From NCBI GenBank assembly GCA_937951625.1, contig CALFBP010000002.1, forward strand, positions 1 to 64,000: 64,000 bases of DNA. Direction: 5' to 3'. The DNA comes from an uncultured Thermoguttaceae bacterium (GTDB lineage: Bacteria > Planctomycetota > Planctomycetia > Pirellulales > Thermoguttaceae). The translations under genes and the position numbers were made by a program. The notes under the pieces are model-generated. The model worked only from the letters and a program-made list of their open reading frames with translations. It had not been told where the DNA came from and did no database searches. Of the stretch, positions 1-64,000 are shown piece by piece. Every line of letters begins with the position of its first letter. Position 1 is the stretch's first letter.

Positions 1-480
1 AAGCTCATGGTGAGGCCCGGCGGCAGCAAGACAGCGGGGCTCGCCCTCCATGGCGAATTCCTGCACTGGGGTTCCCGATGGCTCAAAGATTTGAATCCTT
101 TGGTCGCCGGCCACGTAAATCCGATCATCCGGCCCGACGCCAATCGCCCGCAACTCCTTGAACGCCAACGCGATCTCGCCCGTCTGCCGGTAAAGAATCA
201 GCGCCGGATCGATCTTTTTGATGTCGTCCAGCCTGTAGTCGAACGTTTCTGGCAAACCGCTCCCGAGACGCCCGGCCACGTCGCGCCGCAAGACCACCAC
301 GGTCGCGACCACGATCGCCACGGCCACCGTTATGAGCATCCAGGCGCTGGCCGGGGCGAGCGAGCCGCGCCGTGAGCGGCGGGGGTGCAGAACAGGCCGA
401 TCCGCTCGTGCTGCTCGGTTCGACGATGGCCAGCCAACAGGTCGGAAAAAGGTCCGTGTTCGTTTCGTTGTGCGGTTCAT
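1..480 (-). CDS. NHL-repeat/propeller protein, membrane-anchored (partial)
   Basis: The reading frame starts at an ATG at 480 and runs off the left edge, so only the first 160 residues are present. Residues about 45-66 form one strongly hydrophobic segment (WMLITVAVAIVVATVVVL) after an Arg-rich cytoplasmic stretch, suggesting a signal anchor. Further on, GVGPDDRIYVAGDQRIQIFE followed by a glycine/hydrophobic strand pattern is the start of an NHL-type six-bladed propeller. The start codon overlaps the stop of the upstream propeller gene (ATGA), so the two are probably translationally coupled and may act together at the cell surface. The ligand is unknown; the NHL call rests on one repeat only. 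Confidence 0.72.
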   Translation of the reverse strand, partial: MNRTTKRTRTFFRPVGWPSSNRAARADRPVLHPRRSRRGSLAPASAWMLITVAVAIVVATVVVLRRDVAGRLGSGLPETFDYRLDDIKKIDPALILYRQTGEIALAFKELRAIGVGPDDRIYVAGDQRIQIFEPSGTPVQEFAMEGEPRCLAAAGPHHEL

Positions 481-1886
481 GGTTGGCTCACGTCGACGCA
501 TATCATTCGAGTGAAATCGCGGACGAGCAGACGGCCGCCGACCATGGCCATGGGACCCCACGCATCATGGCCGTCGAGCACTCGGGCCTGGGCCAACTGT
601 TGGTATCCTTTCGGACTGGCCGCGGCCAAGGTCAGCACGCCTTCGTCGCTCAGGACGTACAGCAGACCATCGGCAATCAAATAAGGACCAAGACCGAAGC
701 GGTGCTCGGATCCGCTCCGCCACAGTTCCTTGCCGCTGGCGTCGAGGCAGACCAACTCCTTATCTTTCTCGCGCACGCCGTAAATATGGCCTTGAAAAAA
801 GATTGGCGTCTGCTGCGTGGAGCCGAATTGTCCCGCCTTGAGTCGGGCAAGGACCTTCGGGGCCAACGCACCAGTGCTTTCCTCCAACTGAACCAGCAGG
901 GCACCGGCGTTGTAGCCGCCGCTGAAAAAGATTCTTCCGTCCGGCAGCGGAAGCGGCGAGGGCACTGTGGCGATACTGATCTTCCATTCCGTGGTTTCCC
1001 AAAGGATCGAGCCGTCCTCCGCCGAAACTCCCACCACGCCATCGCTGGCGCAATAGACGAACATCCGCCGCCCACGGTGCTCCAAAGGCATGATCGACGA
1101 GTGGGTCATTTTCCATCCATGGGGGTTGGGCGTTTTCCATACCGGCTTGCCGGTGGCAAGCTCCACGGCTAAAAGCAAAGCATCCCTCCCGCCCGGAGCA
1201 AGGATCACGCGCCCCCGATCGATCAACGGGCACTGGCCGGTGTACCAAGGCGGCACCGTCGTGCCGTATTGCCGGACCAGATCGATTTGCCATTGTTTCT
1301 CACCCGAAAGAGCGTCCAGGCAAGTCACCTGACACTTGGGGCCAATGCTGACGACCCGATTTTCGGCAATCGCCGGCACGGTCCGCGACATGCCATGATT
1401 TCGTTTGACGTTCGAGGGGTAGCTGAATCGCCAAATCTCGCGACCGTCGGCCAGCGACAGACAACGCAAGGCGTCGGCCGCGTTCTCGCGATCATAATCC
1501 AGCACATAGACCCTACCGGCAAAAACCGCCGGCCCGGCATACCCCTCCCCCAACTCCACGGACCAAAGCACTTTGGGCCCGCCGACAGGCCACTGGCGGG
1601 CCAAGGCAACGCCGGGTCGGGCGATGTTGTCGAACTGCTCTCCACGAAAACGCGGCCAAGCGCCCGGCAAATCGGCCGCCTTGCCCTCGCCCCGCGACAA
1701 TATGCCCGAAGCCGGGATTTTCGATCCCTCCTCGCCCTCGGTCGAATCCCTGCGGTCCAGTCCTGGTACGCGCTCCGGCAAAAGCACCGCGGAGCTGGCG
1801 CGAAGCCAGACCGCCACCGCCGCAATGCCGAGCACCGCGCCGACGGCGGGAACGAACAAGGGAACGACCGTGAAGCGGTTGTTCAT
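477..1886 (-). CDS. PQQ-binding-like beta-propeller repeat protein
   Basis: This is a 469-residue protein with an N-terminal hydrophobic anchor (VPLFVPAVGAVLGIAAVAVW). Repeated blades of the type GRVYVLDYD, LSLADGREIWRF, LDALSGEKQWQ, VELATGKPVWK and VSAEDGSILWE follow, with the A-x-D/T-G-x-x-x-W motif of PQQ-like (BamB-type) propellers. Such planctomycete proteins are usually non-enzymatic or uncharacterised; no cofactor-binding residues can be assigned. An in-frame TTG lies three codons upstream, but the ATG at 1886 is preferred. The stop overlaps the next gene's ATG by four bases, pointing to an operon with the NHL protein. Confidence 0.85.
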   Translation of the reverse strand: MNNRFTVVPLFVPAVGAVLGIAAVAVWLRASSAVLLPERVPGLDRRDSTEGEEGSKIPASGILSRGEGKAADLPGAWPRFRGEQFDNIARPGVALARQWPVGGPKVLWSVELGEGYAGPAVFAGRVYVLDYDRENAADALRCLSLADGREIWRFSYPSNVKRNHGMSRTVPAIAENRVVSIGPKCQVTCLDALSGEKQWQIDLVRQYGTTVPPWYTGQCPLIDRGRVILAPGGRDALLLAVELATGKPVWKTPNPHGWKMTHSSIMPLEHRGRRMFVYCASDGVVGVSAEDGSILWETTEWKISIATVPSPLPLPDGRIFFSGGYNAGALLVQLEESTGALAPKVLARLKAGQFGSTQQTPIFFQGHIYGVREKDKELVCLDASGKELWRSGSEHRFGLGPYLIADGLLYVLSDEGVLTLAAASPKGYQQLAQARVLDGHDAWGPMAMVGGRLLVRDFTRMICVDVSQP

Positions 1887-2111
1887 TTTCGCCAATCAAT
1901 ATTGGTACAAGCCGTACATGGTTTTAGTCTAGCAGGAAAGAAGCGTTGTGCAAACGCATGGGTCGGGTACCGCAGAAGCAAAAAACACCCAGATTGACCC
2001 TGCGCGTCTATCCCACTATCTTCTCTTCGTTGGGTCGGCGGCCGAGATTCCCTACTGGTGTCGAAAGACCGCCGAGAGGGCACAGCCTCATGCGGAGTTG
2101 AAACCGAAGAC

Positions 2112-2828
2112 GTGACAGTTTTCGGCATCCTTTATGAAGTTGGCGGTTGTTTGGGCGTCAATAAACCGCCTGGCGTGTTGACCCAGGCCCCGCCAGGCAT
2201 CGACAGCTTGGAAGTTCGGATCAAGCAGTTGCTTGCGCAACGGGCGTCGGCCATAGCCAGTGCCAAGGCTCCCGAAGAAATCTACTTGGGCGTCCCCCAT
2301 CGGCTCGACCGGCCTGTTTCTGGGGCCATGATCTTCGGCTTGGATTGGAAAACCACCCGGCGGTTGGCCGCCCAATTCGAAAAGCGACGCATCCGAAAAA
2401 CATATTGGGCCTGCACTTCGGGCAAAGTCGAGCCGCCGATGGGGACGTGGACGGACTACGTGCGGAAAATCCCGGGGGTGCCCAAGGCGGAGGTGGTTTC
2501 GCCAGACCACCCCGAGGCGCGTCTGGCCGTCCTCCACTACCGCACTGTGGCGCTGACACCGTGGGGAAGTTGGTTGGAAATCGAACTCGAAACCGGACGC
2601 ATGCACCAGATTCGCGTCCAGGCCGCAGCCCGGGGCGTACCGATTCTGGGAGACGAGGATTATGGTGCGACCGTGCCCTTTGGGCCGCAATACGAAGACC
2701 GGCGGCTTCGGGCCATTGCCTTGCATTCCCGCACCTTGACCTTTAAGCATCCCTCCATGCATCAAGAGGTCACTTTGGTGGCGCCGCTGCCTGAGGCGTG
2801 GACCGCAGCGGGCCTCGCCATGCCCTGA
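2112..2828 (+). CDS. RluA-family pseudouridine synthase
   Basis: The protein converts uridine to pseudouridine in rRNA or tRNA. It carries the RluA-type catalytic motif HRLDRPVSG, whose Asp is the family nucleophile, and the C-terminal motif GRMHQIRVQAAARGVPILGD. The N terminus (ILYEVGGCLGVNKPPGVLTQ) matches the family's ILYED...NKP strand and shows there is no S4 domain, as in RluA/RluC-short or TruC-like members. No ATG is available: a GTG at 2112 places the conserved strand next to the N terminus, and a GTG at 2058 would add 18 residues. The exact target base cannot be decided from sequence. Confidence 0.88.
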   Translation: MTVFGILYEVGGCLGVNKPPGVLTQAPPGIDSLEVRIKQLLAQRASAIASAKAPEEIYLGVPHRLDRPVSGAMIFGLDWKTTRRLAAQFEKRRIRKTYWACTSGKVEPPMGTWTDYVRKIPGVPKAEVVSPDHPEARLAVLHYRTVALTPWGSWLEIELETGRMHQIRVQAAARGVPILGDEDYGATVPFGPQYEDRRLRAIALHSRTLTFKHPSMHQEVTLVAPLPEAWTAAGLAMP

Positions 2829-2915
2829 AGCAGGGATTGGCGACCGCCCGATCCTGGGCTACGATGCTGCAAAAGAACCAGTCGTTGATTTCCAGCTCTG
2901 AATGCAGCCAATCCT

Positions 2916-5633
2916 ATGAGCACCACTTCTCGGACGAGGGACCCCTTTCAGGCAAGAGATACCTTCGAAACAGGCTCAGGCAAGGCCGGTATTTATCGAC
3001 TCTCGCGATTGGAAGATGCTGGCCTGACCTCGGTTTCCCGGCTGCCTTACAGCATCCGCGTGTTATTGGAGTCGGTATTGCGTCACTGCGACGGCTACCA
3101 AGTGACCGAGGCCGACGTGAAGCGATTGGCCGCATGGTCTGGCCGTGGCCGACCGGAGGGCGAGGTCCCCTTCAAACCCGCCCGCGTTATTCTCCAAGAC
3201 TTCACCGGCGTGCCCGCGGTCGTCGACCTGGCCGCGATGCGAAGCGCAATGAAACGCCTGGGAGGCGATCCTAAGCGTATCAATCCCTTGATCCCGGTCG
3301 ACCTGGTGATCGACCACTCGATTCAGGTCGATCATTACGGGTCGCCGGATGCCTTCGCAGCCAACGTGGAATTGGAGATGGCGCGCAACCGCCAACGCTA
3401 TGAGTTCCTCCGTTGGGGGCAACAAGCATTTTCCAATTTCCGCGTCGTGCCGCCGGCGGTGGGAATCGTCCATCAGGTGAACCTCGAGTTCCTCGCCAAG
3501 TGCGTTTTTCTCAGAACCGACGACTTCGGTCCCGTGGCTATCCCCGATACCTTGGTGGGCACCGATAGCCACACAACGATGATCAACGGTCTTGGGGTGT
3601 TGGGTTGGGGGGTTGGCGGAATCGAAGCCGAGGCTGTCATGTTGGGCCAGCCCCTCTACATGCTCGTGCCCGAGGTCATCGGCTTCGAGCTTTCGGGCCA
3701 ACTTCCCTGCGGCGCGACGGCCACGGATCTCGTGTTGACGGTGACCCAAATCTTAAGACGCGAAGGGGTGGTCGATAAGTTTGTCGAGTATTTCGGGTCC
3801 GGCGTCCCGGCCATGGGCGTCGCCGATCGGGCCACCTTGGCCAACATGGCCCCGGAATACGGGGCGACGATGGGCTTTTTCGCGATCGACGAACAAACGC
3901 TGGAATACCTCCGGCTCACAGGACGCAGTGAGGAGGAAGTCCAACTCGTCGAACGGTATGCCAAGGAGCAGCAGCTTTTCCGCACGAAGGACGCGCCCTT
4001 GCCCGAGTACACCAAGGTCTTGTCGCTCGATCTAAGCACAGTCGAACCTAGCCTGGCCGGGCCGAAACGCCCCCAGGACCGGGTACCGCTGGCAAAGGCG
4101 CGGGAGGCATTTCGGCGGTCGCTCGGGGCGCCGGTGGTCGAGCGGGGTTTCGGCGTGCCTCAGCAACAATGGGACGTAAAGGTCTTTTTGCGCGAACCGG
4201 GGCGACAGGGCGTGATCGGCCACGGCTCCGTGGTCATTGCGGCGATCACCAGTTGCACGAATACGAGCAATCCCAGTGTGATGTTGGGGGCGGGATTGCT
4301 GGCCAAAAAGGCCGTGGAACGGGGCCTGCGCGTGCCAGGGCACGTCAAAACCAGCCTGTCGCCCGGTTCTCGCGTGGTCACCGATTACTTGGCGGCGGCG
4401 GGACTGGACGAGCCGCTCGCTGCCTTGGGGTTTCAAAACGTCGGCTACGGCTGCATGACCTGCATTGGCAATAGCGGCCCCTTGCCTGAGGCTGTGGCCC
4501 AAGCGATCCGCGAGATGGACCTCGTTGCTGCGGCGGTGCTGAGCGGCAATCGGAACTTCGAGGGCCGAATCAATCCCCTGGTCAAGGCCAATTACTTGGC
4601 CAGCCCGCCGTTGGTGGTCGCCTACGCCCTGGCGGGCACCGTGGACGTGGACTTGCTCCACGACCCCCTGGGAACTGGAAGCGACGGAAAGCCAGTTTAT
4701 CTGAAAGACATCTGGCCTTCGCCTGAGGAAATCGAGGCCCTCATCCGCCACGTAGTGCGGCCCGAAATGTTCCGTGCGCGATATCGCGACGCCTTCACGG
4801 CCAACTCCAAGTGGAACGAGATTCCCGTAGCGGCCAGCGAACTCTATGCTTGGGACGCAAAGAACACGTACATCCAGGAGCCGCCGTTCCTGCTCGACAT
4901 TCCTGCGACGGCAGGCCCGATCAAACCCATCCTCGGGGCCCGAGTGCTCTTGGCCCTCGGCGATTCCGTGACCACCGACCACATCTCGCCAGCGGGTTCG
5001 ATCGCCAAGACGAGTCCGGCGGGCAAGTACCTGATCGAGCAAGGCGTCCAACCGGCGGAGTTCAACAGCTATGGGGCACGACGAGGCAACGACCGCGTCA
5101 TGACGCGGGGCACGTTCGCCAACGTGCGGCTTCGCAACTTGCTCGCCCCCGGCACCGAAGGCGGCGTCACGCGGCACCTGCCCGACGGCGACATCATGAC
5201 CGTCTATGACGCCGCGATGAAATATCGAGCGGAAGGGGTGCCCTTGATCGTTCTGGCAGGCAGCGAATACGGGACCGGCAGCAGCCGCGATTGGGCCGCC
5301 AAGGGAACTCATCTTCTGGGTGTCCGCGCCGTGCTTGCCGCCAGTTTCGAGCGGATCCACCGCAGCAACCTGGTAGGCATGGGAGTTTTGCCCCTCGAGT
5401 TTCTCGAAGGCCAAACGTGGCAGTCGATTGGTTTGACCGGCGAGGAGATTTTCGACTTGCCCGGCCTCGACGATCGTCTCCAGCCGAGGGACGTGATCTC
5501 TGCTCGGGCGACGGCGCCGAGTGGAAGCGTGATCGAATTTCCCGTCCGTGTGCGGATCGACACGCCCGTAGAGCTAGAGTATTACCGCAACGGCGGCATT
5601 CTCCAGACCGTGCTCCGCAAGCTGCTCGCCTAA
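2916..5633 (+). CDS. acnA: aconitate hydratase AcnA
   Basis: The 905-residue size fits the AcnA/IRP-type aconitases that isomerise citrate to isocitrate in the TCA cycle. The three cysteines that hold the catalytic 4Fe-4S cluster are visible: C447 in [11 protein letters not shown], and C513 and C516 in [12 protein letters not shown]. The substrate-binding region [19 protein letters not shown] and the C-terminal swivel domain ([16 protein letters not shown]) are complete. The gene stands alone; its stop overlaps by four bases the stop of a convergent small gene. A clear Shine-Dalgarno is not seen. Confidence 0.97.
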
Positions 5634-6109
5634 CCGGCCATGCGGTGGGGCGCCGGCGTGGTGGGAGTGAGCAGTCGCCGGCCGAAAACGCTTTCGCGTT
5701 CCCCTTGGGAATTCACGGTGGACACCACGTTGGTGGAAAGCAGGAGGTGCTCGACGATTTCTCGGGCGTCGGCCTTGTCGAGGGCGCCCGGCTGGATTTC
5801 AACCAACGTGGCGTGGGACTGGCCCGAAGGCAGCGTTTCTTCCAAGCACAGCACCCCACAGCGATCGGGGCGCCAGTGAGGTGGCCACAACGCATTGCGG
5901 AGCCAGCCACAGGCGAACTCCGCGCAGACCTGGGGTCGCCTGGCGTGGATGCGGCAGCCGAGGGCCCCGGCGTACGGACAGGGAGTGCCGGAAGGCTTTG
6001 AGCCCGCCTCAGGCAACCCGGCCGGAACAGTCAAATGGACACAGCAAGCCGTACAAGCGCCGCAATGGCGGTCTTCGGACGAACCTCGAACGGGATCGGA
6101 CTGTAGCAT
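5630..6109 (-). CDS. YkgJ-like cysteine-cluster protein
   Basis: The start is set at the ATG at 6109 because GGAGGG lies four bases upstream; a longer TTG reading would start at 6187. The 159-residue product has the CxxCxxCC pattern CGACTACC near its N terminus, then [26 protein letters not shown], which matches the zinc- or iron-binding layout of the YkgJ/UPF0153 family. The family function is unknown. Its 3' end overlaps that of acnA on the other strand by four bases. A second, unrelated-looking member of the same broad family lies at 17153-17569. Confidence 0.75.
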
Positions 6110-6454
6110 GTCGCCCTCCGTGGTGGCTAGTAACGGACATTGGATCAAATTCGCTGGTCCAGAGACGCATCGCGACCGGTTGGCCAATTCCTCTGCCCCG
6201 CGGAAAGACCGGCCCGATCCGTTTCTGGTCCCGGACCTCCTACGCCACGTCCCTGGCGAAACACTTCAAGCGCCTCCTCCCACGCGGCGCGATGGTTGAC
6301 GGCTCGAGGGATGTTCCCAAGAATCGGACGCTCGGGGCGGGCGCTTGAACTCTGTGCCGCGCCGACGCGAGGCCCCCCTAACCATGACAGAGAAGCTGGA
6401 CGATGCGTTTCACGATGGCGTCACAAACCGCACCGCCCGCAAAAACGCACCCCC

Positions 6455-6943
6455 TCAACGACGGGAGGGCGATTCGTGACCTATCACTTCAAGATCACGC
6501 TGATAGAAACGAATGGCCTCCTCAGGCGTGAAATTGAAAATAGCCTTTCCGTCCGTCTCCCAACGGTTGCCGAGGAAACGGAACACAGCGGTTGCCGCAC
6601 GGTGAATGGTTGTTCCCTGTCCCGCCTGGCTCGTGGCGACGCCCAAGTCCTCCATTTCGATATTGACTCCCACCAGCGCGGTCAATTCGCCCGTCGTCCG
6701 ATTTCTGGCAAAAGCCACCTCGTCCTCAAAATCGCAGTCCATCCACCGCGGCGCGTCGCGCCGGGTCGGATAAGCCCCGAGCTGAACGAACTTCGCCTCC
6801 AAGCGTTCCCGTTGCCGGTGGAAGTCTCGCCGGGCCTCGGCCAATCGCGAGGCGGGGAGCGGCTTTCGCACCGGGAACCACTTCCATGCACACCAAGCTC
6901 CCGCCGCCAGCCCCGCCACCACTAGCCACCAGTAATCGGCCAT
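6455..6943 (-). CDS. conserved hypothetical protein with N-terminal membrane anchor
   Basis: The 162-residue product begins with a short hydrophobic segment (YWWLVVAGLAAGAWCAW) followed by a basic region, suggesting a single-pass inner-membrane protein with a cytoplasmic body. The body has an amphipathic Arg-rich helix (about residues 32-53) and then an aromatic-acidic stretch (WMDCDFEDEVAFAR, LVGVNIEMEDLG). GGGGGAAG precedes the ATG at 6943. I do not recognise a named family; the style is that of a planctomycete conserved hypothetical. It is isolated, with 267 bases of featureless sequence downstream. Confidence 0.6.
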   Translation of the reverse strand: MADYWWLVVAGLAAGAWCAWKWFPVRKPLPASRLAEARRDFHRQRERLEAKFVQLGAYPTRRDAPRWMDCDFEDEVAFARNRTTGELTALVGVNIEMEDLGVATSQAGQGTTIHRAATAVFRFLGNRWETDGKAIFNFTPEEAIRFYQRDLEVIGHESPSRR

Positions 6944-7149
6944 CTTCTTCCCCCGAATGCCACGGCCAATAACTATCTTCGTCTGCTGGTCTCATTGTAA
7001 CGAATCTCTTTCCAAAAAAGCAAGAAGCCCGAAAGAGCAGCCAGCCGTAAATCAGCGGAAATCTGGGCCTCAGCACGCCGAATTTCAACCCATTTTTCCG
7101 GCCAGTTCGACAAACAAGGCCACGCCGTGGCCGTCCGCGGCGCGGAGCT

Positions 7150-7641
7150 TCAGACCGGAAGGGGCTGTTCCGTGGAAGGCGTCGCAGGACCAGGCTCCGG
7201 GGTCGCGCCAACCGAACACGAAGCCGCTGGGCTTTCAATCGCCCGCTTCTCGTATCCCAGTCCGCGGAGCACTTCCAGGATTTCGCTGCATGTCGGAAAC
7301 ATCCGCCCGCTGCTCCGCTTATAGGCCTCCAACGCCTTCATGAACTCGATTTCCTCGGGCGTGTAATCTCGTTCGCAGGTCGTCGGATCGATCTGGCGGC
7401 GTCGGTTGACTTTTGCTCGCCGCTGGAGTTGGCGTCGCTCTACGCTTACAGGTTGATTGGTCTTGCGGCGATCCCCACTTTTGCGCCGCTCGCCTGAGGT
7501 TCGCCGATCGATCACGATGGTGTCGTCCGCAATCGGAGGAGTCGGCGCTTGAGTCGGGGGACCTGCTGCATTGTCCAAACGCTTGCTGTGCTGTTTGTTG
7601 GAGTGGGCGGTGCCCGAAAGTGGCCTCTTCGTGTTTGCCAT
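7150..7641 (-). CDS. hypothetical protein with Arg-rich repeat and C-terminal helical domain
   Basis: The 163-residue product is preceded by GGGGGG and an ATG at 7641. A central low-complexity, strongly basic region reads [17 protein letters not shown] and continues with further ERRQ/RRA repeats, suggesting nucleic-acid or membrane binding. Residues about 92-135 ([20 protein letters not shown], then [19 protein letters not shown]) look like a small folded helical domain of a kind seen in planctomycete proteins. The ends are Pro/Ser/Ala rich and probably disordered. Function unknown. Confidence 0.6.
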
Positions 7642-7989
7642 GATCCCCCCTTTTACTACATTTCGCCGACAAATTTCGTACTGCTCGCGCTGACTTAGGC
7701 ATCGGATGGATAAATGGGCAAAATGAAGCGACTGAAAAAAATATGCTAATATGACGCTTCGATTGGTTTGGGTAATAAATCTGGTTTAGAGAAAGCTTTC
7801 GGTTGGGAATTCAGGATGCAATATGAACACACCCAAGGTGTATATCGAATCCGCCCGTATTAGTGGCACGCTGGCCGGGGGAGTATTGGTTAGCCAGCCT
7901 TGACGCAACCCTGCTTCGAAAGCTACCCTGCCCACCCTCGATTGAACGGAGGGAATTTGGCGGGATTTCACGGCTCATTGGAGTTCACG
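7642..7989. other. divergent intergenic region, AT-rich
   Basis: This 348-base spacer lies between two divergently transcribed genes and is clearly AT-richer than its surroundings around 7730-7800. It contains GAAGCG (7725-7730) and its inverse CGCTTC (7755-7760) flanking an A-rich stretch. It probably holds promoters for both genes, but no convincing -35/-10 pair stands out. Confidence 0.4.
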
Positions 7990-8979
7990 ATGTTTCCCTT
8001 CCGATGGGGGATGCTCGCTTTTGCCGTCGTAGCATTCGGTTCAGCTCAGGCCCAAGAGACGTCCGGCACACGCCCGTTGGTGAGACTGGCTAACGACCTA
8101 CCCCAAGCGAGCGTGTTCGACGATACGGCCCTTTATCTTTCGGGTGGGCTTGGAGATAGCGACGCAGGGGCCATCAATCCATCCTCGGTGTTGCGAAAAA
8201 AATCACTCAGTTCCGTGAGTAGCGGGGAGCCAACCGAGTTGGCCCTGACAGATTTCGGATCCGGCGTCACTTCCACCATCGAGTCCCGCCCCGTCGAATC
8301 CAGTTGGTACACCCGGCAAGAATATTTTCACTGGCGTGAGGAGTTCGGCGGGGCGGATTTCGTGAACGAAGACGGGTTGTTGCTGACGCTCGGGTATCAG
8401 CGCCGGCTCGGCCCTGAGCGTTATCGAGCGGAAGTGTTCGGAGGAACCATGCACTACGACGGAGGCGCTCAGTTCGAAGATGGTTCCACCGAGCCTTTGA
8501 GGTCCAAGACGGGCTACTTGGGAGCAAGGGCGGAATACGACTTTCTCTTCGAACCCGCGTGGTTGCCAAGATCGAGCCTACTGATCGGCTTAGGCACGCG
8601 GTTCTGGTTTCGCGACCTCCGCGACGGGCTCACGGAGTCGGGGGTTCCTGTCCTAGGCTACCAAGAGACGTGGTGGACAATTTATCCTTACCTGGGCGTG
8701 GAAACGCGCCGGGGGGGCGGCGGCAGACCTGAACTATTCCTTTCCAGCCGCATCGGATGTACGGCCATCACCTACGAACACGCGACGTTCTTCGACGCCG
8801 TGCTCTACCCCAAAACGGGGTTGACCGGACAGTTAGAAGTCGGCATTCGCGGCCACCATTTCTTCTGCTCCGCGATTTCCGAGGTCTTTGCTTGGCGGCA
8901 ATCCTCTGTCGCCCGCGGCGCGCTCCAGCCAGAATCCACTTTGTTCACCGTGGGTCTCAAGGCGGGTGTGAACTTCTGA
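7990..8979 (+). CDS. secreted outer-membrane-type beta-barrel protein, hypothetical
   Basis: The ATG at 7990 is chosen because GGAG lies six bases upstream and the product then begins with a typical signal peptide (MFPFRWGMLAFAVVAFGSAQA, cut after AQA). The mature part alternates short amphipathic beta strands with Gly/Tyr/Arg-rich turns (LLLTLGYQRRLGPERYRAEV, KTGYLGARAEYDFLF, TIYPYLGVETRRGGGG) and ends in a strand finishing with Phe (FTVGLKAGVNF), the usual end of outer-membrane barrels. Transported solute or ligand unknown. Family membership would need profile search. Confidence 0.65.
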   Translation: MFPFRWGMLAFAVVAFGSAQAQETSGTRPLVRLANDLPQASVFDDTALYLSGGLGDSDAGAINPSSVLRKKSLSSVSSGEPTELALTDFGSGVTSTIESRPVESSWYTRQEYFHWREEFGGADFVNEDGLLLTLGYQRRLGPERYRAEVFGGTMHYDGGAQFEDGSTEPLRSKTGYLGARAEYDFLFEPAWLPRSSLLIGLGTRFWFRDLRDGLTESGVPVLGYQETWWTIYPYLGVETRRGGGGRPELFLSSRIGCTAITYEHATFFDAVLYPKTGLTGQLEVGIRGHHFFCSAISEVFAWRQSSVARGALQPESTLFTVGLKAGVNF

Positions 8980-9114
8980 GTCGCAGCGCCGGCCAAGCCG
9001 GAAACGTAGACAAAGACCGAGGGCTTGGGTAGGAGCAAACTTCTATTTTGTCGCGGGAATGAGCATCTTGTTGTTTGCCATGGCGTACCCGGCGACTGTC
9101 TCAATGCCAAAGGA

Positions 9115-10578
9115 TCAAATCTCGTGACCCGCCCCTTCGCCAAGGCGTAACGCTGCGAGCACGGTATCGGCGGCCCGCTCGCCGGTGTCGATGCAGTGGG
9201 GGATGCCAACGCCTTGAAGGTAGTTGCCCGCCAAGGCGATCCCTGGAATCTTGCCCATCCGTTCTCGGATCCGTTGCACCACCTGTTTGTGGCCGACGTG
9301 GTATTGGGGCATCGTTCCAGGCCAGTGGGCGGTGCGGCAGTAGACCGGCTCGCCGCGAATGCCCAGCAGGCGGCGGAGGTGGTCGAGCACGAGCGGCACG
9401 AGTTCGGCATCGGGCATGGCGGCCAGTTCCGGCCGCTTTGCCCCACCGGCGAACACGCGCAAAAGAACGTGGCCTTCCGGGGCACGATGCGCGTATTTCT
9501 GGCTGCTGAAGCTGATGGCGAGGAGGGGGATGTTTTCGATGGCGGGAACCACGGCGCCCATGCTGTTGAGCGGATGGGCCACCTGTTCCCGACGAAAGCC
9601 GATGGAGACGATCGCCGTGCCCGAATGTTCGATCCCGCTGAGAAGACTACTCAGTTCGCCGTCGAGCGGGGCGAGGAGTTTGGCCGCCGCAGATGCCGGT
9701 GTCGCAAGCACCACGGCGTCGAACTGGCGAGAACTCGCCTCGTCGGGCAGACCGCGGCCAACGACCAGCCAGCCGCCGGCGGGCGCTGGCTCCAAGCGGG
9801 TCACTTCGGTCCTCAGAGAGACACTCCCGGCTGGTAGCCGGGCGGAAATCGCCTCCACCATGCTGGAGAGACCGTGACGGGGCGTGACGAAAAGGCTGTA
9901 CCGAGCGCCGCTGTCGGATGCGCGGCTTTTGGGTTGCTGACGCATTCGGGCCCGCATTGCCCGAATCAAGCTCCCATATTCCAGCTCCATTTCCCGAAAC
10001 TGGGAAAGCGTCGCTTCGACGCTCAACCGCTCCATGTCGGCGGCATACACCCCGCTGACTAGCGGCTCGACCAACCGCTCGAATACTTCCTTACCCAAGC
10101 GACGCCGAACAAATTGCGCCATGCTCTCGTCGCCGTCCGTGCGCCGCGGGGGGATGAAATATTCCAGGGCGGCGCGGAGTTTTCCCAGCGGGCTGAGCAA
10201 AGGGGTGACCGCCAGGGGCCACAACCGAGACGGCGCCATCATGAGAAAGCCGTCCGGAAGCTTGTACAACCGGCCCTTGCGAACCACACAGGTCTGACGA
10301 TAGGCCGGGTTGGTCTCGATCAACTGATCGCCCAGGCCGATGCGCCGGCACAGCTCCACGCCCCAGGGGACCGTGGTGATGAAATTGTCGGCGCTCAATT
10401 CGACCTGAAAGCCGTCTTGCTGGACCGTCTCCAAAACGCCGCCCAGCCGGGCGTCGCGTTCGTATACGACGAGATCGCACGACGGCGCTTTTTCTATGAT
10501 CCGCAAAGCGGCGGCCAAGCCCGAAATGCCGCCGCCCACCACGGCGATTCGCGGTCTGGCGGCAGCTTGATCACTCAT
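9115..10578 (-). CDS. hemG: protoporphyrinogen oxidase
   Basis: This 487-residue FAD enzyme oxidises protoporphyrinogen IX to protoporphyrin IX, the penultimate haem step. The N-terminal FAD motif IAVVGGGISGLAAALRI, the VYERDARLGGVLETV strand, and the C-terminal FAD-contact region HVGHKQVVQRI...IALAGNYLQGVGIPHCIDTG are all as in the HemY/PPOX family (named hemG in many annotations, hemY in Bacillus). VEPLVSGVYAADMERLSVEA is also typical. The start is the ATG at 10578. It stands alone with no other haem genes in the window. Confidence 0.93.
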   Translation of the reverse strand: MSDQAAARPRIAVVGGGISGLAAALRIIEKAPSCDLVVYERDARLGGVLETVQQDGFQVELSADNFITTVPWGVELCRRIGLGDQLIETNPAYRQTCVVRKGRLYKLPDGFLMMAPSRLWPLAVTPLLSPLGKLRAALEYFIPPRRTDGDESMAQFVRRRLGKEVFERLVEPLVSGVYAADMERLSVEATLSQFREMELEYGSLIRAMRARMRQQPKSRASDSGARYSLFVTPRHGLSSMVEAISARLPAGSVSLRTEVTRLEPAPAGGWLVVGRGLPDEASSRQFDAVVLATPASAAAKLLAPLDGELSSLLSGIEHSGTAIVSIGFRREQVAHPLNSMGAVVPAIENIPLLAISFSSQKYAHRAPEGHVLLRVFAGGAKRPELAAMPDAELVPLVLDHLRRLLGIRGEPVYCRTAHWPGTMPQYHVGHKQVVQRIRERMGKIPGIALAGNYLQGVGIPHCIDTGERAADTVLAALRLGEGAGHEI

Positions 10579-10810
10579 CGACCCATCCCGATTCAGGTAA
10601 AAAGCGGACCCTTCGGTGGCCTCCGCGCGTTTCCAAAAGCGGTGGCTGTCGCTTCCCAGGCGGAGAGACCTTTTTAGCGACAGGATTCTCTATTCTACCA
10701 AGAGCATCGATTGGAGAGAACTCGGTTGCCCGCCGGGCATCGAGGGCGAGGCGGCAATCGACGACTGATTCGCAAGGCCAAGCTATCCGTTGGCGACCCG
10801 CAAGCCCGGC

Positions 10811-11857
10811 TCATCGGGCAGGTTCCTGCGAGGCGAGTTGGTCGGCCTGTTTGCGGGCCTTTTCCATGACGCTTTCGATGGTCACGGGACATCCGCCAAG
10901 GCGCTTGCTTTCGTTGGCCGCCTCCATGAAGGCGATGACGGCAAGCGATTCTTCAGGGCTGACGGGCGGCTTGCCCGTCTTGAAGAACCGCACGATCTCG
11001 ATCAACAGCGGCTCGTAGCCCTCGAACTTGCCGGCGCTGACGATGGCGTTCTTGCCAAACACGGTCGCCCCGTAGGCGTGCGGCCCCTGGCGCGTGCCGC
11101 GAAACGTGCCGATCCGGCCCCCTTCCCAAAGGCCGACGACCACATCGAAGTCCTCGGCGGGGACGCGCGTGACGGATTTGCACTTGGGGCCCATGATCGC
11201 GAACAGGGTCTCGATTCCGTGGATTCCATAGTAAAACAAATCGGGATGGTGCGGCATGGCCGAGGCCGGGCTGTAGGCGTCGCACCCGAGAATCTCACCG
11301 ACTGCCGGATCAGACCGCACGCCCGCCGTGCCGGGCGCCATACGCAAGGCCGAGGCCGTAAAACACGGCACGTTGTGTTCTTGAGCCAGCCGATAGATGC
11401 GGATCGCGTCGGCCAGCGACGCGGCGATCGGCTTGTCGATGAACACCGGCTTGCGGGCGGCGAACACCGGCCGCGCCTGGGCCAAATGCGGCCGTCCGTC
11501 AATGCTCAGAAGCAGCACGGCATCGACCTTCGCTAGCAATTGCTCGATCGAGTCGACGATCTCCACGCCCAGCTTGCGGCACGGTTCCACGGATTTGCCG
11601 AGGATTTCCATGCTTACCGGCAAGTCGGGGCTGCCGCCGGGATAGCCGGCCACAATTCGCATTTCGGCCAGCTCGCCTTTGGCATTAGGGCCGTTGATGA
11701 TTTGCGTCCAAGGCAAGGCGTGAGCGTCCATGCCGATGATCCCCACGCGGATCGGTTTCGCGGGCTCAGCGCCCGCGGCTGGAAGATGACCGACAACCGA
11801 CACCGCTAAGAGCAGAACCATCAGTCCCAGACCGCGGGAAATCAAGTTGGGAAACAT
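10811..11857 (-). CDS. secreted Gfo/Idh/MocA-family oxidoreductase
   Basis: The 348-residue product starts with a Sec signal peptide (LGLMVLLLAVSVVGHLPAAGA) and continues into a Rossmann domain beginning IRVGIIGMDAHA. The FIDKPIA motif, which contains the conserved EKP/DKP lysine that contacts NAD(P) in this family, lies near residue 142. The C-terminal alpha/beta domain includes HHPDLFYYGIHGIETLF. AGGAGA precedes the start. Substrates of these exported planctomycete members are mostly unknown sugars or cyclitols. No partner gene is adjacent. Confidence 0.85.
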   Translation of the reverse strand: MFPNLISRGLGLMVLLLAVSVVGHLPAAGAEPAKPIRVGIIGMDAHALPWTQIINGPNAKGELAEMRIVAGYPGGSPDLPVSMEILGKSVEPCRKLGVEIVDSIEQLLAKVDAVLLLSIDGRPHLAQARPVFAARKPVFIDKPIAASLADAIRIYRLAQEHNVPCFTASALRMAPGTAGVRSDPAVGEILGCDAYSPASAMPHHPDLFYYGIHGIETLFAIMGPKCKSVTRVPAEDFDVVVGLWEGGRIGTFRGTRQGPHAYGATVFGKNAIVSAGKFEGYEPLLIEIVRFFKTGKPPVSPEESLAVIAFMEAANESKRLGGCPVTIESVMEKARKQADQLASQEPAR

Positions 11858-12114
11858 CGTTTTTCTCCTGGAAAAATCCTCTCGCCTTTCCGACCAAACA
11901 GGAGAGGTGCCCGAAAGACGCTGATCCTATCAGGCCTACTTTCAGCTCACAAGCGGCTGTTACAGCGTCCAACTGGCGCGATATTCGCGGCCAATGAAGC
12001 GATCCGCCGCAAAGCAGTTGGTGGCATTGAGGTGAACCGGGCCCAGCGGAGCTCAACGCCAACCCGGCACACTCGACTGGCCCACTAACCCAAGACGTCT
12101 GCGACTCGACGCCT

Positions 12115-12369
12115 TCACGCAGTTTGTCGCGCGTGGGAAACAGGGATAGGCTCCAAGCGGACGATATGCATCAGAGACAGTGCCTCGTAGCGATCGAAGT
12201 AAGGGTCGGTTTCAGGGACGCGCAAGCCGATGATGACCGTTCGCTTGCCGACCAGAAGAAACGGCACATCCTTTTCCGTGATGTCTTAGGTCTTGCCGGT
12301 GCTAGTGACAATCCGGAAGGGCTGAAAGGGCGTTTTCTTTAGTTCGGATTCCAGGTCCTGCGGCGCCAT
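12115..12369 (-). pseudogene. small planctomycete-type hypothetical gene broken by an in-frame TAA
   Basis: Reading from the ATG at 12369, the frame encodes MAPQDLESELKKTPFQPFRI followed by VTSTGKT, then meets TAA (12288-12286, codon 28), and continues in the same frame to a TGA at 12117-12115 with VPFLLVGKRTVIIGLRVP, DPYFDRYEALSLMHIVRLEP. Both halves match what I recall of a common short planctomycete protein type (about 75-90 residues: KxPFxPFR... GR, then VIIGL..., YxRYxxxSLLHIVRLEP). Intact relatives have an aromatic or Glu codon near the stop, so a single substitution explains it. It could still give a 27-residue peptide. The strain may have lost the function recently, since no other damage is visible. 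Confidence 0.72.
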
Positions 12370-12411
12370 CGAGGTCGCTCCACATCCAAAATCCGTTGTA
12401 TCACTTGCGAT

Positions 12412-14775
12412 TCACCGGTGCCACGGCGGCGCGAGGAATCCGATGGCCTCGTCGAAGGTCGCTCGGCGGCGGAAATCAGCCGGGTTGTACAATGGATTGG
12501 CTGGATCGGGGTTAAGCCACCGCGGGTGGTGGCGGCCGAAATAGCTACCGTAAAACTGGTAGTTCGTGTCCACCCAACGGCTCAACCGCATCAGCTCCAT
12601 CGCCGTCAGCAGCTTCGTATGGTCTTCCTTGGCGTTCTTCGGGTGCGATGGATCGGTCAATACCGCGATCAAGACGCTGGTGGGGCATCCGAGGCTCCGC
12701 GGCGGCAGATACGCGCCGTTGTAGTTGCCCTGATCACCCCGGCCGAACGAGGTGAATTCCGAAATGATGGGGCCTGCCAACTCCTTTTTGGCAAGTTCTT
12801 CGTAAGAAGTGTTATAGAATTCGGTCACCTCGCCGGTGAGCCTCAAGCCGCCGGCGGGCTCTTTAGCGCCATGGCATTGGACGCACTTGGCGTCGAAAAG
12901 GGGCTGGATATCCGTCGGGTAGTGAATCACCTGGCCGGCGAGGCCGTCGCCGCCGTTCTCCACCAGGTCGCAGGGCTGGGGGGCCAGTTGGCTTGGCGGC
13001 CGAGTCAAGGCGATCGGGAGCGGAGCCTCGGCGCTGCGGGCCAGTGGCGTTCGGTTCGATTGGCCGTGGCACCCCGTGCAGGAGCGAACCTCGCCCGGCA
13101 TGTAGTTCACATAGGTCCGTTCCCGCTGGATCTCACGGAAGTTCTCGTCCAAAGCTTGGAGGAACAAGGGCCGGCCCGCGGGCACCACGAAGTGCGCTGA
13201 TCCGTCCTTCTCCACGGGCACGACGCCCCATTGCACGCGAGGCCACAGCGCGGCCTTCCACGAGGAGCTGCTCAGCGAAGGCGACCACCGCCGGCCCGTG
13301 GACCAGTAACGCGGAAGGGCCTCGTTCACCCTTAGCCACTTCACCTCGCCCGGTTTGACGCCCTCCATGCCATGCGTCACGTTGGTTACCACGCAGACCG
13401 CCTGGTTGCTGGCGGCATACTGGGGGTCCCGAGCAACCGACACGATGGGCGGCACCGGCCGCGGGACCAACGGTATCGGGTGCCAGCACGACAGATGCTC
13501 GTCCTTGTGAACAAAACGATGATTGCCTGACGTGTCGATCAAATAGAGGGCATAGGCATTGGGCACTTCCTTATAGTGGTGCGTTGGATCGACCTTGAAA
13601 GAAACGAGGAATTGATGATCGCTCACCGGGTACGGATGCGTGTAGAGGTGCCCCTGACGGCCTTCGCGGTCGTGGACGTACTTACCGTCCTTGGTCAGAA
13701 AGTGCCAGCCCGGCTCGGTCCGGCGTTGGACGAAGACGTGCGGCGTGACATTGGCCACCGGATAGCGGGCATCGTATTGGACGTAGCCCGGTTCGTCGGG
13801 GTCCGGCCCTGGCACGCGAATGCCCTTGCCGTAGTCGATCAGCAGGATCGAACCGAGGCAGCCGCCCTGCGGGAAGTGGCACGTGCCCACGCAGACCAGG
13901 CGATGGTTCCCGCCGGGAAGCGGCCGGGGATACATGTAGACCGGCGTGGCGTCGTCGGCCAGGCCGAAGAGTTCCTTGGTCCGGGTGCCATCGGGGTTCA
14001 TCGTCCAGATCGTCTTGCTCACCCGCGCGCCCCGGTCCACGTACTCCCAGCGGTGATACATGACCCGCCCGTCGTCGAGGACCACGGGGCAAAACTCGCT
14101 GACCGGGCTCCGCGTGAGCTGCTCGACATTCGTGCCGTCGGCATTCATGCGGTGCAAGTTGGGGGCCACTAAGTGCGAGGAGCCGCCACAAAGGATTGTG
14201 TGCTCGCAGCGGGTCGAAGAAAAGATGATCTTCCCGTCGGGCAGGTAGCAGGGGTGGATGTCGTCGGTGTGCCAGCCGGGATGCCAGCGGGCCGCTTTCT
14301 CGGCTTCGTCCGGGGGAGGAAAGGAGACCTGGCGCAGGCCCTTGCCGTCGATGCCCACTTCCCAAATCCGGAAGCCCGAGCCTGGATCCTGGCGAAAATC
14401 GAACAACACTTTCTGGGCGTCAAACGACAGGCTGATCCAGCCAATGAAACCCTTCCCGCCAGGCAGATCGGCCGCAGTGACCACCGGCCGCTCGGAGCGC
14501 GTGCGGAGGTTGAAGATATAGATGCCATTGCGGGGATCGAAACGGTCCGGGCTGGTGCCGTTGTTGATGTCGGTGTAGTAGTGATCCGACGAGTACGGCC
14601 TGCGCTTGACGAACACGATCTCCTCGAATCCCAACTCGTGGGCCTCCACCGTGGCCTGGTGGATTGGCTGCGGCAGGGAGGGCACGGCCGCCGCGTACTC
14701 AGGATAAACAGTCAGGAGGAACCCCAGCACCACGAACAAGACAACCAAATCCATTTTCGCGTTGAAACGACACAT
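12412..14775 (-). CDS. HzsA-related protein with PD40 propeller and cytochrome c motifs
   Basis: The ATG at 14775 is preceded by AGGAGG at eight bases, giving 787 residues with a signal peptide (MDLVVLFVVLGFLLTVYPEY). Many PD40/TolB-like blades follow (WISLSFDAQKVLFDFRQD, HPCYLPDGKIIFSSTR, NLHRMNADGTNVEQLTRSPV), then two haem c sites: C566-T-G-C569-H and C631-V-Q-C634-H with downstream planctomycete-cytochrome features. The layout is that of the secreted proteins distantly related to the hydrazine synthase alpha subunit. Most such relatives occur in organisms without anammox, so a periplasmic electron-transfer or dehydrogenase role is more likely. The substrate is unknown. Confidence 0.82.
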   Translation of the reverse strand: MCRFNAKMDLVVLFVVLGFLLTVYPEYAAAVPSLPQPIHQATVEAHELGFEEIVFVKRRPYSSDHYYTDINNGTSPDRFDPRNGIYIFNLRTRSERPVVTAADLPGGKGFIGWISLSFDAQKVLFDFRQDPGSGFRIWEVGIDGKGLRQVSFPPPDEAEKAARWHPGWHTDDIHPCYLPDGKIIFSSTRCEHTILCGGSSHLVAPNLHRMNADGTNVEQLTRSPVSEFCPVVLDDGRVMYHRWEYVDRGARVSKTIWTMNPDGTRTKELFGLADDATPVYMYPRPLPGGNHRLVCVGTCHFPQGGCLGSILLIDYGKGIRVPGPDPDEPGYVQYDARYPVANVTPHVFVQRRTEPGWHFLTKDGKYVHDREGRQGHLYTHPYPVSDHQFLVSFKVDPTHHYKEVPNAYALYLIDTSGNHRFVHKDEHLSCWHPIPLVPRPVPPIVSVARDPQYAASNQAVCVVTNVTHGMEGVKPGEVKWLRVNEALPRYWSTGRRWSPSLSSSSWKAALWPRVQWGVVPVEKDGSAHFVVPAGRPLFLQALDENFREIQRERTYVNYMPGEVRSCTGCHGQSNRTPLARSAEAPLPIALTRPPSQLAPQPCDLVENGGDGLAGQVIHYPTDIQPLFDAKCVQCHGAKEPAGGLRLTGEVTEFYNTSYEELAKKELAGPIISEFTSFGRGDQGNYNGAYLPPRSLGCPTSVLIAVLTDPSHPKNAKEDHTKLLTAMELMRLSRWVDTNYQFYGSYFGRHHPRWLNPDPANPLYNPADFRRRATFDEAIGFLAPPWHR

Positions 14776-14916
14776 TGGCTTGGCCTCCTGTGGATTGGAG
14801 AGTAACTCAATCATCCGCCTGAAGATCGGGCCGAGGAAACAACCATAGGCCTCCGACCACGAGTGCGCCCGAACGCGTCTTGCTATGCCCTGTCAAAGCT
14901 CAGGCTTCGAACCGCA

Positions 14917-15837
14917 TTATCTCGTCTCGAAGTCCAAGCCGGCCAGTCCCCCTCGCGATTCGAGGAGGCTGAGGAGATACTCGCCGTAGGTGTTTTTCTG
15001 GCTGCGGGCGAGCCGCTGGAACTGCTCGACGTCGATGAATCGCTTGCGGAGGGCGATTTCCTCGATACAGGCGATCTTCAGCCCCTGCCGCTGTTCGATG
15101 GTCTGCACGAAATTAGCGGCCTGGAGCAGCGATTCGTGGGTCCCCGTGTCAAGCCAGGCAAAGCCGCGACCGAAGATTTCGACGGCAAGCTGTCCTCGCT
15201 CGAGATAAACCCGATTGACGTCCGTGATTTCCAACTCGCCTCGCGCCGAGGGGCGAAGTCCCGCCGCGATGCGGACGACGTCGTTGTCGTAAAAATACAA
15301 ACCGGTCACCGCCAGATTGGATTTCGGCTCGCGGGGCTTTTCCACGATCGACAAGGGGCGGCCGCTGCGGTCGATTTCTACCACGCCATAGCGTTCCGGA
15401 TCTTTCACGGGATAGGCAAAAACCGTGGCTCCCGCGGTCCGGGCAACCACGCGCTGGAGCATCCCCTGGAAGCCTTGGCCATAGAAGATGTTGTCACCCA
15501 GGACCATCGCCACGGAATCGTCGCCGATGAACTCGCGGCCGATCAGGAAGGCCTGGGCGAGCCCTTCCGGCCGTGGTTGCACAGCATACTGAATGTTTAG
15601 CCCCACTTGGCTGCCGTCACCGAGCAGCCGCTGAAAGGAACCGATGTCCTCCGGCGTCGAAATCAGCAAAATCTGGCGAATGCCAGCCAGCATCAAGGTG
15701 GACAGGGGATAGTAGATCATCGGCTTGTCGTAGACCGGGAGCAGTTGCTTGCTCACGGCACGTGTGACCGGATGGAGCCGTGTTCCCGCCCCGCCGGCGA
15801 GGATGATTCCCTTGTTGACGTTCTGGGTAGTGCTCAT
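14917..15837 (-). CDS. rfbA: glucose-1-phosphate thymidylyltransferase
   Basis: This 306-residue nucleotidyltransferase makes dTDP-glucose from dTTP and glucose-1-phosphate, the first step to dTDP-rhamnose and other deoxysugars. The signature [20 protein letters not shown] and [20 protein letters not shown], and the active-site [11 protein letters not shown], are intact, and [20 protein letters not shown] is present. It precedes no rfbC or rfbD here, but rfbB lies 163 bases upstream in the same direction, so a two-gene unit is likely. Confidence 0.96.
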
Positions 15838-16000
15838 GGTTGGCGTCTGAAAAACACGAGGCTATCGGAGAAGGTCTTTTGCCGAGTCTGAGGAGCCGAC
15901 GTCGCGTCGTTTCCGCCGAGGGAAATGGGCAGCAATGCGCGTTTTATCGCCGCCTTGCCCCGCCGTGCCGGGCCGATTCACGTTCGAGCGACGTTCCGTT

Positions 16001-17080
16001 CTAAGTGCTGTCTAAAAGTCCCAGGCGCTGGCGTTGGTACTTGCCCGAGGTGATCCGTTCGACCCAAGGCAGGTTATCGAAATACCAGGCCACGGTCCGC
16101 CTCATGCCGGAGGAAAAGTCTTCCTGGGGGCGCCAGCCGAGTTCACGCTGAATCTTGCCGGCGTCGATGGCATATCGCCGGTCATGGCCCGGCCGATCCT
16201 TGACAAACGTGATCAATGACGAGCAGGGGGCGTGGGGCAGGCCCGGACGGAGTTCATCGACCAAGGCGCAAATGGTCCGCACGACGTCCAGATTGGCCCG
16301 CTCGCAGTTGCCTCCGATGTTGTAAACCTCGCCTGGCCGGCCCCGCAACAGCACCAAGATAATCGCTCGGCAGTGGTCTTCGACGAACAACCAGTCGCGG
16401 ATTTGTTGGCCGTCGCCGTAAACGGGCAAGGGCTTGCCTTCCAAGGCGTTCAGGATCATCAGGGGAATCAGTTTCTCGGGAAATTGATAGGGGCCGTAGT
16501 TGTTCGAGCAATTTGTGATCAAGACCGGCAAGCCGTAGGTGTGGTGATAGGCCCGGGCGAAATGATCGCTGGCCGCCTTGGAGGCCGAATAGGGGGAATT
16601 GGGGGCATAGGGCGTGGTTTCGGTGAATTTCCCCTCCGGTCCCAACGAGCCATACACTTCGTCGGTCGAGACGTGGAGGAACCGGAAGGCCGATCGCTCA
16701 GGTTCCGGTAGTTCGACCCAATAGCGTCGCGCAGCCTCCAAAAGCCGGAACGTGCCAACCACGTTGGTCTCGACGAAAGCGGCAGGGCCGTCGATCGACC
16801 GGTCCACGTGCGATTCGGCCGCGAAATTGATGATCGCCCGCGGCCGATGCTCCGCCAAAAGCCGAGTCACCAAGGGGCCGTCGCCAATGTCGCCTTGGAC
16901 GAACACGTGCCGCGGGTCTTTCAAGCAATCGGCAAGCGAGTCGAGGTTTCCCGCATACGTGAGTTTATCCAAGTTGATGAGCCGCTGGAGACCTGGATAC
17001 TCGCCCGAAAGGCACAAGCGAACGAAGTTGCTACCGATGAATCCCGCCCCACCCGTGACAAGAAGCACGTCGCTTGTCAT
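16001..17080 (-). CDS. rfbB: dTDP-glucose 4,6-dehydratase
   Basis: The ATG at 17080 is chosen over one at 17101 because GGAGG lies eight bases before it. The 359-residue extended SDR enzyme turns dTDP-glucose into dTDP-4-keto-6-deoxyglucose. The NAD motif [13 protein letters not shown], the [12 protein letters not shown] strand (Thr, Asp, Glu of the catalytic set), and the [20 protein letters not shown] helix with the Tyr-x3-Lys pair are all present, followed by [20 protein letters not shown]. It supplies the product of rfbA for surface polysaccharide or glycan synthesis. Confidence 0.96.
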
Positions 17081-17152
17081 GCACTTTGCCTCCACTGGCA
17101 TCGAGTGTAATTACACAAGGGGTCCGTATCAATCCCGCAATAAGAGGGAGTG

Positions 17153-17569
17153 TCAAATCCGAATAACGGCGACGAGACGTTCCACCGTTTCCCTCGGGAC
17201 CACGGGGCCTTGGCCGCTGCCTGGACAGACGCGGCAGGTCTGTTGCCAGGCCTGGTTCGAGCGGACATTCGATTCCCAGAACGGCCAGGTGCGACACTGC
17301 CTTGGTCGGAGTTCATAGACGCGGCAGCGACGGCTCTGGTTGTCGAAAAACACGCAATCGCCATTGGGAAGCTCGACCAGGCTCCTTCGCTGCCCCACCC
17401 AACGAACGAACAACTGCTCGAACTCCTCACGGCTCATCTGGAGCGCGTTCGCCAAGGCCGCGATTTCCTCGTCCTCGACCCAAACGTAGCCGGGATCGCC
17501 CGTGCAGCAACGACCGCATCCTTGGCACTCGAAGCGCAGACCTGCGTGATACCATGGTTTGGTTGCCAC
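17153..17569 (-). CDS. YkgJ-family cysteine-cluster protein
   Basis: The 138-residue product uses a GTG start at 17569 with GGGAG about ten bases upstream. It contains FECQGCGRCCTGDPGYVWV, then CVFFDNQSRRCRVYELRPRQ and CRTWPFW, the CxxCxxCC...C...C arrangement of the YkgJ/UPF0153 family, thought to bind zinc or an iron-sulfur cluster. No enzymatic function is established. It is 138 bases downstream of moaA in the same direction and could be the last gene of that operon. Confidence 0.85.
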   Translation of the reverse strand: MATKPWYHAGLRFECQGCGRCCTGDPGYVWVEDEEIAALANALQMSREEFEQLFVRWVGQRRSLVELPNGDCVFFDNQSRRCRVYELRPRQCRTWPFWESNVRSNQAWQQTCRVCPGSGQGPVVPRETVERLVAVIRI

Positions 17570-17707
17570 GATGAATCACTCCCTCTGAGGCCCTTCAATC
17601 AATGACTCAAAAACGGTTGGAGGAAATGCCAGGCGCCTTGCGGGAAGAGTGTTTTCTGGGCGGGCAGCGTTTCATCGACCTCCCTTGGGCCGTCGCGACT
17701 GCCACGG

Positions 17708-18718
17708 TCAACCGCCGATCTGGTACATGGCGCGGCCCGAGCGCGCGAACTGGCCATCTTCGGCCCCCCGTGCCGCCCGCTTGGCGCCGATTGCGGCCTG
17801 GAACATCGCGATCAGTTGCTCGTCGCTACCTCCGCCGCGGAGCAAACTGCGAACGTCCCATTCCTCAGGCGAAAACAGGCAATTGCGAAGCCTGCCCTCC
17901 GCCGTCAGGCGAATTCGCCCGCATTGGTGGCAAAACGGCTGGCTCACCGAGGCGATCACCCCAACGCGACCGATGCCGTCGGCAAATCGGTATTCGGTCG
18001 CCACGCCGTGGACCTCGGATTCGGGGATCGGCTCCAGGGGACCGACGCCCTCGCTCAGCAGGCGAAGAATCTCGTCCGAAGCCAGAACATCCCCGGCTTG
18101 CCACCGGTTCGCGCCGTCCAAAGGCATGAACTCGATGAAACGCAGTTCCAGACCGTGTTCCCGGGCAAAACGCGCCAGCGGCACAACGTCGTCCTCGCTT
18201 TGACCACGGAGGGCCACGGCATTGATTTTGATATGCTGGAAACCCGCGCGACGCGCAGCCACGATTCCGCGGAGCACTTTCGGCAAGGCGTCGCGGCGGG
18301 CGATCTGGCGAAACTTCTCCCGATCCACCGTGTCCAGGCTGATGTTCAGCCGCTGCAAGCCCGACCGCCTCAACTCTTCGGCGAACTCACCCAGGCGGAC
18401 GCCGTTGGTGGTCATGGCCAACTCGACGATGCCAGGGATGGCCGACAACATCCGAACCAGTCGGCAAATCCCATGTCGAACCAAGGGCTCCCCGCCCGTC
18501 AAGCGGACTTTGCGCACGCCCAGCGATGCCGCCACGCGGACCACACGCTCGATTTCCTCGAAGGTAAGGATCGCGTCATGCGGCTTGAAAACCACTCCGT
18601 CCGCTGGCATGCAATACTGGCAACGGATGTTGCAGCGGTCGGTCACCGACACGCGGAGATCGGTGTGGAGGCGGCCAAAAGGATCGACGAGCGAACCAGA
18701 AGGGGGCGTCGTGGTCAT
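17708..18718 (-). CDS. moaA: GTP 3',8-cyclase MoaA
   Basis: This radical SAM enzyme carries out the first step of molybdenum cofactor synthesis, making 3',8-cyclo-GTP from GTP. The N-terminal cluster motif is C29-NIR-C33-QY-C36 within VTDRCNIRCQYCMPADG, and the C-terminal cluster cysteines lie in QPFCHQCGRIRLTAEGRLRN followed by C. The protein ends in Gly-Gly, as functional MoaA proteins do. The ATG at 18718 overlaps the moaE stop (ATGA), so the pair is translationally coupled. A longer open frame to 19012 is overlap with moaE and not used. 336 residues. Confidence 0.95.
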   Translation of the reverse strand: MTTTPPSGSLVDPFGRLHTDLRVSVTDRCNIRCQYCMPADGVVFKPHDAILTFEEIERVVRVAASLGVRKVRLTGGEPLVRHGICRLVRMLSAIPGIVELAMTTNGVRLGEFAEELRRSGLQRLNISLDTVDREKFRQIARRDALPKVLRGIVAARRAGFQHIKINAVALRGQSEDDVVPLARFAREHGLELRFIEFMPLDGANRWQAGDVLASDEILRLLSEGVGPLEPIPESEVHGVATEYRFADGIGRVGVIASVSQPFCHQCGRIRLTAEGRLRNCLFSPEEWDVRSLLRGGGSDEQLIAMFQAAIGAKRAARGAEDGQFARSGRAMYQIGG

Positions 18719-19155
18719 GGTTCCTCCGCGGCAGCATCGGCGTCCACAGCGGGGTGGACCCACTCGCTCGCCCCATCCGCCCAGTGTTCCTGCTTCCAGA
18801 TAGGAACGACTTGTTTGATACGGTCGATCAGCCATCGGGCGGCCTCGAAGGCCGCTTCGCGATGGGCGGCGCTGGCGGCGATGGCCACGCTGATTTCGCC
18901 CACGGCCAGATGGCCGAGGCGATGCACGATCGCGCAACCACTGAGGGACCATCGTTGCACGGCCTCGGCCTCCAGATCGGCGAGGGCCCGCTTGGCCATT
19001 TCGGCATAGCATTCGTAGGTCAATGATGTCGTTCGCCGCCCATCCGTCTCTTCCCGGACCGTCCCCAGAAAAAGAACCACCGCGCCGGCCCGAGGCGAAC
19101 TCGCCGTCCGCAACACGGCGCTGACGTCGATCGTGTCTTGCGTCAGTTCAATCAT
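18715..19155 (-). CDS. moaE: molybdopterin synthase catalytic subunit MoaE
   Basis: MoaE, together with thiocarboxylated MoaD, inserts the dithiolene sulfurs into cyclic pyranopterin monophosphate. The 146-residue product has AGAVVLFLGTVREETDGRR and the LTYECYAEMAKRAL segment near its front, the strand IVHRLGHLAVGEISVAIAAS, and the catalytic lysine motif IDRIKQVVPIWKQEHW. The start is set at the ATG at 19155 because an upstream in-frame start would add residues not seen in the family. Its stop overlaps moaA. Confidence 0.94.
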   Translation of the reverse strand: MIELTQDTIDVSAVLRTASSPRAGAVVLFLGTVREETDGRRTTSLTYECYAEMAKRALADLEAEAVQRWSLSGCAIVHRLGHLAVGEISVAIAASAAHREAAFEAARWLIDRIKQVVPIWKQEHWADGASEWVHPAVDADAAAEEP

Positions 19156-19223
19156 GCTTTGATTCTCGACGGCGTGCGGCGGCTTCCTGCCGCGCGTCCA
19201 CAGGACCACTTGAACTCTGTATT

Positions 19224-19469
19224 CTATCCTCCGCTAACCGGCGGAATACAGGCCACCTCGGCGTCAGGGCGTAGTGGAGTGTCGAGCGGCACATATTGGG
19301 CGTCGATGGCGAACAGCATCTGACGCATCAGGCCCGCCGCTGCGGGAATTTCGATTGCCAGGCGATCGCGCAGGTCGGCCACCGTGGCCCTGTCGGGAAG
19401 TTCAAGGTCGATTGCGTCGCGACCGGCGGCTTGACGCACCGCGGCAAACAATCGAACACGGACATTCAC
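19224..19469 (-). CDS. moaD: molybdopterin synthase sulfur carrier subunit MoaD
   Basis: The 81-residue ubiquitin-like product begins VRVRLFAAVRQAAGRD and ends IPPVSGG; the terminal Gly-Gly is the site of adenylation and thiocarboxylation. The length is normal for MoaD. The start is a GTG whose last bases form the stop of the upstream FAD/Fe-S gene (GTGA overlap), so its translation is probably coupled to that gene. It sits 68 bases before moaE. A MoeB-type activating enzyme is not in the window. Confidence 0.93.
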   Translation of the reverse strand: MNVRVRLFAAVRQAAGRDAIDLELPDRATVADLRDRLAIEIPAAAGLMRQMLFAIDAQYVPLDTPLRPDAEVACIPPVSGG

Positions 19470-22453
19470 GGCGTGAGGTTCTCCTGGCTGGACGAGAGGA
19501 AGATCGGCCTGACGTCTGGCATCAACCCGTAAGCGAGGGCCAGCAGCTTAATGGGGTGGATGGTAGGCTTGTTGGTTCCCTGTTCCATCTGAATTTTACA
19601 GGTGCTGCACTCGGTCGTTCCCGCCTGAAAATTGGGATTGCGGATCGCGCGGATCAGGTTCCAACCGGCGCGGAGGCTTGCTCGATAGTTTTCCCGTTTC
19701 AACCCGAACGTCCCCGCCATGCCCGAGCACCCCTCCTCGATTCTCGAGACGTTTAGTCCGGGCACCAGTCGAAGCAGGCTCTCGCCGGGGGAACCCACCT
19801 TGAGGGCTTTCAGTCGGCAAGGCATGTGGTACCCCAGCGCTGCCGAAATCGGTTCGAAGTCGAGTTGGAGTCGTCCCAGGGTGTGCATTTTCCAAAGGTA
19901 GTCGCAAGCGTCGGAGGTATTCTGCGCGACCAGACGCGTTTCTTCATCGTCGATCAGGTTGGGATATTCCCGCGTCAGGCATAATGCGGCCGAAGGTTCC
20001 GTCGTCACGATGTGATAGCCTTGACGCACGGCTTCGGCGAGGACCTTGACGTTGCGGGCGGCCAAACGTCGGGCGATGTCCAACGCCCCACACGAGATGG
20101 CAGGCATTCCGCCCTGGACTTGCTCCGGCGGGACGTACACGGCCACGCCGTTGTGATGCAGCACAGCGATCAGGGCTCGGGCCAACTGTGGGTCAAAATA
20201 ATTGGCATACAAGTCCACGAAATAGGCCACCTTCCCGCCTGAACGACGGCTCGGCCGGGTGAGTCGCCGCCGTGCGGCCCATTGCAGAAACGGACGAGTG
20301 GCCAGCGGAGGAAGTTTGCGGCCCTGCGCAATTCCCAATAACTTATCTAGCAGCCACCGGGCTTGGCGGTTACGCAAAATCCAATTGGCCAACGTGGGGG
20401 CTTGGCAGCCGATTCGGCAAAGCCAATCGAGCCGCGCCATCACCCAGTCCGAGAGCCCCAGGCCACTGGCGGCGACGTAGGCCCCTTTGCCCTCCAGCAT
20501 GAGCTTGGGAATATCCACCCGGGCAGGACATTCCAACACGCAGGCGTGGCAGTTGACACAGAGATCGGCCACGGCTTTGAACGCTTCGCTGGAAAGACTC
20601 GTCAGCGGGAGCTGACCGGTGAGCACGCCGCGAATCAGATTGGCCTTGGCCCGCGGCGACGCCTCTTCTGAAGGCAAAAGACGAAAAATCGGGCACATCC
20701 GCCAGCCGGGCGCCTGCGTCCGGCAATCGCCGCAGCCGTTGCACGCCCGCACGATGTCGGCCACCTGGTTCGGATTCCAACTGAGTTGGAGTTCCAGCAA
20801 GCTCCTGAGCGAAGTCGGTTCCTCTCCGCCGGTCTGCGGGGGCGTTGCCGCGGCGGGCGAAGAAACGACCGTCGGACGCAGGCGGCCAACCAACTGAAAC
20901 GCTTCTTCGCCGACAATCTTGCCTGGATTAAAAATGCTTTGCGGATCGAAGACCTGTTTGATCTTGCAGAACAAGTCGTACAAGTCGCCGTACTGCCGCC
21001 GCACAAACGCGGTTCGGCTCAACCCGCAACCATGCTCCGCGCTGAGGGTGCCTCCGATTTGGAGCACCTCCGTGTACAGGTCTTCGGCCAAGCGTTGGAT
21101 CCTCTCGACATCCTCTGCCGAACCAAGGTTCAAAAACGGCTGGATGTGAAGTTGTCCCTGCCCCGCGTGGGCGTAGGTGGCCGCGATCACCTGATGCCGT
21201 TTCAACACGTTTTGGACACGCACGAGGAACTCGGGAAGCAACTCCGTGGGAACGGCAATGTCCTCGATGATGGGCACGGGGCGCGTGGCGGTCTTGCTTC
21301 GGTACAGCGCCGGCGTGATGCGGTGGGCAAGGTGCCAAAACAACTCCACCTCTTCGGCCTCGAATGCCAGCCGCACCGCGAAGGAAACCTGCCGCCGCCC
21401 ATGGATTTCCGCCACCAACTCCTGCACGCGGCGGCGCACGTCGTGCAGCCGGTCGCCGTCGAATTCCACCAGCAAGGCGGCTTCCGTGTCCGGAGGAATC
21501 AACAGCTCGAAGCGGATTTCGGTTTCGCGGGCTAGGCTCAGATGACGGCGATCCATCAAGTCGCAGGCGCTCGGGCCGAGGGGCAGGATGTCGAGGACCG
21601 CCCGAGCCGCTTTCTCCACGCTATCGAAGAGCAACAGCGCCACGCCGCGGGCCCGCGGCAAAGGCTGCGTGGCCACGACCGCCTCGGTCACCAGCGCCAG
21701 CGTCCCTTCCGAACCGGTCAGCAACCGCGCCAAATCCAGAAAGTCGTCGCCGAGTACGCCTGCCACACGATATCCGCAGCGGTTCACAGCCGATTTCGGC
21801 TGGTTCGCGCGGATCAACTCCGCGTGCTCGGCCAGCAAACTGGCCAGTCGGTCGATCAATTCCCGTTTTCGGGGGTTGGGGTCGGTACTTTTTCCGTTGA
21901 CGAGTGGCTCGCGGCCCGCCTCGATCACCTGGCCGTCGGCGAGCACGACCTGCATGGAGATCACATGTTGGCCAGCCGAGCCATATTTCAACCACCGGCT
22001 GCCCGCCCCGTCCAAGGCGATCAGGCCGCCCATCGTGCTCATGTTGCGGTTGCCCGAACCGGGGCCGAAGAATCGGCGCAAAGGTCGGAGGTGGGCATTG
22101 AGGCGTTCGCAGCCGAGTCCCGGTTGGATGCGCACCGAAGAGTCCTGGGTGTACTTGACCCGGGCGAGGTATCGCGAAAAATCCATGACCAAACCCGGGC
22201 CGAGCGACTCCCCCGCCAATCCCGTTCCCGCTCCCCGCGCATGGATCGGAATCTCCTTCTCCGCCGCATACTGGACAGCGGCCACAACATCGGCGGTGGA
22301 GCGCGGCCGGATCACGCCCAGCGGTTTGATCTCGAAGATGCTCCCGTCCGACGCGTAAAGCTGGCAGAACACATCATCACAGCGCACGTCGCCATCGATC
22401 AGCCCTCGCAGGTCTTCTTCGATCCTTACGCGGTCGTGGTCCGACAGGGCCAT
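19466..22453 (-). CDS. FAD-linked oxidase fused to 4Fe-4S/CCG-domain reductase (GlcD-GlpC type)
   Basis: The 995-residue protein joins three modules. Residues about 40-220 are an FAD-binding type 4 domain (IHARGAGTGLAGESLGPGLV; GPGSGNRNMSTMGGLIALD). Residues about 240-520 are the matching FAD oxidase C-terminal domain, ending in TLSAEHGCGLSRTAFV. From about 565 there are two 4Fe-4S motifs (C571-NG-C574-GD-C577; C632-VN-C635-HA-C638) and then a cysteine-rich heterodisulfide-reductase-like part with MPCRLKAL and EEGCSGMAGTFG. This is the layout of D-lactate/glycolate/2-hydroxyglutarate dehydrogenases. The substrate is undecided. It lies one base after folE and overlaps moaD. Confidence 0.88.
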   Translation of the reverse strand: MALSDHDRVRIEEDLRGLIDGDVRCDDVFCQLYASDGSIFEIKPLGVIRPRSTADVVAAVQYAAEKEIPIHARGAGTGLAGESLGPGLVMDFSRYLARVKYTQDSSVRIQPGLGCERLNAHLRPLRRFFGPGSGNRNMSTMGGLIALDGAGSRWLKYGSAGQHVISMQVVLADGQVIEAGREPLVNGKSTDPNPRKRELIDRLASLLAEHAELIRANQPKSAVNRCGYRVAGVLGDDFLDLARLLTGSEGTLALVTEAVVATQPLPRARGVALLLFDSVEKAARAVLDILPLGPSACDLMDRRHLSLARETEIRFELLIPPDTEAALLVEFDGDRLHDVRRRVQELVAEIHGRRQVSFAVRLAFEAEEVELFWHLAHRITPALYRSKTATRPVPIIEDIAVPTELLPEFLVRVQNVLKRHQVIAATYAHAGQGQLHIQPFLNLGSAEDVERIQRLAEDLYTEVLQIGGTLSAEHGCGLSRTAFVRRQYGDLYDLFCKIKQVFDPQSIFNPGKIVGEEAFQLVGRLRPTVVSSPAAATPPQTGGEEPTSLRSLLELQLSWNPNQVADIVRACNGCGDCRTQAPGWRMCPIFRLLPSEEASPRAKANLIRGVLTGQLPLTSLSSEAFKAVADLCVNCHACVLECPARVDIPKLMLEGKGAYVAASGLGLSDWVMARLDWLCRIGCQAPTLANWILRNRQARWLLDKLLGIAQGRKLPPLATRPFLQWAARRRLTRPSRRSGGKVAYFVDLYANYFDPQLARALIAVLHHNGVAVYVPPEQVQGGMPAISCGALDIARRLAARNVKVLAEAVRQGYHIVTTEPSAALCLTREYPNLIDDEETRLVAQNTSDACDYLWKMHTLGRLQLDFEPISAALGYHMPCRLKALKVGSPGESLLRLVPGLNVSRIEEGCSGMAGTFGLKRENYRASLRAGWNLIRAIRNPNFQAGTTECSTCKIQMEQGTNKPTIHPIKLLALAYGLMPDVRPIFLSSSQENLTP

Positions 22454-22454
22454 G

Positions 22455-23105
22455 TCAGCGACGATTGCCGTAGATGAGTGTCATGATTTCCGCCCGGGTC
22501 GAGGGGCTGGTGCGAAACGCCCCTTTCATGGCCGACGTCACGCACACGCAACCCGGCTTCCGCACGCCCCGTACCGTCATGCAGGTGTGGACCGCCTCGA
22601 TCACCACGGCCACGCCCTTGGCGCGAAGTTCTTCCACCAACAGATCCGCAATTTGTTCCGTCATGCGTTCCTGCACCTGAGGACGCCGCGCCACCCCCTC
22701 CACCACCCGCGCCAGCTTGCTCAGACCGATCACTCTACCGTCAGGGAGGTAGCCGATATGAGCCTTGCCCATGAAAGGCATCAAGTGGTGTTCGCACATG
22801 CTTTCGAAGCTGATGTCGGTCACCAGCACGACTTCATCATACTTCTCAGTGAAGAACTTGCGAACGTGTTCCCGCGGGTCTACGTGCAAGCCACTGAACA
22901 GCTCCGCGTACATCCGCGCGACGCGCGCAGGAGTGTCCCTTAAGCCCTCGCGATCGGGATCCTCGCCCACGGCAAATAAAATTTCGCGGATCGCCCGCTC
23001 AATTCGCGGCAGGTCGATTGACGGCGGGACTGCGCCGGACGCATCCTCCTCTTCGAACGCCAGGCTGCCATGCATGAATTCCTTACTTTCCGAATCGTTG
23101 GACAT
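22455..23105 (-). CDS. folE: GTP cyclohydrolase I FolE
   Basis: FolE converts GTP to dihydroneopterin triphosphate, the first step of folate and pterin synthesis. The 216-residue product carries the zinc ligands in [20 protein letters not shown] (C104, H107) and C175 in [16 protein letters not shown], and ends with the usual SAMKGAF...R motif. The acidic first 25 residues are variable. It is the first gene of a run with the FAD/Fe-S oxidoreductase and moaD/E/A, with just one base between stop and next ATG. The spacing to the gene before it (glgC) is about 400 bases. Confidence 0.95.
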
Positions 23106-23503
23106 CGAACGATCTCTTTAACCGGGACGGGAGGAGACGATTGCATCCTAGGACCCATTTCGGGGTCCGTCAAGGTCGCGAAGGCTTCCTCTCCCTGCAA
23201 CGCAACCGGCTCGGTTCCGTCCTACGTTCCATTCCTCGCAGACGCCCATTCAGTTTGCGAAGAAAAATAGCGAAAAACCCGCATTTCTTCAGTTCCAAAG
23301 GGCAGACGCGACCGGGGGATTTCCCCCGGCAGCGAGAAGCGGAAACGACGCAAAGAGAGCCCAAGGACGGGCCGGCAAATACCGACGAGCGCAGTCGTTC
23401 CTAAAGTTGGCTTAACGCGCCGCAAGTTGGCTCAAGGCGTCGCTGACGCTCGACGAAAGCAAAGTGCGCGAAGGCTCGCACGCTCGCCGTATCGGGTGCA
23501 GAT
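23106..23503. other. intergenic region with short direct repeat
   Basis: This 398-base spacer lies between glgC and folE, both on the minus strand. It contains AAGTTGGCT twice, at 23404 and 23424, exactly 20 bases apart, each followed by a C/T-AA-x-GCG-like tail. The folE promoter should be in its left part, but no clear -35/-10 is recognisable. No coding potential is convincing. Confidence 0.4.
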
Positions 23504-24787
23504 TTACAGTGTCCAACCGTCGGGCAGGACGGTGCCCTTAGGGGCCACGAACACCCCATCGCGGATCATTCCGTAACAAGTTTCCTCACTCGCTTGGCGA
23601 TTGCCGGGCACGATCCGCACCTTCTGCCCGATGCGGCAATTCTTGTCGATGATGGCGTTCTCGATGTGGGCCGCCGGGCCGATGCCTAAGTCGGGACTTC
23701 CCGCAGAGCTTTCCCAATCCTCAGCATCAGGTTTTTCGTAAAAGTCGTTGCCCATGATGATCGAATTGCGGATCACGGCGTCGCGTCCGATGAGACTTCG
23801 CAATCCAATGACGCTGTTTTCGATGGTCGCTCCCGCCTCGATCACGCAGCCGTCGGCGACCAGGCTGTTGCGGATCGCGGCGCCGTCGACGCGGGTGGGG
23901 GGAAGGAATCGCGGGTGGGTGAAAATGGGCGCATTGGGCAGCAGAAGTTCGAAGGGAGACTCGGCTGTCGCCAGTCCCAGGTTGGCCTCGAAGAACGACC
24001 GGATCGTCCCGATGTCCTCCCAATACCCATCGAACAAATGCACCTGGACGTGGCGCGTGCGGATCGAGGCTGGGAAGATCTCCCGGCCGAAATCTTGGTA
24101 ATTCGTCTTTTCCAGGACTTGCACCAGCGTGTCGCGATTGAAGAGGTAAATGCCCATGCTCGCCAAACAATCGCGACCGCGACTGGAGATGCCGTGGGCG
24201 TCGATCCACTCCGGGCTGACGCGGACGTGGTTCAATTCTTCTTCCGTTTGCGGCTTTTCAAGGAACCCGATCACCCGGCCGTTGTCGTCCAAGCGCATGA
24301 TTCCAAGTCCGGAGGCCTGATAGCTGTGGACCGGCACCGCCGCGATCGTCACATCGGCCCCCGATCGCTCGTGGGTGGCGATCATGTCGCGATAATCCAT
24401 GCGGTAAAGCTGGTCGCCGGACAGGATCAAGACATACTCAATTCCCGGTTCCTCGACGTAGCGCAGGTTCTGACGAACGGCGTCGGCAGTGCCTTGATAC
24501 CAGTTCGAGTGGTCATTGGTCTGCTGGGCCGCGAGGATTTCGACAAACCCCTTGCTGAATTGATCGAAGTTGTAGGTATTGCGAATATGCCGGTGCAAGC
24601 TGACGGAGTTGAACTGCGTCAGTACATAAATGCGATTCAAGCCACTATTGAGGCAATTCGAGAGGGGAACGTCGATCAGGCGGTACTCTCCAGCAATGGG
24701 TACGGCCGGCTTGGAGCGATATTTCGTCAAAGGATAAAGACGCGTCCCCCGGCCCCCCCCCAAAACAAGCACGACGAGTCGCTTCAT
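23504..24787 (-). CDS. glgC: glucose-1-phosphate adenylyltransferase GlgC
   Basis: GlgC makes ADP-glucose from ATP and glucose-1-phosphate, the committed step of glycogen synthesis. The 427-residue protein has the catalytic loop VLGGGRGTRLYPLTKYRSKP, GEYRLIDVPLSNCLNSG, the LSGDQLYRMDY metal-site motif and the WYQGTADAVRQN stretch. Its C-terminal left-handed beta-helix (repeats such as GLRSLIGRDAVIRNSIIMGN) is complete, ending GTVLPDGW. No other glycogen genes are adjacent, and it appears to be monocistronic. Confidence 0.95.
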   Translation of the reverse strand: MKRLVVLVLGGGRGTRLYPLTKYRSKPAVPIAGEYRLIDVPLSNCLNSGLNRIYVLTQFNSVSLHRHIRNTYNFDQFSKGFVEILAAQQTNDHSNWYQGTADAVRQNLRYVEEPGIEYVLILSGDQLYRMDYRDMIATHERSGADVTIAAVPVHSYQASGLGIMRLDDNGRVIGFLEKPQTEEELNHVRVSPEWIDAHGISSRGRDCLASMGIYLFNRDTLVQVLEKTNYQDFGREIFPASIRTRHVQVHLFDGYWEDIGTIRSFFEANLGLATAESPFELLLPNAPIFTHPRFLPPTRVDGAAIRNSLVADGCVIEAGATIENSVIGLRSLIGRDAVIRNSIIMGNDFYEKPDAEDWESSAGSPDLGIGPAAHIENAIIDKNCRIGQKVRIVPGNRQASEETCYGMIRDGVFVAPKGTVLPDGWTL

Positions 24788-25137
24788 TGATGAGTCCTCA
24801 AGCAGTCAGCCCAGCCGCTTAACGGATTGCTATCGTAACGAATCGACAGAGAAAAAGGAATCATCCCCCGCCAAGAGGGAAGACACGGACCTGGTTCGCT
24901 CGAAGGCGTGAAACGGGCGGATCGCTGCCTCTGGTTCGCACTCGGCCACCGAGCGGAGATTGGCTGCGGGTCGTTCGGCAAAATGGAATGGGCTTGCCTA
25001 TACGAGGCCCTGTCCCTTGCCCGCGGCTCACTTTTGGCAGGCTTTTAGTGGTGGCCTTGCCTTGTCCGTCGATCGCTACTCGGCGGTAGACATGCTCTAA
25101 CGGTTCCTTGCAAACGTTCCGGCGTGCGGCACGAGAA
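24788..25137. other. intergenic region, nothing recognised
   Basis: This 350-base spacer separates glgC from the prepilin peptidase gene, both on the minus strand. I see no credible gene, strong hairpin-plus-T terminator or repeat. It should contain the glgC promoter. Confidence 0.35.
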
Positions 25138-26298
25138 TCACGACTTAAGAAAGACTTCCCGGACGATGCGCATGATCGTCAACAAGATTGCCATCAGGCC
25201 AAGGCATACCACGACGAAGAGTGGAACCAGCCCTCCCAGTATCCCCAAGGTAAGTTCGAGCCACGACCAGACCGACCGCCAGCCCACGATCAAGGCCATC
25301 GCGGCCAGGCAGAGGAAAGGTCCATAAGGGATTTCATTCTCGCGGCGCAAAAGCCATTGGAGCAGCCCCAGGAACAATCCTGCCACGGGCGCGAGGAAAA
25401 AGATCACCAGGCACGATTGCCAGCCCAACATCGAGCCGATCATGGCCATCAGGGTCACGTCGCCGAAGCCCATGGCCTCGCGTCGGAGCGTGGCGGCGCC
25501 GATGATGCGCACCGTCCAAATCAATCCCCCGCCCGCCGCCATGCCGATGAGACTCGTCAGTAGCCCGTGCCAAGCCCATCCGCCCCAGAGCCAAACGCAG
25601 AAAATCGCAAGAGAACCGATGAGCCCTTGAGCCAGCAGCCGCAATGTCGATGGCGAGCGAGCGAGTCGAGCGAAAAACAGGCGGAGGGCCCAGAACCAGC
25701 CCCATCGAGAGCGCCAGACGCGATCCATCAGCCCAAGGGACCAAAGCCACCACAGCACCCAGCCAAGCACTAAGGAGCTCCATTGTGGGGCGCTATCCAA
25801 CTGGCTGGGCCACGCTTGGGGAGAGGCGGCGTGAAGAAAACCGACGAACGGTCGGCCATCAGGTAACTCCCACACCACCGGCAGCAGGCCGAACGGATAC
25901 ATGGTGGCCAGGACGATCCCAAAGATCGTCCCTGGGACCGTGATCTCATCCGGGATCAGTTTTTCGTCGGCGTCGATCAACGAAGCGACCAGCATCAACC
26001 AAGCCAGCACTAGGTGACAGCTCCACTGGACATGCACTCGGACCGCCAATTCCGTCATGAGCGAGGGGGGAAGAGCGGCGGGCAATAATCCGCCGCAATG
26101 CACCTCCCACCAATAGAGCCACCCTGTGCCCAGGGCGAAAAGAAAAACGACCAACGTTTGGCGGAGCTTCACTCCGTAACGACGTGGGGTCCAGGCCAAG
26201 CGCACGACAGCCCAGTTGGCTGCCATTCCCAGGATCCCTCCGACGAGAAGGGCGAACGACAGCCGCAAACCAATCGGCAGCGCAAGCAAGGCGTTCAC
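25138..26298 (-). CDS. A24-family prepilin peptidase
   Basis: This 386-residue polytopic membrane protein has the two aspartate motifs of type IV prepilin peptidases: SLIDADEKLIPDEIT and AMGFGDVTLMAMIG. The catalytic Asp of the second is in GFGD. It lacks the N-terminal cytoplasmic cysteine tetrad of the PilD/GspO methyltransferase domain, so it may only cleave, or the methylase may be separate. At least eight hydrophobic segments are visible. The GTG start overlaps the shikimate kinase stop (GTGA). Target pilins are not in the window. Confidence 0.86.
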   Translation of the reverse strand: MNALLALPIGLRLSFALLVGGILGMAANWAVVRLAWTPRRYGVKLRQTLVVFLFALGTGWLYWWEVHCGGLLPAALPPSLMTELAVRVHVQWSCHLVLAWLMLVASLIDADEKLIPDEITVPGTIFGIVLATMYPFGLLPVVWELPDGRPFVGFLHAASPQAWPSQLDSAPQWSSLVLGWVLWWLWSLGLMDRVWRSRWGWFWALRLFFARLARSPSTLRLLAQGLIGSLAIFCVWLWGGWAWHGLLTSLIGMAAGGGLIWTVRIIGAATLRREAMGFGDVTLMAMIGSMLGWQSCLVIFFLAPVAGLFLGLLQWLLRRENEIPYGPFLCLAAMALIVGWRSVWSWLELTLGILGGLVPLFVVVCLGLMAILLTIMRIVREVFLKS

Positions 26299-26834
26299 GC
26301 GGACCCCTCGGCGACGGGCTGGACAGGCAAGGCCTGAAGGATTTCGCAGGCGATCTGTTCCGGTGTTTTCCCCTCCGTATCGACCACCAGATGAGCGGTT
26401 TCTTGATATACAGGGGTCCGTTGGCCCAACAGATGCACGATTTCTTCCAGGGCGCCTTTCTGTGTCAGACTAGGCCGCCGAGTGGCGGTAGTGGCGTCGC
26501 CGGACATGCGGGCATGAATGGTCTCGGGTGAGGCGGTCAGCCAGACCACGTGTCCCGATTCCCGCATCCGCCGACGAGTCTCCTCCCGCATAGGGGCACC
26601 GCCCCCCGCCGCGAGCACTAAATGATCCCGCCTACACAGCTCGGCAGTTACCTCCGCTTCCAGGTCGCGAAACGCTTTTTCGCCGTTTTCGGCGAAGATG
26701 CGGGCAATCGATTTGCCGGCCCGTTGCTCGATGACCACATCAGCGTCGATCCACTCCCAACCGAGTTTCTCGGCTAGGAGGCGCGCTAAAGTGGTCTTTC
26801 CCGTCGCCCGATAGCCGATCAGAATGATGTTCAT
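26295..26834 (-). CDS. aroK: shikimate kinase
   Basis: The enzyme phosphorylates shikimate at the 3-hydroxyl in the chorismate pathway. The 179-residue product starts MNIILIGYRATGKTTLARLL, whose GYRATGKT is the P-loop, followed by WIDADVVIEQRAG with the shikimate-contact Asp, FRDLEAEV and LAAGGGAPMREETR. The ATG at 26834 puts the P-loop at the correct distance; an upstream extension would be non-homologous. It is coupled by stop/start overlap to the prepilin peptidase gene, an unusual pairing without obvious functional link. Confidence 0.92.
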   Translation of the reverse strand: MNIILIGYRATGKTTLARLLAEKLGWEWIDADVVIEQRAGKSIARIFAENGEKAFRDLEAEVTAELCRRDHLVLAAGGGAPMREETRRRMRESGHVVWLTASPETIHARMSGDATTATRRPSLTQKGALEEIVHLLGQRTPVYQETAHLVVDTEGKTPEQIACEILQALPVQPVAEGSA

Positions 26835-26994
26835 TACGTGTGCGCTCCGCCATTGCACGCGGGGCGAGGCGTCCGCGAGACCGGCAACGTCCAGGGCACC
26901 TCGCCGCCAATTGGCGATTCCAGCCAAGCTGGAGTGTACAAGGCTCAATGCGTTCAGACAACCGAAGGCAAACCAAAAACTAGGCAATGACTAA

Positions 26995-27324
26995 ATGTTC
27001 CCTTATGTCATTGATTTGACCCAATGTAAACGGCACGACCCGTTTCCGGGCGTTCGCATGTATACAACCCAGGCCGAGAAGATGACTCTCTCGGTGGTGG
27101 ATTTGGAACCGCACGCCGTCATCCCCGAGCACAACCACCCCCACGAACAAGTCGGGTATTTGGTGGACGGGGAGTTTGAGTTCATCATTGGCGGCCAATC
27201 GCATCACGTCACAGCCGGGCAAATCTGGCGAATCCCAGGCGGCGTGCCGCACAAGGTCGTCGCAGGCGAGCGGCCCGCTCGTGCGATTGACGTGTTTTTT
27301 CCCATCCGTGAAGACATGCTTTAG
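26995..27324 (+). CDS. cupin-domain protein
   Basis: The 109-residue protein is a single small cupin. Motif 1 is HAVIPEHNHPHEQVGYLVDG (H46, H48 and the following Glu as metal ligands) and motif 2 is GQIWRIPGGVPHKVV (H86). Such stand-alone cupins can be isomerases, dioxygenases or small-molecule sensors. Neither substrate nor metal can be assigned. Little sequence separates it from the divergent shikimate kinase gene. The TTG start of the downstream exporter is nine bases after its stop, so they are probably co-transcribed and the cupin may be linked to an exported compound. Confidence 0.82.
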   Translation: MFPYVIDLTQCKRHDPFPGVRMYTTQAEKMTLSVVDLEPHAVIPEHNHPHEQVGYLVDGEFEFIIGGQSHHVTAGQIWRIPGGVPHKVVAGERPARAIDVFFPIREDML

Positions 27325-27333
27325 GAAATTACA

Positions 27334-28596
27334 TTGCCTCGTCAAAGCCTGCTTTTGATCGTCTTTCTTGTGGTTTTCATCGATCTGCTCGGCTTCGGCA
27401 TGGTGTTGCCGCTGATGCCGGTCTACGCGCGGCAGTTCACGACCGGGTTGCCGCAAGGTCAGCAGGTGCTGATCCTCAGTGCACTGATGACCTGTTTCTC
27501 GATCATGCAGTTGATCTTCGCTCCGATCTGGGGGCGGCTTTCGGACCGGGTGGGCAGGCGACCCGTGTTGCTGCTGAGCCTGACGGGATCGACGATCTTC
27601 TATTTTTGGTTCGGTGTGGCGACGCTTCGCGGGAGCCTGGTGGGAATGTTCCTTGCCCGAATCGGGGCCGGCATCGCCGGGGCCACCGTGCCCACGGCTC
27701 AGGCCTGCATTGCCGACGTTACCCCTCGGGACAAGCGGGCGCGGGGGATGGCGTTGATCGGTGCGGCCTTTGGGTTGGGGTTCACGCTCGGTCCGCTCTT
27801 GGGAGCACTCGCGTTATGGAGCGCAGGCCACGCCGGGCTTAGCCCCTGGCCCGGCTACACCGCCGCCGCGTTGTCTGCCGTCGCACTGATGCTCGCCATT
27901 TTCCTTCTGCCTGAATCGCTCGATCCGAAATCGCTGCCCGAGGTCCGCCGCCATTTCGACCTCCAGTCGCTCCGCGAGGCGATCGCGACGCCCAGCATCG
28001 GGTTGTTGTTGGCTGCTGGTTTCCTAAGCGTCTTCGCCTTGGCCAATTTCGAGTCCACGATCTCATGGACCGTGGCGGGAATGCTCGGCGTCGAGCGGTC
28101 CAGCGCCGAAATCCTGATGTTCTTCGCCTATGTGGGATTGGTACAGACTTTGGTCCAAGGACTAGTGGTCCGCCGCCTGGCCACGCGCCTCGGCGAAGCA
28201 AAAATGATCGCTTTGGGCGGTGGCTTTTCGGTGCTCGGGTACCTGCTTTTGGCTTGGGTCGCGGCGCCCTCGCAGGGCAGTTTGCGCGGGATTTGGTGGG
28301 CATCGGCCGTGGAGGTCAGCGGGGTCGCCTTTCTCTTGCCTGCCCTTCAATCCCTACTCTCCCGTCGCTCCGATCCGGCCAAGCAAGGCGGCGTGCTCGG
28401 GCTTGGTGAAAGCACTTCGGCCTTGGCTCGCATCACAGGCACCGTGGCCGGGGTGGCGCTGTACCATCAGGCCGCCACGCTCCCTTTTTGGGCCGCCGCT
28501 GTTGTGACCTGCGCGGGCATTGGAGCGGCATGGATCGCCTTGGTCCGCGGCCACGATTGGGACGAGCAGCCCGCCGATGCCTCCGCTGCATCATAA
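27334..28596 (+). CDS. MFS transporter, TetA-like drug exporter
   Basis: The 420-residue protein shows twelve hydrophobic segments. It has the exporter signature FIDLLGFGMVLPLMPVYARQ in TM1 and the loop 2-3 motif GRLSDRVGRRPVLLLSLTGS, as in TetA/MdtG-type drug:H+ antiporters. It begins with TTG at 27334, since any internal ATG would remove TM1; AGGA lies just upstream. The substrate cannot be told from sequence. A co-transcribed cupin precedes it. Confidence 0.88.
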   Translation: MPRQSLLLIVFLVVFIDLLGFGMVLPLMPVYARQFTTGLPQGQQVLILSALMTCFSIMQLIFAPIWGRLSDRVGRRPVLLLSLTGSTIFYFWFGVATLRGSLVGMFLARIGAGIAGATVPTAQACIADVTPRDKRARGMALIGAAFGLGFTLGPLLGALALWSAGHAGLSPWPGYTAAALSAVALMLAIFLLPESLDPKSLPEVRRHFDLQSLREAIATPSIGLLLAAGFLSVFALANFESTISWTVAGMLGVERSSAEILMFFAYVGLVQTLVQGLVVRRLATRLGEAKMIALGGGFSVLGYLLLAWVAAPSQGSLRGIWWASAVEVSGVAFLLPALQSLLSRRSDPAKQGGVLGLGESTSALARITGTVAGVALYHQAATLPFWAAAVVTCAGIGAAWIALVRGHDWDEQPADASAAS

Positions 28597-28690
28597 ACGT
28601 TGTGGTAGCGGACGCCCTAAGCAGCCGCGATGAACCCCTGAAAGCAGCTTTACGCGGCTTGTCGGTTTGCCGTTCACTCGGGCTGCCGGC

Positions 28691-29338
28691 TCAACGGCCC
28701 GAAATGGAATCGAGCGTAATCCTCGCCAGCGACTCGCTGCGGTCTTTTTCAGCCATGTCGTATTGAACAATCACCGAAAAACGGCGGCCTTTGCTCTCCA
28801 GTACGTACATGCGGCAGACCTGCTCGTCGTCATCTTCGTCCTTATATGTGAATGCAATCGTGTAGCCCCGTGAGCGTTTGAACGCAATCGGCGCAGGCGA
28901 TGTCTTGCGGAAATCCTTGCAAACGCCCTGTTTGATGCGGCTCTCCATCTCATCGGCGATCTCCAGCAGCAGGGCCTTGGGCCCGTTGGCGTCGGCCGGC
29001 CCGAAATCCGTCACCACGATCGACACGCCGCTTCCCCGAATCAGGTCGATGGTCCGTTCCTTCTGGTCGAAATCATCGTGCAAGGCAAGCGACTTGTCGT
29101 AGTCGAACTCCAAACCGTCGATCGCATAATGCTGGATGGGCTTGACGCGAATCGAGGCTTTGACAAGTTTGCCCTGAAAGGTAATCTCAGCCGGGGCCGA
29201 ATCCTGGATTTCAAAGGTCTGCCCGTCGAGGGTCAGCTCGAACGTCAGCGGAGGGTTTTTTTCCGCTTCAGCACCGTAGCCGACCGTGGTCAAAAGCCCG
29301 ATTGCAACAACCATTGCCACCATGCCGCGTGTGCTCAT
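28691..29338 (-). CDS. secreted hypothetical protein
   Basis: An AAGGAGG sequence stands just upstream of the ATG at 29338, which gives 215 residues. They begin with a signal peptide (MVAMVVAIGLLTTVGYG, cut near AEA). The mature part has no obvious catalytic motif; it alternates beta strands and charged turns (FELTLDGQTFEIQDSAP, TIAFTYKDEDDDEQVCRMYV) and two cysteines (in GVCKDF and QVCRMY) that could form a disulfide. The function is unknown. It is convergent with the MFS gene. Confidence 0.68.
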   Translation of the reverse strand: MSTRGMVAMVVAIGLLTTVGYGAEAEKNPPLTFELTLDGQTFEIQDSAPAEITFQGKLVKASIRVKPIQHYAIDGLEFDYDKSLALHDDFDQKERTIDLIRGSGVSIVVTDFGPADANGPKALLLEIADEMESRIKQGVCKDFRKTSPAPIAFKRSRGYTIAFTYKDEDDDEQVCRMYVLESKGRRFSVIVQYDMAEKDRSESLARITLDSISGR

Positions 29339-29536
29339 GCTCGCCTCCTTTGCGGAAAAATGTCTGCGACCAGGCCCGACAGCCACTCGTCATGCTAGGA
29401 GCGGATCGTATCAACGTCAAGGTCGTATTGGCGATCTGCTGCGTGGGCCTGGAAGGCTGTTTCAAGACGTGGTAAACTTGCTGTCGCTTGGTCCTCTGCG
29501 CCAGTGTTTCGCCATGGCGTTACTTTTGGGCTGATC

Positions 29537-30406
29537 GTGTCCGAACCCCCGAGCCACCTGACGCGATCCGTGGTCATCACCGGGGCGTCGACCGGGATCG
29601 GCGCGGCCTGCGCGCTGGAACTGCACAACCGGGGGTTTCGCGTCTTTGCTGGGGTGCGGCGGGCGGCGGACGGCCTTCGGCTTCAGGAGCAGGCCTCCCG
29701 CTTACTCGCCCCCTTGATGATCGACGTGACCGACGTGGCCAGCATCCTCGAGGCCGCCAAGACGGTGGCAGGGTCCCTCGACGGCGGGCCGCTGGTAGGG
29801 GTGGTCAACAACGCCGGGATCGTGGTGGGCGGCCCTCTGGAAACGCTTCCCTTAAGCGAGTTTCGCCGTCAGCTCGAGGTCAACGTCGTCGGCCAACTGG
29901 CAGTCATCCAGGCGATGCTCCCCATGCTCCGCGAGTGTGGGGGACGCATCGTCAATATCAGTTCCTTCAGCGGCCGAATCGCCATTCCCTACAGCGGGGC
30001 CTACGCCGCGTCGAAGCACGCCCTGGAAGCCATGAGCGACGCCCTGCGGATCGAATTGCGTCGCTGGAAGATCCCGGTCTGCCTGGTCGAACCGGGAAGC
30101 GTGAAAACGCCCATTTGGGACAAGGCCCTGGAGGATGCCGACCGCGCACTCCAATCCATGACGCCGCAGGCGCTGGCCTTGTATGGCGAGGATGTCCGCG
30201 CGGCGCGCGAGGCAGCGCGGCGTTTGGCCGCCCAAGGGATGCCCGTCCAACGCGTGGTGGCTGCGGTGGTCCACGCGCTGACATCCCCGTCGCCCAAGGC
30301 CCGCTATCCCGTTGGATTTCACACGCGTCTGGCCTTCCTTCTTCAACCGTGGCTGCCCGTCCGCCTTCGCGACTGGCTCCTCCGCAAGGCCCTGGGATTG
30401 AGCTGA
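29537..30406 (+). CDS. SDR-family NAD(P)-dependent oxidoreductase
   Basis: This is a classical short-chain dehydrogenase. The cofactor motif VVITGASTGIGAACALEL is near the N terminus, then VNNAGIVVGGPLE, the catalytic serine region IVNISSFSGRIAIPYS and the YAASKHALEAM helix with Tyr-x3-Lys. The C-terminal part (YPVGFHTRLAFLLQPWLPVR) resembles the retinol-dehydrogenase-like subgroup acting on bulky hydrophobic substrates. The GTG at 29537 is chosen; another GTG at 29504 would add 11 residues. No partner is adjacent. Confidence 0.88.
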   Translation: MSEPPSHLTRSVVITGASTGIGAACALELHNRGFRVFAGVRRAADGLRLQEQASRLLAPLMIDVTDVASILEAAKTVAGSLDGGPLVGVVNNAGIVVGGPLETLPLSEFRRQLEVNVVGQLAVIQAMLPMLRECGGRIVNISSFSGRIAIPYSGAYAASKHALEAMSDALRIELRRWKIPVCLVEPGSVKTPIWDKALEDADRALQSMTPQALALYGEDVRAAREAARRLAAQGMPVQRVVAAVVHALTSPSPKARYPVGFHTRLAFLLQPWLPVRLRDWLLRKALGLS

Positions 30407-30603
30407 AGGAGCACATGCCTAAGACTCGACCTACAGTACAAGCCGGTGGACGTAGCTTGGATCAACGCAACAAGACTAGGCACGGGTACGGTAAGATATG
30501 ACCGACATGACTTTAGGAGATCACTTCGCTAGGATTCGTTAGTCGTTGGGCATTGGGGGCCTGCGCCGAGGCGCGTGCCTGGCTCCAATGGCAATTCGTG
30601 GCC

Positions 30604-30768
30604 ATGTTTTGTGCTGCGGAGTTCACGTCGCACGCAGGTGACGACAAGCTCAGCCGCGAGGAGTTTCTGGCCAACCAGCCGGACCCCAACGAGGCCCCCA
30701 AACGTTTCGACGCCTTTGACGCCGACAACGACGGCTTCTTGAGCCGCGAGGAATTCATTTCCAAATAA
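30604..30768 (+). pseudogene. EF-hand calcium-binding protein remnant
   Basis: Only about 55 codons from an ATG at 30604 are coding-like. The end has a perfect EF-hand loop, DADNDGFLSREEF, and before it a second, damaged one (HAGDDKLSREEFLANQPDPN) in which the loop's first acidic residues are missing. Planctomycete EF-hand proteins of this kind usually have a signal peptide and two to four complete loops, which are absent upstream in any frame. It is therefore more likely the 3' end of a deleted gene than a working protein. A TTG at 30553 would extend it without restoring anything recognisable. Its stop is ten bases before the next gene. Confidence 0.6.
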
Positions 30769-30778
30769 GGACGAAACC

Positions 30779-33334
30779 ATGACCATGCAGTTTGCTATAT
30801 CCCGAGGGATTTTGGGGCATCGTCAAGACCCAACAGGGGAAAACCCACGGTGGGGCCAAGGCTTTTTCATCGCCCGACTCGCCTCGGTTATGCCCGTGTG
30901 CGGCGTCCTGGCCGCGATACTGGTGTTTTCGAACACGCTCCGCGCCGAGCTGCCCAAGCCCCGGGGAGAACGTGCGGTCTTTGTAATCTCTCCGGAGGTT
31001 GCGGTGGCGTCCCCGCCGCGGTTCGGTGTGAATCTCGATCCCCCGTCCATGTCGCATTGGGGCGAAGAACCATTCCACAATCAATGGTGGAGCCATCCGA
31101 ATCTCAATCCGATTGAGGCTCGGGTGAAGATCCTCGCCACTGGCGGCGGAGTGGACTTCATTGAGGCTGATCCCAAAAACGGCGTGGGCATGGGCTTTTT
31201 CGACGTGTTTCGGGATCGCTTCTTCGACGGGGCTTTGGTGACGGTATTTCGCCACGAAGCCGAAAAGACCACCCTGCTGCGCGAGGGCGCGATCAAGTCC
31301 TACAGGGCGTCGCTGAACGGCGAGAACCGATTAATTTTTGATCGACCGGGGCCGTCCGTTAAGGCCGGGGACGAGTTCATCATTCGCACCACGCGCGACG
31401 ACATTCCTCCCGGCACGACGCGAACCATGGAGGGCCAGCCGCTGGTGATGCGAGGGTTCTCCATCTTGGAGCACGAGCAGAAACAACGCTTCATGCAGGC
31501 CGGGGGAAAGATGTTGATCGATCAGGACGCCCCACCCGGCGGTGGCTTGGGCAGCTTGAAGGTGATCTTGCCCCAAGGGGCAGTCCCGCTTCGCATTGGG
31601 GACTGGCTCCACGGGAACGCTCAGCCAGATTGGCCGCGACTCAAGGACGGCAAACCTTACGTTCTCCAATTTTGGGCGAAACAGCAGGGCATGGCCACGG
31701 GCAACGTGAGGGTTCGCGTGGCGTTGTTGAAAGAGACCGAAGTTCGCGTAAGCACGGACTGGAAACAGTTCTCGATCGACTTCGTCGGCGGGCCACCCAG
31801 AACCGTCGTGGAGGCATTGGAATTCGTCCCCAGCGAGCCTGGCACGTTCTGGCTCGACAACGTCGTGATCTTCGAGAAAGACGCTCCCCCGTGGCAATTC
31901 TACCCGGAGGTCGTGGAGTCCTTGAAAGAGTATCGCCCGGGCCACCTGCGGCTCTGGCCACTCCAGTGCAACCGGGGGTTCGGTCGGGCGCTGGACTCGG
32001 CGCTCGGGCCGGTGCTCGAAAGCAACACCGAATTCGGCGAAACGAGCGGCGGCGAGCCGACCAACGCCACGAACCTGCACCAGCAGCTTGAACTCTGCGC
32101 CACGGTGGGTGCGAGGCCGTGGATCATCACTTCCACGCTGTTCACCCTGCAAGAACAACGGAATCTGATCGAATATCTCGCCGGTCCACCTAATTCGCCC
32201 TATGGCAAGCGTCGTGCGGCATGGGGCCGGGAGGCACCTTGGACTGATGCCTTCGACCTCGTGTACATCGAACTGGGCAACGAGACGTGGAACGGCATGT
32301 TCGGCATGCAAGGCTTTCCCGGTCGGCCCAAGGATTACGGTAGCTACGCCGAACTCGTCTTCCAGACCATGAAGGCCAGCCCACACTTCCAGGCCGGGAA
32401 GTTCAAGTTCATCCTCAACGGCTGGGTGGCGGGCACCGACCGCCAATGGGGCTACGGCCCGCTGGCCCTCTCGACCTGTCCCAGCGCCGATGCCTCGGAC
32501 ATCGCCTATTACACGGGCGGCTGGGACGCGGTCGGGCTGATCAAGGCCGAGGACGAACAGGGCGGCTGGTTCAACATCCTCACCTATTCCTATCGCATGC
32601 TTCGCCCCCGCTCGCTGGAATACGCCGACGTGCTTAAAGCCATCTCCTCCGAGCGCGGACGGAAAATTGAGCCGATGGTCTACGAGGCCGGTCCCGGCTA
32701 CACGCTCCCCGGGCCCGACAAGTTCAACCGCAAGGAACAGGAAGAAGGCAAATCCATGGCCCAGGCCGTCAATGCCCTGGACATCTTCATGACGAACCTT
32801 GCGGTGGGCTACACGGAACAGTCGTTCTTCCTCTTCCGCAACGGCCATTATTGGTCGTCGCACAATCGGAAGTGGCAGGAACACATCGCCTGGAAGGCCC
32901 TGAAGCTCCGCAATCAACTGTGCGAAGGCGACCTGCTCCGCGCCGAGGCAACGGAAATGACGCTGATCGACCTGCCCGAGGCCGAGGCGGAAGTGCTGGA
33001 TCAATCCAATAGCGCGGATCGGGGGGTACAGAAATTTCCGGCCGTCAAGGACGTGCCGCTCGTAGCCTGCTACCCGTTCAGGCAAGGCAAGCGATACGCT
33101 TTCCTGCTCTACTCGCGGCGGTTGGACGCGGCCACGCCCGTGACGCTCCGACTGCCTTACGACCCCAGCCCGAATGTGGAAATTCACACCCTTTCCGCCG
33201 ACAAACCCAGCGCGCACAACATCGACGACGAGGCCGTGAAAGTCCGAGTGGAAAAACGCAGCGATTTCGCCAAGACCTACCGGTTCCTGCTGGCTCCCTA
33301 TTCGGTGATGGTTCTCGTCAACTCGGCGAGATAG
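30779..33334 (+). CDS. secreted clan GH-A-like glycoside hydrolase with carbohydrate-binding-type domain
   Basis: The 851-residue product has an export segment at residues 38-57 (MPVCGVLAAILVFSNTLRAE); an ATG at 30890 is an alternative start. Residues about 240-365 form a beta-sandwich of carbohydrate-binding type (YVLQFWAKQQGMATGNVRVR; FWLDNVVIF). A TIM-barrel-like region follows, with IELGNETWNGMFG (acid/base candidate E502 after N501) and MVYEAGPGY (nucleophile candidate E636), as in alpha-L-arabinofuranosidase-like GH51/39 relatives. A C-terminal beta domain (about 750-851) is typical of that layout. The polysaccharide target is unknown. Probably co-transcribed with the ThuA gene. Confidence 0.72.
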   Translation: MTMQFAISRGILGHRQDPTGENPRWGQGFFIARLASVMPVCGVLAAILVFSNTLRAELPKPRGERAVFVISPEVAVASPPRFGVNLDPPSMSHWGEEPFHNQWWSHPNLNPIEARVKILATGGGVDFIEADPKNGVGMGFFDVFRDRFFDGALVTVFRHEAEKTTLLREGAIKSYRASLNGENRLIFDRPGPSVKAGDEFIIRTTRDDIPPGTTRTMEGQPLVMRGFSILEHEQKQRFMQAGGKMLIDQDAPPGGGLGSLKVILPQGAVPLRIGDWLHGNAQPDWPRLKDGKPYVLQFWAKQQGMATGNVRVRVALLKETEVRVSTDWKQFSIDFVGGPPRTVVEALEFVPSEPGTFWLDNVVIFEKDAPPWQFYPEVVESLKEYRPGHLRLWPLQCNRGFGRALDSALGPVLESNTEFGETSGGEPTNATNLHQQLELCATVGARPWIITSTLFTLQEQRNLIEYLAGPPNSPYGKRRAAWGREAPWTDAFDLVYIELGNETWNGMFGMQGFPGRPKDYGSYAELVFQTMKASPHFQAGKFKFILNGWVAGTDRQWGYGPLALSTCPSADASDIAYYTGGWDAVGLIKAEDEQGGWFNILTYSYRMLRPRSLEYADVLKAISSERGRKIEPMVYEAGPGYTLPGPDKFNRKEQEEGKSMAQAVNALDIFMTNLAVGYTEQSFFLFRNGHYWSSHNRKWQEHIAWKALKLRNQLCEGDLLRAEATEMTLIDLPEAEAEVLDQSNSADRGVQKFPAVKDVPLVACYPFRQGKRYAFLLYSRRLDAATPVTLRLPYDPSPNVEIHTLSADKPSAHNIDDEAVKVRVEKRSDFAKTYRFLLAPYSVMVLVNSAR

Positions 33335-33526
33335 GTCGCACCAGGGTAGCGACTTCAAGTTCGGTGACCAAATGAGCCTTGCCAGCGGCCATTGACAGTG
33401 CGACGCTCACCATTTAGCCTCAAGGCGAGGATCGGAGGGATACCTCGAATCTGCGAGTGGCACGGTGTCGTTGGTTTTGCTTGATTTCTTTCACGGTTGG
33501 CTTCAGCAAATAGAGGATGAAACGGT

Positions 33527-34315
33527 ATGAAAATGCTTGTAGGGATCACTTGGGCGATGCTGTTGGTTGGGGTACTCTCAGCATCGGACGCCAACGCCCA
33601 ACGGAAGGTCGTCGTTTGGTCCGAGGGAACGGCCCCGAAGGCCGTCTACCCGGACGACATCAACGGCGCGGTGGCCGAGGGGCTGAAGTGTCTGGCCGGC
33701 TGGGAGGTCATCAAGGCCAGTTTGTCTGATCCTGATCAGGGGCTGAGTGATGAACGCTTGAACCAGTGCGATGTGCTCGTCTGGTGGGGCCACACCAAGC
33801 ATCGGGTGGTCAAGGACGAGCTGGTCGAGAAAATTGTGCGTCGTGTCCGGGACGAAGGCATGGGATTCGTCGCCTTGCACTCGGCCCACTTCGCCAAGCC
33901 CAACATCGCTTTGATGAGCCTCGCCGAGACTTCCAAGGACTTGTTGGAGAAGGTCACGCCGAAGGGCAGGGTGGCCGCCTGGGGGGCTTATGTGGGCGAC
34001 TCCGTCACGCTGACGATTCGCGTCACCGACCCAACGCACCCAATTGCCCAGGGCATCAAGGATTTCACGATCCAACATAGCGAACGCTACAGCGACCCTT
34101 ACGCCGTGCCCCCGCCAAATAGCGTGGTCTTCAAGGGCGACGCGAAGCTGAAGGATGGCTCGATCGATCATTCGCTCGTGGGGCTGTGCTGGGAGATCGG
34201 CAAAGGCAAGATGTTTTACTTCCAGGCGGGGCACGAGACCGATCCGGTGTTCTTCGACGCCAATGTCCGCAAGATCATCGCCAACGCCGTCGAGTGGGCC
34301 GCTCCGCGGAAATAG
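33527..34315 (+). CDS. ThuA-domain protein, secreted
   Basis: The 262-residue product starts with a signal peptide (MLVGITWAMLLVGVLSASDA, cut near ANA) preceded by GAGG. The rest is the glutamine-amidotransferase-like ThuA fold: VVVWSEG, DVLVWWGHTKH, GFVALHSAHFAKP, THPIAQGIKDFTIQHSERY, and CWEIGKGKMFYFQAGHETDP at the end. ThuA was named for trehalose utilisation, and planctomycete copies are often exported and linked to sugar catabolism. No canonical Cys-His-Glu triad is present, so catalysis is uncertain. It lies between two large hydrolases in the same orientation. Confidence 0.88.
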   Translation: MKMLVGITWAMLLVGVLSASDANAQRKVVVWSEGTAPKAVYPDDINGAVAEGLKCLAGWEVIKASLSDPDQGLSDERLNQCDVLVWWGHTKHRVVKDELVEKIVRRVRDEGMGFVALHSAHFAKPNIALMSLAETSKDLLEKVTPKGRVAAWGAYVGDSVTLTIRVTDPTHPIAQGIKDFTIQHSERYSDPYAVPPPNSVVFKGDAKLKDGSIDHSLVGLCWEIGKGKMFYFQAGHETDPVFFDANVRKIIANAVEWAAPRK

Positions 34316-34486
34316 CAAGCGGTCAATTGCGTCGCGCAAATGACCGCAGGCAGTCGATTTGCAGATGCCAGGCCCTGCGCGAAGGCATCGAGGTTGCCCT
34401 CATGGGATAGCGTCTTCCAACCCCGGGCGCGCTCATTGCTGGAAAAGTTCGTCACGTCCGTTACCAGCGGTAAAGGAGGAAACGCC

Positions 34487-37150
34487 ATGTTGCGGCAAGT
34501 GGCTTCGACGCTGAGTTTGGTCCTTGTGTGGGCAGCGTCCGGCGGGTCTCGGGCGGAGGAAACTTGGACGCCGTTTCATTTGCCCTGGGAGGCCCCGGCC
34601 GAGGCCGTGGCCGACGCCCGATTCCTGCTCGATCCCCCCGCGGGAAAACACGGTCCAATCACTGTGCGCGACGGCCATTTCCATTTTGCCAACGGCGATC
34701 GCGTGCGGTTTTGGGGGACGAACGTGTCGGGGGAGGGCTGCCTGCCGCCGCGCGAGCTGGCCGGTCGGGTTGCCGATCGGCTGGCGAAATTCGGCTTTAA
34801 TCTGGTCCGCTTCCATGGCCTCGATTCCCGGTGGGGCAAAGCGCTTTTTCCCCCCAATGCTCAAGACACGCAGCATTTCGACGAGGCCCAGCTCGACAAG
34901 CTCGATTACTTCATTGCCGAGTTGGAGAAGCGCGGGATCTACATCAATTTGAACCTGCACGTCGCACGCCATTTTCAGCCGGGCGACGGTCTGCCCGAGA
35001 CCGAGCTTCTCGGTTACGCCAAATACTGCGTGATTTTCAACCCACGGATGATCGAACTTCAGAAGGACTACGCACGGAAGCTGCTGGGACATCGCAACCG
35101 CTACACGGGCCGGACCTATGCCGAGGATCCGGCCGTGGTGATCGTGGAGTTGACCAACGAGAACTCGCTTTTTGGCGGCTGGACGCGCGGGTTTCTCCGG
35201 GGGCGGCAGACGCAGCGGAATCCCGGCACGTGGGCCGACATCCCGCCCTTTTACGGCAAGCAGTTGACGCAATTCTACAACGAATGGCTTGTGAAACGCT
35301 ATGGCACGCGCGAGGCGTTGGCCGCGGCATGGCGAGGCGGCGCCCGAAAGCCTGGCCCCCAACTGCTGCTTAACGGCGCATTCCGCGAAGGGACGCGGGG
35401 CTGGGAACTTACGCGGCAAAAGACGGCCGCGGCCGAGTTCGCCGTGTCCCCGGACGCCCCCGACGGAAAGCCGTGCGTCAAAGTCACCGTGACTCAGCCC
35501 GGCCAGGAATCGTGGTACGTCATGCTCACCCAGCGCGGCTTGAAGCTGGAAAAGGGCAATCAATATCGGGTGGCGTTCCGTGCCCGGGCCTCGGCCCCGC
35601 GGCGACTGGCCGCCGAGGTGTGCCATAGCTCGCCCTACCGCGGCTACGGCAGCGCCCGCTTCGAGGTGGGAACAACCTGGCAGGATTTCCAGTTCACCTT
35701 CACGGCGCCGGAAGACGACGATCAGGTTCGGCTCAGCTTCCACTTCGGCGACAAAACGGGCACGGCATGGATCGCCGACGTGATCCTGCATGAGGCCCCC
35801 TGCTACGGCCTGCGGGACGATGAGGACCCGCAGCGCGGGACCGTGCGCCGACTGGAGCCGGAAGAGTTCGCTAGCCACACCGTCGAACGTTTCCGAGATG
35901 AAGGCCGCTTCTACTACGACTTGGAGAGCGGTTACAACCAGCAGATGTACCGATTCCTCCGCGAAGAACTGAAGGTCCAAGCGCTCATCGAAGGTACGAA
36001 CCACAACTATGGCTTGCCCAGCCTCCGGGCACAGTCGCTGATGGACCTGATGGATTGCCACGCCTATTGGCAGCATCCCCGATTTCCGCGTCAACCGTGG
36101 TCCCGCACCGACTGGGACATCGGCAACACGCCCATGCTCGACGCCCCGGAAAAAAACTGCTTCTCCCAACTTTGTCGATCCGCGGTGTTGGGCAAGCCCT
36201 TCACCGTCAGCGAATACAACCACCCGTTCCCCAACGAATACGGCAGCGAGATGCCGTTGCTTCTGGCCGCTTATGCGAGTTTACAGGACTGGGACGCCGT
36301 GTACGGCTACACGTTCCTGCACCGCTGGACAGAACGCGAACTGAGTGGCGACGTAGTGACGGGCTACTTCGACTTGGTCAACGAAGTTAGCAAAATGGCC
36401 CAGATGCCGGTGGCTTCCCTCCTTTTTCAGAGGCAGTTTGTCCGTCCCGCCGAAAAGCTGATCCAGGTCGCTTACGACGAGGCGCGCACCTACGACAGCC
36501 TTAAGGAGAGACGCAGCGATCGAATCGAGTTCTATCTGGAAGGCGAGATGTCGCCTCTGCTGCCGCTGGTGCATCGATTTCGGGTAAAGCAGTTCGATGC
36601 GCCGCGGACGACCCGGGCCGCCGACCTCGGCTTCACCCCACCCCAGGGCCGCATCGCCAGCGATACTGGCGAACTGGTTTGGGAAGTGGGCGAGAAGGGC
36701 ACTGGTCGCTTGTCCATCGATACGCCGCGCGTGCAGGCTGCGGTGGGTTGGATCGGCGGTAAGACGCTGTCTACGGCCGACGCTGAATTCCGCCTCAAGA
36801 CGCCGTTTGGCGCCGTTAGTCTCGTCGCCCTCGACGAACAGCCGCTGGCAACGTCCACGAAGATCCTGCTGGTTGCTGCTGCCCGCTCGGCCAACTCCGG
36901 CATGAAGTGGAACCCGGAGCGGACGAGCATCAACGACAATTGGGGAGGTCCGCCGCTTTTGATCGAGGTCGTCGAAGGGCAAATCACGCTGCGTCGAGGC
37001 GAGCGGGCGGCGGAACTCAAACTCACGCCGCTGGATGGCCGCGGCGTGCCAAGGAAACAATCGGGCGTCGCGCTTGCCAAACGCGGCGATCGCCGGGTAA
37101 TTCCGCTACGTGCCCAGGATGCCACGGTGTGGTTTGTGCTCGAACCGTGA
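34487..37150 (+). CDS. secreted clan GH-A-like glycoside hydrolase with inserted carbohydrate-binding domain
   Basis: AAAGGAGG precedes the ATG at 34487; the 887-residue product starts with a signal peptide (MLRQVASTLSLVLVWAASGG, cut near SRA). A GH5-like barrel begins (FHFANGDRVRFWGTNVSGEG; FGFNLVRFHGLDSRWG) with acid/base candidate E225 in VELTNENSLFGG. Between residues about 290 and 436 a CBM4/9-type beta sandwich interrupts the barrel (YRVAFRARASAPRRLAAEV; AWIADVILHEAP). The nucleophile candidate E576 lies in FTVSEYNHPFPNEYG, after the insert. A C-terminal beta region follows. The target glycan is unknown. Confidence 0.75.
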   Translation: MLRQVASTLSLVLVWAASGGSRAEETWTPFHLPWEAPAEAVADARFLLDPPAGKHGPITVRDGHFHFANGDRVRFWGTNVSGEGCLPPRELAGRVADRLAKFGFNLVRFHGLDSRWGKALFPPNAQDTQHFDEAQLDKLDYFIAELEKRGIYINLNLHVARHFQPGDGLPETELLGYAKYCVIFNPRMIELQKDYARKLLGHRNRYTGRTYAEDPAVVIVELTNENSLFGGWTRGFLRGRQTQRNPGTWADIPPFYGKQLTQFYNEWLVKRYGTREALAAAWRGGARKPGPQLLLNGAFREGTRGWELTRQKTAAAEFAVSPDAPDGKPCVKVTVTQPGQESWYVMLTQRGLKLEKGNQYRVAFRARASAPRRLAAEVCHSSPYRGYGSARFEVGTTWQDFQFTFTAPEDDDQVRLSFHFGDKTGTAWIADVILHEAPCYGLRDDEDPQRGTVRRLEPEEFASHTVERFRDEGRFYYDLESGYNQQMYRFLREELKVQALIEGTNHNYGLPSLRAQSLMDLMDCHAYWQHPRFPRQPWSRTDWDIGNTPMLDAPEKNCFSQLCRSAVLGKPFTVSEYNHPFPNEYGSEMPLLLAAYASLQDWDAVYGYTFLHRWTERELSGDVVTGYFDLVNEVSKMAQMPVASLLFQRQFVRPAEKLIQVAYDEARTYDSLKERRSDRIEFYLEGEMSPLLPLVHRFRVKQFDAPRTTRAADLGFTPPQGRIASDTGELVWEVGEKGTGRLSIDTPRVQAAVGWIGGKTLSTADAEFRLKTPFGAVSLVALDEQPLATSTKILLVAAARSANSGMKWNPERTSINDNWGGPPLLIEVVEGQITLRRGERAAELKLTPLDGRGVPRKQSGVALAKRGDRRVIPLRAQDATVWFVLEP

Positions 37151-37218
37151 TCGGGCCAACTGGGCCACAGAGTCGCCTCCAGCCCCCGCGCGTTTTCGGC
37201 CTTCCTGGGTTTCGAGCT

Positions 37219-38337
37219 TTAACGTCGGGCCATGGAGCGAAGGATTTCCACGCCGCGCTCGATCACCGCGTCGGGCGCCGCGTAGGAGATGCGGAAATGC
37301 GTGTCGCGTTGGCTGAAGACGTTGCCCGGGATGATCAACAGTTTGTGCCTGGTGATCGCCTCGTGGACGAACTCGGTGGCATTATCGCGCGGCGCGCGGG
37401 GAAAACAGTAGAAAGCCCCGCCAGGCGTCGCCAGCTCATAAACATCCTTGAGCGCCTCGACCACCAAATCGCGCTTGTGGCGATAGGCGTCAATCTGCGG
37501 GCCCATGTCGATGTCCAAGGCGGCGGCCCCGGCCAGTTGAAACGGATGGGGAGCGCACACGAAGCTGTATTGTTGCAGCTTGATCATCTCTTGGATCACC
37601 GCCTTCGGCCCATGGGCGAATCCCAACCGCCAACCTGGCATCCCGTAGGTCTTGCTGAAGCCGTCCACGACGATCGTTTCCGGGTAAAACTCGGCGGGCG
37701 AGACGAAGGGGCCGTCGTAGCAGAACTCGCGGTAGATCTCGTCGCTAATCAAAGCCAAGTTCCGTTCCGCGGCCAATTCAGCCAACCCACGGACCTCTTC
37801 CCGTGAGGCGACCACGCCGGTCGGGTTCGCTGGGCTGTTGAACACGATCGCCTTGGTTCGCGGGGTGATGGCCGCGGCCACCCGGTCGAGCGGGATGCGG
37901 AAGTCGGGATAGGTGTCGATCCGCACGGGCCTGCCGCCGCATACGCCGGCCAAAGCGTCGTACAACACAAAGCATGGATCGAACACGATCACTTCGTCGC
38001 CGGGATCGACTAGCGCGAGCAAGGCCAACATCAGCCCGCCGCTCGTGCCGCACGTGACGAACACCTCCCGGTCCGCATGAGGGTACTGTTGGGCGATACG
38101 GGCCTTGAGCTTGTCCAAAAGCGGCGCCACGCCTTGGGTCACCGCATAGCCGTTCTTGCGACTTTCGATGGCCTCGATGGCCGCCCGACGAGCCGCTTCC
38201 GGCACGTCGAAATCCGGCTGGCCGATCGAGAGGTTGATGGGGTCGGTCAGGTTGGCCGCCAGGTCGAAAATCTTGCGGATTCCCGAGCTGTCGAAGCACT
38301 TCGTGCGTTGGGCGATCCACTGCATAGGCATCAACAT
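37219..38337 (-). CDS. pyridoxal phosphate-dependent aminotransferase, class I/II
   Basis: The enzyme is a fold-type I aminotransferase of the AspC family (subgroup I-gamma). The N-terminal ISIGQPDF-like motif is INLSIGQPDFDVPEAARRA, the PLP-phosphate region is CGTSGGLMLALLALVDPGDE, the Asn/Asp/Tyr set is in FNSPANPTGVV and LISDEIYREFCYDG, and the Schiff-base lysine is in VVDGFSKTYGMPGWRLGF. The start is one of three clustered ATGs at 38337, 38331 and 38325, none with a strong Shine-Dalgarno. Acceptor/donor specificity cannot be decided. 372 residues. Confidence 0.9.
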   Translation of the reverse strand: MLMPMQWIAQRTKCFDSSGIRKIFDLAANLTDPINLSIGQPDFDVPEAARRAAIEAIESRKNGYAVTQGVAPLLDKLKARIAQQYPHADREVFVTCGTSGGLMLALLALVDPGDEVIVFDPCFVLYDALAGVCGGRPVRIDTYPDFRIPLDRVAAAITPRTKAIVFNSPANPTGVVASREEVRGLAELAAERNLALISDEIYREFCYDGPFVSPAEFYPETIVVDGFSKTYGMPGWRLGFAHGPKAVIQEMIKLQQYSFVCAPHPFQLAGAAALDIDMGPQIDAYRHKRDLVVEALKDVYELATPGGAFYCFPRAPRDNATEFVHEAITRHKLLIIPGNVFSQRDTHFRISYAAPDAVIERGVEILRSMARR

Positions 38338-38911
38338 GCAAGGCGAAAAAAGGACGCGAGCGGATTCGGGAAAAATCCTCCCGCGGAGGTCCTCAACGTT
38401 GAGATCGGCTCTCCACCAAGGCCCAAGATCTCGCGAGTACGCGGTACCGGGGCAGCTCCGTCCAAGGGGCTGCGTTGGTAACTGAGGAAACCGCCACAAT
38501 AACGTGTTTCCTCAAAGGCCCTCGAAGAGCCGCCCTGATTATGCGTCGCCGGATCGCCCACGACAAGTCGCCGTAATTACGACTACGCTCGCGGACTGCC
38601 TCCTGGGAGAGGCTTTCCTTGATCCGCCGCAGTGGCCAAAAGCGGGAGAGCATGATTTCCCCATTTAAAGGCGATCGCAGAGCGCGCCGAGATCACTCAA
38701 CGAAAGCCCCTACCCACCGTTTGCTGGGCAGGACAGGAGCGTCCACGCGGGGGGTGGCGATCCGCCACCCATAGAAGTCCACTCCCCGACGGAAACGAAG
38801 GGAACGGCCCCTTTTGCCGCGTGGGAGATGAAACCCGGGCGGTTGTCGGGCAGTTGCCCGCCAACTGGAGACAGCCCGAAAAATTCACCGCGAGAGGACC
38901 CTAATGGTCCC
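38338..38911. other. intergenic region with perfect hairpin, no gene
   Basis: No convincing gene is present. GGGTGGCG (38752-38759) and CGCCACCC (38763-38770) form an 8-bp perfect stem with a 3-base loop. It has no T-run on either side, so it is not a standard intrinsic terminator. The region divides a minus-strand gene from the plus-strand operon starting at 38973. Confidence 0.45.
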
Positions 38912-38960
38912 TTGACGAAACTAGGGCGGCGGGATATCGTTTATCGTAGATGTACGATAT
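38912..38960 (+). promoter_or_regulatory. arsR promoter with palindromic operator
   Basis: TTGACG (38912-38917) is followed after 17 bases by TATCGT (38935-38940), a plausible -35/-10 pair. ATATCGT (38934-38940) and ACGATAT (38954-38960) form a perfect 7-bp inverted repeat with a 13-base spacer, covering the -10 element. The Shine-Dalgarno AAGGAGG starts at the next base. This arrangement is what is expected of an ArsR/SmtB repressor acting on its own promoter. It is an inference from position and symmetry. Confidence 0.75.
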
Positions 38961-38972
38961 AAGGAGGTGGGG

Positions 38973-39302
38973 ATGAAACGCCAGTTTTGCTCGGAGGGTG
39001 ACGAGAACACCGCCAAACGGCTGGCCGAACCACTGGACGCCGACGAACAGTTGGCGCGGTACGCCAAGGCGCTTGGGCACCCGGCGCGGGTGAAGATCCT
39101 TCGTATGCTCGCCCGGCAGAGAGAGTGCATCTGCGGGGAAATGGTCGCTGAACTGCCGCTGGCGCAATCGACCGTATCGCAGCACTTGAAGATCCTTAAA
39201 TTGGCAGGATTGATTCAGGGGGAGATCGATGGCGCCCGGGTCCGCTATTGCATCACCCCCAAGGCGCTGCGTCGGCTGAGGAGGCTGGTGAGGCAGTTGT
39301 AG
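38973..39302 (+). CDS. arsR: ArsR/SmtB-family metalloregulator
   Basis: The 109-residue winged-helix protein shows the ArsR layout: [20 protein letters not shown], then the recognition helix [18 protein letters not shown] and the wing [10 protein letters not shown]. The pair C52-I-C54 sits where R773 ArsR has its CVC arsenite site, and C6 near the N terminus could provide another ligand. It is very likely a dissociating repressor for As(III) or a related metalloid. The ATG at 38973 follows AAGGAGG; a GTG two codons upstream is less likely. It heads a run of seven further plus-strand genes. Confidence 0.92.
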
Positions 39303-39391
39303 GCGCCGGCAGGCACGGCGATTTTCGGGGGTCGAAACTTTCGTATATCGACGATGGACAATTCAACCGATGGCAAAGGGAGGTATGGGTC

Positions 39392-39616
39392 ATGCCGACG
39401 TATGACTATGTGTGTGAGGACTGCGGGAAAGCATTTGGAGTGCATATCACGATGGCTCGGTATACCGAGGGATACAAGGCGAAGTGCCCCGATTGCGGAT
39501 CGGGGAAAACAATCCGTACGTTCACGCCGGTCAATGTGCTTACCTCTCGGGCCAGCAGGGGCGTTCCGTTTGGCGGTTGCGGCCCGGCGGCCGGCCCTGG
39601 CTGCTGCGGTTCATAG
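39392..39616 (+). CDS. FmdB-type zinc-ribbon protein with C-terminal CCG tail
   Basis: The 74-residue product starts MPTYDYVCEDCGKAF and has a second CPDCG pair, so residues 1-45 are an FmdB/CxxC_CxxC_SSSS-type zinc ribbon. The last 20 residues are Gly/Pro-rich and end GPGCCGS, adding a vicinal cysteine pair that ordinary FmdB proteins lack. GGGAGG precedes the ATG. It is the second gene of the arsR operon; the tail suggests metalloid or metal delivery. Ribbon family confidence is high, the function is inference. Confidence 0.85.
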   Translation: MPTYDYVCEDCGKAFGVHITMARYTEGYKAKCPDCGSGKTIRTFTPVNVLTSRASRGVPFGGCGPAAGPGCCGS

Positions 39617-39628
39617 GAGGCAGCTCGA

Positions 39629-40033
39629 ATGGTTTTTCCTTTTCAAACCCCACTCGATAGCGCCGTGGCTCAGGCAGCCAAGGCGCTGGCGCACACCCTT
39701 CAGGCCACGCCGGAATGGGAGGAGTGGCGCAGCGCAGAGGCAGCCTTCGAGGGCGACGCGGAACTCTGCGCTCTGATGGACCGCTATCGCATCCTCGCTG
39801 AGCGGTGGCGAAGTGCCCGAGCAAACGGCAAGCCCCTACCGGGCGAGGACGCCATGGAAGTGGCCGAGGTGGAGGAGAAAATCCGCGGGCACCGGCTCTT
39901 TGCGCGGCGGCAGCGGGCGATCGAGGAGTTGACGGCCTTGTTCTTGGAGACCAACCAGGTCGTGACCGAGGCGCTGGGGATTGACTTCGCCGCCAATGCC
40001 GTTCCTCGAGGCGGAGGAGGGTGCTGTGGCTGA
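39629..40033 (+). CDS. YlbF-family protein with C-terminal CCG tail
   Basis: The 134-residue product is mostly long alpha helices (AVAQAAKALAHTLQATPEWE; IEELTALFLETNQVVTEALG), as in the YlbF/YmcA family of small helical proteins; in Bacillus, family members form a complex with an Fe-S cluster that affects RNase Y. This copy ends RGGGGCCG, a flexible Gly stretch with a vicinal cysteine pair at the extreme C terminus. AGGAGG lies ahead of the ATG. It follows the zinc-ribbon gene by 12 bases and overlaps the next gene by 8. A carrier or scaffold role is inferred. Confidence 0.8.
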   Translation: MVFPFQTPLDSAVAQAAKALAHTLQATPEWEEWRSAEAAFEGDAELCALMDRYRILAERWRSARANGKPLPGEDAMEVAEVEEKIRGHRLFARRQRAIEELTALFLETNQVVTEALGIDFAANAVPRGGGGCCG

Positions 40034-40283
40034 AGCTCTCGACGCGGCGACCAAAGAACTGGTGGGTATCGCCGCCGCGGTCGCCGGCCATTGTCAACCC
40101 TGTTTTGTCTATCACTACAAGCAAGCATTGGCTTTGGGTGTGCCCGTCGCGGCCATCCAGGCGGCCGTGGAACTCGCCCGCGCCGTGCGCGGCGCGGGGG
40201 ATCGGCACATGGACGAGTTCGTCGTACGCCGCATGACTGGTGCGGGAAAAGAAAGCTTGGAGGAAATGAACAACGATGAATAG
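40026..40283 (+). CDS. carboxymuconolactone-decarboxylase-fold (AhpD-like) protein
   Basis: The 85-residue product has the CMD/AhpD core: ELVGIAAAVAGHCQPCFVYH with the redox-type C-x-x-C and downstream helices (GVPVAAIQAAVELARAVRGA). In AhpD the CxxC is a disulfide reductant. The GTG at 40026 is chosen for the GGAGGAGG six bases upstream; it overlaps the YlbF gene, and its own end overlaps the permease ATG. The tight packing suggests stoichiometric expression. The partner may be the thioredoxin-like protein or an organometal substrate. Confidence 0.85.
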   Translation: MAEALDAATKELVGIAAAVAGHCQPCFVYHYKQALALGVPVAAIQAAVELARAVRGAGDRHMDEFVVRRMTGAGKESLEEMNNDE

Positions 40284-41682
40284 GCACGAATCCGGCACCG
40301 GGGCGGGCTCGGTGGAGCTTTCCTCGGCATCGCCAGCTCTGGAGACCCCGGCAGGGGCTGCCTCCCATGCCTCTTTCCGACCCACGGGCACCATGTGGTT
40401 TTACCTGGCGGCCGTGGTCGTCATGTATCTAAGCGCGCTGGTGTATGCTTCCGTAAACGGGTTGTCGCTTTCTTCGCTCTACTGGTATGGTCTGCTCCAG
40501 CCCCCGGGAATCAGCAGCGAAGACGCGCGACTTGCGGAGATCGAAACCCCCCTCTCCTGGAACATCCCCCAGGTAGCCTGGTTCGTGTATATCAAGGGGG
40601 CGGCGGTCCTGGTGGAACTCTTCCAATACTGGGTGATCGGGATGCTGATCGCCGCGGGCCTGATCGTGTTCGTTTCCTGGGAGAAAGTCCGAGCGAAAAT
40701 GGGATTCGGAGGGTTCAAGGCGAATCTTCTGGCAACGATGGCGGGTGCAGTGATCCCGATTTGTTCCTGCGGTGTCGTGCCGGTGTTGGCGGGAATGGTG
40801 GAGGCGGGGATTCCCCTCGCCCCGACCATGGCCTTTCTCATTGCGGCCCCCATGCTCAACGTGCCGACGGTGTTCATGACGGCCGGGGTCTTGGGCTGGC
40901 CGATGGCCATTGCCCGCATCGTGGCCACCTTCGGCATCGCCCTGACGGTGGGAGAAGTGCTTTCCCGCTGGCAGCGGAAACACCGAAGCCCACGCAAGTT
41001 CCTCAAGATTCATGTCCCCCCGCGGCTTTCGCCTGAGATGCAACGCTTTGCATTCCAATTCGGGCTTCTGGCCAGCAAGCATCCCAACGGTGTTCGGGCG
41101 GACCAACTCGGGCCGGATGGTGAACAGAAGCTCGTGCTACTAGAGGAGGCTGGCCTGGTAGAAAGCTCCCCCGCTGGCCTGTGGACGCTCGTGGAAGCCG
41201 AGACCGGACAGATCAAGAGCGTGGGAGCCTGCGCCATTCTTCCGGAGGGAGGCGCCGTGGAGAGAACGCTGGGGCAAAAGTTCGCCGAGATGTTCCGCTT
41301 GGGCCTGCGGCTGTTTATCCAACTGAACGGCTATCTGCTGCTGGCGGTCCTGATCGCCGGCGCGATCAAGGTCCTCTTGCCCACCAAGCTGATCACGGAC
41401 TGGGTCGGCGGGACCGCGCTGAACAGCGTGCTGGTGGCCGCCTTCGTCGCAGTGTTAGGGTATGTTTGCACCTACGTGGAGGTGCCCACCGCACTGGCGC
41501 TGATGAGCAAAGGGATGGGCCCGGGTTCGACGCTGGCCTATTTGCTCGGCGGTCCCGGGCTGTCCCTGCCCTCGATCGCCATGCTGTCCGGCGTGTTCCG
41601 GTCGAGGGTGCTCGTCCTCTACGTAGGCGTATCATTTGTCGGCTGCGTGGTGGCGGGCTACATCTACAATCTGTTCTTTTGA
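40276..41682 (+). CDS. permease of the ArsP/YraQ (DUF318) family
   Basis: The 468-residue membrane protein has about ten hydrophobic segments and the family signature IPICSCGVVPVLAGMVEAGI; the CSCG motif is the expected metal/metalloid-contact site. A second Pro-rich repeat is PTALALMSKGMGPGSTLAYL with GGPGLSLPS. Between residues about 245 and 335 it holds a cytoplasmic insert (LASKHPNGVRADQLGPDGEQ, then VLLEEAGLVESS) that looks like a winged-helix. ArsP proteins export trivalent organoarsenicals; other family members move Cu/Zn. The next genes support an organometal substrate. It overlaps the CMD gene. Confidence 0.85.
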   Translation: MNRHESGTGAGSVELSSASPALETPAGAASHASFRPTGTMWFYLAAVVVMYLSALVYASVNGLSLSSLYWYGLLQPPGISSEDARLAEIETPLSWNIPQVAWFVYIKGAAVLVELFQYWVIGMLIAAGLIVFVSWEKVRAKMGFGGFKANLLATMAGAVIPICSCGVVPVLAGMVEAGIPLAPTMAFLIAAPMLNVPTVFMTAGVLGWPMAIARIVATFGIALTVGEVLSRWQRKHRSPRKFLKIHVPPRLSPEMQRFAFQFGLLASKHPNGVRADQLGPDGEQKLVLLEEAGLVESSPAGLWTLVEAETGQIKSVGACAILPEGGAVERTLGQKFAEMFRLGLRLFIQLNGYLLLAVLIAGAIKVLLPTKLITDWVGGTALNSVLVAAFVAVLGYVCTYVEVPTALALMSKGMGPGSTLAYLLGGPGLSLPSIAMLSGVFRSRVLVLYVGVSFVGCVVAGYIYNLFF

Positions 41683-41706
41683 AGCAACGAGGAGGAATTT
41701 GTTCCC

Positions 41707-42048
41707 ATGAACGAAGGGAAAACCATCCTTCGGCTGTACTATGTTCCGTTGAGCTTCCCTTGCGGGCCGCAATCTTCTTGCTGCGGTCCGGTCGGGCAGA
41801 GTGACGAGGAGCTGCGCAACTACGTGACTCAACTTAAAACCCACGTGCCTGACGTGGAAGTGCAAACTATCGACGTCTCCCAAAAGCTTGATCCTCACCG
41901 GGACCGAGCAGCGCTGAAGCTGCTGAACAGCTTCGGCGGAATGGCCTGCCCCATCTTCGCCCTCGACGGCGAGGTGCTTTCGATGGGACCCCCTACCATG
42001 TCCGAGCTCATCGAGATGGTGAAGGCCAAACTCCCTGCCCGGGCGTGA
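41707..42048 (+). CDS. thioredoxin-like protein with CGPxxxCCGP motif
   Basis: The 113-residue product begins with a beta strand (KTILRLYYVPLSFPCGPQSS), then CCGPVGQSDEELRNYV. This puts C20 and a vicinal cysteine pair (C25-C26) in the first loop, where thioredoxins have CxxC. Later parts (VEVQTIDVSQKLDPHRD; ACPIFALDGEVLSMGPPTMS) complete a small thioredoxin fold with the cis-Pro-like region CPIF. It may pass a metalloid from the cytoplasm to the permease or the ACR3 pump, or reduce it. It is not a standard ArsC or ArsD, which have different cysteine patterns. Confidence 0.78.
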   Translation: MNEGKTILRLYYVPLSFPCGPQSSCCGPVGQSDEELRNYVTQLKTHVPDVEVQTIDVSQKLDPHRDRAALKLLNSFGGMACPIFALDGEVLSMGPPTMSELIEMVKAKLPARA

Positions 42049-42151
42049 AGGCCGAGGGGGGGAAACATCGCAGCCGCCGAGCGGGTGCTCGCTGCCACCC
42101 TTGCCAGCCCAGGAGTGCGCCATCGTGTTGCTCTAGAGGTGAAGACGAGAA

Positions 42152-43738
42152 ATGGAAGTTGAGAATCGGACGCTGCGTGGTAGTACTCCTGGCGGTTTCC
42201 TTGCGCGTCGGTTGACGGTGGGGGTTGATCCGCCAACACTGGCCGACACCGCCAGTGACCGGGCGCGGTTGGAACGGGCCTTGCACCCTCACCTGGGCGG
42301 GCAGGCTGCTCATTTTACGCTATCCGCGCTCCGCGCCTTGGGCTCGGCTCTGCGCCGGGGCAACTGGCAGGTCACCGTCACCCTGGCCGAGGTGGAAGGC
42401 GCGCCGTGGATCGTCGCGGTGGAGCCCGGCGAGGCGCGCAGCCGTTGCCTGGGCTTGGCTGTGGATGTGGGGACGACGACGGTCTCGATGGAACTGATCG
42501 ACTTAGTCGACGGCCCCAGCCTGGGGACGCGCATGACCTACAACGGCCAACGCGCTTTTGGCGCCGACGTGACCAGCCGGCTAATCCATGCCGAGAAACC
42601 GGGCGGCCTAGCCGAATTGCACGAGGCGGTGGTGACCACCCTCAACGCCCTGATTGACCATTTGACGGACGAAACTGGCACGAGCCGAAACGATATCTGG
42701 GCCGTGGCGTGCGCCGGCAACACGATCATGGCACATCTCCTGCTGGGGCTGGACCCTACGGCCATCCGCCGCGAGCCCTACGTGCCCATCACCACCGTCT
42801 TCCCCAGCGTGCGTGCCGGGGACGTTGGCCTGCGGCTGGCCGACGAAGCGATTCTGTACGCCTTGCCCGCCATCAGCGGCTACCTGGGGGGCGACATCAC
42901 GGCCGGGCTCTTGGCCACCGGCATCGCGGATGAGGAGCCGCTGTCCATCCTGATCGACATCGGCACCAACGGGGAGACGGTGTTGGGCAACCGGGACTGG
43001 CTGATGGCCTGTTCCGGCTCGGCCGGCTCGGCCTTCGAGGGCTGTGGGCTGGAATGGGGCATGAACGCTACCGCGGGCGCGATCGAGCGCGTCTGGGTGG
43101 AGGACGGCAACATCCGCTACCGCACCGTGGGTGGGGAGCGTCCCCGCGGCATCTGCGGCTCGGGACTGATCGAGGCCCTGGGGTGTTTTCTATCCGCCGG
43201 CATCATTGATCGCACGGGAAAAGCCAACTCCGAAGCGCCTGCTGTGCGGCAGGGCGAATATCATCCGGAGATCGTCCTGGCCCCAGCCTCCGAGACGGCC
43301 GTGGGACGCGACATCACGTTGCGCCAGCCGGACATCGAGAATCTGATCCGGGACAAGGCCGCGCTGTATGCCGGCTCGCGGATCCTGCTGGCCAACGTGG
43401 GGTTGAGCTTCGAGGCGGTGGATCGCATCCTCATCGCCGGCAATTTTGGACACGCTTTGGATACCGAGCAGGCCGTGCGTATCGGGCTACTGCCCGACAT
43501 TCCACGCGAAAAGATTCGGTTTATCGGCAATAGCTCCCTGGCTGGGGCGCGGCAGGCGCTGCTCTCTGCCCAGGCCCGGCGACGAGCATTAGAAGTGGCG
43601 AGCGCCGTGACTGCCCTGGAATTGACCGTCGAGCCCCGCTACTTCGACGAATACACGGCGGCGCTCTTTCTGCCACATACGGACGTATCGCTCTTCCCAT
43701 CGGTAGCGGCACAAACCATCGATCAATTCCGCCGGTAG
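42152..43738 (+). CDS. ASKHA-domain protein (DUF4445/RACo-like) lacking the ferredoxin domain
   Basis: The 528-residue product carries an actin-fold ATPase region: phosphate-1 LAVDVGTTTVSMELID, ISGYLGGDITAGLLATG, LIDIGTNGETVLGN, CSGSAGSAFEGCGLEWGM and IAGNFGHALDTEQAVRIGLL. Relatives reactivate corrinoid proteins by ATP-driven reduction and normally begin with a 2Fe-2S domain. Here the frame starts at an ATG at 42152 within the linker domain, and an in-frame TAG lies 18 bases upstream, so the ferredoxin part is truly absent. A stand-alone ferredoxin or another reductant must serve it, if it is active. It follows the thioredoxin-like gene by 103 bases. Confidence 0.85.
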   Translation: MEVENRTLRGSTPGGFLARRLTVGVDPPTLADTASDRARLERALHPHLGGQAAHFTLSALRALGSALRRGNWQVTVTLAEVEGAPWIVAVEPGEARSRCLGLAVDVGTTTVSMELIDLVDGPSLGTRMTYNGQRAFGADVTSRLIHAEKPGGLAELHEAVVTTLNALIDHLTDETGTSRNDIWAVACAGNTIMAHLLLGLDPTAIRREPYVPITTVFPSVRAGDVGLRLADEAILYALPAISGYLGGDITAGLLATGIADEEPLSILIDIGTNGETVLGNRDWLMACSGSAGSAFEGCGLEWGMNATAGAIERVWVEDGNIRYRTVGGERPRGICGSGLIEALGCFLSAGIIDRTGKANSEAPAVRQGEYHPEIVLAPASETAVGRDITLRQPDIENLIRDKAALYAGSRILLANVGLSFEAVDRILIAGNFGHALDTEQAVRIGLLPDIPREKIRFIGNSSLAGARQALLSAQARRRALEVASAVTALELTVEPRYFDEYTAALFLPHTDVSLFPSVAAQTIDQFRR

Positions 43739-44046
43739 TTTGGGCCAATCCAATTGAGAATCACCCAGATGCAGCAAGCAAGTTTGGTAGGCACGACTGC
43801 CGTCCATGAATGGAAATGGAAGGCGGGCCTGTCGAAATCAACGTTGGTTACTTCGCCAAAAAGCGTAAAATACTCGACGTCTCGGCATCGTGCAAAAGCA
43901 AAGGCCCCCCATTAACGCGATGGAGCCCAGTATGGCGTTGCACAGGGGGATTTGCGGGTCCCGCACCGCGAACTGCGATAAGCCGCAATGAGCGGTTGGT
44001 GTCGCTCGAAATTGTCTCTCACCAAGCAGCATGGAGTAAACCAGTC
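43739..44046. other. spacer before the arsenite exporter
   Basis: TTGGTT (43844-43849) and TAAAAT (43866-43871), 16 bases apart, give a possible promoter. It would leave a 175-base leader, so the exporter may have its own transcript in addition to the arsR operon. No ArsR-type palindrome like the one at 38934 was found here. An open frame from 43810 running into the exporter has no signs of being coding. Confidence 0.4.
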
Positions 44047-45129
44047 ATGACCGACAGCACGTTGAAAAAATTGTCATTCCTCGACCGTTACCTGACCCTC
44101 TGGATTTTTCTGGCAATGGCCTTCGGCGTGGCGCTGGGATACCTTGTGCCGCCGGTGGCGCAGTTCATTGACGGCCTGAGGTTCGGGGAGACCACGAGCA
44201 TCCCGATCGCCATCGGGCTGATTTTGATGATGTACCCGCCTTTGGCGAAGGTCCGTTACGAAGAGTCCGGCAGGGTCTTGAGCGAGAAGAAACTTTTGGG
44301 CTTCTCGCTGTTGATGAACTGGGTGATCGGCCCGGTCTTCATGACGGCGTTGGCCATCTTGTTTCTCCACAACTACCCGGAGTACATGGTTGGCGTGATT
44401 CTCGTCGGGCTGGCCCGATGCATCGCCATGGTCATCGTATGGAATGAGCTGGCGGGCGGCGACCGGGAACTTGCCGTGGGGCTAGTGGCCTTCAACGCCG
44501 TGTTCCAGGTGCTGTTTTACGCGATCTACATCTACGTGTTCATCACGTTCCTGTTGAATGCCCTCGGGTTGGTAGAGGGGTTGAACGTTCATGTCTCCAT
44601 CCTGGAGGCCGCCAAAACCGTGTTCATCTACTTGGGGATTCCCTTCCTCGGCGGGCTGATCACGCGTTTTTCGCTCCTCAACTGGAAAGGTCGCCAGTGG
44701 TACGAGTCGGTGTTCATCCCCAAGATCAGCCCCATCACGCTGGTGGCGCTGCTGTTCACGATCGTCGTGATGTTCTCCTTGAAGGGGGACGAGATCATCA
44801 GACGCCCTGGCGACGTGCTCCTCGTGGCCATTCCGCTGGCGATCTACTTCTTCGCCATGTGGTTCTTCGCCTTTTTCGTGGCCGCCAAGTTGGGGGCCGG
44901 ATATGAGAAGACCACGGCCGTCGCCTTCACGGCGGCCAGCAACGATTTTGAGCTGGCAATCGCCGTGGCGGTGGCGATTTTCGGCACCGCATCCGGTCAA
45001 GCCCTGGCCACGGTCGTGGGGCCTCTGTTGGAGGTGCCGGTGCTGATTAGTTTGGTCAATGTCGCCCTGTATTTCCAGAAAAGGTTCTTTCGTCAGCCCG
45101 CGGCACCGGAACCGATGGCAAAGCCATAG
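44047..45129 (+). CDS. arsB: ACR3-family arsenite efflux transporter
   Basis: The 360-residue membrane protein begins [20 protein letters not shown] and has ten predicted hydrophobic segments. Conserved ACR3 blocks are [38 protein letters not shown] (the cysteine in this block is the conserved one needed for As(III) transport) and [20 protein letters not shown]. It pumps arsenite out of the cell. The ATG at 44047 has GGAG ten bases upstream. It is the last gene of the plus-strand metalloid cluster. Confidence 0.95.
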
Positions 45130-45438
45130 CCGATTTTTACCGCTGACCGGGCGCCAAGTTGGATTGCCCAATCTGACAATCTTTGAGGGCTGAGTCTGGA
45201 CGGCGGCAAGACCCGCCCCTGTTCCCAATCGTTGATCGTGGCGGCGACCAACCTTTCTGAGGCATCCGATCCCGTGCGGAGGTGTCGTCAGACATCGACA
45301 CTCGGGGGGTGGAGGCGGTCTTTCCAGCGCGGCCTGCGGCGGAGAGCCGTCCCAGGTTAGTCCGAAGCGGAAAGACCCGGCTTGCGGACTGCAAGGGGCG
45401 ATCATCACCGAGGAGAGCGAAATTTCCCCCTCTCGAAG
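45130..45438. other. intergenic region, nothing recognised
   Basis: Together with the imuA promoter this separates the exporter gene from imuA. I see no gene and no strong terminator after the exporter. Confidence 0.35.
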
Positions 45439-45471
45439 TTGACATCGATTGGATACAAATGTACACTATCC
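45439..45471 (+). promoter_or_regulatory. imuA promoter with inverted repeat, possible SOS operator
   Basis: TTGACA (45439-45444), a 17-base spacer and TACACT (45462-45467) form a near-consensus sigma-70 promoter. GGATA (45451-45455) and TATCC (45467-45471) form an inverted repeat that spans the -10, with a TGTACA core. ImuA-ImuB genes are usually under LexA, so this may be a LexA-like site. The planctomycete LexA box is not something I can confirm from memory. Confidence 0.6.
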
Positions 45472-45511
45472 AAGGAACTGCGGAACGCACTTTTCCTGGC
45501 GGGACGCTGCC

Positions 45512-46273
45512 ATGCCCCCCAATGTCCCAGTCCTTCAGAACGTCCATGTCCTTCAGAGTCCGGCGTCGCGGGAATTGATCGAGTCGCTCCGCGACCGGAT
45601 CGCATCCTTGGAGGGGGCCCGGCGACCAAGGGAAAAAAAGCCGATTTCCAGCGGCTGCGAGGGCCTGGATCAAATCCTTCCCGACCACGGCTTCCATCGC
45701 GGGACCTTGGTTGAATGGCTTGCCTCGGGCGAGGGCTGTAGCGCGGAAAGCCTGGTGTTCGCGACGGCGCGGGAGGCGTGGCGGGCAGGGGGGGCCGTGG
45801 TCGTGTGCGATCAGGCCCAACAATTCTATCCCCCGGCGGCGGTCCGGCTGGGGATCAAACCCGAGGGGATGATCGTGGTCCAGGCTGCCAGCGACGCCGA
45901 CAACCTTTGGGCCTTGGATCAGGCGTTGCGGTGTCCGGGCGTGGCCGCGGCCGTGGCATGGCCCGAAAAACTTGACCCCCGAACGTTCCGCCGTCTGCAA
46001 TTGGCCGCCGAACAGGGCGGTGGTCTCGGCCTATTGGTGCGGCCAGCACGGGCGAAGAGCGAACCGTCGTGGGCCGAAATCCGGCTGGCGATCGAGCCCA
46101 TGCCCACCACCGAACCGCACGGCCCTCGACGCCTCAGGATCCAATTGCTTCGCAGCCGCGGAGGCCCCACGGGCGCCGTGGCCGAGGTGGAAATCGAGTA
46201 TGAGACGCATCCTTTGCCTTGCGTTTCCCCCGGGCCCTCTCCCGCAGCCTGCCGCCGCGCGGCCGGGGCCTAA
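45512..46273 (+). CDS. imuA: ImuA-family RecA-like mutagenesis protein
   Basis: The 253-residue product is a RecA/SulA-like ATPase-fold protein: PISSGCEGLDQILPDHGFHR, GTLVEWLASGEGCSAESLVF (a degenerate P-loop, no GKT) and LDQALRCPGVAAAVAWPEKL. This matches ImuA, a companion of ImuB and DnaE2 in damage-induced mutagenesis. The next gene's ATG lies inside it, 74 bases before its stop. A good promoter with an inverted repeat sits 45 bases upstream of the start. A dnaE2 gene is not found in the window. Confidence 0.82.
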   Translation: MPPNVPVLQNVHVLQSPASRELIESLRDRIASLEGARRPREKKPISSGCEGLDQILPDHGFHRGTLVEWLASGEGCSAESLVFATAREAWRAGGAVVVCDQAQQFYPPAAVRLGIKPEGMIVVQAASDADNLWALDQALRCPGVAAAVAWPEKLDPRTFRRLQLAAEQGGGLGLLVRPARAKSEPSWAEIRLAIEPMPTTEPHGPRRLRIQLLRSRGGPTGAVAEVEIEYETHPLPCVSPGPSPAACRRAAGA

Positions 46274-47816
46274 GGAACGCGGCAATCGCGAGACGCTGCT
46301 GGAATGGGCGGCCTGGTGCCAGCGATTCAGCCCGACCGTGGGCGTAGAGGAATCGCCGACACCGGGCTGTTTGTTCCTCGACATCACCGGGCTGGAGCGT
46401 CTTTTTGGCGGTGAAATGGCCTTGGCCGGGCAGATTCTCCGGGATTTTGCCGCTCGGGGGCTAGCGGTTCGGGTCGCGATTGCCGATACGCTGGGCGCTG
46501 CCTGGGCGGTGGCGCGGTTTGGTACCGGGCAGGCTCCAGTCAGCCTTTTTCAGGAGCTGCCCGGTTCGGAATGCGGCGAAACGGTCGCAGCATCCCCTTC
46601 CCCTGCCCGACACACCGACCCCGGTCCCTTTCCCCCTTCCCGAGATCACAGCCTGCACCCCCCTGAGCAGCGCCGGCCTGGAACGGCCATTGTCTGCATC
46701 CCTCCCGGCCAGTCCTTAAGGGCGCTGAAGCCTCTTCCTGTCGAGGCCCTGCGCCTGCCGCTGGAAACGATCGAGAAGCTGCATTCCCTGGGAATTACCA
46801 GGATCGAACAATTGGAACGATTGCCGCGAGAGGAGCTGGCTTGCCGCTTCGGGCCTGGTTTGATTCAGCGATGGGACCAGGCCCTAGGGCGTCTGGCGGA
46901 GCCTATTCCCGTCTGGCCCCCGCTTCCGAAGTTCGCAGTCCGGCACGAACTGGAGCACCCCGTCACGAACCGAGAACAGGTGGCGATCGTCCTGGAGCAA
47001 CTGGTGGCGAGGCTTTCCGAACAGCTCGTCGACTGCGGCTGCGGGGCATTGCAACTGGAATGCCGCCTGGAGTGCCAAGAGGGCGAGGTGGTTGCGATGG
47101 GCGTGGGCCTGTTCCAACCCACTGCCTCGCCGCGTCACTTGAGCCAGTTGGCGCAGACGCGTCTGGAACGGGCCACGATCCCCTCGCCTCTCGTGGCGAT
47201 ATCCCTCGGGGCGTCTCTGGTCGGTCCCCTGGAGCATCGCCAAGAAGAACTCTTTGTCGACGCCCCAATGCGGAACGGTTCGCGGTTCTTGGCGATGCTG
47301 ATCGACCGCCTCGCCAGCCGCCTGGGACGCGGAGCGGTCTTGCGCGTCCGTCCCCTGCCCGACGCCCAACCCGAGTTGGCCTACCGCTACGATCCCTGGG
47401 TCTCGATGCGAGGGCGAGATACTGCGGTGCGATCCGCCGGACGGCCTTTCCCCGCCAGCCGAGCGCGTTGCCATCGTCCAGCTCGCGCGCAGGGCGATGG
47501 TCAGAAGGTACTCCGCGACGATCCCGTCGCCACTGGCGGCGCGTTGCCGCCCCGGCCGTTGCGGGTCCTGCGGCGGCCAATAGCGGTTTCCGTGATTTCG
47601 CTGGCGCCGCACGGTCCGCCTTTTTGTTTTCGCTTGCGCGGCAAGGAACACCGGATCGCTTGGACTTGGGGGCCGGAACGGATCGAGACCGGTTGGTGGC
47701 GAGGCCCTGCGATCGCCCGCGATTACTATCGCGTCGAGACGGCGGACGGCCACCGTTTTTGGCTCTTCCGGGACCTGAAAGACGGCCGTTGGTTCTTACA
47801 AGGACATTTTGCGTGA
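46200..47816 (+). CDS. imuB: ImuB-like Y-family DNA polymerase homolog
   Basis: The 538-residue product has the Y-family fold: MRRILCLAFPPGPLPQPAAA, CLFLDITGLERLFGGEMALA, LAVRVAIADTLGAAWAVARF and the helix-hairpin-helix IEKLHSLGITRIEQLERLP. The first active-site motif has no Asp, and no DE pair is seen where polymerases have it, so it is probably catalytically dead, as ImuB is. It would act as a hub that recruits DnaE2 and the clamp. The start is the ATG at 46200. An in-frame longer reading from 45972 overlaps imuA. Confidence 0.85.
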   Translation: MRRILCLAFPPGPLPQPAAARPGPKERGNRETLLEWAAWCQRFSPTVGVEESPTPGCLFLDITGLERLFGGEMALAGQILRDFAARGLAVRVAIADTLGAAWAVARFGTGQAPVSLFQELPGSECGETVAASPSPARHTDPGPFPPSRDHSLHPPEQRRPGTAIVCIPPGQSLRALKPLPVEALRLPLETIEKLHSLGITRIEQLERLPREELACRFGPGLIQRWDQALGRLAEPIPVWPPLPKFAVRHELEHPVTNREQVAIVLEQLVARLSEQLVDCGCGALQLECRLECQEGEVVAMGVGLFQPTASPRHLSQLAQTRLERATIPSPLVAISLGASLVGPLEHRQEELFVDAPMRNGSRFLAMLIDRLASRLGRGAVLRVRPLPDAQPELAYRYDPWVSMRGRDTAVRSAGRPFPASRARCHRPARAQGDGQKVLRDDPVATGGALPPRPLRVLRRPIAVSVISLAPHGPPFCFRLRGKEHRIAWTWGPERIETGWWRGPAIARDYYRVETADGHRFWLFRDLKDGRWFLQGHFA

Positions 47817-47849
47817 ACGACGCCGGGCTGCGATCCGCTGCCGGGGGCG

Positions 47850-49223
47850 TCAATCGGCCACATGGCGTTTGGCACTCTTGGGTTCGGCGAATCGGATGGT
47901 ACGGACCAGGTCGCGATCGCTCTCCCGGAACCGGTCGGCCAGGCTGGACTCGAGGGCGAATAGGACCACGATCCCCTGATTGCTCTTATCGACGATGCGA
48001 TAGTAGATCCAATCCATGGGAATGCCCGACGATTCGCCTTGTACCTCGACGCGAAACACCCGCTGCTCCCCATCGGTCATCGCTTGCCCAGCACGCACAA
48101 ACCGGCGGAAATCCTTTCCCAACGCCCGGCGAATTTCATCCTGGAAGTGGCTGAGCGTGACTTCCTTGGGCTGCGCAGCCAAAGTGGATACGTTGCATTG
48201 AGCGATGTATTTTCCCTCGTCCACCATGCGAAAGACGGTCAGGTCCTTCGAGTCACTGATGAGGACCCATCGCCGATCCAACAGGGCGCGCCACGTGCGG
48301 TCAGGCGACGTATAACTGAGCTGTTCTAACTCGGCGGTCGCCCCCAAGAAGACATTTTTCAGCGCTGGTTCCTCAAGCTGCTTTGCGGCCGCATTCGGCT
48401 CGATCTTGATTTGCAGACGTGCCACGACGTCCAGCCCCGGACCGATCGGCGAGACCTCCCGATCCTCCTTCAGAAGCAAGGCGAACCATGTGATTCGGCC
48501 CAACTCTAGGTCGAAGCGGTACTTGGCCCTGACCTGCAATCGCGTCGGTCGCCCGTGGATCGAACCTTCCACCTGACCGGCCATTTCCAGCTTTGCCGCA
48601 CCCTGTTCTACGGATTGCAGAACACTTTGCGCGTCGCTGCTGGCGACCGCGTCCAGACCTAGAAGGGCGGCAAGCACGTCGTGGGAATGCTTCCACGAGT
48701 CGCCAACTGCAACCTGTTCAGAGGGGAGAAGTCTCTCTAGAAGGAGGGTGTTGCCTTGCACGTCGATGAGGTCCAGTTCCTCTCGCGTGAGGGGTCCGTG
48801 CGGCGAGTACAACACCGGCTTGAGTTCGCGTAGTTCCACGCCAATCAGCCGTCGTTGGTCGCGAAGAGAGGGTCGGAATTGCTGATCTCCGACTTGGATC
48901 GAAGCATCGGCTTTTTCATAATGACGAATCGCGGAGAGGAACCTGCCCGGTATTTTGAAATTGCCCAGCGGCTTCTCGAAATAGGCAAGACTCGCCCGCG
49001 CCGCCATTTGAACAGTGGATGAGCGTGCCTTCTCGGAGCCATCGATTTTGAGAGCCCCCTCCGCTTCCATCAGGGCTTCGACCCGGTCAACTGATCCGTC
49101 CACCCGGTTTGGGGATAGCTCATAGAGCTGTCTCTCTCCTGACTGCGATCTGGCCTCAAAAGCTGTGGCAAACAAATTTACCAAAATGATAATGATTAGT
49201 ATTGCGGCTGCCGAGCGATGCAT
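47850..49223 (-). CDS. secreted hypothetical protein
   Basis: The 457-residue product begins with a signal peptide (MHRSAAAILIIIILVNLFATAF). The mature part is largely beta strands with amphipathic pattern and no recognised motif; a central part (ALLGLDAVASSDAQSVLQSV) and a C-terminal module (WVLISDSKDLTVFRMVDEGK; FRVEVQGESSGIPMDWIYYR) look like separate domains. Only one Cys remains after cleavage, so there are no disulfides. Function unknown; long exported beta proteins of this kind are common in Planctomycetes. It is convergent with imuB, 33 bases away. Confidence 0.7.
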   Translation of the reverse strand: MHRSAAAILIIIILVNLFATAFEARSQSGERQLYELSPNRVDGSVDRVEALMEAEGALKIDGSEKARSSTVQMAARASLAYFEKPLGNFKIPGRFLSAIRHYEKADASIQVGDQQFRPSLRDQRRLIGVELRELKPVLYSPHGPLTREELDLIDVQGNTLLLERLLPSEQVAVGDSWKHSHDVLAALLGLDAVASSDAQSVLQSVEQGAAKLEMAGQVEGSIHGRPTRLQVRAKYRFDLELGRITWFALLLKEDREVSPIGPGLDVVARLQIKIEPNAAAKQLEEPALKNVFLGATAELEQLSYTSPDRTWRALLDRRWVLISDSKDLTVFRMVDEGKYIAQCNVSTLAAQPKEVTLSHFQDEIRRALGKDFRRFVRAGQAMTDGEQRVFRVEVQGESSGIPMDWIYYRIVDKSNQGIVVLFALESSLADRFRESDRDLVRTIRFAEPKSAKRHVAD

Positions 49224-49866
49224 ATTGATACATACCTCACAAAAGAGGGAATTATTGCACCCGGTACCTCATTTACTGAAACTCTTCAGTGGCTTGAAGA
49301 CGCACCTTAGATCGACGCCCCTAGGCCGACAATTCATCTAAAAGCCGCGCTCTCACTCGGGTTAGTAAATGTGGGAAAAATAAATGCTTTGAGATAATTA
49401 AATGTGTCCTGGCGAGCGTGGTCCCGGTCTCTTTCAAATATGGAAGAATATGGGGCACCCATCGGCAACATTCCTAACGGTAACAGTGAAACCAGAAACG
49501 GGTTGAAATCATCTGATGAAAGTAGGGAGTTTTCTGAGATGATGAACTTAACGAACTTTCCCTTGAACCCGGAGTGTCTTGATCCGTAGAGCTAATAGGA
49601 TGCGGGTTGCGTCAGAATTGGAGATTCACTCGCTCCAGAAGTAGCCTGGGTGGGTGGAAGAATATCCTTACGAGGATGGGTCTAGATTTGGAAAAATATT
49701 TCTGTCATAATTCTTGCACACAAATTAACTCGCCGAATCCGCCTAACGATTGTGAACGGAATACTATGTGCCCGGGAGTTTTACACGGTACAGTTGCGGC
49801 GAGCCGTACATCCAGAACAACGAGAATACCATCAGTGAGGGGGTATGCTTTACCCTGGAGGTTGAC
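49224..49866. other. AT-rich region upstream of the sigma factor gene
   Basis: The 643 bases here are much AT-richer than the rest of the window around 49360-49760. No gene is convincing. It contains divergent promoters for the secreted protein and the sigma factor, and probably a long sigma-factor leader. A GTG-initiated frame from 49768 runs into the sigma gene but has poor coding character. Confidence 0.4.
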
Positions 49867-51546
49867 ATGCACACCGATTATCTCAATCCCGCGATGCGTC
49901 AACTCCGCGATCAACTGGTACGGTTCGCCCCCAAGGAGAAAAAACTTGAACAGGTCGAGCAAGCGGAACGGCTCTTGGCCGAGTTGAAGCCTGATCGTGA
50001 GTATTCATATGAGTACATCTGTTTCCGGATCACAAGGTTTCGTCCGCAATCGTATCCAGACCTGCGACTGACTGGGGCGGAGGCGAGACACGATTTGCGG
50101 CTTTTCGTCGAAGATTTGTCGGATTCGGCCGACGTGCCGGTTGAGGAGGCAGGGGAGAAGGTCCTGACGGTTGAGGAGCTAAGCAAGCAACTGAAGGTAT
50201 CGACGAAGACCATTTCTCGATGGCGGAACCAGGGACTAGTCAGCCGTCGCTTCGTGTTTGACGGGCGTAAGCGCGTGGGATTCTTGGCTAGCTCGGTGGA
50301 GCGATTCGTGCAAAACAATCAGGAACGAGTGCGGCGAGGCGCGCAGTTCAGTCAGTTGACGGACGAAGAACGCCGACGATTGATCGAACGTGCTCGGCGG
50401 CTGGCTCTCGCGGGAGCCTGCCCTGCTGAAGTGACTCGGCGACTTTCGCGGGCGAGCGGTCGGAGCGTGGAGACGATCCGTTACACCCTGCGGCAATTCG
50501 ATCAGGAACATCCGGACATGGCGATCTTTCCGGACCACACAGGCCCGTTGCGCGAGGAGACGAAGCGGAAGATCTATCAGCAGTTTCGCCGTGGCGAATC
50601 TGCGGAGACCCTCGCCCGGCGATTCTGCCGTACTAAGGCCAGCATTTATCGGATCGTGGCCGAGATGCGGGCGCGTCGGATCATGGAGTTGCCGTTAGAG
50701 TACATTCCGAATGACGAGTTCGCCAAAGTCCGTACGGAAAAACAGGAGCAAGAAATTCTCGGACCGCCGCCGCCCGGCGAGCCTCTGCCCAAAAAACCGC
50801 GACTTCCTAGTGGGCTGCCGCCGTATTTGGCGAGTCTGTACGAGGTTCCCTTGTTGACCCGGGAACAGGAAGTCCACCTGTTTCGCAAGATGAACTTCTT
50901 GAAATACAAGGCAAGCAAGCTTCGCGAGCAACTCGACCCGCATCGACCAAAAGCTGCCCTTATGGACCAAATCGAGAAGCTGTACGACGAGTCGGTGGCG
51001 GTCAAGAACGAGATCATCTCCGCCAATCTGCGTCTGGTGGTGTCGATCGCGAAGCGGCATGTGGGGCCGGGTGAAAACTTTTTCGAATTGGTCAGCGATG
51101 GGAACATTTCCTTGATCCGCGCTGTGGAAAAATTTGATTACGCGCGGGGCAACAAGTTCAGCACGTATGCGAGCTGGGCGATCATGAAAAATTTCGCCCG
51201 AACTATTCCGGACGAACTTCGCCATCGCGATCGCTTCCGCACCAGCCATAGCGAAATGTTCGGCGCGACGGAAGACGCCCGGACCGATCAATACGAACAG
51301 GAATCGGCCCAGCTTCAACGCGAGACCCAGATCGGACGGATCCTGGAACGCCTTGACGAACGGGAGCAAAAGATCATCATCAGCCGATTCGGGCTGACTC
51401 CCGGTCAGGAACCGCTAACGCTCAAGGAGGTGGGCGCCGAAATGGGAGTGACCAAGGAACGCGTGCGACAGATCGAGGCCAGGGCGTTGAGCAAGCTCCG
51501 TCGCGCCGCGGAGGAGGAAAAGATCGAGGTTCCGGACTTCGATTGA
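49867..51546 (+). CDS. sigma-70 family RNA polymerase sigma factor with helix-turn-helix N-terminal half
   Basis: GGAGG lies six bases before the ATG at 49867. The 559-residue protein has regions 2-4 at the C-terminal half: NLRLVVSIAKRHVGPGENFF, SLIRAVEKFDYARGNKFSTY, ASWAIMKNFARTIPDE and the region-4 helix LKEVGAEMGVTKERVRQIEA. Its first 300 residues are unlike ordinary sigma factors: an excisionase/MerR-like helix-turn-helix (LTVEELSKQLKVSTKTISRW, to RKRVGFLASSVERFV) and two further HTH-like segments (SAETLARRFCRTKASIYRIV; LAGACPAEVTRRLSRASGRS). Region 1.1 is absent. It may be the housekeeping sigma or a specialised one; which is undecided. Confidence 0.88.
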   Translation: MHTDYLNPAMRQLRDQLVRFAPKEKKLEQVEQAERLLAELKPDREYSYEYICFRITRFRPQSYPDLRLTGAEARHDLRLFVEDLSDSADVPVEEAGEKVLTVEELSKQLKVSTKTISRWRNQGLVSRRFVFDGRKRVGFLASSVERFVQNNQERVRRGAQFSQLTDEERRRLIERARRLALAGACPAEVTRRLSRASGRSVETIRYTLRQFDQEHPDMAIFPDHTGPLREETKRKIYQQFRRGESAETLARRFCRTKASIYRIVAEMRARRIMELPLEYIPNDEFAKVRTEKQEQEILGPPPPGEPLPKKPRLPSGLPPYLASLYEVPLLTREQEVHLFRKMNFLKYKASKLREQLDPHRPKAALMDQIEKLYDESVAVKNEIISANLRLVVSIAKRHVGPGENFFELVSDGNISLIRAVEKFDYARGNKFSTYASWAIMKNFARTIPDELRHRDRFRTSHSEMFGATEDARTDQYEQESAQLQRETQIGRILERLDEREQKIIISRFGLTPGQEPLTLKEVGAEMGVTKERVRQIEARALSKLRRAAEEEKIEVPDFD

Positions 51547-51978
51547 TCTACCCCAGCAGTTCTGCGGATTGCGACCTCTATTCTGCCGAATTCGGCTGTG
51601 GACCTTGATTGGACAAGGCCCATCTTTCTTTCTTAGATGAAAAGAAAAACAGAGGTGGGGGCCTGTTTCCAACCCATCGTGGCGAACGCATACTCATTGT
51701 GAGGTATTCTGTATTGGGCATTTAGTGTAATTTTTTTGTGAACAGGCAGACTGGGGGCAGCAATCGTTTTTTTTCCACCCGGTCCGCCTTGCACGACGTA
51801 GCCGGACGGTTATATTTAATGGTTTACACGACGGGGGAGTGCCCCGAAAGGGGACTTTGTTGTCTGAAGCGGGCGTTGGGGCATTTCCTTATGATGACTG
51901 GGGCGCCGGGCGGTCGCCGATAGGGAGAGGAAAGGGTACCTGAACGCGGTTTTAGGCGGGCGTGACTTGGCCTACAAG
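51547..51978. other. intergenic region before the tRNA array
   Basis: The 432-base spacer contains an AT-rich stretch near 51690-51740, where a tRNA-operon promoter may lie, but I cannot identify clear -35 and -10 elements. No hairpin with T-run after the sigma gene was found. Confidence 0.35.
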
Positions 51979-52051
51979 GCTAGCGTAGCTCAATCGGCAG
52001 AGCAGCTGATTTGTAATCAGCAGGTTGTGGGTTCAAGTCCCTCCGCTAGCT
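51979..52051 (+). tRNA. tRNA-Thr (anticodon TGT)
   Basis: A full cloverleaf can be drawn: acceptor GCTAGCG pairs with CGCTAGC, discriminator T at 52051, the anticodon stem GCTGA/TCAGC closes the loop TTTGTAA with anticodon TGT, and the T-arm GTTCAAGTC is normal. No 3' CCA is encoded. First of four tRNAs before tuf. Confidence 0.95.
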
Positions 52052-52166
52052 CGTAGTGGGACCCCTTGAAAAGAACACGATGGGAGACGAAAAAAGAGGC
52101 CATTGTTGGTGTTGGCTGGTTTAAGCGGAGATCCGCCTTTCGGCTCAGATTTTTCGGCGATTCTGC

Positions 52167-52248
52167 GGGGGGTTTCCCGAGTGGTCAAAGGGGTCAGACT
52201 GTAAATCTGATGGCACTGCCTTCGAAGGTTCGAATCCTTCACCCCCCA
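52167..52248 (+). tRNA. tRNA-Tyr (anticodon GTA)
   Basis: The acceptor GGGGGGT pairs with ACCCCCC; the discriminator is A at 52248. The anticodon loop CTGTAAA gives GTA. A long variable arm between anticodon and T-arm (about 14 bases) is as expected of bacterial tRNA-Tyr. No encoded CCA. Confidence 0.95.
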
Positions 52249-52346
52249 CTGAGGAATGACAAATGAGGGAGGATGAATGGTTACGGGACGCGGAGACGTG
52301 GGAATTGTGCGTTGATTCGTCCTCCGGCATTTGTCTTCCACAGCGT

Positions 52347-52417
52347 GCGGGTGTAGCTCAACGGTAGAGCAGTAGCCTTCCAAGCTATTGACGAGGGTTC
52401 GACTCCCTTCACCCGCT
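52347..52417 (+). tRNA. tRNA-Gly (anticodon TCC)
   Basis: The acceptor GCGGGTG pairs with CACCCGC, discriminator T at 52417. The anticodon loop CTTCCAA gives TCC. D- and T-arms (GTTCGACTC) are normal; length 71 bases. No encoded CCA. Confidence 0.95.
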
Positions 52418-52507
52418 TCGCGAGGGAATTGGGGACGACAAGGACGAATGGCGCCAAACCGGAGGCGTCAGACGGAGTGCGACGATGGGGCGAGGACGTT
52501 TTCTTCG

Positions 52508-52580
<73 letters not shown>

Positions 52581-52667
52581 CTCGCGGCGATGAAAACGAG
52601 TTCGGTTTAACAGAAAAGGTGTCCGAGAAACTTACTTAACGGCTTGATTTGAGCGCAGGGAGATAGA

Positions 52668-53867
<1,200 letters not shown>

Positions 53868-53953
53868 CACAATTCCCCGGCGATCCCGACGAGATCTGCG
53901 CTGGCAGTGGACCGTCGGGCGCCAGGTGACCTTCCCGGCCTTAGGTCGGGTTC

Positions 53954-54026
53954 AGGGGTGTAGCTCAATTGGTAGAGCACTGGTCTCCAAAACCAGCGGT
54001 TGGGAGTTCGAGTCCCCCCGCCCCTG
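53954..54026 (+). tRNA. tRNA-Trp (anticodon CCA)
   Basis: The acceptor AGGGGTG pairs with CGCCCCT, and the discriminator is G at 54026. The anticodon stem CTGGT/ACCAG encloses CTCCAAA, giving CCA. T-arm GTTCGAGTC is normal. It sits between tuf and secE, its usual place. No encoded CCA. Confidence 0.95.
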
Positions 54027-54129
54027 CTATGACTGTTTTGGGGCGGCAACTCCGCTTCCCTGGTCTTCACCACCGGCGAAGCAGCGGTTGCTGTGCCTGC
54101 ATAGCTCATACGCACGGGGTGCGTCGGAC

Positions 54130-54546
54130 GTGAGTGGATTTATTCAAGAACTTTGGAACGTCGGCATTTACAAGCGGAGCCAAGGCCGGATTACCCGGCA
54201 GGTTACTTGGGCCGCGATGGCCGGCGCGATCGCGATCGGGTGTTGGCGCCTGAGCCAGACCATGATTGAACAATGGGGTTGGAACCAAAGCCTGGGCTTG
54301 GCCCTTCCGACCGTTGTGGCGGTGGTCGGGTGTTGGATGGCGTACCGGCTGGTCAACTACCCCCGATTCGCCGATTTCCTCATTGCCGTCGAGGCGGAGA
54401 TGAACAAGGTTTCTTGGCCGACTCGCGCGGAGTTGGTTCGGGCCTCGCTAGTGGTTTTGTTTACGATCACGGTGTTGGCGGTGGTTCTGGCTGTATTCGA
54501 CATCGCCTGGACCGTGTTTTTTCGCGACATTTTGAGGATCTTGTAA
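54130..54546 (+). CDS. secE: preprotein translocase subunit SecE
   Basis: SecE clamps SecY in the Sec translocon. The 138-residue product has three hydrophobic segments, the first two from an N-terminal extension (MAGAIAIGCWRLS; LALPTVVAVVGCWMAYRLVN), then the conserved FLIAVEAEMNKVSWPTRAEL and the final TM LVVLFTITVLAVVLAVFDIA. The conserved core is at the C terminus. The start is a GTG at 54130; no ATG is at the right place. Position between tRNA-Trp and nusG confirms the identity. Confidence 0.93.
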   Translation: MSGFIQELWNVGIYKRSQGRITRQVTWAAMAGAIAIGCWRLSQTMIEQWGWNQSLGLALPTVVAVVGCWMAYRLVNYPRFADFLIAVEAEMNKVSWPTRAELVRASLVVLFTITVLAVVLAVFDIAWTVFFRDILRIL

Positions 54547-54627
54547 TTCTCGCGGGTTTTCCCCGCGGAGTGGGGTCAAGAGGAAGCGAGTGATTTCCTT
54601 CCCGCAGACGAGGCGGACTTGGGCGTG

Positions 54628-55587
54628 ATGGACGAGACGAACCCTTCCACGGCGCAGCTTTCGGAAACGCCGGCAAAAAGCGCGGATAGCCCTGCGCAAA
54701 ACCCGGACGCGGCCGCCCGGGAATCGTCTGGGGGGCAGAACGAAGTGGAATCGCTGGCCGGGGTCGTAGCGACGGGAGGTAATCCGCAGCCCGAGGCGGA
54801 GGATGATGCACTGTCGCTTCCAGAGGCAGCGGCGCCGTCGGGCGGCGTGATCAACGCCTCGTTGGTCGAGGCGTCCGGCGAGACGCCGGTTTCGGCCTCG
54901 GCGGCCATTGCCGAATCAGCCGAAGTATCCCCTGCCGAATCGGTGGTCGTTGACGAGCCCGTCGCCGCTAAGCCCGTTGAGCCTGAACCCCAGCCAACAC
55001 GCCGGCCGTTGGAGCCTGTGTCCGAACCGTTGCCGGAGGTTCAACCCAAGTCGGATAAAATGGATTGGTACATCCTCAAGGTTCAAAGCAACCGCGAGGA
55101 GTCCGTTCGTGAAGGCTTGCGCAAGAAGATCAAGATCGCTGGCCTGGAGCGGTATTTCGGCGAGATCATTATTCCCACGGAAAAGGTGACCGAGTTCAAG
55201 GGTGGAAAGCGCAAGGTTTTCAAGCGCAAGCTTTATCCGGGATACCTTGTGGTCCAGATGGAGATCAACGAAGATACATGGTTTTTGGTCAGGGAAACGA
55301 CGGGGATCGGCGATTTTACCGGCGCCGGCGGTCATCCTACCCCCATGCAGCCTCACGAGGTCGCTGCGATTCTCGCCAAACAAGAGGAGAAGGCGGATGA
55401 GGCCCCGAAGTTGAAGATTGCCTTCCGGGTCGGCGACCACGTGAAGATCAAGGAAGGGACCTTCGAGAATTTCGAGGGCGAGGTGGCGAACATCGATGAG
55501 ACCAACGGCCGGGTAACGGTGCTGATCAACATTTTTGGCCGCAGCACTCCGGTGGATATCGAATACTGGCAAATTGAAAGCGTGTGA
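54628..55587 (+). CDS. nusG: transcription termination/antitermination factor NusG with long acidic N-terminal extension
   Basis: The C-terminal 175 residues are ordinary NusG: the NGN domain DWYILKVQSNREESVREGLR to GYLVVQMEINEDTWFLVRET, and the KOW domain FRVGDHVKIKEGTFENFEGE with GRSTPVDIEYWQIESV at the end. The first 145 residues are Ala/Pro/Glu/Ser-rich, acidic and probably disordered. NusG is normally about 180-200 residues. The ATG at 54628 is used; TTG at 54619 is also possible. An internal ATG at the core (MDWYILK) would give a normal-size protein and could serve as a second start. RNA polymerase and ribosome contacts lie in the core. Confidence 0.93.
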   Translation: MDETNPSTAQLSETPAKSADSPAQNPDAAARESSGGQNEVESLAGVVATGGNPQPEAEDDALSLPEAAAPSGGVINASLVEASGETPVSASAAIAESAEVSPAESVVVDEPVAAKPVEPEPQPTRRPLEPVSEPLPEVQPKSDKMDWYILKVQSNREESVREGLRKKIKIAGLERYFGEIIIPTEKVTEFKGGKRKVFKRKLYPGYLVVQMEINEDTWFLVRETTGIGDFTGAGGHPTPMQPHEVAAILAKQEEKADEAPKLKIAFRVGDHVKIKEGTFENFEGEVANIDETNGRVTVLINIFGRSTPVDIEYWQIESV

Positions 55588-55667
55588 ACGCAGCCTCCAT
55601 GAATCGCGATGCGCCTGCACGCGGTCGCTGGTCATGCGAGGCTGTTGATTGAAGGCTGTCGATACTC

Positions 55668-56093
55668 ATGGCAAAGCAATTGGTGGGAACGGTGAAATTT
55701 CACGTGCCCGGCGGTCAGGCGACGCCCGCCCCGCCGGTGGGCACGTCCTTGGGCAAGTTCGGGATCAATCTCGGTCAGTTTGTACAGCAGTTCAACGATC
55801 GCACGCGGGAGCATATGGGCCTGCGCGTGCCGGTCGTCGTCCGCGTGTACAACGACCGGAGTTTCGAGCTGGAGACCAAAAGCCCCGCGGCGGTCGACCT
55901 GCTGAAGCAAGCCGCCGGCATCGCCAAGGGCTCGGGAGCGACGCCAAAAGAGAAGGTGGGCAAGGTCACGCGGGCACAGCTCGACGAAATCGTCAAGAAG
56001 AAGGCCGCGGACCTCAACGCGCGGGATGCGGAGCACGCCCGGCGGATGTTGGAGGGCACCGCGCGGAGTATGGGATTGGACGTGGTGGACTAG
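55668..56093 (+). CDS. rplK: 50S ribosomal protein L11
   Basis: L11 binds the GTPase-associated region of 23S rRNA. The 141-residue product is complete: VKFHVPGGQATPAPPVGTSL, LGKFGINLGQFVQQFNDRTR and the C-terminal ARRMLEGTARSMGLDVVD. Its conserved motifs and normal length leave no doubt. It follows nusG by 80 bases. Confidence 0.98.
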   Translation: MAKQLVGTVKFHVPGGQATPAPPVGTSLGKFGINLGQFVQQFNDRTREHMGLRVPVVVRVYNDRSFELETKSPAAVDLLKQAAGIAKGSGATPKEKVGKVTRAQLDEIVKKKAADLNARDAEHARRMLEGTARSMGLDVVD

Positions 56094-56112
56094 GAAGGAC
56101 GTGGTCAGCCAC

Positions 56113-56233
56113 CGGCTTTCAGCGACGCGACCTCGCGACTGCGCGTGAAGATTTGTCGGGAACTGCCTGCTTCCCGCCGCTGAAAGCCGCAACCGCTGAT
56201 CGGAGAAGGCTGCTCGCTGAAAGCTGAAAGCTG
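56113..56233 (+). promoter_or_regulatory. perfect inverted repeat and tandem GCTGAAA motifs before rplA
   Basis: CGGCTTTCAGCG (56113-56124) is the exact reverse complement of CGCTGAAAGCCG (56178-56189), a 12-bp perfect stem with a 53-base loop. A third copy-like block, CGCTGAAAGCTGAAAGCTG (56215-56233), sits directly ahead of the rplA ATG and could compete for pairing. L1 represses its own operon through a leader structure in other bacteria, so a regulatory role is plausible. This is inference; no known L1-binding motif was matched. Confidence 0.55.
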
Positions 56234-56235
56234 TT

Positions 56236-56916
56236 ATGGCCAAGCAATCCAAACGCATGAAGGCGGCTTACGAGAAAGCGGCGGGGAAAGGCCCTTTGCC
56301 GTTGGCCGAGGCCGTCGCCTTGTTGAAGTCGTTCAACCCGACCAAATTCGATCAAACCGTGGAGGTCGCGATTCGTTTGGGGGTGGACCCCAAACAGGCC
56401 GACCAGTTGGTTCGCGGTTCGATCGTCCTGCCTCACGGCATCGGCAAGAGCCTGCGGGTGATCGTGTTCGCTAAGGGCGACAAAGTGGACGAGGCTAAAC
56501 AAGCAGGCGCCGACGAGGTCGGCGGTGCGGAGTTGGCCGAGAAAATCAAGGCTGGTTGGACCGAGTTTGACGTGTGCATCGCCGCGCCGGACATGATGGG
56601 CGTGGTCGGGCCGCTGGGCAAAGTGCTCGGTCCTCGCGGCCTGATGCCCTCGCCTCGCGCCGGTACGGTGACGCCAGATATCGGCAAAACGGTGCGGGAA
56701 TACAAGGCGGGCAAGGTCGAGTTTCGCACCGACTCCGGCGGAAACATTCATGCCGTGGTTGGGAAACTCAGTTTCGATGAAAAGAAACTCGTGGAAAACA
56801 TTCAAGCCCTGATCAACCACATCCTCAGCCTGAAGCCGGCCTCGGTCCGCGGGCAGTACATCCGCGGAATCGCCCTCAGCGCGACGATGAGTCCGAGCGT
56901 CCGGGTGGCTGCCTGA
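56236..56916 (+). CDS. rplA: 50S ribosomal protein L1
   Basis: L1 forms the stalk that guides deacyl-tRNA release. The 226-residue product has the usual order: [40 protein letters not shown], the domain II block [20 protein letters not shown], and [20 protein letters not shown]. The length is normal. It is preceded by 142 bases of structured spacer, unlike the tight rplK-rplA spacing in many bacteria. Confidence 0.98.
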
Positions 56917-56929
56917 GAAGGAGGTGGAA

Positions 56930-56982
56930 GGCGCGCGTGAAGTGCGCCGGGGAGAGCGGGCAGGTGGAACACGCGGCCTGCC
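56930..56982 (+). promoter_or_regulatory. two small hairpins before rplJ, possible L10 leader
   Basis: GGCGC (56930-56934) with GCGCC (56944-56948) and GGCAGG (56959-56964) with CCTGCC (56977-56982) can form adjacent stems in the 79-base rplA-rplJ spacer. In other bacteria an L10(L12)4 leader lies here and controls the operon. The stems are short, so the assignment is tentative. Confidence 0.4.
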
Positions 56983-56995
56983 AGGGAGAGCATTC

Positions 56996-57538
56996 ATGAG
57001 CAAATACGTCAAAAACTTGCTGACCGAGCACCTTCGTGAGCGACTCAAGGGGGTCGACTACGCCTTGGTGGTGAACATGGTGGGGCTGAACGCCACGACC
57101 GACAACCGCCTCCGCAGGGAGCTTCGCGGAAAAAACATCCACGTGATGGTGGTCAAGAACAGTTTGGCTCGACGGGCCGTGGCGGGCACACCGTTGGCGG
57201 GCGCGTTCGATGGCATGACGGGGCCAACCGCCATCTGTTGGGGCGGCGACGACATCGTCAGCCTTGCCAAGGAAATCACTCGGCTTGCCCGAGACCCGAA
57301 GTTTGCCCCCTTCGCTGCCCGCGGCGGCGTCATGGACGGCGAGCCGCTGACCGCAGCTCAAGTCGAACAGGTCAGTAAGTGGCCGAGCCGGGTCGAGCAA
57401 CTGAGCATGTTGGTCGGCCAGATTCTTGGACCCGGCGCCCAATTGGCAAGCCAAATCACGACCGTGGGCAGTGCGCTGGCGAGTCAGATCGCTCAGGTCG
57501 GCGAAGAGAAGGACCAAGAGACGAAGACGGAAAGCTGA
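56996..57538 (+). CDS. rplJ: 50S ribosomal protein L10
   Basis: L10 anchors the L7/L12 dimers on 23S rRNA. The 180-residue product has VKNLLTEHLRERLKGVDYAL, the DNRLRRELRGKNIHVMVVKN segment, and a C-terminal amphipathic region (LGPGAQLASQITTVGSALAS) where L12 binds. The ATG at 56996 is used; a longer GTG-initiated reading is not conserved. The C-terminal tail is slightly longer than in E. coli. Confidence 0.97.
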   Translation: MSKYVKNLLTEHLRERLKGVDYALVVNMVGLNATTDNRLRRELRGKNIHVMVVKNSLARRAVAGTPLAGAFDGMTGPTAICWGGDDIVSLAKEITRLARDPKFAPFAARGGVMDGEPLTAAQVEQVSKWPSRVEQLSMLVGQILGPGAQLASQITTVGSALASQIAQVGEEKDQETKTES

Positions 57539-57878
57539 TCCCATCGGCTCGGCGTGTCAGCGGGACGGGGCCGTCTCGCGGGATCCTGGCCTTGATGCCT
57601 AGTCGGGCGTGGGCAGGCGGCGACGACGCCGAGTCTTGCAGAGAGGAGCGAAAGATCAACGCGGGGTGGTTTTTTCCGAGTCGGCAAGCCACGTTGTGGG
57701 GCCGAGACAAGGCGGCATCATCGGGATGAACCCTGGAGGGAATTCCCGCCCCGTTTCGAAAACCAACCATAACCTCATGTATCGATCGGCACACCAGCTA
57801 TCGTTGATCCGGCAGCCAAACCAGATAGCGGATAGCTGTGATAGCTGAGAAGCAATTTGAGAAAGGATGAGTTCCGCG
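57539..57878 (+). promoter_or_regulatory. rplJ-rplL spacer with alternative inverted repeats
   Basis: The 340-base spacer is long for rplJ-rplL, which are usually less than 100 bases apart. Near its end, CAGCTATC (57795-57802) is the exact inverse of GATAGCTG, which occurs twice (57831-57838 and 57840-57847), with a further GATAGC at 57824. The single left arm can thus pair with either of two right arms just before the rplL AAAGG site at 57862. A terminator/antiterminator or translation switch that sets the L12 excess is possible. No coding frame is convincing. Confidence 0.5.
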
Positions 57879-58292
57879 ATGGCAACCGACCAAGCAGTCC
57901 GTGAGTTTTCTCCGTTGAGCAAAGAGCTGGGCGATAAAATCGTTCAGTTGACGCTGAAACAGGCGAAGGAGTTGAGCGACTACCTGGAGCAGGTCCATGG
58001 CATCAAGGCGGCGGCGGGCGGCGCCGTGATGGTAGCCGCCGCCCCGGCGGCCGCCGAAGCCGAAACCAAGGCCGAGAAAACCGAATTCGACGTGATCCTC
58101 GAAAGCTTTGATGAAGCGAAAAAGATCGCCGTGATCAAGGAGGTCCGCGCAGCCACCGCGCTGGGCCTGAAGGAAGCCAAGGAACTGGTGGAGAAACACC
58201 CCTCAAAGGTCAAGGAGGGCATTTCCAAAGAGGATGCCGAAAAACTCAAGGCAGCATTGGAAGCTGCCGGAGCGAAAGTCTCCATAAAATAG
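57879..58292 (+). CDS. rplL: 50S ribosomal protein L7/L12
   Basis: L7/L12 is the multi-copy stalk protein that stimulates translation GTPases. The 137-residue product has the N-terminal dimer region ([20 protein letters not shown]), an Ala-rich hinge ([16 protein letters not shown]) and the C-terminal domain [40 protein letters not shown]. An ATG four codons upstream (57867) abuts the Shine-Dalgarno and is less likely than 57879. Confidence 0.97.
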
Positions 58293-58664
58293 AGACGGGT
58301 CTTCACGATCGCCGGTTCCGCAAGGGATGTCCGCTGGGCGTGGGCTTGTCGTGGGGAAAATTGTTCGAGGCAGCCGATAGGAAGTAACCGCCTAACCGGC
58401 GTCCTACGGCCGTGGCGTGGCCGAGCATTGCCCTCATCGAAGGGAATGAACGTATTGCGCGGGCAGAGAGTGGTATACCTGGACGCTTCCCGCTTTTTTC
58501 AAAGTGGGCCTTGGCGGGGCGCTATCGGTGCGCGCTTCATGGCGTTCGTTCTGCTTGCTTGCTGGTGGTGCAGTCGCGACGGGCCCACGCTTTTGCCTCG
58601 CCATCTCTACGCGCTTTCCGCCACTCCGCTTTTGTTCTCACTCCAACCACGAGGTTAATTCCGC
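58293..58664. other. rplL-rpoB intergenic spacer
   Basis: The 372 bases separate rplL from rpoB. A weak stem, CGGCC (58407-58411) with GGCCG (58419-58423), is the only structure noticed. In other bacteria an attenuator or RNase processing site lies here. No gene is convincing. Confidence 0.4.
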
Positions 58665-61600
58665 ATGGCCATTTCAGCGCAGCGGCGTTTAGAGCCCAAA
58701 CAGGTTCGACATTTCGGCAGCCAGCGCCGACCGTATCCAACTCCCGATTTGACGGAAATCCAGACCCGCAGCTACGCGGCGTTCCTTCAGCATGATGTCC
58801 CTCCCGCCGAACGCAAAGATCAGGGGTTGGAGGGAGTGCTCCGCGAGATCTTTCCCATCGAGAGCTACGATAAGTCCCTCCGGCTGGAGTACATCCGCTA
58901 CGAGTTGGGGAAGCCGCGCTACGATCCCGACGAATGCCGTCAACTGCGGCTTACGTACGGTCGTCCTTTGAAAGTCGTTCTTCGGTTGACCAAAGAGCAG
59001 CCGGTGGAGGAGGAAGTCTACCTCGGCGACCTTCCGATCATGTTGGGTGGCGGGGAGTTCATCATCAACGGAGCGGAACGGGTGGTGGTGAGCCAGTTGC
59101 ACCGCAGCCCAGGCGTCGATTTCGTCGTGGAACTGGAGGGCGGGGAACGCCGTTTGCACAGTTGCCGGATCATCCCCGAGCGGGGTAGCTGGATCGAACT
59201 GAATGTCACCCGCAAGGAAAGCTTGGCGGTGCGCATCGACCAGAGCGGCAAATTTTCGGCGATGACGCTCCTTCGGGCCATGGATCCGAAATACAGCCAG
59301 AATGCCGACATTCTCCGGGCCTTTTATCCCACGACCGTCGAGACGATTCACGACGGGCGCAGCGCCAGCAAGATCGAGGGCAAGATCGCCGTGACCGACG
59401 TGGTGTACCCCAAGGAAAGTCCGCGGGCGGGAGAGGTGATCGTGGAGAGTGGGCATAAGATCACCAAAAACGCGGCCGAACAGATTTGCACCTCGGGGTT
59501 GAAGCAGGTCGAAGTCATGCCCGATCAGAAGAACCCCCTGTTGCTCAATGCCCTGGCCGACGATCCGACCTCCAGCCATGAAGAGGCCCTATTGAAGATC
59601 TATCAGCGGTTGCGGCCGGGTAACCCGCCGCAATTGGAAAAGGCCCGCGCCCTGTTCCACGAGAAATTTTTCGACAACAACCGTTATCGCTTGGGCCGCG
59701 TAGGGCGATTCCGTATCAACCGCAAGCTCGGACTCAACGTGCCGGAAACAGAGATGACCCTCCGGCCCGAGGACCTCATCGCCGCCATGAAGTATCTATT
59801 GCGGCTCCGGGCGGACGATCCGACGGCGGAGGTTGACGACATCGACCATTTGGGCAATCGCCGCCTGCGGACCATCGACGAGTTGGCGTGCGATGAGTTG
59901 CGCAAGGGATTCCTCAAGCTGCGGCGGACGGTCCAGGAGCGGATGAGCCTGAAGGACGTGGCGGACATGACGCCGCGAAGCCTTGTCAACCCGAAGAGCG
60001 TCTCCGCGGCGATCGAGTACTTTTTCGGTCGCGGCGAGCTTTCGCAGGTGGTGGATCAGACGAACCCCCTGTCGATGCTCACGCACGAGCGACGTCTTTC
60101 GGCCCTGGGGCCGGGCGGTTTGAATCGGAAGCGAGCAGGGTTCGAGGTCCGCGACGTGCATATCTCGCACTACGGCCGCATTTGCCCCATCGAGACCCCG
60201 GAAGGCACCAACATCGGTTTGATCTCCAGCCTGGCGATCTACGCCGGCGTCGATGAATATGGTTTCTTGGTGACGCCGTATCAAGTGGTCAAAAAGGGAA
60301 AACTCCAGGACGAGATCAGATGGCTCCGCGCCGACGAGGAGCACGAAGCCTATCTGGCCCCGGCCGACGCCCCGGTCCAAAACGATCGGCTGGTGGGGGA
60401 AACGATCGTGGCGCGGCACCACGGCGACTTTCAGATCGTACCGGTCGATCAGATCCAGTACATCGACGTGGCGGCCAGCCAGATGGTGGGCGTGTCGGCG
60501 GGCCTCATCCCGTTCCTGGAACACGACGACGCCAACCGCGCCCTGATGGGATCCAATATGCAGCGCCAGGCCGTGCCGCTGCTGGTCGCCGAGCCGCCGC
60601 TAGTGGCCACGGGCATGGAAAAGGACGCCGCGAAGAATTCGAGCATGTTGGTGCGCGCCAAGAGGGCGGGTACCGTCACCTACGTCGACGCCCAACGGAT
60701 CGAAATCGGTCCCGACGTCTACAAGCTCCGCAAATTCGCCGGACTCAACGAACGCACCTGCCAGAACCAGAAACCGATCGTGCGTCCCGGGCAAAAGGTG
60801 GAGAAAGGCGAGGTGATCGCCGATGGGGCGGGCACCTATCAGGGTGAGCTGGCTTTGGGACGCAACGTCCTAGCGGCGTTCATGGCATGGGACGGGTTCA
60901 ACTTCGAGGACGCCATCATCATCAGCGAGGAGCTGGTGGAAAACGACGTCTACACCTCGATTCACATCGAGGAATTCGACACCGAAATCCGTGAGACCAA
61001 GCTCGGCCGCGAGGAATTCACCCGCGATATTCCCAACGTCAGCGAGAAAGCGCTGCGCAACTTGGACGAGAACGGGATTGTTCGCGTGGGGACGTATGTC
61101 CGACCGGGCGACATTCTCGTCGGCAAGGTCTCGCCGAAGTCGAAGACCGAACTGACGCCGGAAGAGAAGCTGCTGCACGCGATCTTCGGCCGCGCCGGCG
61201 AGGACGTGAAGAACGACTCGCTCGAGGTCCCCTCCGGAGTCGAGGGAATCGTGATTTACACGCAGAAGTTTTCTCGCCGCATGAGCCTCTCCGAGGAGGA
61301 GCGGAAACAGTTCGAGCAGAAGTTGAAGGAGGTGGAGGCCGCGGGCAACGCGCGCATCGCTGAGGCCTTCGGCGCCTTGATCGGCAAGATCGAAGAGGTC
61401 CTGAAGCGCAAATTGACCGACGAGGATGGCACACCGCTCATCGAAGGCAAGGAACACCGTTACCTGGCGGAGCAGGCCCAGCGCTTCCGGCTCGAAACGT
61501 TGGAAATTCGCGGGCCGAAACAGAAGGCCGAGGTGGAACGGATCTATCAAGAGCTGTGGCCCGCCGTGGAGGCGGCCATCGACGAGCGTGACCGCCAACT

Positions 61601-62375
61601 CAACTCGATGAAGCGGGGCGATGAACTCCGCAGCGGCGTGCTCCAGATGGTCAAGGTCTATATCGCTGCGAAGCGGGTGATTTCGGTGGGCGACAAGATG
61701 GCCGGTCGGCACGGCAACAAGGGCGTGATCGCCAAAATCCTGCCCAAGGAAGACATGCCCTTTCTCCCCGATGGAACGCCCGTACAAATCCTGCTCAACC
61801 CGCTGGGCGTGCCTAGCCGCATGAATGTGGGCCAGATTTTGGAGACGCACCTGGGTTGGGCGGGGGCGAAATTGGGGTTCCAGGCCATCACCCCGGTCTT
61901 CAACGGCGCTAGCGAGGAAAACATCCGCGACTGTCTGGTCGAGGCTGGCCTGCCCCGTCATGGCAAGCTCAGGCTGCTCGACGGCCGCACCGGCGAGCCC
62001 TTCGAGCAGGAGGCCACGGTGGGCTACATCTACATGATGAAGCTGCACCACTTGGTGGACGACAAGGTCCACGCTCGGTCCACCGGCCCTTATTCGCTCA
62101 TCACGCAGCAGCCGTTGGGCGGGAAGGCCCGCTTCGGCGGCCAGCGATTCGGGGAAATGGAAGTCTGGGCCCTTGAAGCGTATGGCGCGGCGTACATCCT
62201 CCAGGAGCTGTTGACCGTCAAAAGCGACGACGTGGAGGGCCGCACCAAGATTTACGAGGCGATGGTCAAGGGCGAGAACACCCTCGAGGCCGGCACCCCC
62301 GCCAGCTTCGACGTCTTGACCAATGAAATCCGTGGTTTGGCCTTGAACATGCAGTTGGAGAAGGGGCGCGTATAA
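58665..62375 (+). CDS. rpoB: DNA-directed RNA polymerase subunit beta
   Basis: The 1236-residue beta subunit is complete. Visible landmarks are [40 protein letters not shown], the rifampicin-region [20 protein letters not shown] followed by [18 protein letters not shown], and C-terminal [19 protein letters not shown] and [20 protein letters not shown]. The rifampicin-contact residues Asp (in DQTNP) and His (in LTHERR) are the sensitive type; where E. coli has Ser531, the sequence reads LSALGPGGL. The start ATG lies 372 bases after rplL. Confidence 0.99.
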
Positions 62376-62546
62376 GCTGATTCCGCCGGGAGCGGGCGGC
62401 GGGCGGATCGGCCCGCCGCTTGACGCGGCGCGGCGGCAGGTGCAAGGCAGAAGGCTTGGTTCCGTGGCCTCACCGGGCAAGCGCAGGCGGCGTTCGTTGT
62501 CGATTGGAACCTAAAGTTTTTTTCCCGCACTGAAGGAGTGCCCTCC

Positions 62547-64000
<1,454 letters not shown>

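Follow-up and report, generated by a model that had tools for sequence, protein, structure and literature searches.

RACo/AcsV-type proteins are known as ATP-driven electron donors, for which the protein's own iron-sulfur cluster is essential. The activators of 2-hydroxyacyl-CoA dehydratase and benzoyl-CoA reductase (HgdC and BadFG type) share the ASKHA fold and ATP-driven activation, and have no separate ferredoxin domain, but bind a bridging 4Fe-4S cluster. In the RACo-type system that has been characterised, Co(II) receives an electron from the activator's [2Fe-2S] cluster and, in the case of CoFeSP, the main effect of ATP hydrolysis seems to be that the activator dissociates from its acceptor (PMC6739815). 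Here, a stretch of 64,000 nucleotides from an uncultured Thermoguttaceae bacterium (contig CALFBP010000002.1; the window) encodes an intact RACo/AcsV-type ASKHA core without the 2Fe-2S domain, within an arsenic operon.

The gene occupies positions 42152..43738 of the + strand as an open reading frame of 528 aa with an ATG start. The initial annotation had described an in-frame TAG 18 bases upstream of the ATG; this codon is present at 42134-42136, and a TGA lies nearer still, at 42140-42142 (12 bases). The 150 codons upstream in the same frame contain many stops and no ferredoxin motif. Pfam places RACo_linker at residues 19-95 (59 bits), Raco_middle at 100-259 (178 bits) and RACo_C_ter at 264-518 (306 bits), all above cut-off, and finds no Fer2 domain in the protein, so that the reported loss of the ferredoxin domain is borne out by both the protein and the closed upstream frame. 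The NCBIfam AcsV model scores 510.9, below its cut-off of 800, which is mostly expected because the ferredoxin domain is missing.

An AlphaFold model, made from an input alignment of the window and locus proteins, has a pLDDT of 89.7 and a pTM of 0.89. Over 510 columns it fits RACo 3zyy at 1.5 A (TM 0.93). Among solved proteins, the RACo chains 4c1n and 3zyy are nearest, and the fold alignment gives about 45% identity. Residues 1-13 are disordered and the ordered chain therefore starts where the RACo linker starts. The fold is that of an ASKHA protein, not a deviant Walker P-loop, and ArsA_ATPase is unmatched in Pfam. The ATP-site invariants D105, T108, T109, D248, D269, G271, T272, N273 and E275 are all kept. 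With the motifs intact and a confident structure model, a decayed gene is ruled out, as the initial annotation had also held.

The distribution of this form was examined in the wider family. The best matches in 60 genomes of related families, and in 392 of the phylum, have 43-47% identity. Apart from one (L066), those whose DNA was examined bear a ferredoxin domain, as long as no contig end truncates them. One close relative (L069) was among the matches listed when 84,980 species were scanned with an alignment, a 62-63% identical protein from a Thermoflexales (Chloroflexota) MAG; a single-protein query over genome contigs returned no close relative, and the alignment query alone reached it. 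L069 also has no ferredoxin domain: its RACo opens with the linker, and a stop lies 24 bases ahead of where the match begins. The two proteins group as a clade (SH-aLRT 100, stem 0.78) in a tree of 131 homologs, and this clade is placed inside the ferredoxin-bearing RACo/AcsV family. The clade has at least two members, two being found among the matches listed. No third was seen in the samples, each of partial coverage, of 392 Planctomycetota genomes, 396 genomes of the class of L069, its order and 350 Chloroflexota, nor in a scan of IMG/VR.

The gene context of the clade also differs from that of the family. A CODH/ACS or corrinoid/methyltransferase gene is present in the fetched flank of 49 of the 80 named RACo loci, and all plasmid homologs that were opened adjoin corrinoid genes. 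None of the 80 loci other than L069 carries an arsenic gene string. Two apparent exceptions were rejected: an ArsA-like match near one RACo (L132) belongs to a CODH/ACS cluster as a separate gene, and an ACR3-like match (L093) lies about 6 kb from the RACo, among redox genes and with no other ars gene. The initial annotation had named many ferredoxin-less homologs beside corrinoid genes as the observation that would count against a new use. These were looked for and not found: among about 176 RACo loci checked, L066 is the only one beyond the window and L069 that is ferredoxin-less with upstream DNA present, and its neighbours are mobB and flagellar genes. As the ferredoxin domain, the score cut-off and the gene context all fail, the window protein is an arsenic-linked, ferredoxin-less variant of the RACo core and not an AcsV equivalog.

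Both members of the clade retain the ATP-site residues listed above and share changes elsewhere. Position 293 is S in both and P in 129/129 other homologs, position 305 is N or A in the pair and R in 120/129 others, and C298, common to the pair, is found in 3/129 others. These three changes fall within one conserved stretch, SAG[P]AFEG..xxGM[R]A, and the signature of the clade is SGSAGSAFEGCGLEWGM. The changes may mark an altered surface for partner binding. A new metal site formed by clade-specific cysteines was considered and rejected, C287 and C335 being common across the family and C298 alone near-specific. This lack of a new specific Cys pair also separates the clade from the HgdC/BadFG-type activators with their bridging cluster, as does the failure of the window core to match their Pfam family.

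The surrounding genes run in the order ArsR, FmdB-like, YlbF/HcsL-like, AhpD-like, ArsP, ArsD-like, RACo core and ACR3, all on the + strand. The operon begins with an ArsR/SmtB-type metalloregulator at 38967..39302 (NCBIfam HTH_metalloreg, 75.8 bits, cut-off 55; Pfam HTH_5). Immediately 5' of it, at 38912..38961 on the + strand, a sigma-70-like, promoter-like site (TTGACG-17-TATCGT, a consensus match only) runs into an 18-22 bp palindrome, TTTATCGTAGATGTACGATATA, which is likely the ArsR operator. A consensus scan found no other + strand promoter-like site between 38500 and 45438, which fits one ArsR-controlled unit as far as consensus matching goes. The ArsP-type permease (40276..41682; Pfam ArsP_1, 197 bits) and the ACR3 arsenite efflux permease (44047..45129; TIGR00832, 445.7 bits, cut-off 282.8) complete the efflux side. 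The regulator and both permeases score above curated cut-offs, in agreement with the metalloid operon of the initial annotation. No plausible candidate for a ferredoxin or corrinoid-binding gene adjoins the operon, again as that annotation had stated, and the RACo core is its only ATPase.

The ArsP-type permease has further features of its own. It carries a mid-protein insertion of about 80-90 residues relative to Pfam ArsP_1 that resembles a soluble domain, and it matches the SaoE and SO_0444 efflux families weakly. The relationship to SaoE recalls the selenocysteine-assisted organometal (SAO) gene sets, but the score is far below the SaoE cut-off and RACo is, to our knowledge, not a component of these sets.

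The protein encoded at 41707..42048 (+), called thioredoxin-like in the initial annotation, is best read as ArsD-like. Its top Pfam match is ArsD (E 0.021; 15.6 bits, below the gathering threshold of 27), its AlphaFold model has a pLDDT of 76.6, and Foldseek ranks ArsD 3mwh first (TM ~0.52), with ordinary thioredoxins close behind and ArsD structures at ranks 1, 6 and 11. Its cysteines (Cys19, Cys25 and Cys26) form a C-x5-CC trio, as against CC-x4-C in ArsD, and the CGP cysteine alone aligns. No homolog of this gene was found in 392 Planctomycetota genomes (E 1e-6) or in plasmids.

The YlbF-family protein at 39629..40033 (+; Pfam Com_YlbF) resembles HcsL. It matches the NCBIfam HcsL model (NF041416) at 1.2e-11, although its 45.1 bits are below the cut-off of 140, and phmmer gives 4.3e-11 to a haloarchaeal HcsL adjoining arsA. 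The window protein ends in GGGGCCG and HcsL in GGGCC, and both are encoded in ars gene strings; in haloarchaea hcsL directly follows arsA in arsD-arsA-hcsL-hcsS strings, and the ars operons there have arsA flanked by CC-ended HcsL-like genes. Another 35 Planctomycetota genomes have a YlbF/HcsL match, and among the YlbF homologs recovered in 33 fetched neighbourhoods of that phylum none has a CC end or an arsenic neighbour. The FmdB-like zinc-ribbon protein of 74 aa (39392..39616, +; Pfam Zn_ribbon_8, 46 bits) ends in ...GPGCCGS. It was rejected as an HcsS, with which it does not align. The neighbouring FmdB-like and HcsL-like proteins belong to unrelated families, and both end in CC (GCCGS and GGGGCCG), which recalls the haloarchaeal HcsL/HcsS pair. 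Such CC tails at the C terminus may be common to arsenic operons in general. An AhpD/CMD-like protein with a CxxC motif (39981..40283, +; Pfam CMD, 41.7 bits; TIGR00778 above cut-off) is encoded between the HcsL-like and ArsP-type genes.

In the Chloroflexota MAG, the RACo core is found on a contig of 3.8 kb. Its neighbours are the C-terminal half of an ArsA (best model ArsA_halo), a YedF/DsrE protein, an LMWP-type arsenate reductase (ArsC) whose gene is frameshifted in the assembly, and a small protein, and a YlbF/HcsL-like gene lies immediately 3' of the RACo. The locus is on short contigs, and the MAG has apparent frameshifts. Another of its contigs has ArsR and a genuine ArsD, followed at the contig end by the N-terminal part of an ArsA, and the two contigs may be parts of one operon. 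With a contig of this length, linkage of the RACo to ArsD-like, ArsP and ACR3 genes is seen in the window alone, and no CMD, thioredoxin-like or FmdB-like gene is visible on the short contigs at L069. Two minor observations concern the same genome. The YedF/DsrE-like protein (877-1302), of a family tied to selenium metabolism, is encoded between ArsA and ArsC. In addition, a small protein encoded upstream of the ArsR-ArsD-ArsA genes (L185; G447:C1371, 2587-3042, - strand) has, in its C-terminal part, a match to the 4Fe-4S domain of the large CoFeSP subunit.

The ferredoxin domain has been lost, the core is intact, its place among arsenic genes recurs in two phyla, and one position that is otherwise constant in the family is altered in both copies. 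The recurrence in a second phylum makes a role dedicated to arsenic likely, so that the new use suggested in the initial annotation stands in this respect, while the electron-donor scheme attached to it is not supported. We tentatively propose, as a reading that falls somewhat short of probable, that the two proteins represent an arsenic-dedicated RACo/AcsV subfamily in which ATP gates binding to, and release from, Cys-rich arsenic carriers. The ancestor shared by the Planctomycetota and Chloroflexota copies would have lost the 2Fe-2S domain and retained the actin-like ATP core. Such a core could still bind and release a partner under ATP control, and no electron transfer by the core itself would be expected. 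By analogy with the known activators, it would most likely cycle on the Cys-rich arsenic proteins of the operon, the candidate partners being the ArsD-like chaperone and the CC-ended HcsL-like and FmdB-like proteins; given the conserved arsenic neighbours and the CC-ended proteins, this is the most economical proposal. The core would help As(III) on its way to ACR3 and ArsP, or the carriers would be kept free. A more specific form, in which the protein is a new actin-fold arsenic ATPase that hands arsenic from CC-ended carriers to ACR3/ArsP in an ATP-gated manner and replaces ArsA in the window organism, is unlikely. If a conserved, arsenic-linked form without a redox centre is confirmed, the ATP cycle of these proteins would be useful apart from electron transfer, and a previously unrecognised ATPase would join arsenic resistance. 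A search of open-access papers gave none that ties DUF4445/ASKHA proteins to arsenic, and the link may have been noticed before in subscription papers.

Of the alternatives, the one that survives best is a corrinoid activator induced by arsenic. Here, the core would reactivate CoFeSP or another corrinoid protein with the help of a separate ferredoxin, and ArsR control would be explained by arsenite stress inactivating corrinoid enzymes. The core is very close to RACo, it falls within the RACo/AcsV homologs in the tree, and both hosts have genes for CoFeSP, corrinoid methyltransferases and CODH/ACS; as both encode CoFeSP, a corrinoid target is a genuine candidate. The window host is a planctomycete MAG of 4.6 Mb (97.9% complete) with three RACo-type genes. 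The other two bear ferredoxin domains, one within a CODH/ACS cluster (L057) and one adjoining genes for a UroD-type methyltransferase and a LysR regulator (L058). These could supply a ferredoxin acting in trans; they also mean that the host already has two activators with their ferredoxin. An earlier impression that the Chloroflexota MAG (G447) is without CoFeSP or other RACos was rejected, since CODH/ACS and another RACo, at a contig end, are present, and genome content is thus no argument against a corrinoid target. However, the neighbours are arsenic carriers and pumps and not corrinoid genes, and the departures from P293 and R305 in near-invariant stretches suggest a changed partner. Taken together, a corrinoid target is possible, if somewhat unlikely.

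A second alternative, close to the initial annotation, is an ATP-driven reductase acting in trans, in which a small redox protein supplies electrons for an arsenical, or for the CC disulfides of the operon proteins, and the core gates their flow. Uphill electron transfer is driven by RACo-type cores, and the operon encodes an AhpD-like protein with CxxC, a zinc-ribbon or rubredoxin-like Cys4 protein and CC-ended proteins. The RACo core itself, however, has no redox centre, so that a role in reduction goes beyond what the protein retains, and ArsC reduces As(V) with thiol donors and no ATP. The thioredoxin-like or CMD protein had been put forward as the electron donor. This proposal loses weight because the former resembles an arsenic chaperone of the ArsD type, and neither gene, nor the FmdB-like one, is seen on the short contigs at L069. 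A reductase is quite unlikely.

It is very doubtful that the window core simply takes the place of ArsA, accepting As(III) from the ArsD-like protein and energising ACR3. ArsD-like and HcsL-like proteins normally accompany ArsA, which in haloarchaea occurs with HcsL/HcsS, and the RACo core is likewise an ATPase in an ars string with an ArsD-type protein. In the window genome, a true ArsA was not found, the matches being weak and of the ParA/MinD type. On the other hand, ArsA is a P-loop protein and the RACo core an ASKHA protein. L069 carries both in the same gene string, and the core is therefore not simply an ArsA substitute. ACR3 efflux is, moreover, established to work without an ATPase, and the ArsD-like protein does not have the CC-x4-C arrangement. 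Finally, that the core is a relic carried in the operon by chance, as the ferredoxin-less, long-branched L066 beside mobB and flagellar genes might suggest, is most improbable in view of its intact catalytic residues, its high-confidence fold and the independent recurrence, in a second phylum, of a 63% identical protein by arsenic genes.

Two other unusual members of the family were encountered. L066 (G411:C97, 4616-6166, - strand) is a ferredoxin-less RACo-type protein of 516 aa, 36% identical and on a very long branch, encoded next to mobB and a flagellar operon. A second RACo homolog of that genome, on a separate contig (L067), has its ferredoxin domain and groups normally in the tree. In a 545-aa RACo-like ORF from another genome (L054; G071:C10), the ferredoxin domain seems to adjoin the ASKHA core almost directly, most of the linker domain being absent.
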